From the NCBI GenBank assembly GCA_014621425.1, contig JAANBB010000007.1, positions 340,133-404,132 of the forward strand: a stretch of DNA of 64,000 nucleotides. Reading direction: 5' to 3'. Position 1 is the first letter of the stretch, and the number at the start of each line of letters is the position of its first letter. Under the pieces are notes generated by a model that saw only the letters and a program-made list of their open reading frames with translations, was not told the DNA's origin and searched no databases. The translations under genes and the position numbers were made by a program. This document shows positions 1 through 64,000 of the stretch, in pieces. Source of the stretch: Cylindrodendrum hubeiense. Taxonomy: Eukaryota > Ascomycota > Sordariomycetes > Hypocreales > Nectriaceae.

Positions 1-131
1 TGAGCTTCTCGGATGGGCACCCGCTAAGGAGGGTTTGGAGGCAGAGATCCCGAGAGCGGTGGCAGAGGAGGCTGGGCGCCGGTGAATTCTAGCTAGATTC
101 TAGAACGAGGAGGCGATAGGCCTCGGGGGGT

Positions 132-291
132 GAATCTATTGGAGAGGCGATGTCCCTCAGACGAATCTAATCTTGGAGTCAATTGCCATCAGACGAATCT
201 AATATTGGGAGTCAGCCCCCTCGGTTGAATCTAATCTTGGAAGTCAATCCCCATCACGCGAATCTAATCTTGAGAGTCAATCCCCCTTCGC
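132..291. repeat. Minisatellite, five units of 31-33 bp
   Basis: Five imperfect head-to-tail units each begin with GAATCTA, at 132, 163, 195, 227 and 260, and share a GGAGTCAAT-like centre. The units have diverged by substitution, so this looks like an old array. It lies far upstream of the aldehyde dehydrogenase start and has no reading frame of interest. Confidence 0.8.
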
Positions 292-883
292 GTCCGGATT
301 CGGAAGCCGATCCCCTCCATCGAGTCTTGACTCGGCGCGGGTGGCAAACCCCGCAGTTGTACCAATTGAGCACATGAGGCCTCATTCGTACATGCCCTCA
401 TCCATGATTCGCCTGTGATGCCCGCGTACAGGTCATGTGCCGATAGAAAGCAATCAGAGGGCGTAATCGCAGTCTTGCCGGAAACCAACGCTCTCCATCT
501 GCCTTCCTCTTTGGAAACGCCCAAAAGGACTCATTACTCGTGCTGCCGCGGAAGAGAAGCCCTGATAAGGAATGTTTCCGCGCCCCCGCTTCCGAGCTAC
601 CCCGCCATCCGCCGTGCTTCGTCATATCGCGCTTCGTCGTATCGCGGGCGCCACGCCGCGACTGGCTGATAATACACGCAGCGGAGAGCGCAGCGCACTT
701 GCTGGATATTCGCCTCATCGGGTTGGGTTGGCTGTGAAACCACGATACGATTCCCGACGTCGGCCCCGTTTTCCAATAAAAGAATTGATCCCTGTGACTT
801 CTGCGCAACATCCCCTTCAACGTGCTCGCTATCGTCCAACGCCGTCTCACTCGCAGACATCTTGCTGCTCAACCTCATCTACA
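292..883. other. Upstream region of the aldehyde dehydrogenase gene
   Basis: No credible gene is seen between the minisatellite and the ALDH start. Short open frames overlap on both strands and resemble nothing known. The last 100 bases are pyrimidine-rich, as usual for a fungal 5' leader, and end in ctacaATGG. Confidence 0.6.
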
Positions 884-2497
884 ATGGCTCCCGTTTTCCT
901 CGAGTTGGAGGCGCCCAACGGCGTCAAGTACACCCAGCCCACCGGCCTCTTTATCAACAACGAGTTTGTCGAGTCCTCCAGCGGCCAGACCCTCACGTCG
1001 ATTGACCCCGCGTCGGTAACCCCCCCACCGTTGGCTTCATGTCCACGCCACTGACGGAGTAGACAGTACCGAGGAAGTCATTGCGACCGTCCAGGCGGCT
1101 GATGCCAACGATGTCGATAAGGCTGTCAAGGCCGCCAAGGCCGCTCTAAAGGACGCCTCATGGAAGCTTCTCCCTGCCTCGGACCGGGGCCAACTGATGG
1201 CGCGCCTGGCGGATCTCATGGAGGAGAACAAGGAGATTCTGGCAACCATCGATGCTTGGGACAACGGTATGTTCCATGATGGGTGTTTCCGGACGGGATG
1301 CTAACAGCCTGGGCAGGAAAGACATATGCTGAGGCCCTGGAGACCGATCTCGTCGAAGCTGTCGGCGTCATCCGATACTACGCGGGCTGGGCCGACAAGA
1401 CCTACGGCCAGACCATCAACACCACTCCCCAGAAGTTCGCCTACACAATCCGCCAGCCCATTGGCGTCGTCGCCCAGATCATCCCCTGGAACTACCCTCT
1501 GTCCATGGCCACCTGGAAGCTCGGCCCTGCCCTGGCTTGCGGCAACACCGTTGTGCTCAAGTCTGCCGAGCAGACGCCCCTCAGCATCCTCGTCTTCGCC
1601 GAGTTGATCAAGAAGGCCGGGTTCCCCGCCGGCGTTGTCAACATCGTCAACGGCCTGGGCCGTGATACTGGTGCTGCCCTCGTGCAGCACCCTCTTGTGG
1701 ACAAGATTGCCTTTACCGGCTCCACGGCAACCGCCGCCAACATTATGGGCACTGCGGCCAAGACCCTTAAGAACATTACCCTCGAGACCGGCGGCAAGTC
1801 ACCTCTGCTAGTCTTTGAGGATGCCGACCTGGATCAGGCCGTCAAGTGGTCGCATCTCGGCATCATGTCCAACCAGGGCCAGATCTGCACCGCCACGTCC
1901 CGAATCCTAGTACAAGATGGTGTTTATGACAAGTTCCTCGCTCAGTTCATCGACACTGTCAAGACGGTCAGCAAGGTGGGCAACCAGTGGGACAAGGAGG
2001 CGTACCAGGGCCCTCAGGTCTCAAAGGTGCAATACGACCGAGTGCTCGAGTATGTTGAAATCAGTAAGAAGGAGGGTGCAACTCTCGCTACCGGCGGCCA
2101 CCCCGTCAAGGTTGGCGACAAGGGCAAGGGCTTCTTCATTGCCCCCACGGTTTTCACCGATGTCACGCCCAAGATGCGCATCTTCCGAGAGGAGATTTTC
2201 GGCCCCGTCGTCGCCATTGTGCGATTCAATACCGAGGAGGAGGCGATTGCCCTGGCCAACGATACCACCTATGGTCTTGGTGCCGCTGCCTTCACCACTG
2301 ATTTAGAACGCGCCCATCGGGTTGCCGCTGAGATTGAGGCCGGTATGGTCTGGATTAACAGCAGTCAGGACTGCGACCCCAGAGTGCCATTTGGAGGTGT
2401 CAAGCAGAGCGGTATCGGTCGGGAGCTGGGCGAGGCTGGCCTCGAAGGCTACTCGCAGATTAAGGCGGTCCATGTGAACATGGGTAACAAGCTATAA
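884..2497 (+). CDS. NAD(P)-dependent aldehyde dehydrogenase
   Basis: Three exons (884-1011, 1067-1266, 1317-2497) join to a 502-aa protein, the usual size for cytosolic fungal ALDHs of the AldA/Ald4-6 type that oxidise acetaldehyde and other aldehydes to acids. Visible hallmarks are the cofactor-site PWNYPL, the FTGST glycine motif, the general-base Glu in LETGGKSP, the nucleophile Cys in GQICTA and the C-terminal PFGGVKQSG. Intron 2 (1267-1316) is canonical. Intron 1 only keeps frame if it starts at 1012 (gtcggt) and ends at 1066; the better-looking donor four bases on (gtaacc, 1016) shifts the frame. It converges on the ankyrin gene. Family assignment is very secure; the substrate is not. 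Confidence 0.95.
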
Positions 2498-2894
2498 AGA
2501 TGTAATCACGATGTGGATGATGCAAGAGTAGATTTATGACAAAATGATGTATTAGATTAGGATGACATGAAAGCACATCTGACCTTCTTCCATTCTGAGC
2601 CTATGTTAACTAAGTGATAGCGTAATCATCAAGACAATATATAACAAAGAAAATTGGCCCATCTGTCGATGGCCTACAATTATAGTCAAGTGATCTATGG
2701 AATCGGATTTACAAAAGAAAAGATATCGGACTCGTCTAGCCAGACGAAGAAGTGTTCAGCCCCCGACTCCGAGAAAGTTGAAACCGACCCTCCTACTCCA
2801 AATGTGCCAGTGGGCAATCATTATAGCAAGTCCCACATACGTCCTGTTCATCGTACAACAAAACGCACCAACGCCTCATACACAATTTGTCCAT
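2498..2894. other. Convergent intergenic region
   Basis: This A+T-rich 397-bp spacer separates the 3' ends of the ALDH and ankyrin genes. It should hold both 3' UTRs and polyadenylation signals. I see no gene in it. Confidence 0.7.
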
Positions 2895-5610
2895 TTATTT
2901 CTTAAGGCGGCCAGCGTAGAGAATCTCGACGGCCTCGTCCCAGCCGCGGGAAGCGGCAATCTCAGTGACGGTGCGGTTCAGCTCGTCGCGGACCTCCAGG
3001 TCGACGCCGGACTTCTCGGCGAGCAGGCGTAGGACGGACTCGTCGCCGTTCTCGACAGCCTGCATGATGCCGTTCCAGCCACGGTACAGCTTGTTGGGGT
3101 CGCCACCGTTTTCGAGCAGGAACTCGAGGATCTCGGTGTCGTCACGGTGCCTCCTCAGGGCCTTGACGACGGGCAGATGCTCGCCGGGGGAGTTGACATC
3201 GGCGCCGCCCTCCTTGACCAGGAAGTCGACAATGTCTCTGTGGTCCTCGCGGATGGCAGAGGTGAGGGGGGGAGAAGACTCCGCCGTTCTTGTCCTCGAC
3301 GGACACGCCGGCGTTGATCAGGAGCTTGACGGACTCCAGCTGGCCGGCGACGACGGCCATCTCCATGACACCCTTGAAGGCACGGGGCTCGGCGAGCACG
3401 GCGAGGATGCGCTTGAGGATGACGGGGTTCTTGACGGCCATGCACACGGGCCAGTCCTGGCCGCGGATGTTGGGATCCGCGCCACGGGCGAGGAGGACAT
3501 CGACCATCTCGATGCGGCCCTCGCGGATGGCGGTGGACAGGGGCGAGTGACCCTTGGGGGTCTTGTCGTTGGGGCTCATGCCCTGGTCCAAGAGCCAGGT
3601 CAAGGCCTCCATGTTGTTGACGCTGACGGCAGTCTCCATGATGCCCTTGGGCGAGCTCAGGTTGCCGCCGGCGGCGACAAGCTGGGGGAGGTACTGCAGA
3701 CGGTTGTGCGTGATGCACTTGAAGCACGGGTACTCGCTGGCGGGGACGTTGGGGTCAGCGCCGTTGCTCAGCAGCAGCTGGAAGAGGTCGCTGCGGTTGT
3801 CACGAATCGACGTGCACAGGGGGGTGTAGACACCGTCCTTCTTGGCGTTGGGGTCGACGCCGGCCTTGAGCAAGGCGCGGACCGACTCGATGTTGTTGAA
3901 GCTGGTGGCAAGCTCCATGATACCAGGGCACTTCTTGTGGTCGGCACCGTGGTCGAGGAGGGCCTGCAAGCAGGGAGTCTGGTAGGTGGCGGGCCACAGC
4001 ATGTGCTTGGGACCGGGCAGGTTAGGGTTGGCGCCGTGGTCAAGCAGGCTGTTGACAATGTCGACGCGGGAGTTCTGGATGGCCTCGAACAGGGCAGTCT
4101 TTCCCTCCTTGCTCTTTGCGTCGGGGTCAGACCCGTAGTCGAGGAGGAGATCGACGAGCTTCTTGGGAGTCTTCTTGTTGGTGGCAGAGATGACGAGGGT
4201 ATCGCCGCTGACGGTCAACTGTTCGGGGTCGCCGCCGTAGATCAACAGGAGATGCACCATGTTGAGCTTGTTGCCAATGCAGGCCTCGCCAATGGGAGTC
4301 TCGTGGAGGTCGCCGCCTGACATGTTGGGATCGGCGCCGTACTTGAGAAGAGGAACGGCAGAAGCAAGGGAGCCTCGGTCAACGGCAGCGAGGAGAGGAC
4401 CCATGCCATCGCGGTCGGCGATGTTGGGGTCGGCGCCGAAGAGAAGAAGGAGACGAACGCTCTCGGCATCGCCGTTGACGACGGCCTCCTTCAGGGCAAG
4501 GTGATCAGACCCAGTGTTGGGGTTGACACCACGGTCGAGGAGCTGCTCGACGAGCTTGTGGTTCTTGCCGCGAACAGCGGACAGAAGGGCACTCCTCAGG
4601 TTGGGGGCATCCGAACCGGCCGAGCTACGGGGGTTCCAGCGAGGCATGGCGGCGGGCTCGGCCTTTAGGCGGACAACCTTGGTGTTGTTGTTCAGCTCAA
4701 GACCGGCAAGCTCCTCGAGGCTGGCCTCGGCGCTGTCAGACATGCCCGAGTGAGATCGGGTCTCATGGCCCTCGTCGAAGGTGCTCATGCGGTCAAAGGT
4801 GGCGGTGGTGCCCGAGTGATATCGCTCGTTGGAGCTGACAGAGCTGGCCGTGTGTCCAGTGTTGCCGCTGTAGTGTCGTGTATCGGCACCAGGGCTTGTA
4901 ACTGAGTCTGGGTGCATGGACGAGGAGCGCTCAGTCCAGGGCAGAGGAGGCAGAGGAGGCTGCGAGCTATGAGAAGCGGCCTCGTGGCCCTCGACGCCTC
5001 GGTGCAGCGAGGCCGATCCGCGGCGGTATGTTGAGGCGTGATCAGATGTCTTGGCTCTGGCGGCGACACCGGCGCGGTGATCCATACGATCGAGGGCGGC
5101 GGCCAGACCAGTGTAGCCAATGCCCATCTCCTTCTCAATCTTCTCGTTGCCGAGACTCCACTGGAACATGAGGGCGCTCATGCGGAGGCTCTCGCGGGTC
5201 TTGCCGAGGGCATGGATCATCTTCTCGAAGTCGTGGTCACCGAAGATCTTGCCCCATCCGCGGCGCATGCGGCCCATGGTGCCCTTGCGCTCGTTCTCAA
5301 GGAATCTGGCGAGCAGCTGGTCGAGCAGCTGGAAGTCGGCCTGCGTAACACGGAACTTCTTGCTCAGCTCCGAGATGACATCGGAGGGGAAGGACTGCGA
5401 GGTGCGGATGCACTCGCCCAGGCCGGCTTCGATGGAGAAGAGGATCTCGCAGGTATCGAGGAAGTCGTGAGCGAGGGTATCGAGGCCGTGAGGCTGCTTG
5501 GTGACGGCGCTGAGGTACTCAAGCATGCGAATTGAGACTCGGTCGCCGACCGAGGTGGTCTTGTGGCAGAGCTCCAGACATTGCATCTGGGCCTTGCTAG
5601 AGTTAGCCAT
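2895..5610 (-). CDS. Ankyrin-repeat protein, frame broken once by a G/C homopolymer
   Basis: The first ~200 residues are helical and resemble the fungal N-terminal domains found on STAND and ankyrin proteins. A Ser/Thr-rich linker follows, then about a dozen ankyrin repeats recognisable by LLLxxGADPN-type cores. The ATG at 5610 (MANSSK) was chosen because a C-rich leader precedes it; an in-frame ATG at 5889 would add 93 low-complexity residues. The frame opens into nonsense at 3266-3272, a run of seven G on the + strand. Reading six G restores ankyrin repeats through to a TAA at 2895-2897, for about 904 aa. The total of 2716 nt is one more than a multiple of three, consistent with a single extra base. 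Whether this is an assembly error or a real mutation cannot be told here. It probably acts as a protein-interaction scaffold. Confidence 0.85.
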
Positions 5611-6084
5611 GATGGCGCTCTTCTTTGTGGTGAGCGTCCGGGTGGGCTGGGGGCTCCGAACAAGGGCGGGGGGGGAGGACAGGCTGTTTGGGGGAGACGC
5701 CTGGAGGTGGTGAGTCTGGGTGATGGGGGTGGTAGGGAAGGTGGGCGTGGTAGGCTGTGACTTGAGGCCGAGTGCTTCTTTGGATACCAAGGACAAGGAC
5801 TCTTGGGGGCCGAGAGAGAGAGCTTCGATGAAGGAGTATTCCTTGTCTACTACTCGATCTGTGCCCACAGTTAGGTGATTCTTGTTCATGCTGAGAGACA
5901 AGGACAGCTGGAGGGGACAAGGCTTCCTCTTTAGGGGGCGTAGAAACGCGGGAGCAGCAGACTTTATGGCGCTCGAGCGGCACTCGGCTGGGCCCAGCTA
6001 GATCCAGGCTGGTCGCTATGCTCTTTGCGCCCTCCTTACGGGGTCGATGGGGTCGGCGTCGAGGTGCTGGGCATCCCGACCTGC

Positions 6085-6155
6085 GTCTCATTGCGCCCAT
6101 TGTGCCCATTGCGTCCATGGCGTCCGTCCACTACGTGCGCCCACTGCGTCCACGG
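6085..6155. repeat. Degenerate 9-bp tandem repeat
   Basis: Units resembling TGCGCCCAT, TGTGCCCAT, TGCGTCCAT and GGCGTCCGT follow one another, then continue as CCACTGCGT-like variants. The repeat is imperfect and non-coding. Confidence 0.6.
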
Positions 6156-7553
6156 CGCACCCTGCGTCGTCCCTCCAGACCCTAGCTCGAGGCTTGGAGC
6201 TTAAGAGGGGAGTGGGTGTCGTCGCGCTTTGACAGGCTGCTGTGGAGATGGCGTCGAGCGTACTACGGATCGGCCGGGGCGCCAGTGGTACCAGTAGCTT
6301 GTCCTAGTGTCCCCAAGATCAGGAACCCACTTGGCTCCAGGATCGCCCACTGCAGGCCAGGGTGTCCCATGCAGCGATGCTAGAGCACGCTTTGACGACG
6401 GCATGCCGCTGGGAGCCCGCGCATCAGGACCCCCTGTAGCTGTGGTGGTGGCCGAGACCAGACGATGGCACCCTCGTATGGCCTATGTCACCCAGCGAGA
6501 GCTTCGACGCAACCCCACCCAGCGCAAGGTCCGAGCAGTATGGCAGACCAAGGCTCTGCAGGGACAAGCTCAGGACAAGCTCTCGCGGACTATTCCGCAT
6601 GGAGGCCTTCAGACACCAGCCGCTACGCGTAGTCGCTGTCGACGGGCGAATGGTGGGTGGTGAGGACGGTGGGAAGCGAAGGAGAGGGGGGGACGGACGG
6701 CCAGAGGGACGGCCAAAGGGACCAAAGGGGCCGGAGGGGCCATAGCCACCAGGAGAGATGCGGCAACAAGCCAAAGCGCAGCCTTCTGCACAATCCCATG
6801 TACATACAGGACGGGGGAGCGGGCGTGGACGGCCAGGCTCGACAAATGCCGATGCAGCCAAAACGCCAAAACACTAACCGGTACGACTGGGATCCCCCGA
6901 GTAAGACGGACGACCCAACGACGCTGTCGACGGCGTGTTACGCACGCGAGACGAGAGACATGGCTGGCAAGGCGCGCTGGGCGACTCCAGTCATCGGACG
7001 AGGGGCGCTGAGCAGTGTAATCAAAAAATGATCAATCGACTGGCCCAGATCGACGTGACTACCGAATAGCACCGATTGTGCATGGGGAAGCCGACGAGCC
7101 AGATCCGAACCGGGACGCGGACGTGGGCGGCTGGGCCACTTGGCTAGCAGCATCGCATCGGAACTTTTCACCATCGGAGCTTACGACCAGTCGCTTTTGA
7201 ATCGGCCACCCGAGACCACTGCTGAGGGAGCAGGGAACCCTCGGCCAGAGGAGACGCCCCCAAGGCAGGGCCAAGGGGGCTACAGGGAGGCTACAGGGAG
7301 GCACTATTGGATTGATACCCACCGGCCCAGATGCGCCAGCTGTGCTTGCCCAAGCCACAGACCGCGCCGAGCCAATGGCGTATCCAGCTGCTAAGACATT
7401 CTCATTCCCTGACCCGAAAGCCGGCGGCCCCTCAGAGGCGCGCAAGGTCGAGATCCTGGGGTTGGGCGGCCTCGTAGCAGAGCCAGGACCAGGTTCTGGT
7501 CCCAGTCCCAGGTCCCAGGTCCGGGGAGGGGTTTTCCCGTCACGCCGCCGTTA

Positions 7554-7584
7554 CTGACAGAGACTGACAGAGACTGACAGAGGG
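7554..7584. repeat. Three copies of ACTGACAGAG
   Basis: A perfect 10-bp unit is repeated three times in the gene-free region. Confidence 0.85.
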
Positions 7585-9550
7585 AGGACCCCCCCCCAGC
7601 AAGTCAGCCTGGCAGGCGAGGGCACTTTGAGACGACAGCGGGGCGCCGTGGTGCTCTCCCTCGAGGTCCGAGAGACCGCTGATAAGGCCCATGGCAGCGG
7701 GGAGTGACGCGAGAGATGCCAGCCGACGAGCCTCGGCCGCTCGCTGGTGCTGGCGATGCGCAGGCGCCAGCACGGCGAGCATCAGTGCGCCGGGGGCAAG
7801 GACAATCCCGAGACTGCGCTGAAGAAGGCCGGGCGTAGGGCCGATGAAGACACCATAACAACACTGTATTGGAAACTAGCCGCTGGCCGCGGGACACGAC
7901 GACCCAACGACGCACGTCCAGGGCGCGGGACGGGGCACGGAGTACGGCGTACGTAGTACACAAGAGGCAGGACGCACACGATAACTATTACGAAGTACAC
8001 TACGAAGCCCACTACGCAGTCCACTACGCAGTACGTGATGTGAAGGATGAGATGACAAGCCACCACTCACACACACACGCCCGCCTAGCCCTGCGCCTCG
8101 GCGACCAACAAACCCTACAGCCGCAGGCTCGCAATCTCGTTCTGACTCGGTGGAGATGGGCAATCGAGCTTCTCCACGACGCCGCCTGCGCCCTTTTGCG
8201 GTCTGGCCCCCCAGCAGCTCGCTCGGCGGCGCATCATCGGGCGAGCCGCCACGTGGAGGATGCAGCGGGAGAGGGAATATGCAAGGGCAGTGTGTCTGTT
8301 GAGCGCCGGCCGACCGCGGTCTAGACGGGGCTAGCGAGTGCCCTCGCGCAACGCCTCCCATGGCGGCTCCCACTCACAGCTCGCACCGCGCCCGGGCAGG
8401 CGAAAGGCTGAACGCGGTCGGCGAGGACGCGGCACCGGATCCAGCATCGCGCCCCCAGGCTGGCGGAGTCCCGGCGGAGTTTACTGCGTAGTCGTGGGAG
8501 GATGGCAGACGCGGGCGTGGCTAGACAGGTGTCATGCCGGCTAGCCCCTTCATCTGTCCACCCAACAGGCACGCGGAAAGGGGCGGGCTGCGAATCCCTT
8601 CGCCTAATGACCGCTACAGTCGACTACACAACACACGCAGCGCGGGCTGGCAGCCAGCCTTGGCCGCAGGATCAATCTCATCTGCTCAAGGCCGCCAGAC
8701 ACGGTCTCGGCAGTGGCGGGAAGCTGTCGTGGTGTCGCGAGCTGCACGTGGAGCGGGTTGCAGCCCGGCCAAGCCACGAAAGCACCGGTTCTCTTGCTTT
8801 TTCCATCCTGTCTGCTCCTTTGTTCGCGGCGTGATCAATCATCTGTCAATCCCTTCGCGTGGGACAGCCGCCAGTCCGCAGTCCCACATGAACTCTGTGG
8901 GTTCTCTCTGCCCACCACACGCCATGTATACTTTCGGTAGCTCATGCTGGCGCACCGGATGAGGGGTCTAGTTTATCTGCGCTGATATCTTAAATTTATT
9001 TAATTTTTCCTCTTGTTTTCTTCTCCAAGCGTCGGGGTAGCAAGCCACGCCTCTCTAGCTGGAGGCTTCCGGCCAACTCTACAACAGCCATGCCCGTCCC
9101 TCCAACAACCATCGTCGATCACAGGGCTCGCAGGGCTCGCAGGGCGTCAACAAAGTTGCACTCTGCAGCCACTCGTCCCAGACAACTGGAGATGAAAGGT
9201 GGGACACAAACTTCAACCACCGTGACCCTTGAATGATGTGCCTCTGGGATACCCGGTCGTCCAGCACGCATCCATCACACAGCCCATAGCCCATGCAGGG
9301 AGCACCGTTTCCAATAAACCACTTTTTTGGTCATTGTGTGCTTTTTTGGGGTTCGTTTGCTGACAGCTCCGTCCTGAATACTACCTGATCTTACCCGCCA
9401 TCAGCCGAGGCGCCCACAAAACGTGTTTGAGAAGATGAGATGCGACCAACATCGGTCTTGACCGACCAACACGATGGCGCACGGTCAGCTGGTGTCTCAA
9501 GCCAATGACAGACGCTCGATTGGACCAAGGTCGCGCAGACGAGGTCGACC

Positions 9551-9590
9551 CCAGCTCGACCCAGCTCGACCCAGCTCGACCCAGCTCAAC
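9551..9590. repeat. Four copies of CCAGCTCGAC
   Basis: Four 10-bp units stand head to tail; the last carries one change (CCAGCTCAAC). No gene uses it. Confidence 0.9.
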
Positions 9591-9836
9591 CGTAATCCCC
9601 TTGCTTTTGGAGCTTGGTGAGGCTTCCGACCCCCGGCGTCCATATCCTCCCTTCCCCGCGCCACGCTGCTTCTCGGAAAAGAAAGGTGCCAATACCAGTT
9701 CGATATCACCTTTGCATCTGTGCGCATGTCATCCCTCACCTGCAGCTCCCCGTACGTCACATAAGATGCGACATGCCATGCGGATGCGGATGCGGATGAG
9801 ACCCGATGGGAACCGACTGCCGGTACGGAGTATCCA

Positions 9837-9898
9837 GCCCGGTATCCAGGCCAGCATCCAGACCAGCATACAGACCGGCATACAGGCCAGTATCCGTC
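9837..9898. repeat. 12-bp tandem repeat (CCAGCATCCAGA-like)
   Basis: About five degenerate 12-bp units alternate CCAGCATCCAGA, CCAGCATACAGA and CCGGCATACAGG. They lie just downstream of the end of the Zn2Cys6 gene, in its 3' flank. Confidence 0.75.
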
Positions 9899-9981
9899 GT
9901 TCACGGCAAAGTCCCACAGCGGGGTGTTGCATCGAGGCGATCACCGTGCATGGGGTCAATTACTACCACGTCGTACTGCCG

Positions 9982-11294
9982 TCACCGCATTGCATCTCCC
10001 CAGTCCCTTTCCAGCCCTTCCAGGTCATCTATCAGATTCTCCCACATTTTAGCCTCGCCAACATTCCAATCGCCAGCCCCCTCGTCGCCCTTGTCGCCCT
10101 TTTGTTTCAAACGACGTCGGAGGTGCATCGCGATGGCCCCAAAGTCGCGCTCGACTCGACGCCGTAGCCACCATAACCTAAACCGGCCCAGCAGCCCGAG
10201 CCAGTAGCCAAAGGCCCAGAGCGCGCGGTCGTCCTGATGGTGAAGCAGCTCGACAAACTCGGGCCCCAGCTTGCCCACAAACTGCAGGTAAATAAAGATG
10301 TTGCACGGTTCGGCCGCCGTCAAACGGCTCTCCGCTAGGGCACGCAACGGCTCTCGCAAGATCCCGGGGCCCAAGCGGTCCGCTGTGCACGGCCTCAGCA
10401 GCCCAGTCCATCGCGAGGGGATGCTGGTGAAACCGAGATCAGCGCTCGAAAGCGTCTGCCAGCCAGTGCCCGATGCCTCAAACATGGGCTGCAGCGCGCT
10501 AGCATCCCTGAACCGAGCGGTGGCCATCAGGAGAGGCTTCAGGCCAAGCTGTAGCGAAAGCCACCCGAGCCGGGCGCGGTCTGAGCCGAAGACCCAAGAT
10601 GCGGACACCCGTGCGTCGTCGACAAAGGCAAAGGCCATGAGATTCAGAAACATGGCGGTCGTTAGCATGGCATCGGACCGCTCCTGGTCCACGCGCTGAA
10701 GCAGCGCCGCCTGGAACCCCTCGAGTGCTACCCGCTGCTGGTGACATTCCGCAATCTCGTGCTCCCTTGGGTGCGCCGCGTGATGACGGAGGTGGCATGC
10801 GGAGACGGCGAGCACGGCTGCTAGTAGATAGCCATGTTCGCCGGGCAGGCTCCATACCGGGAGACAGATGCCTCCGGAGATGGCTTCATAGTTCTGGTAA
10901 TAATGATGCAGCAGTGAGTCAACAGGCGTAGCACCACGAGGCGAAACGCATGCTGCAGGGATAGTTGGCCTGTAGACGGGTTGCGCCAAGGGACTATTGA
11001 GACCTTGGTCCTGCACCCAGTCACGCTCTAGACGCCGATCGAATTCATAGAAGCAGCTTCTATTGCTTCGCGCGCAGCGTTTACAAACAGGTCTCGTTTC
11101 ATCGCACTAGAATAGTCTTAGTCCCGGCACGTCAGACACACCTCAATCGCGCCGCGAGTCGTGCATACCTTGACTCTCTTTCGCTTACAGCAGAGGCATC
11201 CGCTGCGACTCTTGACGTGAAACTTGCGCTTCTTGTGTTCGCGGATGGCCAACGTGGTGTGCGCCGGGCGCAAGACATGGAATTTGGGCTCCAT
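9982..11294 (-). CDS. Zn(II)2Cys6 transcription factor, Upc2-like type
   Basis: Exon 1 (11294-11169) and exon 2 (11106-9982) are joined across a canonical 62-nt intron and give 416 aa. The intron splits the zinc cluster. Spliced, it reads C-x2-C-x6-C-x6-C-x2-C-x6-C, starting at SGCLCCKRKRVKC around residues 31-43. A basic, His-rich stretch before the cluster and a helical C-terminal regulatory region beginning LLHHYYQNYEAIS resemble the Upc2/sterol-uptake-control group (fungal-specific TF domain 2). An in-frame TAA sits 12 bases before the ATG, which fixes the start. It is a nuclear DNA-binding regulator; the target genes are unknown. A CYP51 gene lies 28 kb away, but a regulatory link is only speculation. 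Confidence 0.88.
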
Positions 11295-11814
11295 TGGCCA
11301 AGGAAATTACTCGGCAGTTTCTCCGAAGAGGCGGTTTCGCGGTATTCCAGATCGAGTATACGGGAGAGAAATTAAGGATGCTATCCGATCTGGGAGATAC
11401 GCCCATTTCATGCTTACCACTGGCAGCTCACATGACGCCTAACGGCGCTTCCTTTCAGTTACCAGCTCGTTTACTAAATCCGTGCTAGCGGCTGACCAGT
11501 GACTGACATGAGGACATCCCTGCCGCGGATCTTTTTTAGACTGACACTATCTATTCTCGGTAAACGAGGTGGCGGAACGTATACCCGGATGATGATGATG
11601 ATGACTATAATGATAATGATAAGAAGAAGAGAATCAACAATTATTCAACAATTGAAAATGCACAGTCGCCCGAGGGCCATGGATGGAATAATTAAATACG
11701 AGTGCCATCTTAATTATCCGCGAGAAGTTCTCAACTCATTCCAGTCCCCGTTGTGCTACCCTATACATCAACCCGCCACAACCAGAATTCTCCAACTAGG
11801 GTTAAAACTTGAAA
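11295..11814. promoter_or_regulatory. Divergent intergenic region
   Basis: This interval holds the promoters of the Zn2Cys6 gene (leftwards) and the carboxylesterase gene (rightwards). A GATGATGATGATGATGA microsatellite followed by TAATGATAATGATAAG lies near 11589-11630. No gene is seen. Confidence 0.55.
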
Positions 11815-13605
11815 ATGCATCTCCTACTAAGATCATTAATCATTGTGTCAGGTTTATCAGGTTTTTTACTATTGGTTACTGGGTCACCAAGCGAAGCTAA
11901 GGAAGATCGTCCTCGTGTAATTAACTTGGATTACGCAACACACATGCCAACTTTCGTCAATACGACACACTCAGGTCGACGCGTCTTAATTTACAAAAAT
12001 ATCCGCTTTGCAAATCCACCAATCAAGAATCTCCGCTTCAGGAAACCTGACTCGAGCATACCCAAGACAGAGGGCATCCAAGATGGCCATGTCCCATGGG
12101 CTAGTACTGATTGTATCGCCTCCGCGCCGGCAGGAGTTCCGTTCCCGGGAGTAAATGGCACTACCTGGGGTCATGAGGATTGTTTGTTCCTCGATGTCTA
12201 CGTCCCCGAAGACGTTAGACCAGGTGACCATGTCCCTGTATTGCACTTTTTCTTTGGTAGCGCGTATGCGTTTGGTAGCAAGGATCTGTGGTTCAATCCC
12301 CTAGGGTTGTTTGACCATGGCGGAGTGAACTCCAAGTTCATTTTCGTTGCAAATAATTACCGGTAATAACTAGCACCTGAAGAGCTTCACCGATCAAGGC
12401 TAATTTCTTGGCAGCCTTGGTGTCTCGGGGTGGACCTCCGGACCCGGACTGGATATGGATGCCAATGTGGGTATGCATGACTGTCTCGCCGCGGCGGAAT
12501 GGACATCCAAGTACATTGGCCGATTTGGAGGCGACAGAAACGAAATAACAGTCATGGGGCAGAGTGCCGGGGCAGGGATCATTCAACTGTTGACAGTGCT
12601 CGATGGTGGCCTCGGAGAACTACCCTTTCAACAGGTAAGGTGCAAGAAAGGTGAAGCTCGTATCCAGAACTGACCGAGACAGGCATTTATCTCGTCTCCG
12701 GATATACCCCCACGACGGAATGTATCGGCTCGCCAGACAGATCTGTTCCAGACCGTCCTTGAATCAGCAAACTGCACCACACTCGAGTGTCTACGTAGTG
12801 TACCCGAGGACACGATCCGCCGAGTTAACGATGAGTTGATAAACCAGATATCGTCTGATGCCGGCGGGGGCGTTTTTGGACCGACGCCTGGGTTTGGACC
12901 TGTTCCTGATGGCAAATCTATCCCAGATATGCCGGCAGTCTTATTCAAACAAGGGCGCTATCACCGAGAGCTTAAGTCTCTAATCGTTGGAAACATGGCC
13001 GACGAGGTAATAGCTGCGCTCCTGCTGGGCTATTCTTTTCTGACCTGTGTAGGGAAACGGTCTTTCCCACGATACAGACCAGCCGGCATACTTTCCAATA
13101 ATGGTTCGTCAGTCACTCCCCAATTCCACTACTGAGACCATCGCGGAAATCCAAAGTCTCTATGACTTCAAATCAAACCCTGCAAAACTGGCCTGGGATT
13201 GGACAACGGACGTGATATTTGCCTGCAATGCACACAGTATTGCCCGCGCCTTTCCTTCACGGGCATACCGATACATCATGTCAGCACCGCCTGCCACACA
13301 TGGTTATGACATGTTCTGTAAGTGTTGGTTTTTTGATTAAAGGGCTGGGCTAACTCGGCCTAGACTATTTCCATGTTGACCAAGAGACCACACCGGTTAC
13401 TAGTCCAACTGTTGCTCATCAATTTCAACGCCGCTTGCTGCAATTCATTCATGGAAAGGACATTCCTTGGCCCAAGTACGGCCGGAGCGAGCGACTCGTT
13501 AATATTACCGATTTGGGGTTCGAGATCGCAGATCTTAATGAAGATTTGAAGAATAGGTGCAATTTCATTATGGCGGCAGTCATGGACCCAATGAATGGAG
13601 CATAG
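11815..13605 (+). CDS. Secreted type-B carboxylesterase/lipase (alpha/beta hydrolase)
   Basis: Five exons (11815-12362, 12415-12634, 12683-13006, 13053-13317, 13364-13605) close in frame to 532 aa, a normal length for fungal type-B carboxylesterases. The N-terminus has a hydrophobic segment typical of a signal peptide or anchor. The oxyanion region is HFFFGSAYAFGS, replacing the usual HGGGF. The nucleophile Ser lies in GQSAGAG (often GESAGA), the catalytic acid should lie near MADEGNG, and the catalytic His in ATHGYDM. The His-Gly-Gly oxyanion glycines are partly lost, so catalytic behaviour may differ from the family norm. It should hydrolyse ester bonds outside the cell or in the secretory path. 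It stands next to the SDR/MBL group and may belong to it. Confidence 0.9.
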
Positions 13606-15584
13606 CGAGCAGAAAATCAGATTAACATGGTACCGGTTAAATGGTGATATGTTATGAGCTAAGTCTTTAGGCTAGACAAGGGAAGGCCTCACTAAACGAG
13701 TCACCAATCAAGATCGCTACCTACCCAGCATCCGATCTTGGAACCCCTGCGGATTAGAGATAGCTTAGTCGCGATCGAAGAGATGACTTCTGTGATTTGC
13801 TCGAAGAGAAGCCAGAGTCGGTGACAGGGGCTCCACCAAGGTGTGCGATGTGGCAATCACACGATCTAGGGGGTCTAGAACTCATATCCACCTCAGCCTT
13901 GGCATTCCGCAAACAAGGCACCACGTAAGCCACTAAGTGCATTGAATGTTACCCAGTGAGTTAGACACGCATCGCTGTGAATGCGTTAAGTCGTTGAGTG
14001 CAATTTTCCCGAGCCGAGGTTTTTCTTACGTGTTTGGTTTCATGGGCCGGACAGGGGGCGGACATAGGCCTCGATGTGTTTGATCGAAGTAGAGATGATC
14101 TGCAGAATGTTCATTTGGCGCGGTAGAGAAAAATCTTCACAATAGTGATGTCGCCTGGTTGATAGAAGCACCTCTGTTCGGTCGTGAGATGCCGGTTGAT
14201 TGGATGCCGGCCGGTTGGACTGCCGGGGCCGTCTGAGACATTTCGTGCCGCCCACTTGAGAAAAGCATTTGAGCTCCACATCTGCCTCGTGGCAGGAGGC
14301 CCGCTAATTATGAGCGACTTGGCTGCGGAGTCGATCTCGGTAGCTACACCCGTAGAGACCTGAGTGCCGTTGAAGAAGACAAGAGGCTGATTTGACATGA
14401 ATTACATGTTCTACGTTGCACCGATCTGGTTTTAACACCCTGGTACACATTGACAGGAATAGAGTGAGTAGTGATAATGGTGTCGAACTTGACCTGTCCA
14501 CGGACCCCCCGACATCGGAGCGCCGCTTGCGGAAGAATGCTGGCACCTTGGCTTCTCCCCATCCGTCGTTCATTGCCCCAATGTGGTATGGCAGTGCTGA
14601 CCAGGGACTCCGAGCATGTGATGCCCTCGGAGGCCCCATCGTGACGGCAGTTGCCGGTTCGACAGACTTCCGCATCTTTCTTCTAGGTGGCTTCAGGGCT
14701 AAGTCAGGGAGTCTAGGGGCCGAGGTATGAATTATTAAATACGGTCAAGAGTTTTATTGCATATGTACGATATGATCTGGCGTGTATCTTGTGTGCATGC
14801 GTTGGAGAACAGCCGTTCATGATTCGCACCAGCAGACAACACCAGTCATCAGGCACATCGACCCGCCTTTTTCCGCGACTTGAGTCGTTATCCCTGTTGC
14901 TCAGGTGAGATTGAGATGGACTTCGCACAGACCGAGCAAGGGCGGAAACGCGTTACCGAGGCTTCCTTCACCTTGTTGTTACGCCCTGGTTTGACCGTTT
15001 TGACGGCACTAAAATAGTCCCATGTGTCAGACCCACCACCCCATGCGACTCCAAGCGGAGCATTAGACCCATTCTGTGCTTCGGTTGCATGGTGAGCCTG
15101 TAACTGGCCGATAGTGAGACGCCGGATAGCCGACCCCTATCCTAGATCAGGACTGATGTTCTCTGACCCTGGATGCATCGCTCCAATAAAAGCATCTGAT
15201 ATTCAGCGGAGCGAAGACGTTTATGGACATTTCACGAACCCAGGGTACGGACGTTCAACAGAAAAGAAAAACGGGGGCCCGGGGATCGTGATATGGATTC
15301 CCATTTGGCCGCCTCCTTGTCAATTCTCCACCGAGGCCTGAAGTTGTTGGTGCTGCTCCTGAAACTCAAGACGGACGAATGCCCCGTACGGATGCCACGT
15401 ATGCGGCTTAGATGCATTAGTTCTATGGGATGTGTCTGCAAACGGAATCATACGAGCTTGATGTGGATAAATAAAATACCGGTTAGATCATCGTGTTGAT
15501 TTTGACTTTCGCTTGTCTCTAGGATATTTCCACTGAGCTCAGGATCTTCCCCATTAATTAAATTTTCCGATCTAGTGGTCCACC
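13606..15584. other. Gene-poor interval
   Basis: About 2 kb hold no gene I can support. Overlapping short frames on the minus strand at 14040-14675 look faintly protein-like, but lack a domain, a good start or splice continuity, and may be a relic. The last 100 bases should be the SDR promoter and leader. Confidence 0.5.
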
Positions 15585-16643
15585 ATGGTTCCCCTCATTC
15601 CTGCCACGGTCAAGATTGGCCTCATCATCGGCGACGTCCTCATCCAGCCGGCGCTGTCAGCCTCGGTGCTCGCCTTGCTATCATATGGCCCTGCCGATAT
15701 TGTCAGCCGCATATCCGAATTGGGGTTCTTACAGGATTCGATTGGGTTAGGCGGTCTCAAGGTTGTCCTGAAGGTCCTCCTTGGTCTCGGGCTTGTGAGA
15801 GCGGCGAGCCGACTGGCCGACGGACTCGCCCTGAACAACTGGCGTCTTCCGTCTAAAAAAGAGTGGGACTGGAATCAAGAAGTAGCAGTCATCACTGGCG
15901 GCTGCGGTGGCATCGGAAAGGCCATCGTGGTTGGCCTTGTCGAAAAGGGACTGAAGGTTGCGATTCTCGACTACGCAGATCTCCCTGCGGACCTAGCGGA
16001 GATCGACGCCGTCTCGTACTGGAAATGCGACGTCACCTCCGAATCCGATATTGCGGAAGCCGCTGATGGAATTAGAGAGACTCTGGGCCACCCATCGATC
16101 CTCATCAATAACGCTGGCGTCGCGGGCCCACACTCCATTCTCGAGACGTCACAGGATGATCTGAAGAGAATTTTCGGCATCAATGTTATTTCCCACTGGT
16201 CAACAACCAAGCAGTTCTTGCCTGCCATGATATCCAAAAACAAGGGGCACGTCGTCACGGTCTCTAGCTTGATGTCCTACGTGCCGCTGCCAAAGGTTGT
16301 GGATTACGCAGCAACCAAGTCCGGGATACAGGCATTCCACCAAGGCCTGGGATGTGAGCTCAAGTTTCTCTACAATGCGCCTGCAGTTATGACAACCATC
16401 GTCTCCCCGATGTGGGTGGAAACTGGTATGACAAAACGGCAAGCAGCCAAGTCTGAGGCAACACGAAAGAAGATGATGCAACCGGACTATGTCGCCAGAA
16501 AAGTCTTGGATCAGCTATTCAGCTGTCGCAGTGGGCAAATCTTCCTCCCTGAAAATGCGACCTGGTTGACAGCGGTTGGAGGTTTCCCAAATTGGCTGCA
16601 GGAGTCAATCAAGGATATGGGAGGAAAGATGGCTACTCAATAG
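15585..16643 (+). CDS. Short-chain dehydrogenase/reductase, membrane-associated retinol-dehydrogenase type
   Basis: A single-exon 352-aa SDR. A hydrophobic N-terminus (roughly residues 1-80) precedes the Rossmann fold, as in the 17-beta-HSD11/DHRS3/RDH10-like group of ER or lipid-droplet enzymes. The cofactor motif is TGGCGGIG, the structural motif NNAG, and the catalytic set is SS...YAATK with Ser, Tyr and Lys present. An Asp follows the second strand (ILDYAD), which favours NAD(H). It converges with the Zn2Cys6 gene at 16753, only 109 bp away, and is likely part of the same functional group. The substrate is unknown; a lipophilic alcohol or ketone is likely. The start is in a CACCATGG context. 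Confidence 0.92.
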   Translation: MVPLIPATVKIGLIIGDVLIQPALSASVLALLSYGPADIVSRISELGFLQDSIGLGGLKVVLKVLLGLGLVRAASRLADGLALNNWRLPSKKEWDWNQEVAVITGGCGGIGKAIVVGLVEKGLKVAILDYADLPADLAEIDAVSYWKCDVTSESDIAEAADGIRETLGHPSILINNAGVAGPHSILETSQDDLKRIFGINVISHWSTTKQFLPAMISKNKGHVVTVSSLMSYVPLPKVVDYAATKSGIQAFHQGLGCELKFLYNAPAVMTTIVSPMWVETGMTKRQAAKSEATRKKMMQPDYVARKVLDQLFSCRSGQIFLPENATWLTAVGGFPNWLQESIKDMGGKMATQ

Positions 16644-16752
16644 TGTGTCGAACAGAAATCTAATAGTGTATAATGATGATCACGCTTATCAGATTTCCCA
16701 ATGAAGAGAATACAATTTGGCCACGTCTAAGAGAGATACGAGCGAGTGAAAC

Positions 16753-18915
16753 TCAACCCGAGCCACTGTTAATGTCCCATCTGTCAAAATCAAACTCCGG
16801 AAGACTATTCAAAATACCCGGTGCTGACCCTACACCTGACGCGCCGAGGTAAACATCTCCAAATAATGAAAAGTCCTCCAAATTTGACCAGGACGTGAAA
16901 TTGGCTCCTTGCATCAGTGGCTCACTTGAAGCAAGATAGTGAGAGCCACCGGGTACCATTAGATTCTTCGGATCACTATTGATACTGCTCGCATCACTGG
17001 TGGTAGTCCTACTTGGTAGATATACCATGGGCTCAATGAATTGGCCTGAAGGACCGTTTCGATCTAGGTTGTCAATACACCATCTGGCCAAGTTGGAGAG
17101 AACATAATTGAAAGCCACGGGTATGTCGAGCCGTTCCTGACCCGCAACTAAGTCAAGTCTCTCTATTATCCGAGCGAGAAACTGTTTCGGAGTCCAGTTT
17201 TTATCGAGTACCGAACTTTCTTCGCTGCCGTTTGTATGTGTTGATATGTAAACTTTGATCAAAACGACCACGGCGTAAGCCATTCTCGTGCAGGTAATGA
17301 CTGGGACTGATCGAAGAACCTCGACGGGGAGGTTAATGAATGTGGTAATGAGCTTTTGGGCTGATGCAGCACACTGGGTGATGGCTCCTGTGACATTCAT
17401 CTGACCTGCGCTCTGCGGCTTCTTTGCCAATGGTCGTGCCCGTATAACGTACGGAGGGCGGAAATCGGTGATTTCGTGGTCGTCGTAGAGGGCAGGCTCA
17501 TCGAGGCTGATTAAAATCATTTGGTAGTGTATCTCAAGGGGCCCTTCAACAAAGTTAGCGAAAGGCTCTCTGATAACTCGGCCATGATGCTTACCACACA
17601 TGATATCTTCTGCAATTGACTGCCTCCACTTGGCTACCGCTTCAGCACAGTGCTTCAGAATGAAGCGCGTACGGGTATCAGAATAATCTACAGATATCCC
17701 TTCGTCAAACCCAACCATTGTGAGACTCTCTTCAGCGAGTCGTTGTAACCTGGCCCAGGCGAGTAACCGACGATCGCTCAAATGAAGAAATGGTGTTATC
17801 TCGAGGACTTTCATGCAGCGTTCAACCAAGGGCCCATATCGAAGTACAGTTGGTCGACGAAAGGAAAGCGCAATGCTAGAATGAGATCTGATTAGTTTGG
17901 TACGACCTTGTGGGTGAGTTAGAACTCACCTCGAGCAAAGAAAATAGCATGCGATGAAACTCCTACAAGTCTCCACCAATTGATCTGATGGAACCAAGGC
18001 GTTTTCAGGCTCGGGGATTTTGTAGAGTTCGTCATTCGACGATTGGAGATCCATGACCATTGTTGCTGCCATCTGTGCAGACTGGCTGAACTTGAGTCCC
18101 TGGAACTTTTCAGGAGGCTGTTGCCATGTTGCCATGATCAAAAGTGCCTGAATTAGATCCAGAGACTTTTCCCCTGCCACTGCCACCTTCTCTGCTAGAA
18201 ACCTTCCAGTGTCCTGGAACAAAGCCCTGGATAGGCATGGATCTGTGGCGCTGGACGCGACGGTGAGAATTGCCCGAAACAGTGCAGGCCGGACTCCGCG
18301 GGTGGCTTCGCATGTCGATGACTCTGGCACATGGACAAGCGGATAGAGTGGTGCAAGGTTATGACAAAAGGCCCAGTATAGTCCTTCCGCTTGACTATGG
18401 CTGAGAAGGCCCCTCGAGACCGGATCTGCTGTCGCACTATCGGGAGAAGCTGAGAGCAGGAGTGTGTCAGGAGTACCCGAAGTTACTGCTGGAGATCGGC
18501 CATCCGAAAGCGCTGGTAATTGTGCATCGCTGTCTTCAATTGAACCAGACAGCGAGACAAGGGGCGCGCCTCGCACTTCGTTGATGTTGCTTTGAATCTC
18601 TTGGAACTTTCGCTCAAGTTCTTTGATCCTCGCTTCGTTTCTCTTCCGCGTCTTTTTGATAGCAGGAGGAACGAAGACACAATCAATTTCAAGTTTCAGA
18701 CACCTGGCGCATTTCTTCTGGCCTGGCTGCAGATCTTGTGGTGCAATGACGCATTTGATCCGACGATGGCGGCAGCCCTGTTTAGGAACCAAATTAGACA
18801 CCGCGATCTGGCGAGAACAAGCAACACGTACCTGGCATGTCCGGTTTAGCCCGACTGAGCTGGAATTCTGGGCCCGCGCATCACTACCCGGGACATCTGC
18901 CGGGGTCGAACTCAT
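16753..18915 (-). CDS. Zn(II)2Cys6 transcription factor with coiled coil (Leu3/War1-like layout)
   Basis: Three exons (18915-18832, 18777-17930, 17875-16753) separated by two 54-nt introns give 684 aa. The first intron splits the zinc cluster; after splicing it reads C-x2-C-x6-C...C-x2-C-x6-C with a long central loop (from CQGCRHRRIKC to CARCLKLEIDC). A basic linker and a heptad-like RIKELERKFQEIQ coiled coil follow, then a helical fungal regulatory region. ATG 18915 was preferred for its position just before the cluster; an in-frame ATG at 19047 would add 44 residues. It lies between the SDR (convergent) and the MBL hydrolase (divergent), the usual position for a pathway-specific regulator. 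Its ligand and targets are unknown. Confidence 0.9.
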
Positions 18916-19413
18916 CGCAGGGCTTGATTTGAGGGTCAGTGGTGAATGAAAATGGAAGTCTGGAGTTCTTCGGGGCTGGTTAAGAGGTCGGCACCGATCG
19001 ACCATCGGAGAGCGGAAGCTTATTCTCGACCGCGCTGGCTTAGTCATTTCTCGGCGGTGCGTGAGATCACTTCAAGTGGCGTCAATCTCACCCAAGAAGA
19101 GTTTAGGTAGCTCAGTAGGACAGAGGCTCAGACGTACGTATCCTGGACCGAGCTAAGCATGAAAAAGGCCCACAGATTATTGGGGCCGCGCGCGCTCATC
19201 ATCAGCCGTCCTTGGGTAGCTATTCAGCTCCGCGTGCACTGTTAGGTACCCAAATCGCTTCAGAAGTGGTGATGGTAGTATTAGTGAGGCTTGATATTTA
19301 AAGGCAACTAGATAATCAATTGACACCGATATCTCCTCAACTTCCCATTCCATCATCAACTCTGCTCTATCTCAAGCTACTTCTATACTCATCAAACCCT
19401 TCCCGTTCTCAAC
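18916..19413. promoter_or_regulatory. Shared promoter between regulator and MBL hydrolase
   Basis: This 498-bp divergent interval lies between the Zn2Cys6 regulator and the metallo-hydrolase. A TATTTAAA box at about 19293-19300 is well placed for the rightward gene. Such regions commonly carry the regulator's own binding sites, but no CGG triplet pair was convincing by eye. Confidence 0.55.
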
Positions 19414-21518
19414 ATGGTGCCTTCCAAGATAATTGGCCTTTCTCTCCTTTCGGCTGTTTTGACAGCTGCTCTTCCTTTAGTGGAGACATCATGCTCAGTC
19501 AAAGATGTACTTGACTCGGCTCTGGAAGCTCTCGGTGGCGAGTCTGCTTTCCAAAATCTTCATGGTGTCACTTACCATTCCCCAAAGTACCATTCCAGCT
19601 AAAAATGAGGTTGCCATTTTCTGATTTTCAGTAGTACCTATCGCTCCCGAAGTCTCATGCAAAGCTACGAATTGACGAGAGCTGATATAGGTATCGCGAT
19701 CTCGGGACATCAAAACATCTCATTCAGTTTCACTTCGGACGAATTGCAACAGAGAATTGACAGGCAATTTGTCCCAAGTGGTGAGCCAAGTTCAACAAAT
19801 AATGGTGACATGAACTGATAAACATGTAGGGTACTGGGTATGGGGATCTCCAACGCTCGAACCGTTTGACTTTTCACTCGTGGTTCAGAGCGGTCACGAT
19901 GGGTTTGCTTGCTACGTGCATGGGAACAACCAGATCTGGCTTCCATCAAACCTCGCTTCCGGATACACAGATTGTGTGTCGAAATCTATTCATCAATTGG
20001 TTCACCATGTTAATTGATGCGACAGCTGCGCTTGCGGAGTACATGGTATTGCATGGTAACATGCTCGACCCGAGGCTGGTTCAGAAGGTACATATACATC
20101 CGCTCCATGCAGCAATACTATGCTAACTAGCCAAGTTGAAATCAAGCAAAAGTACATCTATCTCGAAGTCAATCATCAACAATATTGAAATGCTTAGCGG
20201 TATGAGAAAAGTTTCTTGCCGAGATCGTGTCTGATAATGTCATAGTTTACGACTCTCATCTCGACCTAACTGTCATCTTTGATCCTTCTAGCAATTTGCC
20301 CTACATAGTCCGAACGTTAGAGGATCATCCAATTTACGGAGCATCAACCTTTGATATCTACCTCACAAACTACAAAGCGGTCGAAGGTCTGCAGTTCCCT
20401 CATCAGATCCAGAGCATCTACAACTCCTCGTCTCAGAATCTTGACGCTGTCTTGGAGGACTATGCAATTGAGCAGATAACATTGAACCCGAAGTTCCCAC
20501 CCAAATTCGTTGATGGGATACCAGAGGAAGAGAGCATGTCCCCCAAGGCGGCACCCAAGAAAGTTCATGGCTTATCACATGCGCGCATCACAGAGTTCAG
20601 TTCGAACATGCTCTGGGCTGGAATGAAGAACACGACTTCGAAAGACCTCAAAGTGGAGCAACCAATTCCAGGACTGCCCTCTGTGCACTGGCTGATTGTC
20701 GACGACGATACTTTGGGTGTTAAACAAATGATTCTTGAGTTTGAGACCGAAGTTATTGTGTGTGACGCGGCACCTCAATATAGCAGCAACGTCATTCAAT
20801 GGATCGCTGAGAATTTGAACAAGCCGATTACGCACCTCTGGGTAAGTGGTAGAAAAAATGGATATAATGAGGGACTTTTTCTCACAACGGGTTAGCCAAC
20901 ACACCACCACCGCGATCACAGCGGAGGAGCTAAAGAATATGTTGAAGCTGGCGCGAAGCTCATCGTACCCGAGATGGCGGTCAAGTACTGGTCTAGTATT
21001 CCAAATGCGACACTTGTGACCTTCAAGTGAGCTTGAAATCTCGACCTTACTTTAAACACGGCCTTACTGACTCGAGGTGTAGCGATACGCATCCCTATGT
21101 CCATTCCGATGAGAATATCCAGGCCTGGTTTATGTGGGAACAACAAGCATCCCACGCCGCAGACTGGTCCTACAGCTTTGTTACCACCAAATGTCCATCC
21201 CATGACTCCCCTGTGGCTGTTCTAGAAGCAGACGTGTGGCAAGCGGGTATGCCGGCTGAGCAGTCCGATCAAGCCTTAATGAGACAGTGGCTTGATCAGG
21301 TGGTGGGTGACGGTCTAACCGAGAAGGCGATGTAAGTGTTGATCCTCATATCGAATAAACGGCAAGCAGGTTTTGATAATATACGCAGCGTTCTTCCTAC
21401 TCACGGGCAGGTTACACCGCTTCTTGATTTGGTCAACATTACTGGGTATGCATACCCAAAACTGTCGACCCTTGACTGGAGAGCTGGGGCTGCGAAATGC
21501 GAAAATCATGGAAATTAA
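19414..21518 (+). CDS. Secreted metallo-beta-lactamase-fold hydrolase
   Basis: Nine exons close in frame to 565 aa: 19414-19586, 19632-19780, 19830-19973, 20026-20087, 20136-20199, 20246-20841, 20896-21026, 21083-21331 and 21389-21518. A signal peptide covers residues 1-20. The metal-binding signature THHHRDHSGG starts exon 7, with H399, H401, D403 and H404 in the HxHxDH pattern. A later THPYVHSDE stretch probably adds metal ligands. Fungal MBL-fold proteins of this size hydrolyse lactones, lactams or similar cyclic compounds. The gene is transcribed away from a Zn2Cys6 regulator and sits near an SDR and an esterase, which suggests xenobiotic or metabolite breakdown. The substrate cannot be read from sequence. 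Confidence 0.9.
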
Positions 21519-21843
21519 CTACCTGAACCCCACCTGGTTTTCAGCTCGACTAGATTTAATTTGTTCAGGCCTCAGATGAAGGGAATAGCTTTACATACTG
21601 ATGCCGCTGATTCGTTGGTGTTCCAATGAATATTCCGACCTTTGTCAGTCCTTCTGAGGGTGGCCAAGTAAACGCTGGTACAGTGAAACAGCATAGTAAA
21701 GTCTATATATGTAGAATCACTATGTCCAAATTGTAAAGTTCACTGATTGATGAATTATTTCCCAACCATAGCTAGCGATGCCAATAAATGACATCAGCGG
21801 GGACTATATTTAATTGTACAAAGTCCGAATCGTGTCCAAAGCC
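21519..21843. other. Convergent spacer
   Basis: A+T-rich 3' flanks of the MBL and SnoaL-like genes. No gene seen. Confidence 0.7.
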
Positions 21844-22323
21844 TCAACTCCTCTGGATACCGTTCTGAACCAGCGGCTTCATGGTTGAGAAAGCATATCT
21901 TGCAATCTTCCAGTTACCATCCTCCTTCTTCATAATGAACAGCTCCTGGTTTGCATGCGGCTCTGACTCTTGCGTTGCCAACATCGTTTTGGTACCCTCC
22001 GCCGTCGTCCTGGCGAAACCCCAATCCGGTGACATAACGACGACCTCCTCGATTTCAAAGGAGATAACGAGTTGCACGGACGCAAAGATGCGCGTGTATG
22101 ACTCAAGAAGAGCCTGGGTGCCCGCGCTCGCGGAAAAGTGCGGCGGCATTATGACACCATCTGTAGTGTACAGAGCAACCGCATCCTCCACATTGCGGCT
22201 TTTCAGGGCCGCACCGTAGGCATGGAGGACAGCGATGATTGCTTCAGCTTCGGAGGATGACACTGGAGCAAGTTTGATGTAAGTTAAGAGGTCTAAGCAT
22301 CCACTCAAGTTGATGAACCTACT
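21844..22323 (-). CDS. SnoaL-like / DUF4440-family small protein, start codon made by splicing
   Basis: The main open frame has no ATG upstream of conserved sequence. A 60-nt intron at 22322-22263 (gtaggt...cttaac...ctccag) joins an A at 22323 to TG at 22262-22261, giving ACAACCATG, a strong fungal start context, followed by SSSEAEAIIAVLHAYGAAL. The product is 139 aa, a typical length for the SnoaL-like/SgcJ-EcaC cone-fold family. Recognisable parts are AVALYTTDGVIMPPH near residues 30-45 and WKIARYAFS near the end. A TATATAA box on this strand lies at about 22460. Family members are isomerases, hydrolases or hydroxylases on small ligands, or lack enzyme activity. It sits at the end of the SDR/MBL group. 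Confidence 0.78.
   Translation of the reverse strand, partial: SRFINLSGCLDLLTYIKLAPVSSSEAEAIIAVLHAYGAALKSRNVEDAVALYTTDGVIMPPHFSASAGTQALLESYTRIFASVQLVISFEIEEVVVMSPDWGFARTTAEGTKTMLATQESEPHANQELFIMKKEDGNWKIARYAFSTMKPLVQNGIQRS
22263..22322 (-). other. Intron that splits the start codon (A|TG)
   Basis: The donor is GTAGGT, the branch-like element is CTTAAC about 20 nt before the acceptor, and the acceptor is TCCAG. Removal joins CACAACCA to TG. Without it the following conserved frame has no usable ATG. Confidence 0.65.
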
Positions 22324-23729
22324 GGTTGTGATTGCAGGTTGTTGGAGTTTACGTAACGCTTTCAAAATGTCTTGCACCACTTGGCGTCAGATCTTGGAAG
22401 TTCTCAAAGTTATAATTGAATTGCTTTAATTATCTTTCATAATATGTAGTATAGTCTCTTATATACTCAGTCCAGCGTAAGTGGGGGGTTCCACCTGCCT
22501 TGACTCGTGGGTGGAGTGGGGAGGCTAGATAGCGTTATCTAGAAAGGTGGGGGATTTGGAGTCGTGTCAAGAGTGGATGGACTGTCTACGCTTAACCAAG
22601 TTAAATAGAACTTCATAGAAGAACATTGAGGGTTCTACTTCTCATCCAAATCCCTGTAACTCGATAGATTGGCTGGTTAGGCAGCCCCATGAATGCCAAT
22701 GTCCAACGTATCAACGTCGCTTTGGGTAGCCAAGTAGTTCTTAACAATTGTATGATCTACCTGTTATTGGTTTATTTATGGGTCGGCATGCAGTTGCGAC
22801 CGGCACCAATTTATCGAGGTTTTACCGTAAAACTAACAATCATGTTGTGCGAGAAGTGCCATACTATCCGTCTTGATAAATCCGCGTCAAGACAACCATT
22901 TGGTTCCTCATGGAAGGGTCAAATAGCTAAATAAAACGGCCAATTCAGGATGTCATCTATGCAGAATTGCTTGCGCGGGGATTGAGATGAAACCTGGTGG
23001 GGCCAACATCGAGTCGCTGGGGGTGATGATAAAAATACTTGGTAAGAACTGACGTCAGCAACGAGGTTTCCTCTATAGATGTTTCCCAAAAGTCAACTTT
23101 GCAGTCTTCGAATCCCACTATCTTGCTCACAATCCTGTGGGTTTTTAGAGGATTGACTTGCCGTGTGAGTCAGCATCGAGCCTACTTACCTTGGTCCTTT
23201 GAGCCCAGCTAAATGCCGATGAGGCCCGAATCGAGTGTGTATTACGCATTAATAATATACAACGATTGTTGTACCTACCTATCTTAGTACAAGGGGACTC
23301 CTTCGTTTGGCAGCTTAGCCTTTACTCTTGGAACAGGACGAACTTATGGGGATTTCCATCGCCAATCTATCAGCGGGTGAATCCCTGGGTGTGCAGTCAA
23401 TACGATCTGTGGCTAATTCTCAGTCCAAGTGGAAGTTGGCCCTGGGAGTCAGGTGATGTGTGCATAGAGTTGCGTTGCCAATTCTAATTTGAAGATCAAA
23501 ACACGTGTAAATAACTACTCTATATCAGGCCTAAAACCTCAGTGACGCCTTGGCTGAGAGCTTGCTTAAGTGCTGGGATTTTTCCCTCATTAACAGCAAA
23601 GCTCCGGCTAGCCAGTTTCCTATGACCGGTTGTGATATATGTGAAGTCTAACTCCTTGATATCTGGGGATGTTAAAGACTTGTAAATTGGCGTTGGACAA
23701 GATTGGTTATACTTACGTCTCATGCAAGG
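22324..23729. other. Intergenic region with leader and promoter of the SnoaL-like gene
   Basis: The leftmost part is the 5' leader and TATA region of the SnoaL-like gene. The remaining ~1.2 kb are A+T-rich with short frames only. At 23705-23715, just downstream of the next gene's stop, the minus strand has a consensus donor GTAAGTATA, perhaps from a 3'-UTR intron or an unmodelled last exon. Confidence 0.5.
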
Positions 23730-24089
23730 CTACACTTTGGCATTGCGTCGACAGCTCCGCCCGACCGTAGAACATAGTATCCCATGTTTCGTTTGAAGAG
23801 ATAGAATTTTGACACATAGATCTTCTATCTCTGCTCTTGTTGCCTCGATGGTTGCCTTGCGATACTCCTCTGTTTCCCACCTCGTGATATTGGCATTGCC
23901 TTTGTTGATCTCTCGTATTTTTCTCTCCACCTCTTGACATATTGGGCAAGCCTCAACCATGAAAATGGTTTCGTGAACCAGCTTCATTCCACACGTTTCG
24001 CCAATACGATATTCTCGGGCGCACTGTTTGCGAAAATTCTTCCATTTAAAGTATCCACAACTCCACCGGGTTTGATCATAAAAACACAT
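23730..24089 (-). CDS. Small conserved fungal protein, Cys-rich N-terminus and coiled coil
   Basis: This intronless 119-aa frame starts with ATG at 24089. The N-terminal half is Cys- and aromatic-rich: MCFYDQTRWSCG, then C23, C33 and a CPIC at residues 48-51. A charged helical segment of ~50 residues, predicted coiled coil, follows. I recognise the general layout (a CFxDQxRWxCG opening, then a GETCGMKLV-like line and a coiled coil) from uncharacterised proteins widespread in filamentous ascomycetes. The paired Cys suggest zinc binding. The last ~25 residues are less protein-like and could be replaced by an unmodelled exon. Function unknown. Confidence 0.7.
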   Translation of the reverse strand: MCFYDQTRWSCGYFKWKNFRKQCAREYRIGETCGMKLVHETIFMVEACPICQEVERKIREINKGNANITRWETEEYRKATIEATRAEIEDLCVKILSLQTKHGILCSTVGRSCRRNAKV

Positions 24090-25400
24090 GATGAATAAAT
24101 GGTCTGGAAAGAAAAGGAAGCGAATCTGAAAAGTGATTTTCGGAAGTTACTGGGGCATGACGGTTATAAATAATCGAGGCATCTAACATAGCTTAGGGTG
24201 GATAACTTACGGTGGTTTTTGCGGACCCAGACTATCAAACTTATCTAACATATGCATGTTGGTCCAACTCATGTGACGCTGTGTGGGCGCGAAGGCAACC
24301 GCTCTGGTGGGCCTTCTTTTCGGTGTTAGTTGTGTCACCAAGGTCGTTGGGGAGGGGCTCATTCAAAACCCCATTCGCCACCGTAAATAGCGTAACCACT
24401 CTGTCGGTACCGACACTACGCGATTTTTGTAGCAAAGGGATGGGTCATGCGTGATTCTGGCAATAATTCCTTACCTTGACGGGTTGAAAGTTTGACCCCA
24501 GCGACGTTGGCAAGGCCAGCGCTAAAGCGAAGTTTCTTATTGGACCGGGGGGTGGAATGTTGACAGTTCACACCCAGGAGCCTCATGTTGGCGATGAATT
24601 GATATAATAGCAAATCCTTAACAGAGTTGTGGCCCTCCTGGATGTTAATGCGCATCCCTCGAGTGGTGATCGCTGACGATGTCGCAGACATTTGTTTTAT
24701 TTTCCATACTCGGTATTCTCCTTGCGCTCTCACTCTTATCTGAGGTTTAGCGGGGTTCTTCCCGACCAGGCTGCACCAGTGCCGCTATATTCATATCACA
24801 TCCATCGGCGCTTAGAACAGATCTCATGCGGATAATTTACAAAATCAACCGGTTTGAACTTACTGGTGTGCTGGAGAATATGGGCCCACGGACTATGCCG
24901 ACACGTATGGATTATCGAAGTATCTTCCTCTCTATCTCATTGGTTAATTGCGGCCTGTCTTCCACAGGAAGATCCGCTAACTGTTGGGGCCAGAGTTCTA
25001 ACGCCTCAGACCGTATTTAGTGTGTTCAGTTGTGAGTTGACTCGAGAGTTAAGTTAGTCGGAGATAATCCCATGCATCAAGGTTATGATGGGCGGCAAGA
25101 GTGGGCAGAGGAGTCGCAGTAGCATCTGGACGGGAAGTCAGGCTCAAAGTGGGCGATGTTCTGCCTTACATATCGTCTAGTCATACACATACACTTCTGT
25201 TGTGATTACTTCACCAAGCTGATAGCCTATCTACAGGAGAACCTGGGTGATGTACCACCGTGCGAGCTTGATCAAAATGACTGTTGGTTTGCTACGCGCC
25301 AGCCTTAAAAGCTCAGCCTGACCCCTCACTCAACAATTCTGTAATCTCAACTCAACGCATCCAACTTGCATAATTCTCGAGCCATCTCGATATCTGCAAA
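24090..25400. other. Intergenic region
   Basis: No supported gene. A minus-strand open stretch at 24416-24733 has no recognisable domain. The right end is the promoter of the MYND gene. Confidence 0.55.
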
Positions 25401-27065
25401 ATGGAAAGCCAGAGCGCATCGGGCGGCATAAAGATCCGCCTCAAGGGCTTCGCCCCAAGCGAGAAGAACTTCGAGTTCGCAAATGACGAAGGTCCATGCG
25501 AGAGTTGTGCGGACTGCAGACCCGACATTACCGAAATGGTGAACAAGAGCAGCGTCAAATACTGTATCATGTGCAACCACGTAGGGCAGAAGCGATGCTC
25601 CCGATGTGGAGCCGCCCAATACTGCTCGCCTGAATGTCAACGAACCGACTGGCCAGTGCATAAACTGGTTTGTAAACAGTTCGCACGCATTACGGACTCC
25701 TCGCGCCCGACCGACAAGCATTTTCGAGTCATCATTTTCCCACCCGAGGCATCACAGCCAAAGTTTTGCTGGGCTTCAGTCAACAACTCCAACGAGCTCG
25801 TCGTCCGACATCTCACTATCGACAAGTGGAAAACAGACATGAAAGCACGTTATAAACAATTGGATGTGGACTTGGAGATGTATGCTCTTAGCCGAGACTT
25901 TACAATGAAGGGCAAAAGATTTGGGCATGGAATCCGAATCACCTCTTGGCAGCCTCCTCTTGGATCCACAGGCCACTTAGAGGGCTTCAACGAGACCATC
26001 CTGTCCTTGTCTGGAACTCTCAGCAGTCGTAAATACGGACCTGCGGTGGTGTTTTCCTACAACTTGGATTCCAACTTTGAATATAAAGACATGGATGACA
26101 TTACTACCGGCGATTTTCGGCACGTCATCGACTACTTTCACAACTCCGATTGGAACCCAGCCGTTGGGGACGTTGATCGATATCCTGAACAGACACTTCC
26201 GGCTCTTCTTATTCCCGACCCTAATCATCTCGATCGAGAAGACGGCAGCATAAGCTCGATTTGCGATGTAATTGGGCTTCATCAGCCGATATTGCGCCTA
26301 ACCATTCCCACCAGGATCAACGTCAAACAAGCTTGCTGGCATGTCCTTTGCGACCCGTATAATTCACCCATCAGACAAATGTGCCCTAATGATGGCAGCA
26401 TGTGGCATACATTCATCCTAGGTCCACTGCTTCTTGGCCTCGATTGGATAGGGAGAAATGCGATGGTAACAGATGTCCGAAACACGAGCTCTCGGAAACT
26501 GTGGCCAGAAGATCGCTGGAAGCGTTCGTATGCTCGCTTTCTCCGCCAAGGTGTCCGTATTGGGCGCCAGAAGTTGTCCATTGACGTGCTCAATATAAGT
26601 GACGGACTGATCGCCTTTAACGCATTCGGGATTGAGGTGCATGAAATGCACTTGCGTGCTTACGACGAGTTCATATATCGTAACATGCAGAGGGACAAGT
26701 CCGAGAGAAATTATACCAAGGCGGAGTTTTGTAAGTTGTGGGAAGCGCTCAAAGCGAAAAAGACGAAGGTAACAGGACAGGGGGAAGGTCAAGAAAAATT
26801 AGACTTCGGTGGGATTCCATCACCGTATGATGTCCCAGCCGAAGCGCAATATGTGCTTTCTCGAGATGTGAAGAAAGCTTTCATCTACTTGAAAGACCTG
26901 TTTCAAGATCAGCGGCTCAGGGATCAGACCCAGGACTACGAAAGAGAATGTTGCTTTGAATCGAAGCTGCATCCAAGTAGCTGGACAATTCCCTCCGAGC
27001 TTTGGCAAAGCCGTCTTAACAACCTGCATTTGGAGTTTGAGCCTGGACGTCCAGTGGAGGAGTAA
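25401..27065 (+). CDS. MYND-type zinc-finger protein
   Basis: A single-exon 554-aa protein. The MYND finger lies at residues 55-91 with every ligand present: C55-x2-C58-x7-C66-x2-C69-x5-C75-x3-C79-x7-H87-x3-C91. A short C-x2-C-x2-C cluster at 33-39 could be a further metal site. The rest has no domain I can name but is evenly coding and rich in aromatic residues, as in many fungal MYND proteins of unknown role. MYND fingers bind proline-rich partner proteins. The start is supported by an aaaATGG context. It converges with the vWA/protease gene. Confidence 0.9.
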   Translation: MESQSASGGIKIRLKGFAPSEKNFEFANDEGPCESCADCRPDITEMVNKSSVKYCIMCNHVGQKRCSRCGAAQYCSPECQRTDWPVHKLVCKQFARITDSSRPTDKHFRVIIFPPEASQPKFCWASVNNSNELVVRHLTIDKWKTDMKARYKQLDVDLEMYALSRDFTMKGKRFGHGIRITSWQPPLGSTGHLEGFNETILSLSGTLSSRKYGPAVVFSYNLDSNFEYKDMDDITTGDFRHVIDYFHNSDWNPAVGDVDRYPEQTLPALLIPDPNHLDREDGSISSICDVIGLHQPILRLTIPTRINVKQACWHVLCDPYNSPIRQMCPNDGSMWHTFILGPLLLGLDWIGRNAMVTDVRNTSSRKLWPEDRWKRSYARFLRQGVRIGRQKLSIDVLNISDGLIAFNAFGIEVHEMHLRAYDEFIYRNMQRDKSERNYTKAEFCKLWEALKAKKTKVTGQGEGQEKLDFGGIPSPYDVPAEAQYVLSRDVKKAFIYLKDLFQDQRLRDQTQDYERECCFESKLHPSSWTIPSELWQSRLNNLHLEFEPGRPVEE

Positions 27066-27480
27066 ACCAGGCACCCAACACCAGTGACTGTCACGACTGG
27101 GGATGATTTGGCCATATTGACTACGGCAAGTTTGAACATGATGGGGCAATGAGTTGAGTTTCATCAGACTTTACGATGCATTTTGCCAGCACCGTGGGTG
27201 GTACTCCAGAGAATCATCCTAATATTTAGCGACTATTAAAACTAGCTTAGTTGCAATTTCTTTTGTTCTTGATCTTGAGACGAATTGGAATGAAATGGGG
27301 ACCGACACGAAGAAGCCCGAAATTTTCACCCAATGATTTGTTCCGTTCGGAGTGGAAAATATGACTCAATCCTGTGTGCAGCTGTGCCTTGGGCTGGTGT
27401 TGACTGAAAGAAAGTGTGTTTTTCTTTCTCACGGCAGCAGCAACGCGCAGCCTTCATTTCAGAACCAACAGTCTGCTTTC
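27066..27480. other. Convergent spacer
   Basis: 3' flanks of the MYND and vWA/protease genes, without a gene. Confidence 0.7.
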
Positions 27481-29636
27481 CTATGCCACATCGCCAAGGC
27501 CCCTGCGTGCGTATAGCGCCTGCACTAAATGGCCGGGCTGAGGCTCGAATGCTTGCTTGCAGTGTGGGCAAACCGCCTGGCGGATGCTGCCGGTAAAGTC
27601 GGCAATGCGGGCAGACCTTCCGCAGAGCGGACACAGTGTTTCCAGTTCAAAGATACTTGGATATTGCACAACACGAGCTTGGAGTGCCTTGTCCACTTCC
27701 GCCATGTATTTATGTTGCTCCGCAGTTGTCAGGTCCTCTGCTATCCAGAATATGTCGTAGAAACGCACATCAAACCTCTTCAATGGGGGGTCATCCAGCT
27801 CCAGCACTTCATGATTCTCGACGCTAAAACTACCTCGATTGCCCCACCTTTTGCCCCACGAGTTGAGGAAGGTGAGTGAGTGAGGGTCGCAGCTAGTTAA
27901 AACGACAGCGTGACCTCCGTTGGTGGGCAGGGAGCGATGCGGACGCATGTGATCATTCATGAGCACCGAACTCTTGGTATCTGGATTTTCAAAGTGCTCG
28001 CTGAATGCGTCCCAACCGGACTCTGAGAGATGGAACGTGGCTAGCACTGGGCGCCTACATAGCACCGCTTGGCGTGCACCATCCTCGTAGACCGGTTGGA
28101 ACTGGAGTGGAGGATACCATTCCATGGCCTTCTCCAGTACCTTCTCGGTGCACTGTCCATCCGGCCCTGGTGGAAACTTTTTCAAAATCCTCGTCCGGAT
28201 GACTTTGATGCTTGGATGGCCTTTCTCCCGGCCGATAATGCGATGGAGAGCCATGTGGACCACCGCAGCGATGGCATGTGCATAGCAAGTTTCTGACTGG
28301 CCCTGGTCGGATGGATTATTTTGAGTCTTCATGTATCCATCATTGATGTACTCATCGAGTTGTACACGACGCATAATGTCCAGCAGTGCGTCTGCTGAGC
28401 CAAAGCGCGCGGACAGCAGCAGCGAACAAAACTCGTCGAGCACCGCCGCGCTACGCACCATGATAAATAGTGCACACTCGCCGGACGATGGTACCCTCCA
28501 ACCCACTGACGCGAGCACTGGTATTGGATGTGTAGGGACAGCGACCTTCGTGGCTATACCAAAGAGCGTGTGCTGACCTTTGTTCCATTCTTCGGGCGCT
28601 TCGGGCGCTTCGTCATACAGTCGGCGGCGAGCCACCCCTTGATCGTCGGTGAGGTATACTGTTGCTATGGTGACTTTCTCTTGCTGCAAATCGTCATTCA
28701 TCTCCTTTGGATCACCATCAGTCGACTTTCCGTCCGATATTAGCACGAGGATGCGTTGTTGATCGATGGAGTGCTTGCGAAAAGCTGCAAGCGACTGGTT
28801 CAACGCGTCTCGCATTGGTGTTCTGCCGTACATATACCGGCACAGCATGTCGACTAGGAAATCCGTGCCCTCTTCTTTACTACCTTTATTGTCACTGGTC
28901 TTCGGGTACTTTTGCAGTCGCTGCAGTAAATCGACAACCTTGGCAACTGGGCATGCCTCAAGCTTGACAAAAGGTTGCCACCAATCATCCCAAATTTTGC
29001 GAGCGAGACGCAATGCCTCCGAGTTGTCCGCGTTATTATCCACGATGCTATCCACGACTTTATTGCCATAGCGGTGACCAATGCTAGCACCATCAACACC
29101 ACCTCGTAGGCCACCGACCGCGAGCCCTGCATAAGTCCCAAGGGCGGTCACTGCCGTTTTACCAATACTTCGAAACATCTCAAACTGCTCTGGACTCGGG
29201 ATGGCGTTAACGAATTTGTCAACACTTTCTGGGCGACGTTGCAGGTGTTGATGTACGATGCGAGCATGGTCGTCTGTGAGTTTGTTTGGATGTACGTCGT
29301 GATGTGATCCAAATTATTCTCATTCGCCAATTCGATGAGAAGTTCGTGGCCAGTTCGGTCGCTCTCGCGGATCTTCAGGAGCGCGTCTATGAGTCGACAG
29401 AGATCCACCCCCGGTGGGCATCTAGCTTTCTGATTCAGTCCGAACACCCCAACAAACATAAGAGCCTGCGGGTTGCGCTCATGCTCTGCTCGAGCGAGCT
29501 GGAGTGCCGCGTTGAGGACAGCACGTAGGCGCTCGATGGCGTTCTCGCCCGGACGCCCGACCTTGAGAGCCTTGCGCATAGAGCCAGACACATCGAGGAG
29601 GCAGCCGATCACCGCAGGGGTAGACTTATCGGACAT
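27481..29636 (-). CDS. vWA domain plus papain-like cysteine protease plus zinc ribbon, one frameshift
   Basis: If one missing base near 29285-29295 is allowed for, the gene encodes about 718 aa. Residues ~8-330 form a von Willebrand A domain, with MIDAS DVSGS at 15-19 and LISDGK near 300. A C1A papain-like domain follows, with Cys ~451 in SDQGQSETCYAH, His ~576 in GGHAVV and Asn ~592 in LNSWGKRWG, so the catalytic triad is complete. A C-terminal zinc ribbon, CPLC...CPHC, lies at ~669-693. The break separates HITTYIQT from LTDDHARIVHQHL; the 2156 nt are one short of a multiple of three. A 22-nt GT-AG stretch at the site does not restore frame. The fusion suggests a protease controlled by a metal-dependent protein-binding module. 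No signal peptide is seen, so it is probably cytosolic. Confidence 0.85.
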
Positions 29637-31101
29637 GGTGAACACAGAAGGTGTTGTTCGACAATTGGCAGAGAGAAACGGGGACTTTCTGAGTTTCGGA
29701 GTAGGAACGATTCATATTTGGCTGTTGGGCATGAATGGAGGGCTTTTTCTTTCTTTTGGCGCGGGAGCTTCGGTAAGATGTGCATTGCGAGTTAAACCGA
29801 TCAGGCTGGGGCGATACCCAATAGCCTGCTGCCAAGTCATAACGTAGTAGCACGATCCTGAGGCCAAAAAGAATACTTGATATCATTGGATCACCCTGTA
29901 AGCCAAAAGAGCGAGGCGTAGTTTACACATTTGATGTGCTGCTGATGCAAACGTGTTCACCAAGACAGGCGGACTTTTGCTTTATCCAGCCCACCGAAGT
30001 GCCATATTCGTCCCTCATATTGACCTTGACTTGCGTACAAGAAAAAGCAATACCAGACATCGTGGCTTCCAACCAAACTGAAGAGGGTGCTCCAACTAGA
30101 CATGCATGTGAGATCATCTCGGCTTGTATGTCTCAGTATATTACCGAGTATCTGTAGCCCTCCGGGTTCCGAAAATAAATGTTGGCAATACTCATTCTCA
30201 GTCGAATTATCCGAACTTAAAAGCCCGCGCTGTATTGCTAAATATATTGAATCTATATAGGGCTGCATTCACCGAGAGCGGTCGGGGCTTGGCAATAACA
30301 GACTAACTGGAACAGTCGCTGACGACCCATTCTGATTCTAGCAACAAATCGACCCTTGCGCGTCTCATAGGTGGCTTTTTGAAAAATTTAGACCTGCAAT
30401 TGTACTCGACGAGAGCCTGGGGAAGTATTCCGCAGCCTGTTTGCAAAGATGGCAGTCGGATGCAGTTAACATACAGGGAAAGCGGGACCATGTGCATTGA
30501 CTGACGTCGGTAAAGCCTCGATCCTTCGCCATGTGGGGCACTGCGCACGCGATGAGACTCAATGAGCTAACGTAAAGTTGCCTACAATCGGATGATCAGG
30601 ATAAAAATGTGGTTTATGATGTCAGTGGGTCGGGGATTCATGACGTATTGATCAGACTATCGCCACTAGACTCGCCTAGTGTAAGATCTTTTAGAACGGG
30701 TGCTAGTTCTAGTTCCACCTTTGCATCAGGGAGAAACATATTATCCGCTGTATTTGGCATAGGAAAATCTGAAACGAGTCCTTCTTGAAGCTCAGCCTAC
30801 TACTGGCTCAGCTCGTCTCACTTTTTTTCGCTGGCATATCATTCCCAACGGGTATTTCTCAACTGTTTATCCTGCTTCACCTCTGCTCGATTCGTCGAGC
30901 CATTTTAAGTTGCATTTCAAATCAGTCATTGTGAAAATAGATTCAACGTCAATCAAAGTGGACGATGCTTTCAGGCCATATGAAACGTAACACAGCTTTC
31001 TTCATAACCGCTCTAAGTACCGGTGTATTCGTATTCATTAACCCATTAAACCCCATATATACTGTAACAAGTCGACTAACAGCCTGTATCCCCTATGCCG
31101 T
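29637..31101. other. Intergenic region
   Basis: About 1.5 kb hold the promoter of the vWA/protease gene at the left and the 3' flank of mannitol dehydrogenase at the right. No supported gene in between. Confidence 0.6.
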
Positions 31102-32616
31102 TTAGTTAACATACTTGGGAAGAGTTGCCATCACGCCGTCTTGGGCGATAAGCTCCATAGCCTTGGCGACCTCCTTGAGGAAGCGCTCGTCGCTTCGCAA
31201 GTCATTACCGAACAGCATCTTGACGCTAAGCAGCTCGCGGGGATCATTGCCACCTGCCTTCGCCAAGGCCTGCAGCTGCTCTCGCAGCGGGTCGTCGACC
31301 TCAAACTCGTTGCCCTTGTCGTCAACACCATTGATGTAGCGGAACCAGGCGCCAGCGACGAAACACAGGCGGCGGAAAGGACCAGACACCCAAATCGCCT
31401 CAGCAATGGAAGGCATGATGAACTGCGGGATCTTGCCCGAGGCGTTCAGGGCAACACGGGGAATCTGGTCCATGATGGTGGGGTTGGAGAAGCGCTCCAT
31501 AAGCGTGTTGCAGTACTCGTCAATATCCACGCCGGGGATCTCGGGCAATAGGGGCTTGACCTCCTCCTGCATCATCTGCCAGACAAACTGGCGGTAGATC
31601 GGGTGCTCCATGACCTCGTGGACGTACTTGAAGCCAGCAAGCTGTCCCGGGTAAGCCATGGCGGAGTGACTGGCGTTGAGCAGACGCAGCTTGTGCTTCT
31701 CAAACTGCTCGACATCGTGCACATCCTTGACGACCTGGACGCCGACCTTCTCAAACGGCGGGCGGCCATCGGAGAACTTGTCCTCGACAACCCACTGCAT
31801 GAAGGGCTCAGTAACAACCGGCCACGCGTCCTCGATGCCAAAGTTCTCTGCCAGCGACTTGATGTCGTTCTGGGAGGTGCTGGGGGTGATGCGGTCGACC
31901 ATGGCGTTGGGGAAAGCTCCCTCCTCGGCGATCCACTTGGCAATTTCCGGGTTGCGGAGACGAGCGAACGACTCGAGCATGTTACGGGTGATGGTGCCGT
32001 TCTTCTGCATATTGTCACAAGACAAGACGGTGAAGGGCTTCAGACCCTGCGCATGACGCCTGGCCAGCGCGGCGTAGAGGAAACCAAAGGTGCTGATGGG
32101 GGAGTCCTCGTTGGCCAGATCATGCTGAATGTCGGCGTGCTCAGACTGCAGCTGATGGGTGTTTTCGTTGTAGTAGTAGCCACTCTCGGTAATGGTCAAG
32201 GACACAATGTGAGTGTCTGGGTGAGCCATCTTGGCAATGACGGCCTCCCGGTCATCGGGGGCGAAGAGGAAAGAATTGATGCTGCCAACGACGTTGGCGA
32301 AGCTACCCTTGGCAGAGCGCTCGATGACGGTATACAGGTGGTCCTGGGCGTTCAAGACATCGCGCATGGAGGCATCGTTGGGTCGGAGACCGACACCGCA
32401 GATGGCCCAGTTGCGCTCTCCGTGCTTCTGCAGCAATTGGTCGATATAGACGGCCAGATGTGCTCTGTGGAAACCACCGACGCCGACGTGAACAATTCCC
32501 TCCTTGACGTCATTGCGGTCGTAAGTCGGGATTTTAACCTTGTCGGTTCCCTGCTGGGAAGCGATCAAGGACAGGTTCTTGCTGGTAAGCTTGAGGCATT
32601 CCGTGCTGGGGGGCAT
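31102..32616 (-). CDS. Mannitol 2-dehydrogenase (NAD-dependent, long-chain polyol dehydrogenase)
   Basis: A single-exon 504-aa protein matches the long-chain mannitol dehydrogenase family in length and layout. An N-terminal Rossmann domain begins IVHVGVGGFHRAHLAVY, with the family's GxGxFHRAHxA signature. The C-terminal domain carries the polyol active site KLRLLNASHS, with Lys, Asn and His in the K-x4-N-x2-H pattern. The enzyme interconverts D-mannitol and D-fructose in the cytosol and takes part in mannitol use and redox balance. ATG 32616 fits the family N-terminus. The frame is strongly G/C-biased at third positions, as expected for a highly expressed metabolic gene. Confidence 0.96.
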   Translation of the reverse strand: MPPSTECLKLTSKNLSLIASQQGTDKVKIPTYDRNDVKEGIVHVGVGGFHRAHLAVYIDQLLQKHGERNWAICGVGLRPNDASMRDVLNAQDHLYTVIERSAKGSFANVVGSINSFLFAPDDREAVIAKMAHPDTHIVSLTITESGYYYNENTHQLQSEHADIQHDLANEDSPISTFGFLYAALARRHAQGLKPFTVLSCDNMQKNGTITRNMLESFARLRNPEIAKWIAEEGAFPNAMVDRITPSTSQNDIKSLAENFGIEDAWPVVTEPFMQWVVEDKFSDGRPPFEKVGVQVVKDVHDVEQFEKHKLRLLNASHSAMAYPGQLAGFKYVHEVMEHPIYRQFVWQMMQEEVKPLLPEIPGVDIDEYCNTLMERFSNPTIMDQIPRVALNASGKIPQFIMPSIAEAIWVSGPFRRLCFVAGAWFRYINGVDDKGNEFEVDDPLREQLQALAKAGGNDPRELLSVKMLFGNDLRSDERFLKEVAKAMELIAQDGVMATLPKYVN

Positions 32617-34407
32617 TGTAATCGGGATGAGGAGGGGGTGAAATGGAGATGTATGAAGTCTAGATGAATGAAGTATACGGAAGATGAATGAGGTCTAGAT
32701 ATATTAGGAGAGGGCCGTGGTTTGAATGATCAGGAATACACCGCTAACTCCTGACCGACAGGTTTTTCACAAAGGGCCAGATAGTCCGGCTTCGATAATA
32801 TGGGCCCGGTGACGTTTTTGGACTGGACCGGGCTTGATAAACTGGGGCTTGGGGTGATCTAGCTTATTAAGCTATCAAGGCACACCTTGCTAGCTCTGAG
32901 GGAGCTCCAGATGGTGGCGAGAAGGGGAAACATGAACTCCATACGTTGAGAAGCATTTTACAAGCTAAAAAAGTCGTGGTCAGCACCTCGAGGTCGAGGA
33001 ATCAAGACGGTGATGCCGGACTCCAAGGTGCATATTCTCAATTCCAAATCTGCCGGTACTGTGACGATGCCGGTCTACCGGTCGGCACGGGGAGTTTTGA
33101 TAGGGTGGGGCCGCTAGCGAGCTAAATTTAGGCAACGACTTAAGACGGAAGCTATGTCACTCTTTGGTGAGAGCATGTCTTTTCTGTTGAATGAATCTAA
33201 TAAGTGCGCCTCTTGCCTTGCTTATTTGCCCTACCCACGCTGTCACAGCAGCTCTTGTCGTCAATTTTCTCTTCTTTCGTAATGACTGTATTAAGAAGAA
33301 CTCAAAGAAATGATCCCGTGTGTCAGATTTCCTTATCTTATCTTTGACCCAGCTTCGCTTGTCTTCCTGCAACAACTCCTTTGTGTGGTCTGCACAAAGT
33401 GTGTCTCCCACCAACAGAGTACCCCTGACAAAGAGGAGATTACCCCCGTGGGGGTGCTATTGCTAGTAGAGCACGTGTTCGACTTCAGCAAAAGCAAAAC
33501 TGCCTACAAATAGCTTAGCACCAGTAAACTTGTTGGAGAAGTCCCCAAAGTGCTCCACCAGCAAGAGCACCCCTTACTTCTAAGGAGATAGGGCAAATAA
33601 ATCAATTCTACTAGAATTATTTTATTCCTCCGTAGTGTGTGGGGGAAGGGCACAAGAGACGGTCAGAAACTCAACAACCCACCGACTGAACAGGTGTTGT
33701 TACTGTGATGATGCAAGCACAATGGCGATGCGTCCGCAATTGGAGGTAAAGGTGCAGATAAAATACTGTCTAAACGAACAAACAGACAATTCTGGCCGAT
33801 GCTATCTATCAGGATCATCTGATCAAACGGGGCTCAAAGCAATACCGCAAGATAGACCAAAATGATCCTAAATTGAGCTTGCTAGAAAATCATGTTACTG
33901 AACGCTCATGGCAATGATTGAAGGTGTTTATCGCAGACGAATACAATCGCGATGCCTCAATACTACCCTGTAGCTCTCAATGACTGGCTAATTGACATTA
34001 TTCAATGACCTCAATGCCGGTCGGAACAGCCTATAAGAGGCAGTCCGGATCAAGTGGGCCTACATCCTAGCTGGCATATACAGCTAGGAACGCCTCTAAG
34101 GGCATTCCACACTGCAGGCCAAGGAACCCACCAGAGTAGTATGTAACACTGGGCGTGCTAGCTTATTGCATGCATGAGTTACAAATATTTGATACACTGT
34201 AATACTTCTGGGATGAACAATAATTCAGCTCCGCAGTTGGTGAAAGAGGCATCACAACTGGTACAATGGGCACATGAGCATCGAGAACTAACGGATTTTA
34301 TCCAGAAGAAATGTTCGTTCTTTCTATCCTGTAATACTTTGTAAAATAACCAAAAGTTTTAATATATACATCCTCTATAAATCGCCTTCTCGGCTTGAAG
34401 ATCAGAG
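32617..34407. other. Intergenic region
   Basis: About 1.8 kb. The left end is the mannitol dehydrogenase promoter. A minus-strand open stretch at 33157-33414 encodes a Lys/Arg-rich peptide with interrupted continuation upstream, possibly a degraded element or relic, but with no diagnostic domain. Nothing else is supported. Confidence 0.5.
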
Positions 34408-36342
34408 TCACATAATAGCATACATGGCTGAAATGACACCGACCACCACAGAAATGACACTCAGGCTGCCAACTCGGCTCGCGCTGTTCTCTCCGTTATC
34501 GCTATCTTCATCGTCATCAGAGGAACTGCCGTCGGCATCGTTCCCGTTTCCATCAACTCCCTTTTGGTTCCTGATGTCGTCGCGGCTCTGGTTGAAGCAA
34601 GGAGACCAGGTATCCCACGCCTTGAGGAACAGTGCCAAACCCTGGTCAAGGGGCGAGGTCTCCTCGATACTGCCTCTCGAGAACGAGTATGTCGACAAAT
34701 CCTCGGCGTGCACAGCGCCGGGGTACACGATTCCAAACACATCCGTTCCGCTGGGAAGCTTATTGCACTCAGGGACCTTCTTGGTCATATTCCGGATGGA
34801 TGCACCCTCGGCTGTTTCCTCGCTGCTCACTGAGAAGGATCGCCACGGGTCGAACTCGCCGTTGGTGAACATGACGTTGCTAGCCTTCATGTCCCAGCCA
34901 CCCAAATCCAGCAAATAGCTGTTGTTGAGCTGCGCGGGGAAGCTAGAGTCCTTGAACTCCGGGAAGATTTGGTCCTCGACATACAGCTCCCGGAAGGAGG
35001 TCACGTTGTAGAACTTGCTGACCGCCTTGATGGGATTGCTTGCATTTGAGCCCTGGTAGTAGCCCATTTCGTTCAGCGTTTGCCAGGACCAACTCAGACC
35101 GTCAACGGCTTCGGTGAAGGTCTCGCTGCTGCCCGATGGTAGCGTGTCAGTCCAGTCGTAAAAGGACGACCTGCCGTTGACGATGCCGAAGAGCATGGCG
35201 GCAAATGCAAGCGAACCATCATTATCATTGGCCGCAGCAATTCCCTTCTTGGACGGGACAGCATCTCCTGCATTGCCGAAAAGCACCGCGTACTGGTCTG
35301 TAAGAGTCTCGGTATCTGATGATTCACTGAGGTAGGCATCCACGTCGAAACTCTCCATCCAATCGCAAAAGAATTGAGTAGTGTGAACAGGGCCATAGCT
35401 TTGATAGTAGCTATCAAATGCGAGGGCATACGTCAAATTTGAGCCAAGTTCGAAGGGTGTGGATAAGAAGGCCTCATTTATCGAACTGTAGGTCGCATAC
35501 TCGTTGGTGGCAAGATAAGTACCGGCGAAGACGTCTCGGACTGCACTTTTTGAGCCGGATGTGATGGTGTCGTCAACATATTTGATGGCGGCCTCAATGT
35601 CGTTGGTGCAGTTTTGAGGCAGAGAGCGCACGATAGGGTTGTAGTAGATGGATCCATCAGCCTGAGTCTCTACCGGCGCACTGGAGGCCCAGGAAGCGTA
35701 AAAGATTTCCGGGTGCATCAATCGAGCCCAAGCGGCGCGCATGCCGGGGTATGAGCCGCCGATGAAGATCCAAGGGGTGTGGTAAGGATCTAACTTCTCG
35801 GTGCTCTTAATGACGTCGTTGAGAGGAAGGTCGGTGGTGTTGAGGTTGTTGGCAAAGTAAGCCACATCCTCGAGTGCTTGATCGGCAGTCAAGTACTGGT
35901 AGCCAGCAGCACCGGCGAGGGGAAGGCCGGTATAATCGTTCATGGGAACGGGCCTACTGTAGCCGTAGTAACGATGTTCCCAGCCAATAACCACACCGCC
36001 GACCTTCGCGGCGAGCCGCAAAGGAGCGCTTATGGAGCTGTACTCTGCGATGCTATCAGCCGCGGTGTCGGGCGAAACACCGCCCTCGCCGAAGTCATAG
36101 AGAATGACGGGCCCGCCCGTCTTGTAGTAAGTATCATTGACGAAAAATCGGTTGTCGTAGGTGTCCTTGTTGGATGTGTCGAAGTGGTCGACAGGGATGG
36201 TGAAGTTGTAAGTGGGCACATCCGGGTAGGTTTCAGAGGAGTCATCGCTTTGTCTCTTCTTGAAGTTCCTCCAGTTGAGATTTTTAACTCCCACCACCGT
36301 TTGGGCTAAGAGGAGCGTGGCGCCCCATGCTGAAAGCTTCAT
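34408..36342 (-). CDS. Secreted serine peptidase, family S28, with probable GPI anchor
   Basis: A single exon of 644 aa. The ATG at 36342 (MKLSAWG) gives a clean signal peptide; the frame remains open 11 codons upstream but without another ATG. The family (prolyl carboxypeptidase / DPP2 group) cleaves after proline. Visible are HRYYGYS, the nucleophile Ser in GGSYPG, the acid in GEFDPW and the His in PGAVHAED, so the triad is complete. The C-terminus has an acidic Ser/Asp-rich spacer followed by a hydrophobic tail, typical of a GPI attachment signal, which suggests a wall- or membrane-bound exopeptidase. Several NxS/T sequons are present. It should release peptides from extracellular protein, perhaps best at acid pH like known fungal S28 enzymes. 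Confidence 0.93.
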   Translation of the reverse strand: MKLSAWGATLLLAQTVVGVKNLNWRNFKKRQSDDSSETYPDVPTYNFTIPVDHFDTSNKDTYDNRFFVNDTYYKTGGPVILYDFGEGGVSPDTAADSIAEYSSISAPLRLAAKVGGVVIGWEHRYYGYSRPVPMNDYTGLPLAGAAGYQYLTADQALEDVAYFANNLNTTDLPLNDVIKSTEKLDPYHTPWIFIGGSYPGMRAAWARLMHPEIFYASWASSAPVETQADGSIYYNPIVRSLPQNCTNDIEAAIKYVDDTITSGSKSAVRDVFAGTYLATNEYATYSSINEAFLSTPFELGSNLTYALAFDSYYQSYGPVHTTQFFCDWMESFDVDAYLSESSDTETLTDQYAVLFGNAGDAVPSKKGIAAANDNDGSLAFAAMLFGIVNGRSSFYDWTDTLPSGSSETFTEAVDGLSWSWQTLNEMGYYQGSNASNPIKAVSKFYNVTSFRELYVEDQIFPEFKDSSFPAQLNNSYLLDLGGWDMKASNVMFTNGEFDPWRSFSVSSEETAEGASIRNMTKKVPECNKLPSGTDVFGIVYPGAVHAEDLSTYSFSRGSIEETSPLDQGLALFLKAWDTWSPCFNQSRDDIRNQKGVDGNGNDADGSSSDDDEDSDNGENSASRVGSLSVISVVVGVISAMYAIM

Positions 36343-38185
36343 GGCTGATGTGGCTGGAAGCTCGAACGGAGCCAAATAATGTCGATGTCGTCAAAGATGC
36401 CAGCCTCCAAATGCAAGCTAAACAACCGCTAGGCTCACAGATGCAAAACGACGACGATGGAAACGGAGATGCACGGTATTATAGCCTCGGGGACAGGGCG
36501 AGAGAACAGGATTAATAAACAGAACTCCGCAGGCGAGCCATCAGCTCTAAGCCCCAAAAGGCCCGCTACGTCTTTTAGGCCATCCTTGATCCCTGACGAG
36601 AGATGAGCTGGTTGGGCGCCCAACAGCAAGGCAGGGCTGACTGTGCCAGGGGTTTCAAATTGGGTGCTAATTTTAAATCTTCAGGCTTAAACCGCATGTA
36701 TCGCACGTGAAAGGAGGCACTTATGCTTACATTTTGTGTCCGCCGCCATGTGTCGGGTGCTGCGCACTGGAGTCCTCGTGCCCACGACCGTGTCTCACCA
36801 GCTCTTTAGCACAATGGAGAGCGCCACCGGGTGATTCAATCGCTGCAGGCATGGACGGACGGGGACCCTGGAGAAGAGAAGCTGGGACGATCCCCTTGGC
36901 TTGTTTTGCCGCTAAATAAGTCCCCGCGAAGTGAGCCCCAGTCCCTCCTGGGGGGCGACTACTCACAGCCCCCGAGACTACCACCAAAAGACCACTGAAG
37001 GACCGTTGAATCCCCAGCAGCTCATAACTCCGCGACGTTTTTCGGGCGCTTGCGTCTGGGGGCAGTCAGCGCCAGCCAACGCTTCCATCCTTCGAGTCGT
37101 CTCATGACCTAATGAGTGGCGGAGCATCGGCTCTCGGCCCTGCTCCGCGTCGATCGCTTGGAGCCCACCACCTTAATTTTAGCCACTGGTGGGCTGGCGG
37201 TAGGCAGACTCGAGGCGTTAGTGCCTCTAGTGCAGCGCGTCTGGTTCGCTGATGCGGTAGCAGCAGTGGAGGCTGAGGACAGTGCAGCTGAAAGCCAGAG
37301 CAATGCTGGACAAGATGTTGCTGCAGCATTGACAAGCCTACGGCCCCAGGCTGCCATCAATCCCTACACAGGATGCGATTGGCTCTTCAGAAGCATTCAC
37401 GATGGCCATGCTCCCGCGTGGTGTCATCCCGGTAGGGCCGAGCGGACTCGCCTGGCAGGGTCCGCACTTATCATGCCGAAGGGCCCAGACCCCATTAATC
37501 CGGGCCTAGCCTCTTGCCACTTGTAGCCCCCCCTTTCTACATCCAGTTTGTCTAAGTGTCCCCGGGGATAGAAATATTATTGAAAACAACTGACTCGACA
37601 CTTTTTGCCTCCGGTGGTTGAAAGACGGTGAGGCAACGGATCTGATTTGTAGGTAGCAGGAAAATAGAGGTCGACAGTCGGCAAATCATCTCTCCGCGTG
37701 AAAAATATCGTCATATTCTAGCCCACTAATTCAGGATCACATCCCCAGTTGCTTATTGACATTCAGATTACTAGATTGCAACTGTCCTCATTGGTTCCGA
37801 CCCGAGCATACTACCTTTATTCAGTCCAAGAAATTCTCGTCTCTTTTGGCATTCCTTATTCCGCCAGGCTGGAGCGGGAGAAAAAGACTTGGGCTAATCG
37901 GGATGCTTTCAATGCCGATCAGAAAACCGAAATCAAAAAGAAATCATAATACCATCCACTTTATCTGACAGTAAATATGAGGGATGCAGTTGACACCGAC
38001 GGAAGCTTTTGTTTCTATCTAACTGACGGTCCTGAGCCCGTCCTTTGTAAATGAATCTTGGCGAGGAAGGTGGATCTGATCCGCTGCGGATCCGGCTATA
38101 GAATCGGATCCGATCTAATAGGAATCACGGCTCCGATCAGGTGTGCTGGATCTATCTGACACACTTACCAAAGGCGAGAAGTATT
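36343..38185. other. Intergenic region
   Basis: About 1.84 kb. The left part is the S28 promoter. A compositionally open stretch at 37116-37526 has no domain. Near 38085-38150 there is a cluster of GGATC/GATCC words including a 12-bp perfect palindrome, just past the end of the CYP51 gene. Confidence 0.55.
38103..38114. repeat. 12-bp perfect palindrome ATCGGATCCGAT
   Basis: A self-complementary 12-mer lies within a GATC-rich patch downstream of cyp51. No function is implied. Confidence 0.6.
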
Positions 38186-39853
38186 TTACTCTGGCTTCCG
38201 AAGGCGCCAGCGAACCACAGCAGGGTTCATCGGCCTGGAGAACATGGACTGCAAGTAAATATTAGCGGATAATCTTGTCAACGTCATGTGAAAAACTCGC
38301 CGAATAATCTGTGGCCGGGATGGACGCCTTGGGATCGATTTGTTCCAACTGTAGTAGCCTGACAAATGTGGCAATAATAGCACTGAGCTGCGCATATGCA
38401 TAGTGCTCCCCAACACAGCGATGCCTTCCAGCGCCGAAAGGCAGATACGGGCTGCTCACTGCCTTGGGCATCATGCCAAACCCATAATCTACCTTTCGCG
38501 AATCCTCAACTGCGTTCTCAAGAGGCTCCATCTTATCCCAGCGATGCGGGTTCCACTCCATCGGGTTAGGAAAGAAGGCTTCAGAGCGTCCGAGAAGGCC
38601 AGGAGAAGCAAGCAAGGTATGCGTTGGAGGAACAAGCCAATCCGTGTTTGGTACGCGCATAGGAGATTTGACTTGACGCAAGATGGAGTGGATTGGGCTG
38701 TGCAACCGTAACGTTTCCTTGATGACTTGGCCGTTGAGCGTCAATTTTTGCACATTCTCCCAAGTCAACGGAGCAGGCGGTGAGCCGAGAACCTCGAGTT
38801 GCTCTTGGTACATTTCCTCGACTAGATGCGGTTTGTTGGCGAGATTGAGCAAAATCCATGCCCCACTCGCAGCTGTGTTGTGCTGACCGCCCATAAGAAT
38901 TGCGATCAGCAGCCGGGCCACGTGTGTGTCTGGGAGAGCCGTGCCATCCTTGTATTTTGAATCCATCAGAGTCCAAATCATATCGGTTTCGTCATTCTGA
39001 TTGCCTTCTTGGCGGCGCTTGCGAATGATGTCGCTGTATAGTCCCTCCATCACCTTTCGAGCGTGGTCGCGGCGGCGATTTTGCGGCAACGGAAGCCATG
39101 GCATGACAAAATTGATGGGCTGAAATCCATCATCAAGATGTCGATAGAGGACCGCAAATGTGCTGTCGAACATTGAGCGGACCTCATTTCCCAGGAGTGA
39201 CCCAGAAGCGGTGTAGATGGTAACTTCGGCCATAACGTCGGTAATGTTGGTCTCTCCGGACTCTCCCTTAAACCGAGGCGATGTTTTTACGTAGTCTTCG
39301 ACTTCCTTGACAAACTTAGGGACATAAGCACGCAAAGAATCCGTGGTAAGACCGAGTTTGAGCAACTAATGAGCGCGTAAGCACCTAGATTAGAGTTGGG
39401 TTCATGCAGTCCACAGAGGAAACAACTCACCCGTTTTTGGTCCATCAATCTCTCATTGGAACAGTCATACACCACTTCTTTCCCAAATACGGGCGTCGTG
39501 AGTTTTCCATATACTTCCTCCGCATTCAAGTCGGCATGCTTGCCGTTCAGGATGAAGTCATTGCCCTTCTGTCCAAGGAAAACGGTGGTAGGCTTTCCAA
39601 GGAGAATGAAGGTGAAGCAGTCGCCATGCTTGGCTTGACAATCGAAAAAGAATTTGTACGGGTCGATGCCATACTGAACGGAGCTGCCGATGAATGGGAA
39701 AAGGTGGAATACGACGGGCGGGCGGTTTGGGTCTGGGAAAACAAGCTGCCCAATCACATTGTGGATAATGGCGATGACAACGATAAGACCGAGGGATAAA
39801 GGAATCGAAACAGAAGCGGGCAGGGCGCGATAACTGCCATAGAGAGACTCCAT
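38186..39853 (-). CDS. cyp51: Sterol 14-alpha-demethylase (cytochrome P450 family 51)
   Basis: Exons 39853-39431, 39365-38301 and 38248-38186 give 516 aa. The N-terminal membrane anchor is followed by CYP51-specific [13 protein letters not shown], ExxR at ~358-361 ([15 protein letters not shown]) and the heme ligand Cys ~458 in [11 protein letters not shown]. Intron 1 (65 nt) is canonical. Intron 2 (38300-38249) fits best as a GC-AG intron, because it joins TDYS to SMFSRPM as in other CYP51s; the GT alternative keeps five alien residues. The I-helix reads GGQHNTA at ~300-306 instead of the usual AGQHSSS-like sequence, so this may be a diverged paralogue (several Sordariomycetes have CYP51A/B/C). 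The enzyme removes the 14-methyl group in ergosterol synthesis in the ER and is the azole target. No azole-resistance call is made. Confidence 0.95.
38249..38300 (-). other. GC-AG intron in cyp51
   Basis: The donor is TCG|GCGAGT, the branch-like sequence GCTAATA lies about 17 nt before the acceptor, and the acceptor is TTGCAG. The length is 52 nt and phase 0. The protein across the junction (TDYS|SMFSRPM) matches the conserved CYP51 C-terminus. Confidence 0.7.
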
Positions 39854-41444
39854 TACGGAGTGTACGTATATGATCTTCGATCCAATGGCTTGATACGATC
39901 GATTTTTTGCGAGTGTCAGATTGTGTCAGCATCAAAAGGTGTGAGATGGGACGAGGTTTTGCGAGCCATGATTGACGGACAAATGTCTGCCTCAGGCAGA
40001 AAGTCGCATGTTGAAGGTGGTGCCAATCCACGGGAGATGTCGGATCTTACCGCTAAAGCGCGTTGTCAATTTCTCTTCCTCGTTGTCATCGGATGATGTC
40101 TGAACAGGGGGTTGGCTCTGCTCTGAATTAAATGACAGCCAATTGAAGGGGAAAAAAGGGCCGATGAATCTGTGGATCTACCGAAACCGCCCCTCAAAGC
40201 AGAGGGGACGTAGTATAGGGTAGGTCAATTGGACTGCGGATGCTTGTTGACCGCTCGGTATCATAGGCTTGGCATATCAAATGAACAAACATGCACTTGC
40301 ACCTCCTTTTTAGCAACATTAAACGTGAACTTTTTATAGACTTTTTTTGGCTGGATGAGGGTTAACACCCGTGATCATATGCTTTGCACTGTTCTCCATA
40401 AATGGAGCCGTAGGTATGACGCCAGGGCTATCATTTACACCCAAAGAGACAAAGAAGTTTGGCATCTTTCCACAGCTCAAGTTCTTCTTTTTATGTGACG
40501 GCTATAGAAAAAAGTGTTAGTTTTGGGCATAAAAAATCAAACGTGACAAGAGATCATAACTCATGGCCTCCATTGCGGCCCGCCACACCATGTGAGCCGA
40601 GGCCGAATGGTGGGACCCGGCTTTGCCTTTCACGCAATGACCCATACGTGAGGCAATAGGATGCATTTGGACCAAAATCTGTATTCCACTAAATTAGTCA
40701 CCGATCAAGGCGACTTTCTTCCTCGTGGCATCGACACTGGTGTCCCAATGTGCAGAGCTCATGAGAGGTCCCTTCAACCTGTCTATGCCTTTGATATAAA
40801 TGGATTACTCACTCAAAGGTACACACCTGCATCACCTATGGCTCGGATAGGAATGTCTCGGATGGAGAATAACATGACGAGGAACTTCTCATCACTCCGT
40901 GTAAGAATGTCAGCTTACTAATGATTAACCTCGCCCAAGATATCTCTTTCGTCCAGTTAATGGTGCTGATGGAGAGGGAACGTGATGCAAAAAAAGAAGT
41001 CGGCCCATTCATACAGTTATGGAAACAACACTGATATAATTCTCTCCTTACTTTCAAGCTCACATACTAGAGCGTCACATCCCTCTTGGACTTAAGATTT
41101 GAAGCATTAGGTTTGTGGCGGCCGATCCTTGTTTAAGTTGCCCTAACTGATCAGTCGCCGTACTCCGTTTACATAGACGGGGCTGGAACATGCTATATAT
41201 TTGACTGGAAATGACCCTAGGAAAGTCACTTTCAGCCACGCTGCCTCCACAAAAAGTATATTGCTATAAGTCAAGCCTACTCGGGCAGAGTGGAATGTAG
41301 ATTCTCAATGTGTATTGCAATCTGGGCTCTAGCCTCGCCCGCCACAAGAGCTACCAACAACTATATCTTACCTTGGTTGGCGCTTTGCTGAGCTTTCCTT
41401 TTCTCCACTCTAAAATATTTATTGAAGCTCGCCATCGAGTATCT
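39854..41444. other. Divergent intergenic region
   Basis: About 1.6 kb between cyp51 and the rhodopsin-fold gene should hold both promoters. No gene is supported. A sterol-regulatory element could not be identified by eye. Confidence 0.55.
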
Positions 41445-42748
41445 ATGGCGTTTCCGGCCCCGTCACCCGTGGTGATTCAGGTTTGTTATTTTTATCATGC
41501 CTTCTGTTTCCCTTCCTGATACGATAGTGGCTTCCGCAGGTTTCGGGGTGGACTCTCATCTCCATTGCCGCTATTGTCATCATTGCTCGCTTGAATCTCC
41601 GCCTCAAAATTCAGAACCGGAGATTATTAATAAGCGATGCTCTTATGTGTGCAGCGTGGGTATTCGGTACTGTAACTACCTCTTTTAATATTATCTTCGA
41701 GCGCCTAGGTGCCCTTGAACCAAGTGCAAAGACGACCATGCAGGGCTTCCACGGTGATCCTGAAGATATTCCGAAGATCTTGAAGGTAAGTTGGCCTATT
41801 TAGTGAAAATAAGAGGACGGCTGATGTAAGTATTTACTAGGCGTTCTGGATAGGCTCTATTATGTTCTGGACGACCTTATACCTCTCAAAGGCAACGCTT
41901 CTTGCTATGTACTTGCAAATATTCCCCATCTTTATGCGGAAACGGAGAATATTCTTATGGGCGACGATGAGTTTCATCGTTTGTGCTTATGCAGCCACAG
42001 TCCTGATGTATTGTCTCATTTGTCTACCGATTGAGAAAAATTGGTTAGTGTGCTCACCGTACCATTCGGTAAAATCAACTCGTGATCAAAACTATTTCTA
42101 ATATCCTAGGATTAGGAGCTTCAGTTCCAACCCAGTTTGCTCAACTTCAAAGTCGCAGTTAATCTTCCAAATCAGCTCAGCCCTTCATATTTTCGGGGAT
42201 CTCTTAGGTTAGTGGAGCAGAATTAGTGAGATAGCAACCAAAGAAGTGCTGATGATGTTAGTATTCGCCCTTCCCTGGCTGATCATGCCAGAGTTACACA
42301 TGACAGGGAAGCTAAAGTTTGGACTGTACGGCACATTTCTTCTTGGAGTGATTAATATCATATTCACTATCATCCGAGTTGTCACAATTCAGACCTCGGT
42401 CACCGATAACGCGACTCCTTTCGGTACAATCAGTACGTGAAGTTAACCCCCGAGATTTTAAGTACCTTTCATATATCTTGGATATGAGCTGACCCGCAAA
42501 TTCTGCTATTCCCAGTGCTGTGGTGTACTCTTGACTGCAACCTTGCGATTGTTATTGCTTGTTTGCCGTCTCTGAGACCATACTTTGGAAATACAGGTTT
42601 CAAGCGTCACAATGACTTCAAGTCCGGCGCCAAGAAAACTTGTAGCTCATCAAATGCGAGGCTCGATCCAATCACTGATCTTGATAGAGAACTCGTCGGA
42701 TCACTAGCCTCCAGTGGCCAAACGAAGAACCCACATAATCTCGCCTGA
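41445..42748 (+). CDS. Fungal rhodopsin-domain (seven-helix, PTH11-like) membrane protein
   Basis: Six exons (41445-41480, 41540-41785, 41841-42043, 42110-42207, 42262-42432, 42516-42748) close to 328 aa. The first exon has only 12 codons. Helices can be followed as WTLISIAAIVIIARL, ALMCAAWVFGTV, IMFWTTLYLSKATLLAMYLQ, FIVCAYAATVLMYCLIC, a Cys-containing loop (NPVCSTSKSQ), VFALPWLIMPEL, LYGTFLLGVINIIF and CTLDCNLAIVIACLPSLRP. This is the order in the fungal rhodopsin-domain family (PF20684 type). A short hydrophilic tail follows. Members are plasma-membrane proteins; some take part in surface or host sensing, most are uncharacterised. No CFEM domain precedes the helices. Confidence 0.85.
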
Positions 42749-44593
42749 TTGGACAGGCTTTGACAACAATCTCTGGAATATTGGAATGAAGTCGACGTCG
42801 GAGCTAAGATAGTGGTAATGAAGGTGGCCATGCATGCCTATTATTATATATACCTGAATGTCTATCAACTTGGAACTTATTTTCACTGTCTGCCTCGTAG
42901 CCAGCAGAGGAAACCATGAGTGACTTCCGATCTGGCACTGGCTATTTGTGCCCGACTATGGCTGGCTTTCTGATTTTGATCAGCTGAGAGTACAGGAATT
43001 CTACCGGAACGGTGAACGAGAGGCATATATTTATGCTGGATATGATGCCGAGATTAGCTCATATCACCGGAAGATACTCTCCATATTTTTATTGCCGGCT
43101 TCCAGACCTCTATCATCCAAAGAAGTTCCATACCGATCTAAACAGGATTTACTCTGATATTGTTCTTCAGATCTGTTATGATAGCTCTCTATGAAAAATA
43201 GTGACCAACACAACGACTGATTTCCAGTAGTTAGGTGGATGGAACTTGAGTGATAATTTGCAGGGGAAAGAGCATTTCTTTTTCCTTACGGTATCGGCCA
43301 GCTGTCACTCATACGTGGGGGCTGGGGGCTGGGGGCTGTGCAAAGGGAACTTGAGAAGCTATCTGTGGTGGGTGATATTGCGTATGGCCAATGTTTATTT
43401 TTGTATAAGTTCAGGGCTTAGATAATAAGTCAGTTTGTAATATTGTTAGCCTTCACACAGAGATAGAGAATATCACCAATCTCGATACTGCAAGAGATAT
43501 AGAACTGTAGATTGATAACCTGAGAAGAGGAACAATTATTGAGCTTTCAGTTTAGCGAACCGACTCGACATATGGCTGCGGAAGCTGCTCCGCCGCGGAA
43601 CTTCAGAGGGTAAGTTTATTTTGAGCCCCCGATGTCATTTATGACACGCACATGCGGTCATATTATGCGATGTGTAATGCATCCAGCAGACCCTTTGGTA
43701 GATCAGCAAGGGAACGCCGTATTACCAGGCCAGCTTTCAACAGGACGGCTGAGACGAAAATGTGGAGCGACCGAACCTGGGCCAGTTGGGACAGCCAATG
43801 ATGTGATGCAATGGATGGCCATCGACATGTGCTGAATGTTCTAAAACGGTGGACGCTGGCGAAGAAAACATTGGACGAATGATAGTGGTAGTCGGACAGT
43901 GCAGATTGCATCTCACGCGAGCAACTGCCCAGGAGAAAACGCCAAGAGCTGTTTTTGACTAATGGGTGGCTTGAGTGCCAAGAGTCAGCACTGTTTGGAG
44001 TACATTGCAGTCAGTAGCTGCTGAAAAGTTTACGCTGAGGCTGTGCTTAGGGGCATGATTTGTCCCACAGGCAAAGCAAAATGAAACAAGCCTCTCCGTA
44101 TGGCGACGGCATGAATCAGCACCCTGCTGCACAAGTGCCACGCCTGGTAGCAGATTTGGTGCACATGCGTCTTATGTAAGAACTAGTCATCCAGCACAAT
44201 ACCGACAACCTAAAAGCCTGGGGGCCAGAGCCTGATCTTGTGTATCCTAAGCCCTATTTTGCGGGCCAAAACACGATGAATGGTCAATGATAAGCGATTC
44301 GGACGAAAGATCCAAATCATAGCCGATGGTGTGACAGTAGAGATCTTGGCAATGTCATTTCATACAGCCCAGCGCAAGATCTGAAAGCGCATGCGCGGGC
44401 CAGGATTCGATCATTCAGATTGACGAGTAGGAAGCCGATGATCGGTGTCACTCGAGGGTCATTAACACTCATACGAGACGCCGGATGAGAAAGGTTCGTC
44501 GTTGTAACTAATAAATATTTAAAGCCAACTGTCCCTCGTCTACAGTCGAGGTCTCAAGCACCAACTCAACCAAAACAAGTGCAAATCGCGGCA
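42749..44593. other. Intergenic region
   Basis: About 1.85 kb, A+T-rich, with only short frames. A GGGGGCT triplet repeat lies at about 43317-43340. The last 100 bases carry an AAATATTTAAAG box (about 44513) and a leader for the NLP gene. Confidence 0.6.
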
Positions 44594-45537
44594 ATGTCTC
44601 TCAAGACCATCTTCTCCAGCATCGCAGCCCTGATGGCCACCGCTGTCATGGCCAATGACTCTATCCCATCCAGCGCTTTCGAGAGTGAGTTGATTTCGGT
44701 CGCGTTACGCTGGCTTGAATATTGAGAAAACTGCTAACACCGCCTTTCTTCAGACGGTGGCCGCGACGCTGCCGTTGCTGCTGCCCCCATGTACCATTTC
44801 GGCCGCTCCTGGGGCCGCGCCCCATGCTATCCGGAAGCTGCGGAGCATGGTGGCGTTCAAACGGATGGCGTTGACTCTGATCTATGCTTCTCTAGCCAGA
44901 ACGGAGGCTGCGCTGACCCTGGACCCTGGAACGGAGTCAACTCGCCTGGAAACCCATTCCCGGTGTACTACACAGTCCGCCAGTGCAACGATAATGAGTG
45001 GCGTGTCGCTTACAGTATCTACTTCAAGAAGGATTCTGGCCACAAAAGTGATTGGGAGAACTCCATCGTCATATGGAATGGTGATGGTAACGGACAGTGG
45101 GCTCGTTCTGCAACCCTGCTCGGGTTTCACAGCAGCTGGGACTACATCAAGTGGGACGAGATCCAAAACACCGTCAACGAGTATGTCTACCCATTATGAA
45201 AGCTAGTTACGGATCTTTCTTCGCCTGTCGCTCCGCAAGATCAACGACAACTGACATACGTAATAGCGATGATCTCTTCCTCCAGGGTGGTCAGAACCTC
45301 AACCACGCCAAGGTCTATCAGGGTTTCTTCTATCACGCGACCTTCTCGACAAGAAAGACGTCCCTCAACACCTGTGCCAATACTCGGGATGAGTTTCGAT
45401 CCTGGGACTGGTACTTCCTTCCTGGAGCAGACTGGCTCTATGATGGTGAGCTGATTCAGGACGGATGGGACTGGGGAAGCGCAGATACCAACCCGTCATC
45501 CCTTCGAAATGATGCCCGCTGGATCTGCAACCGTTAG
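44594..45537 (+). CDS. Secreted NEP1-like protein (NLP / NPP1 family)
   Basis: Three exons (44594-44684, 44754-45180, 45267-45537) close in frame to 262 aa, with a signal peptide of about 20 residues. The NPP1 fold is recognisable by its overall length and the position of the family heptapeptide. Here the heptapeptide reads GHKSDWE (45038-45058) instead of the family's usual GHRHDWE, so one of the metal-site residues differs. Cys residues occur in the N-terminal half, as in the longer NLP types. Family members are secreted; some damage plant membranes by binding sphingolipids, many are non-cytolytic. The changed motif makes activity uncertain. The gene is intact, with no stop or frameshift. 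It lies directly upstream of the HET-S-type gene on the same strand. Confidence 0.92.
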
Positions 45538-46028
45538 GCCTAACGCCACCATTCCGGTATAGATGTAAACATGTACTCTTTCGACTAGAGATATTGTGGA
45601 TGGGTAGCTAGATTTTCAAGTGCATCAGACTCGGATATCTCTCCACACCTGCTTTATGAAACCTCCAATTTATTGATGTCCAACTAAACCAGAGTTGTGT
45701 AATTGATTCACGTCACAGAATAAGTAGAGCGTAGAGATGGATGCCGAAAACAAGGTATTAGTGAAAATTTTCGATCCATTCGCAGTTTAAATTATGTTAC
45801 TATAATCACATGGATAATATGGTGCTATATCGGTATAATACCCTTCAGGGGCAACATTTCACTGAGCAAGGCGCTCGCAACATAAAACCCGCCCTACAAT
45901 GCTTGGTGGCAACCGGGCATATATTATTCCGTTCCAAATTTGTGGTGCATTTGGTAGTCAACGCCTTACGCTGGTCAGGCTGCGAAAACCTACTCGGACT
46001 CTTATTAAAACCTCTCGCCTTCTTTATC
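45538..46028. promoter_or_regulatory. Spacer and leader before the HET-S-type gene
   Basis: This interval has the NLP 3' flank and the HET-S promoter. The HET-S frame is open upstream to 45810, but the added residues resemble nothing and the family start is at 46029. Confidence 0.55.
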
Positions 46029-46898
46029 ATGGCTGAGATTTTCGGCACTATCGCTAGCGCTCTAAGTATAGCAAGTCTGTTTAACAATTGCGTCGATTGC
46101 TTCGGATACATCCAACTAGGCCGTCGATTTGGACGCGATTACCAAGTGTGCCAAGTAAGGCTCGATGTTGCCAGGATACGCCTGGGAAGATGGGGCGACG
46201 CTATAAACATCAACGCGGATTCTCGTTTTACTACGCCGTCGGCCGACGATATGCCGGCTGAGCTCGTTCGCTCCATCTTGGAAGAACTACTGCTTCTCTT
46301 CCAGTCCATCGAGAAGAGCTCCAGGAGGTACAAGTTGACCGCCGATCCACAGGATCTGACCCTGTTTGAAGACAAGGACATGAACCCGGTTTTTCGTGCG
46401 CTCCACGGAAAGCTGAGAGATCTGGCCAGTCAGAGACAGAGGAAGACAAGTTTGGTCAAGAAAACAGCGTGGGCACTATATGACTCCAAAAACTTTGAAA
46501 AGATGGTGGACCAGATCTCTGGCTTTGTGGAAGAATTGGAGAAGCTATTCCCGGTAGAGGGTGCCAGTCGCAAACTGTCTAAGGCTGATGTTAAGGAAAT
46601 TGACGACGATCAAAGCCTGGAAGCACTGAGGGATGCGGCGCACAGCATCGACACGATTATGGCGGATGCAGTAGAGCAGAAGATGGAAGCGACAAAGGGC
46701 AGCAATTATGTTGGGAGTATGATACTTAACGACCATGCAATGGCCCAAGTGGGCAATCAGTTTCATGACACAGTCCTAGTTCGCGGGATCGCCATCGCAG
46801 AGCAGACCAACAACTCTGTGCATACTATGACAGCTCAAGGAGGGTCAAGAATACAAGTTGGAAATCGGTATGGCGGTAAAGGACTCCTAGACAACTGA
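46029..46898 (+). CDS. het-S: HET-S-type protein: HeLo domain plus two-repeat amyloid prion-forming domain
   Basis: A single exon from ATG 46029 encodes 289 aa, the same length as Podospora HET-s/HET-S. Residues 1 to ~222 form the HeLo domain, beginning with a hydrophobic helix and LFNNCVDCFGYIQLGR. The C-terminus carries two amyloid repeats, R1 around HAMAQVGNQFHD (236-247) and R2 around GGSRIQVGNRYGG (271-283). Their VGN cores are 36 residues apart, as in HET-s. The tail ends GGKGLLDN. Residue 33 is Arg where the prion-competent, inactive Podospora allele has Pro, so this reads as an active HET-S-like death executor that permeabilises membranes when its tail is templated. The NLR downstream carries the matching motif. 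The frame is intact. Confidence 0.95.
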   Translation: MAEIFGTIASALSIASLFNNCVDCFGYIQLGRRFGRDYQVCQVRLDVARIRLGRWGDAININADSRFTTPSADDMPAELVRSILEELLLLFQSIEKSSRRYKLTADPQDLTLFEDKDMNPVFRALHGKLRDLASQRQRKTSLVKKTAWALYDSKNFEKMVDQISGFVEELEKLFPVEGASRKLSKADVKEIDDDQSLEALRDAAHSIDTIMADAVEQKMEATKGSNYVGSMILNDHAMAQVGNQFHDTVLVRGIAIAEQTNNSVHTMTAQGGSRIQVGNRYGGKGLLDN

Positions 46899-47500
46899 GA
46901 TATCTTTACATGGGTACAATTAAGAGTCACATGGATCCTTGGGGAGATAATTCATAATCATCATTCATTTGACAGTAACCAACTTGGCTGACTGATATGT
47001 GCTGGATTGTAAAACCGCGGGGTCTGGGCCGTGAATAATATCGTTCACATCCCTCTACAAGAAACAATGAGGCTCCAAAAACATGTATATTTCAAAGGAA
47101 CTAAATATTTATTCCGTGCCTACCTAGTTATGGCAGCTCAAGGCAGCTCGGTTGGGCGAGGCATCTATTCAAATGCGAGCTGCTCGAGAGCATGATCGAC
47201 TTTTCCTAATTGGGAATATTATGGGGTATTTCACACGCGTGACCCAATGGGCTTCAACGTGGATGCACAATTTCTGCTCTAACCTTCATCAACCAAAATA
47301 CTTCAGCTCATCCACACCCCTGTTTATCTTCTCATACCAATAATGTCATGCCACGTGTGGTTTGGTGGCTGAGGGATTTCTACTCCAAACACCGGTGAGT
47401 CATTGCCTTATCACAATTGATACTCTGGAACGCAACCCACACGAGGACATATCCAGCGCAAAGTGCAGCTGACTATCAATGCCATTACTCATGAACTAAT
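46899..47500. promoter_or_regulatory. Spacer between HET-S-type gene and NLR
   Basis: 602 bp in a same-strand pair. It contains an ATATTTAT-rich patch at about 47100-47115 and no gene. It should hold the HET-S terminator and NLR promoter. Confidence 0.6.
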
Positions 47501-50376
47501 ATGGGCAAAAACGTTGTCAATGCCATAACGGCAACCAACTCAGTGATCCACATTGGGGACAGCCATGGAACTGGAAGTAAGACCCCCACACAATCAGAAA
47601 CTGCTATTTGCCTGCTTTGCTGATCAGACATATAGCGTTTGTCGACACGGAAGCACTGAATCGAGGTAATTGGGAATCTCACGTGCTGCGTAGTCTCTCG
47701 TTTCAGTATATTTGGCAACGCCTAGATAGTATTCCTAAGGAATATGCACGCACGTTCAATTGGATCTACACGCCCCCTGATAAAACTCAATGCAGTTGGG
47801 ATAACTTTTCGGACTGGCTTGCAAAAGGGGACGGAATCTATTGGATTCAAGGCAAACCTGGCTCTGGTAAGCAGAAGCATTATCTATAATCTTTAATGAA
47901 TAAATGAGTGAACTCGGAAGTTTTATCATTTATTGACATGTAATAAATAGGAAAGTCTTGCCTTATGAAATACCTTTACGCTGAGGACCGAACAAAAGAT
48001 CTGCTCTCACAATGGGCCAATGGCACACCTCTCTTTACTGCTAGTTTCTTTTTTTGGTATCAAAAAACAGACCTACAAAAATCCCAAGAAGGTCTGCTGC
48101 GGTCACTTCTATATCAAATTCTCCAAGAGCAACCTTCTCTCATAGATGTCGCATATCCCGAAGCTTCGCAGAACTTCAAGATTCATGGAATTAGTGACAA
48201 TCTCACGGGACGGGCGAGCCTCTACAGGGCCATTTCTCGAGTTTTTGCGCACGAAATACCGACGAAATTTTGCTTCTTCATCGACGGTCTGGATGAGTAT
48301 GATGGCGACCATGCGGACATCATCGAGTTGCTCAAGGGCATCGTCGAATCTCCGAATGTCAAATTTTGCCTCTCTAGTCGGCCTTGGCCAATTTTTGAGA
48401 ACGCATACAGAGATCATCCAGGGCTTATCTTGCAGCACCTGACTCGAGATGATATAACTAGGTTTGTCAGAGAAGGCCTGCTCTCGAACGCGAGAATGGT
48501 GCAGTTGCAACAATCTGAACCTGAGCGAACTTCCTCCCTTGTTCAGAGTATAGTGGACAAATCCTCTGGTGTTTTCCTCTGGGTGAACGTGGTGGTTGCA
48601 TCGTTGCTTACTGGACTCGGGAACTCCGATGGTGTGGATGATCTCGAGACAAGATTACTCCAGCTTCCTCAAGATCTGGAAACTTTATACACATATCTCT
48701 TGGACCGAATTGACCCGATATATCTCCGTCAAGCTGTCAGATTATTTCGGTTTGTTCACACGTCCCAGAGGACATTGTCGTCACTAGAAGTTTCGATCCT
48801 TGATGAGTTTTGCAAGGACGATCAAATTGCGTCCCATGATATCAAGCTCATGACGAAGGCCGAAGTATCGTCAAGATGCAGTGCTGTCGAGATTAAGATC
48901 AGAAGCCGCTGCCTTGGTCTCCTGGAGTGCATAGACCGTCAAATGGATCCTTCAAAAGAAACAACCATGTATGACGACAGACTGTATCTCGAAAACTTGA
49001 CCGAGTATGCGGGGTTTACATCAGATCGTCAAGTGCATTTTATGCACCGCACTGTCAAGGATTTCTTTAACAAACCTGGTCGGTGGGATCAACTTCAGGC
49101 TCGGTTGGAGTCCCCCGAGCCAGCCTTCGCCACTTTGCGAGCCCTATGCTATTTAGCCGCCGTTGAACTCAAGCGTGTTTTCTTTGTGGAGCAATATGGA
49201 TCATGGGCATCTGCTTGCCGACCATTTTCAGCCTTGGCGAAAGAGTGCCTGGCACGCGCCGCAGAAATTGAACTCCAAACGGGCGAAGCTCAGACAGCGG
49301 CTCTGGATGACCTGCTGCAGACAGCCACGTTCCATTATGTTCGGGCTACACGAGATGCAAATGTGAAGACCTGGTGCCATACACTTCGCCCTAGCCTCCC
49401 TCAGAATCGGGCTAAAGAGGCTTTGTTTTCGGCGCTAGCCATCGAGTACGGCGCAGAGCGGTTTATAACGGCAAAGCTACGGAGTGGCGAATACACCTTG
49501 GATCAAAGAGACCTTCAGTTTCTCTTAGACCACGCAGTCCGCGGATCCCAAAAGCGGCCGAAGATGATCAGATTGCTTCTGGAGCAGGGCGCTGAAGTAA
49601 ATGACCTCTCTCTTGGGCAAAGTCCATGGCAACGCATGCTGGTTTACATGTGGAACTTAACTCGGGTTGAAAACAAAAGGGCTGATAAAGAATCATTGAA
49701 GCAACTTCACGAGATCCTAGAGTGCATGATTTTCCATGATGCTAACTCGAATGAAGTTTTCAATTACTCCTCAGGAATGACTGGAAACAATACCAACCGA
49801 TCCAGTTCATTCCCAGCACTATCTGTTTTGATACGTACAGGAAATGCGAGATTAGTGAGGCTTCTTCTGGACAGACAAGCTGATCCTAATTTCGAAGTCG
49901 ATGGCTGGACGCCCTGGAAAGAGGCGTTAGTCTATTTTAATCAGAGCGTGTCCATTATAGAGGACGATATGCAGGAATCATTTGCTGCACGGTGGCTGCA
50001 GATATATAAGCTCTTGCTCGAGAATGGTGCAAAAGCTACAGAATATGTTATGGTTCCACGAAAGGGAGCTGGTGGGGGAGAAACCAGGGTTCTTTCCATC
50101 CTTACTGTCATTCGGGAGATATTCTCAAAATGGGGCGAGGGATGGGAATCTCAGCTACTTGCTCTAATACCTCAAGGCGATATGTCTGAGCTCCAGCAGC
50201 AATTGAAGCCTCAACCAGTGGCACCGTTGCCACAAGCTCCGTCTGATCAAATTCCTGCTTCGAATACAGCGTCGTCAAAGCGCGAGCGTGAAAATGCTGG
50301 AAATCACAAAGAGCAGAGATGGAGGTTGGCATTGCGGCAAAAGATTGCAAGGGCTAAACAGCAGTTCGGCTCATAA
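47501..50376 (+). CDS. NACHT NLR with N-terminal amyloid motif (NWD2-like), ankyrin-like C-terminus
   Basis: Three exons (47501-47576, 47636-47866, 47951-50376) close to 910 aa. Exon 1 encodes a short tail, with NSVIHIGDSHGTG at residues 13-25, that aligns with the amyloid repeats of the adjacent HET-S protein (VIHIGDSHG against RIQVGNRYG). This is the R0 motif position of Podospora NWD2. A NACHT domain follows, with Walker A GKPGSGKS at 98-105, Walker B FFIDGLDEYDG at ~211-221 and a sensor region LSSRPW. After a winged-helix-like part, the C-terminus has ankyrin-like units at ~635-655, 722-760 and 786-805 (LLLEQGAEVN, LLLDRQADPN, LLLENGAKAT), not WD40 repeats. It probably senses a cue, oligomerises and templates HET-S into its amyloid, lethal state. 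Confidence 0.9.
47543..47576 (+). other. R0-type amyloid signalling motif in exon 1 of the NLR
   Basis: Codons for VIHIGDSHGTG are followed at once by an intron. Pattern: hydrophobic, x, polar, hydrophobic, Gly, Asn/Asp, x, aromatic/His, Gly, as in R1 and R2 of the neighbouring HET-S-type protein. Confidence 0.8.
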
Positions 50377-50776
50377 ATTACGAACTTCGGGTCACGTCTA
50401 AGTCCCCTGGTTATTGTGAGGGATAAGACAGTTAGGGGTTAGGATTAATATATTCTGGAGCTTTAATCACTAAACAAAATCTTTCTCATGTAAATTGCAC
50501 CATGGGATCGGCAATACAAGCGACTTGGTTGTGTGGCATTGAAGTCACATGAAAGAGCAGCTACATTGTGGAGTAGGTGTAAAAGGTAGACTACTAAAAT
50601 ATACAGTACTTCAAACGGTATCACGTATAGTGAAAATGCTCAAGTAAATAAGATGAGAAGGGTTCATTAGGCTGTTGCTATCTAAATATGTGCAAGCAGA
50701 AAGTCAACAGGAACAGAGGTTGGAAATCAATATATTCCATTTCAGTTCCCGTTTCCTCCTCAGTAGTATCGACTAT
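50377..50776. other. Convergent spacer
   Basis: A+T-rich 3' flanks of the NLR and siderophore transporter genes; nothing else seen. Confidence 0.7.
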
Positions 50777-52788
50777 TTACCACACAGTGCCCTTGGTCTG
50801 CTTGCCCTCTCTCTCTTCGAGCTTTCGGACATTGATGTTCTTCCACATCAAAATGCAGCCGAGGCAGAGCGGGATGAAGCAAATACCAGTGATGACCATT
50901 TTTCGCTGAACATCTGAGTACGCATCGTTGATGGCATTTCGGATGTCGCTGCCAATTGGGTAAGACATCTGCACGGTGATATCACCGTAGATAGTCGCCA
51001 TCTGGTCCTTGGCGTCATCGGGTAGTCTGGCAAGGAGTTGCTCAGGGAAGATGTTGGTCCACAAACCGCCAGCGATAGCATAGCCCATGGCAGCGCCAAT
51101 GGAACCGAAGAGTCCGAACAGGGCGATGGACACAGCGATCTCCTGGTGAGTCACTGAAGACATGATGGCGAGCTGTGCAGTGAGAGCCCAGACACCACTG
51201 TAGGTACCATTGAACAGCTGGCACATAACGAGGTAGCCAACGTCGGAATCAGCAGTTCGGAATTTGATGAGCAGGCCGACACCGAGGGCAGCAAATGGCA
51301 GCATCGCAAAAGAAGGCCACTTGAAAGTTCCGAGGTAGCGAATTCCACTATAAAAGCGTTAGAGCAGGCCAATCGCACAAGGGAGATGAGAACTAACAGT
51401 CCAATAAATGGGCCGAGGAAGGACGACATCAAGGAGAAAGAGTTCAGAACGTAACCAGAAGTGGTGATGGTAAGGCTGTGAACGACTTGGAGGTAGGAAT
51501 AATAGTATGTATCCCAGCAGCTAATTTGATGATGATTAGCGGATGATGCGTGGCGACGCGGAATGGAGTGAAGTATACTCACAAGATAGAGCAGAACATG
51601 AGGCCGTAGACGAGGCAAGCGCCGAGAATGGTGCGGTCCTTGAGGAACTTGAAGGGGATGTAAGGCACGGGCGAAAAGTACTTCTCCCAGACTGCGAAGG
51701 CAGCGAGAAGGACAACGCCAAGGATGATCATGGCAATGATGTATCCAGTCTTCCAGCCGTTAGGTGCGTAGTAAACCAGGCTGAAGGGCAGAAGAAGCAG
51801 GGAAAATCCGAAGACGGTCAAAAACATGCCAACAACTAGAGCAGAGCAATTATTAGCAGGTAATTCTACAGAATGGAATTAACAAGTCGTGCATACCGTC
51901 AAATTGGACAAAGTAGTATTTGGTGGATTCCACAAAAGTGCGGTTCTTGGTCCTCTCGGGGTAAATGCCTTGAGCGACGGCCTTGCGCTTGCTCCACAGG
52001 AAGATCACGGCAACAGGGATGCAGAAGACGATCTGGATGATCAGGAAGGCGCCAAAGGCCCAGCGGAAGTTGACGTTGGTGTAGAACAGATCGGCAATCT
52101 TGGGGCCGGCAAAGGTGGTGGCGATGATGGGAGTCGAGTTCAATCCGAACAAGATCATTCGGTTCCGGAGACTGGTGATATCGGCCAGAATGATGGTGAT
52201 GATGTATCCCAGGCCCAAATGACCGACCCAGTAGAGGGTGTGGGCAGCGGCGTACATCTCGACGTTGTAGGATGTGGCCTTCATGATCATGCCGATTGTG
52301 ACGAGTAGGAGCATGAACAGGAAACCCTCGACTCGGCCCCAGATGTCAATGACCTTGGCAATTGTCAGGTTGCAAACACCGCCCATGATGGTGGCGACGA
52401 TGTTGGTGGTGGCCAGGAGACCGTGCTGGCTGAAGGAAGAGGTGATGTAGGCGACGAGACTGCCCTGGACGGACTGCAGCAGCTGGTCGGTGAAGGAGAC
52501 GAGGTAGAGGCTTGTTCATTGTTAGCATTTGGCAGGGAACAAATCCACGGACAATAGTACTTACAGGACAAACATGACAACAAGCACCTGCTTGGTCCAC
52601 ACGGTGGTGATGGCCTCGACTCGCTTGACACCATCCTGCTTGTTGAGGTCGTCGTCGTTGATCTCGGGCTTCTCATCATCGTGGACGTTGATGCCGTGGC
52701 CCTGGTTGGACAGCTGCTTCTCGATCTCGGCCGTGACACTGGGGTGGACCTCAGCGACGGGCTGGGTCATGGAGTTGATGTTGGCCAT
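50777..52788 (-). CDS. Siderophore-iron transporter (MFS, SIT/ARN family)
   Basis: Five exons (52788-52565, 52510-51897, 51835-51583, 51520-51398, 51347-50777) close to 594 aa, normal for 14-helix SIT proteins such as MirB, Sit1 or Arn. A hydrophilic N-terminus of ~65 residues precedes the helices. Family features include the VDIWGRVEGF loop, the YYAPNGWKTGYI segment, a hydrophilic last extracellular loop (PEQLLARLPDDAKDQMATIYG) that is characteristic of SITs, and the Lys/Glu-rich tail. It imports ferric siderophore complexes at the plasma membrane by proton symport. Four introns of 54-62 nt are canonical. An ATCTGATAA GATA element upstream fits iron repression by a SreA-type factor. The siderophore specificity is unknown. 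Confidence 0.93.
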
Positions 52789-55193
52789 GATGGGCCCTCA
52801 GAGTCTTGGATGCTCGAGTCTGGCAATAGAAAGAGGTTGCGATAGCAGGTAGACGACAAAGAAGGGCAAGCTGTCGATCCGAAGACGGGCGACGCCTTTA
52901 ATAAGTCGCGGGAGGAGCCATGATGCATGATGGGCTCGGCGAACAAACCCTGGAAAGGCAATCGGCCAAGTGGTCGATCCAAGCCAATGTCACCCAATTG
53001 TGTAGTATCCGGTATCCAGACTCAAGGCCCCAGTCTCCAAACGGTCCCGGTATTTCGGACTCTTTCCATTCTCGCGTCCTTAGTGTCTCGGCGGCCTCGT
53101 CCAGCGGCCCATCACCCAGGATCCATTCATCCAGGACCCATCCAAGATGGGATGAAAACCCCATGTTAGGCAGCCTCAGTCCAGATTGGATGAAGAACGA
53201 GAAACGCGCCACCAGGTCGCAACCGTTTTCCTCGCAAGGTTACATCTCGCAGCATCTGTCCCAGGGTCTGCGGGGTCCTCTCGGCCGGTTCTTCTCAGAG
53301 AGGAGTAGACTAGATATAGTGCTCGTGCTATAGGCTCTAGATCGGCACCTTTGTCAAGGGTACCCATCAGAAATGGGTCCCTAAATACCAGGGATCAGCG
53401 CTTGAGGTCTTGTCTTATCAGATGATCCAGATGATCCAGATAAAAACTTCATCAAGGATATCCACGGTTGGGTGAGGGGTTAACTTTCCAATGACCGACC
53501 GAGTTAGCCGGGTTTGCCGTCTTGAGCACGGGCAGACCCGACAGCTTGTTCTCTTGACATCTTAACATCTCGAGACGCGGTAAGCGACCCCATCCGAAAG
53601 AATTGCCACTGGCGATCCTGCTGCAGAACTCTCAGTCATCCTAGGAAGCCGGAAACTGCCCGTGGACGCGATATTGCATTACAAACACACGTGATTGTAC
53701 GTACGAGCAGATGAACACACCTGCTTGCGTTACGGTACACAATCCACTACAGATTTGTCGATTATTTCTCGGTTATTTGCTGCTTATGCTCTTGTCCTTC
53801 CCGGACATTCGCCTTATTTGCCCGCTCGACGCTAACAACCCACACAACCCCCGTCGACAGGCGAGTCAGGCGAGTACGGCCAGGGATCAGAATTTTACTC
53901 GAGCCAAGCTATTACCCCATTTATTCCCACCACGAGAAAAACAGAGTCCGAAACAGGCGACGTCGCGACCGGCCGATGTCCATTCGAACGCGTGGCCGCT
54001 TGGCCGAGGCGCGCGAACCCCTCTAGCGCCCCCCGTCACGCTTAAATCAAATCTTATGTGAACTTGGTCTACTAGGCCTCTGCCCAGTGACCGAGTTGCC
54101 AGCATTGGATGGAGGTAATCGTCCTGAGTAAAACAGACCCTATTGTCCATAGTACACGCGTAGCCCCTTGGCAATGGAGTTCACGGCTGTTCACGCAGCC
54201 GATCCTTAGCCTGCTCGCATGCCCCGTTCGGACCCCCACTGTCCCGGACATGCTAGTCCAGGCCGGAATGCGGCACAATGAACGATTTACAATTTCTCCG
54301 GCGGGAGAACGAAGCCCTGAGCTCCGCTTGTTCGAATACCCGGCCCAGACGTCTTCTTATTGCCTCCCCGAGCCTTGGCTCTTGCATAGCTAGAAGAACC
54401 TCCCAAGTGGGCAATACGAAGGCCTCTGTCGAACCACTCCTGTGTCTAATACGGTATTTACCTCGTACATCCACTTCTGAGAGCCAAGACGTTCCATCCA
54501 CTTGCCACCAACAGTCAGGGTTCCCCCCACGCGATCCAAACCAGCTCATGTACAGATGTGGGTCAGCATTAATAGTGTGTACTAACGAACCTGCTGGCCA
54601 CTGCTTTCAAATCCAATAGGCCATCATTGCACTACGCATTAGCGGAGTGGACATTCCGTAGCCGGCAATGCGATACTTCACAAGACAAACGGGTCAAACC
54701 AACAAGTCAGAATCAGCCCTCTAGGGCTGATGCGGGTTTTTACTGGGCCAGCACGCCACTTCCCGACACGCCGAGATGCCAAGTGTCGAGCGTACTCTGT
54801 GCTCCGGAAGGAGTACTCCGCAGGAATCAACATCCGTAATTATAACCCGGTGTGCCTCGCATCACCACTGACATCAATCCTTCATAGCTACAGAGTGTAC
54901 AGAAGCCTAAGCCGCCACTTGGGTTCTGAAACTAGCGCCTGATTTACTACAAGCAGGTGACTGGTTTGCCTAAACTCCGGGGGAAAGCGCGTGCAGGGGC
55001 CCCGTGTCACAGGGAGTTGAGAAACACGGGTTGAGATTGCTACATTGAAAATATCCAATTCTACCTCGAGGATGCCACCGTGCTACCAATGACATGATGC
55101 CGACCACTGCGAACGTGATCCAACATGCGAGAGCCTACAAACAATCCCCACCGGTGTTTCGATTTTGGACCATCGTGAACTGCAACGAGGTCG
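52789..55193. other. Promoter of the siderophore gene and gene-free interval
   Basis: About 2.4 kb. The leftmost ~700 bp are the siderophore promoter, with an iron-type GATA site. The rest has only short frames without domains. Confidence 0.55.
53415..53423 (-). promoter_or_regulatory. SREA-type GATA element ATCTGATAA
   Basis: TTATCAGAT on the + strand is ATCTGATAA on the strand of the siderophore transporter, a perfect match to the ATCWGATAA consensus of iron-responsive GATA factors (SreA/Sre/Urbs1). It lies about 630 bp upstream of the start codon. Two further GATCCAGAT words and an AGATAAA follow it. Confidence 0.6.
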
Positions 55194-55658
55194 TCACAGT
55201 CCACAAAGTAGGGAAGCCCGGATGGGGTGTTGGGGCATCCCTGCACCTTTGACGTACCGAGTTTCGAACTCGATGATTTCTGCCTCCAGTGCATCGATGT
55301 CGCTGCATTTCAGGATTCCCTCTTTCTGAAGCAAAGACGAGATCCACTTGAACCACTCACGGTCAGTGGTAATTGAAGATCTGCGTTGAATCATGATTGC
55401 ATTAATCCGGTCAAGCGACGCTTGCTCGACTGTTGCAATCTGGAAAAGACCGACCATGGTTGCCGAAGTCATGATTTCGTCAGTCGAGCGATACTGGCCA
55501 ATCCAACCATCGCCTCGAGTTTCGATCTGATATTTCTCTCCCTCAATGGGTATCTTGCGAAAGCAGAAGGCCCACTGGAGGTCGAAAGGTTCCTCTTGAG
55601 CAGAAAGGAACACATAGATCCCTCCGACGATCATTTCATCCTGGGAGTTGTTCGCCAT
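55194..55658 (-). CDS. Small conserved fungal protein of unknown function (GIYVFLSAQEE type)
   Basis: A single open frame of 154 aa with ATG at 55658. It opens after ~11 residues with GGIYVFLSAQEEPFDLQWAF, then EKYQIETRGDGWIGQY, a hydrophobic VGLFQIATVEQ and an EWFKWISSLLQKEGIL helix. I recognise this order (GIYVFL..., WAF, a GDGW line, then IxxLxxxGxL) from an uncharacterised family common in filamentous ascomycetes. No catalytic residues, signal peptide or membrane helix are evident, so it is probably a soluble cytosolic protein. The last ~20 residues are less conserved in appearance and could be altered by a missed intron. Confidence 0.7.
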   Translation of the reverse strand: MANNSQDEMIVGGIYVFLSAQEEPFDLQWAFCFRKIPIEGEKYQIETRGDGWIGQYRSTDEIMTSATMVGLFQIATVEQASLDRINAIMIQRRSSITTDREWFKWISSLLQKEGILKCSDIDALEAEIIEFETRYVKGAGMPQHPIRASLLCGL

Positions 55659-57437
55659 TATGAACGATCATGAATTGGTTCAGAGCAGAATCGCAGCACA
55701 AAGTTTCTAGAGAGGAGTTGCAGAGCGCAAAGTATAGAGAAGTGTCGACAGAGTTGCGGTATGCGGTATGCGGTATTGAGTCGTGAGGGGAGCTACAGAG
55801 GGGGGATTTATCGGGGATTTATACTGAGACATGTTTAATGGGGGAGTTGGACGGCGCTGTTTCGATGAGAAGGGATTGCGCAGGATGTTTGCTGGGGGTT
55901 GCATGACGAAAACCGGTCTGGCTAACGCGAGCTGTGGGCAGGAAACACCCACAAGGTACGATGCTGACAACTAGCTCAGGATTCACAGGAACCCGATACC
56001 TGGCTTCCACGACAGGAGATTCTATCCAAAGGGGATTCAAGGCCTTGCCAGTTCGTGACAATCTGCACTACGAGACGTCGTGAATGAACTGGTTCGACGT
56101 ATTTGCGAAGCGCCTGGCTGGAATAATCCGGTACAGGACCCAGTTTTCACGAAACGATACGCGGCTCCAAATCACGCGAACATGTCAAGTGCTGCACATC
56201 ATGCCGGTACATTCAATACCAACGCATCATTATTGTGCAGCAGTTCCGGTCCAAGCTCCATATTGGCCATGGCTACCCACTGACATACGGTTGACCCATC
56301 GCGTCCTAGTACCTTTTACCAACCCAGTTGCAGAGTGCGATGCGTTGGCTCCTTTCCAGCCAGCTCGGCAGAGACGATGTGGATGGCTGCCGAACCCAGC
56401 CCGAAAGAGACATCCGGTACACACACGCTCCCACTACTTACTCGTAGAGTCTTACGAAGTTGAGGATAAAAGTTCGTGGCACTTTCACCGGCATCTGATC
56501 CATTGATTCCCTTGCCACGACCCATGCTGTACACCAATCGCCACGTAAACCCCCGATGCTACCGCCCGATTGATGCTGGTGTTCGGTCATGCCAGTCTGA
56601 TTTGTGTTCGGGATTCCTATTTCGTAAACATGACAAGACATCCTGTAGTTCCACATGAACGTTGTCCTATCACAAAATTCAGTTGGTGTTGCGCACAAAG
56701 TCTCAGCACAAAGTCTCAGGAAGCGAGATAGCCACCAACCACGTCTCGTCCATCGCCTCTCGAGCTACACGTACGTAGTACCAGGACATCACTCGATTTC
56801 ACCTTGAGGCAAACTAGCCTAATTAAATTTGGTAAATACTTAGTGATCGTACTCTGTAGTGCTAATTAGGACGAGAGTGTTTTAGGGCTAAGGAGATGGG
56901 CGGGGGTCCCGTCCTCCCTCTCCCTACACTACAACGTTCTTTAAGTCGACCTTGTCCACCATCTCGGTCTCCTGCATCAATGACCATGGTCTGATTCGCC
57001 TACGCAACAAAATTACGCGCTGCGGAATCTATCTTATGCCTAAAGCAGCATATTGCACTCAAAATGGAGTCAGGGTTGCCACCATAATCAGCGCCTGCAG
57101 CCATTCAGGTGATGGCATCTCGAAATGATGGCGGGCAATTCGTGATTCAGGCAAATAAACAACCAGCAGCGTGTGATTTTACTGATGAGAAATTCATCAA
57201 TTATCCAGGCACACTGACTCAGAGTCTTTATGAAGCACCCACAGCGATGATGTGCCTCTTGTTCCTCCTATAAGGGAGCCCCTTTCGGCCTCTGGGTTGA
57301 ATGCTTTCCTAGGACAGCACTCTAATCAGTTCAAATAATACCACCAACCAATAAGAACCTTCAAAACTGAATAAATTCACTCATTTCTTATATATACTTC
57401 GAGAGCTCTCCCGTCTTCTCAATCAGCCAACACAACC
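55659..57437. other. Intergenic region
   Basis: About 1.8 kb without a supported gene; a GCGGTATGCGGTATGCGGTAT repeat is at about 55754-55775. The right end carries a TATATATA box at 57389-57396, 42 bp before the next ATG. Confidence 0.55.
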
Positions 57438-57692
57438 ATGCCAATCGATCGCAATGGGGCTGCTCTCACCATCGAAGTCCGTGAAGATCACACGGGCTGG
57501 TCTTGTTCCTATCGTCCCACTTCAGGGAGCGGCATCTGCGGCACTGTAAACCTAATGGAGGATGTGGCTTGTGTGACTTGCGGCCGGGTACGGTCCACGA
57601 ATGCCAAGGCTCTCGATTCAGATGGCACGAAGATTGGGAAGCTGGCGCTGGTCAACAGAAACGACGTGGAGTTTTGGCAGTACACGGAATGA
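57438..57692 (+). CDS. Small zinc-knuckle protein A (RanBP2-like finger with long loop)
   Basis: An intronless 84-aa protein with an ACAACCATG start. Residues 21-48 read W-x-C-x10-C-x3-N-x6-C-x2-C (W21, C23, C34, N38, C45, C48). This is the RanBP2-type zinc-finger pattern, except that the first knuckle has ten rather than two to four residues. A Gly-rich beta-like C-terminus follows (DGTKIGKLALV). It shares VREDHTxWSC, the finger spacing and the CGxVR end with the 79-aa protein 750 bp downstream, so the two are paralogues. No signal peptide is seen. RanBP2 fingers bind RNA or ubiquitin; the role here is unknown. Confidence 0.72.
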   Translation: MPIDRNGAALTIEVREDHTGWSCSYRPTSGSGICGTVNLMEDVACVTCGRVRSTNAKALDSDGTKIGKLALVNRNDVEFWQYTE

Positions 57693-58438
57693 CGGGCTAA
57701 CGGAATACACTGAAAGAACTACTTCGTCTCGTATTTCTAAACGGCCTTGCTCATGGTTGGATCTTGGAGATGGCTACGATGCAAGTAGCAGAACCATGTG
57801 ATAAATCAACGGTCCGCATACAGGCCTCTGAACAATGCATAAACAATTAAATATTACCAATGATGTGAATTATATAAAAGAGCACCGATTTGTATGAATT
57901 TGCACTAGTCTCCTAAAAACTAGCCCATTCAAACAAACAAAGCATTATCCGCAAGCTTCCTATTGACTAGCTTTTCGACCATTCCGTACGCATCGGCGTG
58001 AAGGTCATGACAGCGCATTTCTTTGTGTGAATGACCACTAGCTTTAAATTGCGACAGGATCTTAAGTACATTAATCCATATTCTCAAAACGTCTTTGTGA
58101 ATAACAAATTGACTGCATACGGTCGGTGATTTGACTCGGCCCACATTTTAGTCCGTTTCACGGAAACACACAGCCAAGTTCTGCTGAGTTCACAGTGAAC
58201 GAGATATGGAGTTTCTAATTGAACTCTGGGACATATGGTCTGTCACTGAACATCATTGAGGTGAATTGCTTCTCGAAAAATTATAAAAGCCGGTCCAGAT
58301 CAACTCGAAATCTAACTTCTTCTCTCCTCACCAACCCACAACAATAACAACCCACAACACCAACCTCTAACAACCTTCAGTTGTCTTACGACACCACTAA
58401 CCCTCCCAACAACTCCTCTTACTTCAAATCACCTCAAA
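57693..58438. promoter_or_regulatory. Spacer with promoter of small protein B
   Basis: 746 bp between the two paralogues. A TATAAAA box at 58282-58288 and a long CT/CA-rich leader precede the second ATG. This looks like a strong, independent promoter. No further gene. Confidence 0.6.
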
Positions 58439-58678
58439 ATGCCTGGAGTTCTCCTCCCCACTGTCCGTGAGGACCACACTGTCTGGAGCTGCCCCTGGCC
58501 CATCGACGAAAACATCATCTGCTCTGCCAGCAACCAAATGACCGAGACTACTTGCCGCAACTGCGGAAAGGTTCGGTGGGTTGGAGCCGAGGCCATCTCC
58601 AACACCGGCATGATCATCGGCGAGCTCACCGGTCATGACCCTGTTACCACGGAGGAGATCTGGACTTACTACTACTAG
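58439..58678 (+). CDS. Small zinc-knuckle protein B, paralogue of the 84-aa protein
   Basis: An intronless 79-aa protein with a TCAAAATGCC start. The finger is W16-x-C18-x9-C28-x3-N32-x6-C39-x2-C42, again RanBP2-like with an enlarged first knuckle. Preceding VREDHTVWSC and following CGKVRWVGAEAI...GMIIGELTG align with the upstream 84-aa gene. The codon choice is strongly C-ending and the leader is long and pyrimidine-rich, both signs of high expression. It ends in aromatic residues (WTYYY). The pair arose by tandem duplication and has since diverged. Function unknown. Confidence 0.75.
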   Translation: MPGVLLPTVREDHTVWSCPWPIDENIICSASNQMTETTCRNCGKVRWVGAEAISNTGMIIGELTGHDPVTTEEIWTYYY

Positions 58679-58996
58679 TTGGTGGCCTCCACTAACAACC
58701 AAGTCATCCTACATTTGGAGGACCCTTTTCCTTGAGTCGCAATTCGGAATAGAGAAAAAGAGATGCAGGTCATCATAGATCATAGATGGAGACATTGGCT
58801 GGTCCAAGTCGGGTGAATTCGGAGCACGGAAGGAAATAACACGGGAGAAAAAGTAGTCAACTCGATGAATTATTTAATAAAATTACGTTGACTCCAAATA
58901 GCTTTTTGCCAAATGATAACCTCGTAAAGTGATAAGGACCTGGCATAAGCTTAGTCTTGCCTCTGTAGACAAAACTCTCAACGCGGCCAATTGTAT
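58679..58996. other. Convergent spacer
   Basis: 318 bp of 3' flanks, A+T-rich, no gene seen. Confidence 0.7.
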
Positions 58997-60806
58997 TTAG
59001 TACACATATCTGAAGCTCAGATTCTCCTTGTCCGTGAGATCATCCCAAGCCCGGCCCGTGCTGTCTTCCCTAGCCTCAGCGACGCCCTGGGCGACCAGCT
59101 CATCTCTCTTCTTGTTCTCGCGGCGAAGATGCCATCGGAGGAAGAGAATGATAATAACAAGGAGGGAGTAGCATCCAAGATGGGTGGCGAAGGCAATGAA
59201 GTACCTTGGACCGTCCCAGGCGAGGAACACTTGGGGTCCTATATCAAATTAGTATGGTGATGTGCCAGTTTCAATGCGAGTTACTTACCGATGGCGTTTC
59301 CAGCAGCCCAGATGATGAAGTTAAGGGCCACAGCCACAGTCTTCTTGGTCTGTCCAGCAATGTTTCGCGAGATCATAGAGAGCGCCAGGGTCTGTGCGGA
59401 CCAGAAAGAGAGGGTGATGTAGTAGCTGATGAGGAGACCGACGTGCTGAGAAAAGGTCTCGTTGGGGACGGTCATGAGGAGGATAGTACCGACAAAAGAC
59501 CTGCGGTTATTAGCACAGCGACCTTGGGACTCGTGTTTTCGGGACTTACGGAATACAGAAACCCAGCATGACGAGGAGGTTCTGGCTGGTCTTCTTGACG
59601 AGCCACACCGAGGAGAGCAGCACAATGATGATGTAGAAGCCCAGCACCATGGCAAGCAGCTGCGTCTCGAGGGTGGTAAATCCAAAGTTCTTGATGATAA
59701 TGTTGGCGAAAGCACCCAGTCCTGAGGTGGGGAGCGTGGTGCACAGGGCAATTAGGGCGTATCCCCAGACCTGCGGGTCCTTGAGACCCTCGATGAATTG
59801 CTCGCGCTTGAACGTGCGGTTCTGCATACCGGTCTGGTTATCGCGAACACGCTCAACCATCTCGTGCTTCTCCTGCTCGGTGAAGCAGTGGGCTCGCATA
59901 GGTGAACTGGCGTAATTCAGTTAGAAAAGCGTCGGGAGTTGTAGGGGGTAGTTGGCACGTACTCGGGCATCCACCACAGCACAAAGACGCCGAAGACGAC
60001 TGAGATGATACCGTAGGTCAGGAAGAGCCACTGCCAAGACTTAAGAGGGCCAGTCTTGATGAGCGAAAAGCAGTAGGCAAGAAGTCCGCCGACAATCTGC
60101 TGGGCTCCGTTCATCATGTACCAGTAGGTGACTCGGGCCGTCTGTTCCTCTCGGCGATACCACATGGCGGAGATGATGATGAAGGCAGGCTGGCAAGCAG
60201 ACTCGAAGATACCGAGCAGGGTTCGGACAACGACAAGGCCGGTGAAGTTTGTGCAGGCGGCGTGGCAGGCCAGGACGGTTCCCCAGGCGATGATGGAGAA
60301 ACTGAGGTACTTGGCGATCGGGACTCGGGCAATGATGTAATTCTGGGGGTATTCGACGACCAGGATGGCGATGTAAATACAGGTGGTCAACCAGGAATAC
60401 TGCAGGCGGTCGTTAGCACGCTGCGTCAACGGCGTCGCGCGAGAAGCAAGCTAACCTTCTGGGTCACGAAGCCCTCAGCGTCCACCATGCCAGTGTCGGC
60501 CGGCAGGCCCATGATGGACGAGAACGAGAGGGTGCCCTTGTCAATGGCCTGGAGGAAGTATGTCAAGATCATGATGAGCAGGACCCGCTTGTCGATCTTC
60601 TTGCGAAGCTCGATGTTGCGCTCCGGCGAGATGTCGATGCGCACATCGGAGGCGTACGCTGCGACCTCCTTGTCGACGCGCTCGGAGTGGTAGGTGGGCT
60701 TCTCCAGGTCGGCCGAGGGTCGTTCCACCTCGGCGATGGAGCGCTTGTGCAGGCCATTGTCGGTGGCCGCAATGTCCTTGGAGCCGCCAATGTCGTTGGA
60801 CGCCAT
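58997..60806 (-). CDS. MFS anion:cation symporter (Dal5/allantoate-permease type)
   Basis: Five exons (60806-60456, 60399-59963, 59906-59550, 59500-59289, 59238-58997), with introns of 49-56 nt, close to 532 aa. Twelve helices are expected. The ACS family is shown by the N-terminal RKKIDKRVLLIMILTYFLQ line, YSWLTTCIYIAILVVEYPQN after helix 1, ESACQPAF in helix 4/5, a PDSPMRAHCFTEQEK cytoplasmic loop, and QTKKTVAVALNF with a following AAGNAIGPQ. Fungal members carry allantoate, nicotinate, pantothenate and other organic anions; bacterial relatives carry hexuronates. The gene is divergent from a GH105 unsaturated-uronide hydrolase, so uptake of pectin-derived uronides is an attractive inference, not shown. 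Confidence 0.9.
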
Positions 60807-62126
60807 GGTTGAAGATGGCGCGGGGTGGGAGGTCTGGGGGCAATGGGAAGCGCGGCGCTGCAGTTTAAAGGTGAGGCCCGGGTCGTCTGAACTCTTGGCT
60901 TGTCAGGTGCATAAACTCATCTTGGACATGGGCCGGACTCAGGTTTTATCTAAGAATTTTGCCCGNCGGGAAATGGGGTTCCCCAGGCGCTAGCCACACA
61001 CAGGGAGCTTTCCCCAGACCCCAGACAGCTCGCAGGGCGCGCTGGGCAACTGTCCGAGGCTCCCAGGCCGCAGAGGTGCTGCTCCTCGCGGTCTTTTGGC
61101 CCGAGGCGCCGATACGAGGCTCGGTGGTGCGGTACAGGTTGGGCCATGGCAACCCCAAGGTCCCCAACCGTTCGCATCTCGAGATGTGGCGGTTTGGGGA
61201 TGGCCTCGTCAGCCGACGGCAGTGGCTCCACACGGCGCTCATTCGGCGAGAAGAACCGGAAGCAGCAGGATTCGCGAAATTTCAATGCAACGTGAGGCAC
61301 AAGCGGCAGATTTCGATTAACATCATGATAGCAGTGTTGGCGGCTTCATCGGCTGATGCTGTGAGGGCATGGGGATAAGACTCCGCGATCAGGACATGGT
61401 CTCCTTCTCCAACCCACATACCCCGTACCGCAATTGATACCCAAGGATTCCCCCAAGTCGGCTGCAATGCAAGCTCCCCGCTCCCCGCCTCGTCTAATGC
61501 AAACTCGTCCAACCACGGGGAGAGATGCCTTGACGGACGTATGGGGAAACCATCCCCACCGCCATACTACTCGAGCGCTTCTGCCCCGGCGGAAATGATT
61601 GGCCCTCCCTCTCCCCCGACAAAATGACTGGCTCTCCTTGTCCCCCGACGAATGACTCGTTCCCCTCCCCGAGCAGACAGGCCATGACTTGACGTCAAAG
61701 CTCCTCATAGTCGCGAACCTTGTGCCCTTAGAGGCTAGCGGAACGCCTCCGCGTATCCCCGCCCCCACCCCCACCCCCAATGGTGTGGAGATGCGGAGAA
61801 GTTGTGGAGTGATGGAGACTTAAATCACACAACATGGACAAAACAGACAATCCGGATGGCCATTGAGAGTCCCATCTCGGTCTACATCGTCCCGAAACGA
61901 GATCATCACGCGCCGAGGTGGCCAGGTGCCTAAGCGAACCCAGTTTACCCACCAGTTAATTCCCCGCGGAGACTGCCCCCTTTAAGTTGCCATACCGCCT
62001 CGACTCGTCGAGAAACCCTGACCTCTCAGCCCAGGATCCAACCAGGGAACGCGACACACCCGTGATTTGCCACCTACCCGGGTTCACTCCTTTCATATCT
62101 AGCCCATTTAGTCTTTATACTGCATC
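60807..62126. promoter_or_regulatory. Divergent promoter region of the symporter and GH105 genes
   Basis: About 1.3 kb, G+C-rich on the left, pyrimidine-rich near the GH105 start. It contains one ambiguous base (N at 60966). C-rich tracts such as CCCCGCCCCCACCCCCACCCCC lie near 61757-61780. No gene is supported. Confidence 0.55.
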
Positions 62127-63245
62127 ATGCCGACTCACGTCCAGGGCATCGCGTCGGACCAGATCCACAAACAGGTCCGGCAGCTGATCCATGAGCTCGT
62201 CAACATCTCGGACACGACGGGCGAGTTTTTGATGACGCTCGCGGATGGCCAGGTCATCGACACCAAAGGATGGAACGACTGGGAGTGGACGCACGGCATC
62301 GGGCTGTACGGCATCTGGAAGTACTACGAGCTGACGGGCGAGGATGAGTACCTCAAGATCATCGAGGACTGGTTCCAGGCGCGGTTCAAGGAGGGCCACA
62401 AGGGCAAGAACATCAACACCATGGCCGTCTTCCTGACGCTGGCCTTTGTCTACGAGAAGACGGGAAACCCGACCTACCTGCCGTGGCTCGACAGCTGGGC
62501 CGAGTGGGCATACCACGACCTGCCGCGGACCAAGTACGGCGGCATGCAGCACATTACGTACCTGGAGGTCAACGAGCAGCAGCTCTGGGACGACACGCTG
62601 ATGATGACGGTGATGCCGCTGGCCAAGATCGGCGTGCTGCTCAACCGGCCGCACTACGTCGCCGAGGCCAAGCGCCAGTTCCTCCTGCACATCCAGTACC
62701 TGTTCGACACCAAGACGGGGCTGTTCTTCCACGGCTGGACATTCAAGGAGGGCGGACACAACTTTGCCGACGCGCGATGGGGCCGCGGCAACAGCTGGGT
62801 GACGATTGTTATTCCCGAGTTTGTGGAACTGCTAGGTCTGGGAGAAGACGACCCGATCCGGTCGCATTTGTTGAACACGCTCAACAGCCAGTGCGAAGCG
62901 CTGTCAAAACTGCAGCTGCCGAACGGCCTGTGGCGGACGCTCCTGGACGTGCCGGAGGAGGAGGGGTCCTACGTCGAGGCCAGCGCGACGGCCGGATTCG
63001 CGTACGGCATCCTCAAGGCGGAGCGACGGAAATACATTGGCAAGGAGTACTCGGAGGTGGCCATCAAGGCCGTCAAGGCGGTGATAGACAACATCAGCCC
63101 CGAGGGCGAGCTGCTCAACACGTCGTTTGGCACGGGCATGGGGCACGACCTGCAGCACTACAAGGACATCCCGCGGACGAGCATGCCGTACGGGCAGGCG
63201 ATGGCGATGATGGCGCTGGTGGAGTTTCTGCGGGCGTTTGTGTAG
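62127..63245 (+). CDS. GH105 unsaturated rhamnogalacturonyl/uronyl hydrolase
   Basis: A single exon of 372 aa with no signal peptide, so it is intracellular like most family members. The (alpha/alpha)6-barrel proteins of GH105 (YteR/YesR type) remove the 4,5-unsaturated galacturonyl unit left by pectate or rhamnogalacturonan lyases through hydration of the double bond. Family features are NDWEWTHGIGLYGIWKYY (50-67), KNINTMA, the active-site LWDDTLMM (153-160, with D155/D156), the GRGNSWV line, and the C-terminal TSMPYGQAMAM. The gene is transcribed away from an anion symporter; together they could form an import-and-hydrolysis pair for unsaturated pectin fragments. The frame is very G+C-rich at third positions. 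Confidence 0.95.
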   Translation: MPTHVQGIASDQIHKQVRQLIHELVNISDTTGEFLMTLADGQVIDTKGWNDWEWTHGIGLYGIWKYYELTGEDEYLKIIEDWFQARFKEGHKGKNINTMAVFLTLAFVYEKTGNPTYLPWLDSWAEWAYHDLPRTKYGGMQHITYLEVNEQQLWDDTLMMTVMPLAKIGVLLNRPHYVAEAKRQFLLHIQYLFDTKTGLFFHGWTFKEGGHNFADARWGRGNSWVTIVIPEFVELLGLGEDDPIRSHLLNTLNSQCEALSKLQLPNGLWRTLLDVPEEEGSYVEASATAGFAYGILKAERRKYIGKEYSEVAIKAVKAVIDNISPEGELLNTSFGTGMGHDLQHYKDIPRTSMPYGQAMAMMALVEFLRAFV

Positions 63246-64000
63246 GGTATGCGAGATGAGGCAGCAGATGGAAGATGACGAATCAGAGGACGAAGCAGAT
63301 GAGGACAAAGCAAGAACAGCAGTGTACAGAATGCAGACTGTAGAAGCTGAATGACGCTCGGAATGAAATGACAAGCATATGAGTAATTGGATGAATCCCA
63401 TTGGCTGGTGCCTGTGCAACGGTGAGTAAAACGTGCTCGAGGTTGGACCCGGACGATCGGAATGTGTAGACCGGTTTGGTGGCACTGTCGCACTTGAGTG
63501 CCGTAGTGGTGTGGCGACGTGATGGTGGTGGGAGACGATGGGCGATGATGGTGTGCTGGATCATGCACGTGACGCCGGACTTGATCGGTCTTCGGTCATA
63601 TGTCCCGACAAGGAAAGTAGTAATCGCTCTATCGTGCTATGTGCAGTTCTCCCCAGGCAGGTGGATGTCTATTGTTAGGGATTAGCGACCTGTGAAGATA
63701 TACTAAAGACGCAAGGTGGACGGCGTGTCACCCCAATATCCTCAGCATCATCACATCGCTAGCTCAGCGGCTAGTCCGCCAAACCCCAAACCGCGGCGGC
63801 ACAAAGCAGCCCAAACAACGTCATCGATCGTCTTCTAGCGGCGCCTTCGTTTCTTTTTCTCCCACACGCGGCGACAAGGCCCTTAGTTAGTGGCCGCCTC
63901 CATCTCAGCCCGTTCCCCCCATCGCCGACACCAGACGTCCCCCCGCATCTCGGATCTCGCTCGGCGCACCAGTGCCTGCCGTGGCGGACGGGCTGCGCCG
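63246..64000. other. 3' flank of the GH105 gene
   Basis: 755 bp to the window edge. No gene is supported. Confidence 0.6.

Follow-up and report, generated by a model that had tools for sequence, protein, structure and literature searches.

A predicted HET-S/NLR gene pair with nearly charge-free amyloid motifs in Cylindrodendrum hubeiense

The 64,000-nucleotide stretch of Cylindrodendrum hubeiense DNA analysed here (the window) carries a HET-S-type effector gene and, 602 bp downstream on the same strand, a gene for a predicted three-exon NLR (Table 1). The first-pass annotation had claimed this arrangement, and the frames of both genes (289 and 910 aa) proved open. Its reading of the 289-residue product as a HET-S-type protein is also borne out. 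In addition to the HeLo domain (E=5.2e-55), residues 218-282 match the HET-s prion-forming domain (HET-s_218-289, PF11558; E=4.3e-17). The effector matches HET-s/HET-S crystal chains at E values of 8.5e-81 to 8.4e-87 and HET-s fibril chains at about 1e-10, and its HeLo domain superposes on 2wvn, 2wvo, and 2wvq with TM scores by target of 0.95-0.97 and 54-57% identity (Foldseek). At HeLo position 33 the effector has Arg, a residue shared with 23 of 102 listed homologues; Pro occurs there in none of them. The charge of the domain is normal and its identity to homologues ordinary.

Table 1. Features of the effector and NLR genes (window coordinates)
Feature	Position	Strand	Basis or description
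HET-S-type effector gene	46029..46898	+	single exon, 289 aa, open frame
HeLo (pore-forming) domain, residues 6-200	46044..46628	+	PF14479, E=5.2e-55
Amyloid repeat R1, residues 226-246	46704..46766	+	PF11558, alignment, predicted strands 226-233 and 238-241
Amyloid repeat R2, residues 262-282	46812..46874	+	PF11558, alignment, predicted strands 262-269 and 274-277
NLR exon 1 (predicted)	47501..47576	+	start codon and R0 motif
R0, single HET-s-like motif, 20 residues (protein residues 4-23)	47510..47569	+	R2 profile
NLR intron 1, 59 bp, GTAAGA..ATATAG	47577..47635	+	predicted, sequence alone
NLR exon 2 (predicted)	47636..47866	+	pre-NTPase segment, P-loop start
NLR intron 2, 84 bp, within P-loop	47867..47950	+	predicted
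NLR exon 3	47951..50376	+	remaining NTPase, DUF7791, weak ankyrin matches
DUF7791 domain	48706..49176	+	PF25053, E=1e-19; residues 248-404 counting from ATG 47965

The effector ends in two 21-residue repeats, R1 and R2, which carry N1, G17, and the hydrophobic pattern of the family and are separated in the alignment by 15 residues, the spacing of Podospora HET-S. They deviate at one point: core position 14 of R1 is Ala, found in one of the 102 aligned listed homologues. R1 also has a low profile score (22.9; the leave-one-out median is 40.6, and 2 of 78 homologues score lower), while that of R2 is normal (39.0; 22 of 78 lower). A HET-s-like fold is predicted for R1-R2, and Foldseek aligns the C-terminus of the effector's AlphaFold2 model to two fibril entries, 2rnm (E=0.057) and 2lbu (E=0.092), each with a probability of 1.00.

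The repeats are unusual in their low charge. Only two of their 36 residues (5.6%) are charged, compared with 4-12 (median 9) in the 102 homologues in which both repeats could be aligned, from 120 listed of 141 (18 were dropped). A second, pattern-based set of 78 homologues, in which at least two repeats are mis-cut (P0033 and P0081), has the same minimum of 4. On average, 23.4% of repeat residues are charged in the 102 listed homologues, and 23.6% has been reported for HET-s-type repeats (PMC4344463). The window effector lacks an opposite-charge R1-R2 pair, which is likewise absent in just 4 of the 102. A charge-free HET-S was not found in the partly covered literature searched, and one may still be in print. 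Repeat-induced mutation was rejected as the source of the odd repeats, both window genes having ordinary indices.

In exon 3, the NLR matches NPHP3_N (E=4.2e-14, above its cut-off), DUF7791 (E=1e-19), and Ank (E=6.2e-5), and a domain search returned no WD40 match. A reading of this gene as an NWD2-type NACHT-WD protein was not upheld, and orthology to NWD2 is rejected. The NLR shares 24% identity over 336 aa with the NWD2-like NACHT region on contig C1 of the same genome. The best Foldseek matches of the exon-3 AlphaFold2 model are 8bob_C (E=2.3e-4) and 8dgc_B (Avs3; E=3.4e-4), both with low TM scores by query (0.20 and 0.14). The full texts searched, themselves partial in coverage, yielded no paper with both HET-S and DUF7791.

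The first-pass annotation had placed a matching motif at the NLR N-terminus. A motif, R0, is indeed present, but it is one residue short of the 21-residue unit. Aligned to the R2 profile without gaps it scores 10.0 bits; allowing for one missing residue at motif position 11 brings this to 23.8 bits. No shuffle in 6000 came up to the gapped score (the best had 18.5 bits, and a Gumbel fit gives P of about 2e-4), nor did any of 120 N-termini of listed NLR homologues (maximum 9.6), with these nulls allowed the same gap freedom as R0. The N-termini are an imperfect control, because truncated records and records with a different start are frequent among the 120. The ungapped score was attained by 9 of 2000 shuffles. 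Against the R1 profile, R0 is unremarkable without a gap: its 1.5 bits are equalled or exceeded by 522 of 2000 shuffles and by 15 of 120 NLR N-termini. One deletion raises the score to 10.4 bits (17 of 2000 and 0 of 120).

R0 ranks second among the 912 open stretches of the window, behind the effector. Among 5678 open stretches from 40 loci, several of them overlapping, every stretch above 18 bits is a HET-s-type repeat, and the next scores 17.3. Those above 18 bits are the window pair, the NLR motifs on contigs C1 and C2 of the same genome, and the C490 relic. That such a motif is a common trait of the NLR class was rejected, since none above 15 bits occurs in the 120 homologue N-termini or in nine further DUF7791/NLR loci (L029, L030, and L032-L038), which were cut 1500 bases from the match, so that some N-termini were perhaps missed. 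The motif has one charged residue. Five positions are reported to be conserved in the motifs of NWD2 (N1, G10, R13, G17, and N18; PMC3321046); R0 keeps N1 and G17 and has N, V, and D in place of G10, R13, and N18.

The HET-S/NWD2 system of Podospora anserina (PMC3321046; PMC4344463) likewise has an effector with a HeLo domain and R1-R2 adjoining an NLR with one N-terminal repeat, at residues 3-23 in NWD2 and 4-23 here. However, the Podospora genes are divergent, whereas the window genes share a strand; other species are reported with either arrangement (PMC3321046). Podospora NWD2 is a NACHT-WD protein, unlike the NPHP3_N/DUF7791/weak ankyrin NLR of the window, and some NWD2 homologues have ankyrin or no typical repeats (PMC4344463). 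The window repeats are also nearly uncharged by comparison with those of HET-S and NWD2. Of the earlier proposal of a Podospora-type pair, the two-gene layout stands, with an effector, a downstream NLR bearing one N-terminal repeat, and open frames; the NLR class and the similarity test described below do not fit it.

The repeat pattern, the HET-s_218-289 match, and an adjoining NLR with a single N-terminal HET-s-like motif place the locus near the canonical HRAM1 subfamily and among two-gene NLR/HRAM pairs, although its 5.6% charge and missing opposite-charge pair set it apart from HRAM1 (PMC4518210). In that study, 98 of 155 motif-bearing HeLo-type genes adjoin a motif-bearing NLR. A HeLo domain also occurs with the NPHP3_N/DUF7791 receptor class in all-in-one fusions, such as a single 1047-aa frame on contig C84 of this genome. 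In contrast to that fusion, the window HeLo belongs to a separate protein, which would be reached via the amyloid motif.

No intact HET-S other than the window effector was found in the genome. An NWD2-like locus elsewhere is broken and has a HET-S remnant of 35 residues next to it. Two HET-S-type loci other than that of the window are broken. Among the relics, a 231-bp HeLo piece on C1 has a somewhat higher repeat-induced-mutation composite (-0.14) than the rest. Contig C2 encodes a NACHT-ankyrin protein whose frame is open (1006 aa when counted from the first Met chosen) and whose R0 is more canonical than that of the window NLR.

Closer similarity within the pair than between species had been proposed as a sign of co-evolution. 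This check came out negative: when R0 was compared with the repeats of 79 HET-S proteins, those of the window effector came 29th (R1) and 32nd (R2). Low charge is the sole pair-specific likeness seen between R0 and R1/R2. These ranks bear on a quite unlikely alternative, in which the effector is functional but triggered mainly by another NLR, for example the C2 protein, and the short R0 of the neighbour is vestigial. The R0 motifs of C2 and C1 rank window R2 4th and 8th of 79, and both outscore the neighbour's R0 against R2 (C1 50, C2 43, neighbour 33) and against R1 (25, 24, and 21). The C2 frame is open, contig C2 has no HeLo match, and signalling between non-adjacent motif-bearing NLR and effector genes is suspected in PMC9815663. 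However, the order of ranks is reversed for R1 (C1 53rd, C2 68th), C2 R0 has four charged residues and so differs from the low-charge window motifs, and adjacency favours the neighbouring NLR.

Decay of the pair, with R1 and R0 losing the motif as the genome's other HET-S copies already have, is very unlikely. The rare Ala and low score of R1, the R0 deletion, and the two broken loci would fit it, but both window genes are open, R2 scores normally, the HeLo domain is ordinary in charge and identity, and neither gene departs from ordinary repeat-induced-mutation indices. Enumeration of one-intron models (introns of 40-200 nt) gave eight for the NLR start, of which the two with consensus sites were examined. 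That R0 arose by chance or is not translated, with the NLR starting elsewhere and the genes adjoining by accident, is very improbable: a consensus-spliced start exists at 47565 (130-bp intron) and a region search with NLR residues 1-66 gave no relatives (five candidates, none at E<=10), but only the R0-bearing start preserves the SLxF stretch present in the consensus of homologues, no shuffle or listed NLR N-terminus equalled the R2-profile score, and such a motif is expected in a gene adjoining HET-S.

The preferred reading, at a probability of about 0.73, is an amyloid death switch formed by the HET-S and NLR genes, whose motifs are diverged and almost without charge. Its domains, motifs, gene layout, open frames, and predicted R1-R2 fold rest on sequence and structural models. 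The domain matches, effector model, Arg at HeLo position 33, R0 nulls, adjacency, R0-bearing start, sole intact HET-S, and shared low charge count for it; the R0 deletion with loss of G10, R13, and N18, the ordinary ungapped R1-profile score of R0, the R1 Ala and low score, the similarity ranks, and the lack of residue 1-66 relatives count against it. Since an intact HET-S gene adjoins an NLR with the motif, the pair probably works like the HET-S/NWD2 switch, though its receptor is of another class and its motifs carry unusually little charge.

By analogy with Podospora (PMC4344463; PMC3321046), the C-terminal part of the NLR would sense a cue and the NTPase would drive oligomerisation, clustering the R0 segments. 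These would adopt a beta-solenoid fold of stacked rungs and serve as a template for R1-R2 of the neighbouring effector, whose refolded C-terminus would activate HeLo for membrane insertion, killing the cell. Prion/amyloid conversion and killing by the effector are carried over from that system, as are oligomerisation, templating, pore formation, and a possible role in immunity or self/non-self recognition. Because the motifs have almost no surface charge, stacking would depend on the hydrophobic core and conserved Asn/Gly rather than on R1-R2 salt bridges. A tentative and rather unlikely history is that the NWD2/HET-S locus decayed and HET-S was rewired to a DUF7791-class receptor, R0, R1, and R2 losing charges together to give a signal that is independent of the R1-R2 salt bridges of other HET-S proteins and insulated from the charged R0 of another NLR in the genome.

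Cell-death signalling through amyloid motifs occurs in fungi, animals, and bacteria. The HET-S/NLR pair type is already known; the new variation is in the diverged, nearly charge-free motifs and the receptor class, which elsewhere in this genome shares a frame with a HeLo domain and here adjoins a HET-S effector. Functional tests of which motif variants cross-seed are called for in PMC4518210. A low-charge HET-S beside a low-charge NLR motif, in a genome where a different NLR retains a charged one, offers a natural test of salt-bridge specificity.

The effector is, as the first-pass annotation had it, a 289-residue HET-S-type protein with a HeLo domain (Pfam, residues 6-200, E=5.2e-55) and two amyloid repeats, R1 (residues 226-246) and R2 (residues 262-282), under a HET-s_218-289 match (residues 218-282, E=4.3e-17). 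Its sequence aligns with the HET-s/HET-S N-terminal domains known from crystals (E 8.5e-81 to 8.4e-87) and, at E ~1e-10, with chains of the HET-s fibril. A database search found 141 homologues, the best with 58% identity at 98% query coverage, and the best 120 of the 141 were used; those named among the matches listed include Fusarium, Trichoderma, and Colletotrichum, and many of the named ones we take to be Sordariomycetes. The AlphaFold2 model (mean pLDDT 83, from 39 sequences) predicts strands at residues 226-233 and 238-241 in R1 and at residues 262-269 and 274-277 in R2. By Foldseek, the modelled HeLo part resembles 2wvn, 2wvo, and 2wvq at 54-57% identity (TM by target 0.95-0.97). The modelled C-terminus resembles 2rnm, a fibril entry for HET-s, with TM by target 0.66, E=0.057, and probability 1.00. 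This predicted fibril-like C-terminus is supportive but not independent, because the predictor may have trained on fibril structures. HeLo positions 33 and 86 presumably matter for toxicity. Position 33 is Arg in the effector and in 23 of 102 homologues, none of which has Pro, unlike the HET-s chain 2wvn (Pro33); the title of entry 2wvq names a D23A, P33H mutant. Position 86 is Glu, as in 54/102 homologues. From Arg33 and Glu86, a death-competent, HET-S-like form would be expected.

Coordinates of the features in the window and in loci cut from other contigs of the genome (G000)
Feature	Locus	Position	Strand	Description
HET-S-type effector	window	46029-46898	+	open frame, 289 residues
NLR	window	exons 47501-47576, 47636-47866, 47951-50376	+	predicted, 910 residues
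Small upstream gene	window	44595-45537		apparently spliced
Transporter gene	window	50777 to ~52790	-	major facilitator
C490 HET-S relic	L013 (G000:C490:42500-52000)	about 4767-5710		fragments of HET-S C-terminus
C1 NWD2-like NLR	L014 (G000:C1:10500-20000)	2284-6074		R0, NACHT, WD40; broken
C2 NLR	L015 (G000:C2:127500-136500)	2541-5663		open NACHT-ankyrin frame, R0-like N-terminus
C325 HeLo protein	L016 (G000:C325:17500-27000)	3958-4740	-	C-terminal Ses_B motif
C325 adjoining frame	L016 (G000:C325:17500-27000)	5590-6189	+	open, ends in Ses_B motif
HeLo + NPHP3_N/DUF7791 NLR	L018 (G000:C84:9500-18500)	1684-4824	-	one 1047-residue frame

The receptor gene is encoded on the effector's strand with its predicted start 602 bp downstream, also as first annotated. 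Eight one-intron GT-AG models join an ATG to NLR exon 2; two use consensus sites at both splice junctions, and of these the model starting at 47501 alone retains the SLxF stretch of the homologue consensus. Exon 2 has no in-frame ATG upstream of the YIWQRLD codons. The models compared are one-intron predictions from sequence, and more complex 5' structures are possible. Predicted intron 2 (47867-47950) splits the P-loop between the last G and the KS codons. Pfam finds no WD40 in the NLR; it assigns a P-loop NTPase domain (NPHP3_N) and DUF7791 (E=1e-19), and ankyrin repeats match weakly. The best Foldseek matches of the exon 3 model (mean pLDDT 84) are two STAND NTPases, 8bob_C (E=2.3e-4), which we take to be MalT, and Avs3 (E=3.4e-4), followed by FEM1B ankyrin chains and CED-4, with low TM by query (0.12-0.20). 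The NLR's best-scoring paralogue in the genome is 37% identical to it. The small gene upstream of the effector looks secreted by eye, and a single exon piece of it had no Pfam match; a piece of the transporter gene downstream of the NLR (51856-52515) matches MFS_1 (E=8.3e-11).

The HET-s-like motif claimed for the NLR N-terminus (R0) is present, but one residue short. On a profile of 78 homologous R2 repeats, NLR residues 4-23 score 23.8 bits when a one-residue gap is allowed at motif position 11, in the middle turn; ungapped, they score 10.0 bits. With the same gap freedom, none of 6000 shuffles reached the gapped score (maximum 18.5), nor did any of 120 NLR-homologue N-termini among the matches listed (maximum 9.6). 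R0 is second of the window's 912 open stretches, behind only the effector. Across 5678 open stretches from 40 loci (some overlapping), scanned with the profile minus two mis-cut repeats (R0 23.2), all stretches above 18 bits are HET-s-type repeats, and the next scores 17.3. The ungapped scores are weaker evidence, equalled by shuffles in 9/2000 cases for the R2 profile, 55/2000 for a mixed profile, and 522/2000 for the R1 profile. Judged from these scores, R0 is taken to be a genuine HET-s-type motif that belongs to the R2 kind and has one residue deleted; canonical-group R0 motifs are described as nearer to R2 (PMC4518210). R0 retains N1, G17, and hydrophobic positions 3, 6, 14, and 16, whereas it has N10, V13, and D18 where NWD2 motifs are reported to conserve G10, R13, and N18 (PMC3321046).

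R0 had been expected to lie closer to the repeats of its own locus than to those of other species. Ranked by BLOSUM62 over 18 positions in 79 proteins, own R1 is only 29th and own R2 32nd. The common trait of the window pair is low charge. R1 and R2 carry one charged residue each per 18 positions (2/36), whereas homologues carry 4 to 12 (median 9), and none is as low (0/102, z = -3.4; both repeats could be aligned in 102 of the 120 listed). Opposite-charge R1-R2 pairs number 1 to 5 in 98 of these homologues and are absent from four and from the window. The effector's HeLo charge is ordinary (42/102 lower). The homologue repeats' mean charged share, 23.4%, fits the published 23.6% for HET-S repeats; NWD2 motifs are given as 12.7% (PMC4344463). 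The neighbour's R0 has one charged residue, and those of the C1 and C2 NLRs four each. The unusual feature is the effector's repeats; low R0 charge alone would mean little because R0 motifs are generally charge-poor.

A six-frame search of the genome (47.5 Mb, 798 contigs) found at least 21 HeLo matches, some being pieces of one gene, and at least four prion-domain matches at E<=10 (window, C490, C2, and C1); the window holds the sole intact HET-S found. The C490 relic carries a stop inside the repeat region and has WD40 fragments nearby on the other strand. At C1, a 35-residue HET-S remnant (residues 2-36, 57% identical) lies divergently ~220 bp from the NLR, as in the Podospora layout, and the NLR frame is interrupted; there are in-frame stops in the WD40 part, one removable by a candidate intron. 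The C2 NLR has a canonical, charged motif near its N-terminus, and the same search found no HeLo match on contig C2. This NLR might also trigger the HET-S of the window. The C1 and C2 R0s outscore the neighbour's R0 against R2 (50 and 43 versus 33) and also R1 (25 and 24 versus 21), and the R1 scores make triggering mainly by another NLR slightly more probable and the window-pair reading slightly less; they rank window R2 8th and 4th, and window R1 53rd and 68th, of 79. DUF7791 has at least 20 matches in the genome, one in the single-frame HeLo NLR on C84; HeLo accompanies this NLR class in both arrangements here, two-gene and single-frame; PMC5485727 describes every characterised two-gene combination as also occurring in a single NLR. 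On C325, a HeLo protein with a Ses_B (sigma-type) motif forms a second amyloid pair with an adjoining frame; the one other Ses_B match in the genome fell under the cut-off.

Early decay of the window pair could be read from the shortened R0, the Ala at R1 core position 14 (1/102 homologues; Val, Phe, or Ile in 95), and R1's low profile score (2/78 lower, one mis-cut) and mean identity to homologues (9/102 lower), but both reading frames are open, consistent with the parts having been called intact, and R2's score (22/78 lower) and both genes' mutation indices are ordinary, which favours the window motifs being a diverged but matched set.

For the pair read in this way, we infer each step beyond the domain anatomy by analogy with NWD2/HET-S (PMC4344463, PMC3321046). 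A ligand would open the NLR, its R0 segments would cluster and then fold, R1-R2 would copy that fold, and the HeLo domain would be released for membrane attack. Of 155 HeLo-type genes carrying repeats of this sort, 98 are reported to have an R0-bearing NLR next to them (PMC4518210). Because some NWD2 homologues are recorded with ankyrin or no typical repeats (PMC4344463), a receptor lacking WD40 is no novelty by itself. The kind of system is already known, and the window pair is a variant rather than a new system. As read from sequence, its apparent traits are the near charge-free effector repeats, the shortened R0, the DUF7791 receptor, and the decayed NWD2-like locus in the genome, a combination that makes this variant worth experiment.
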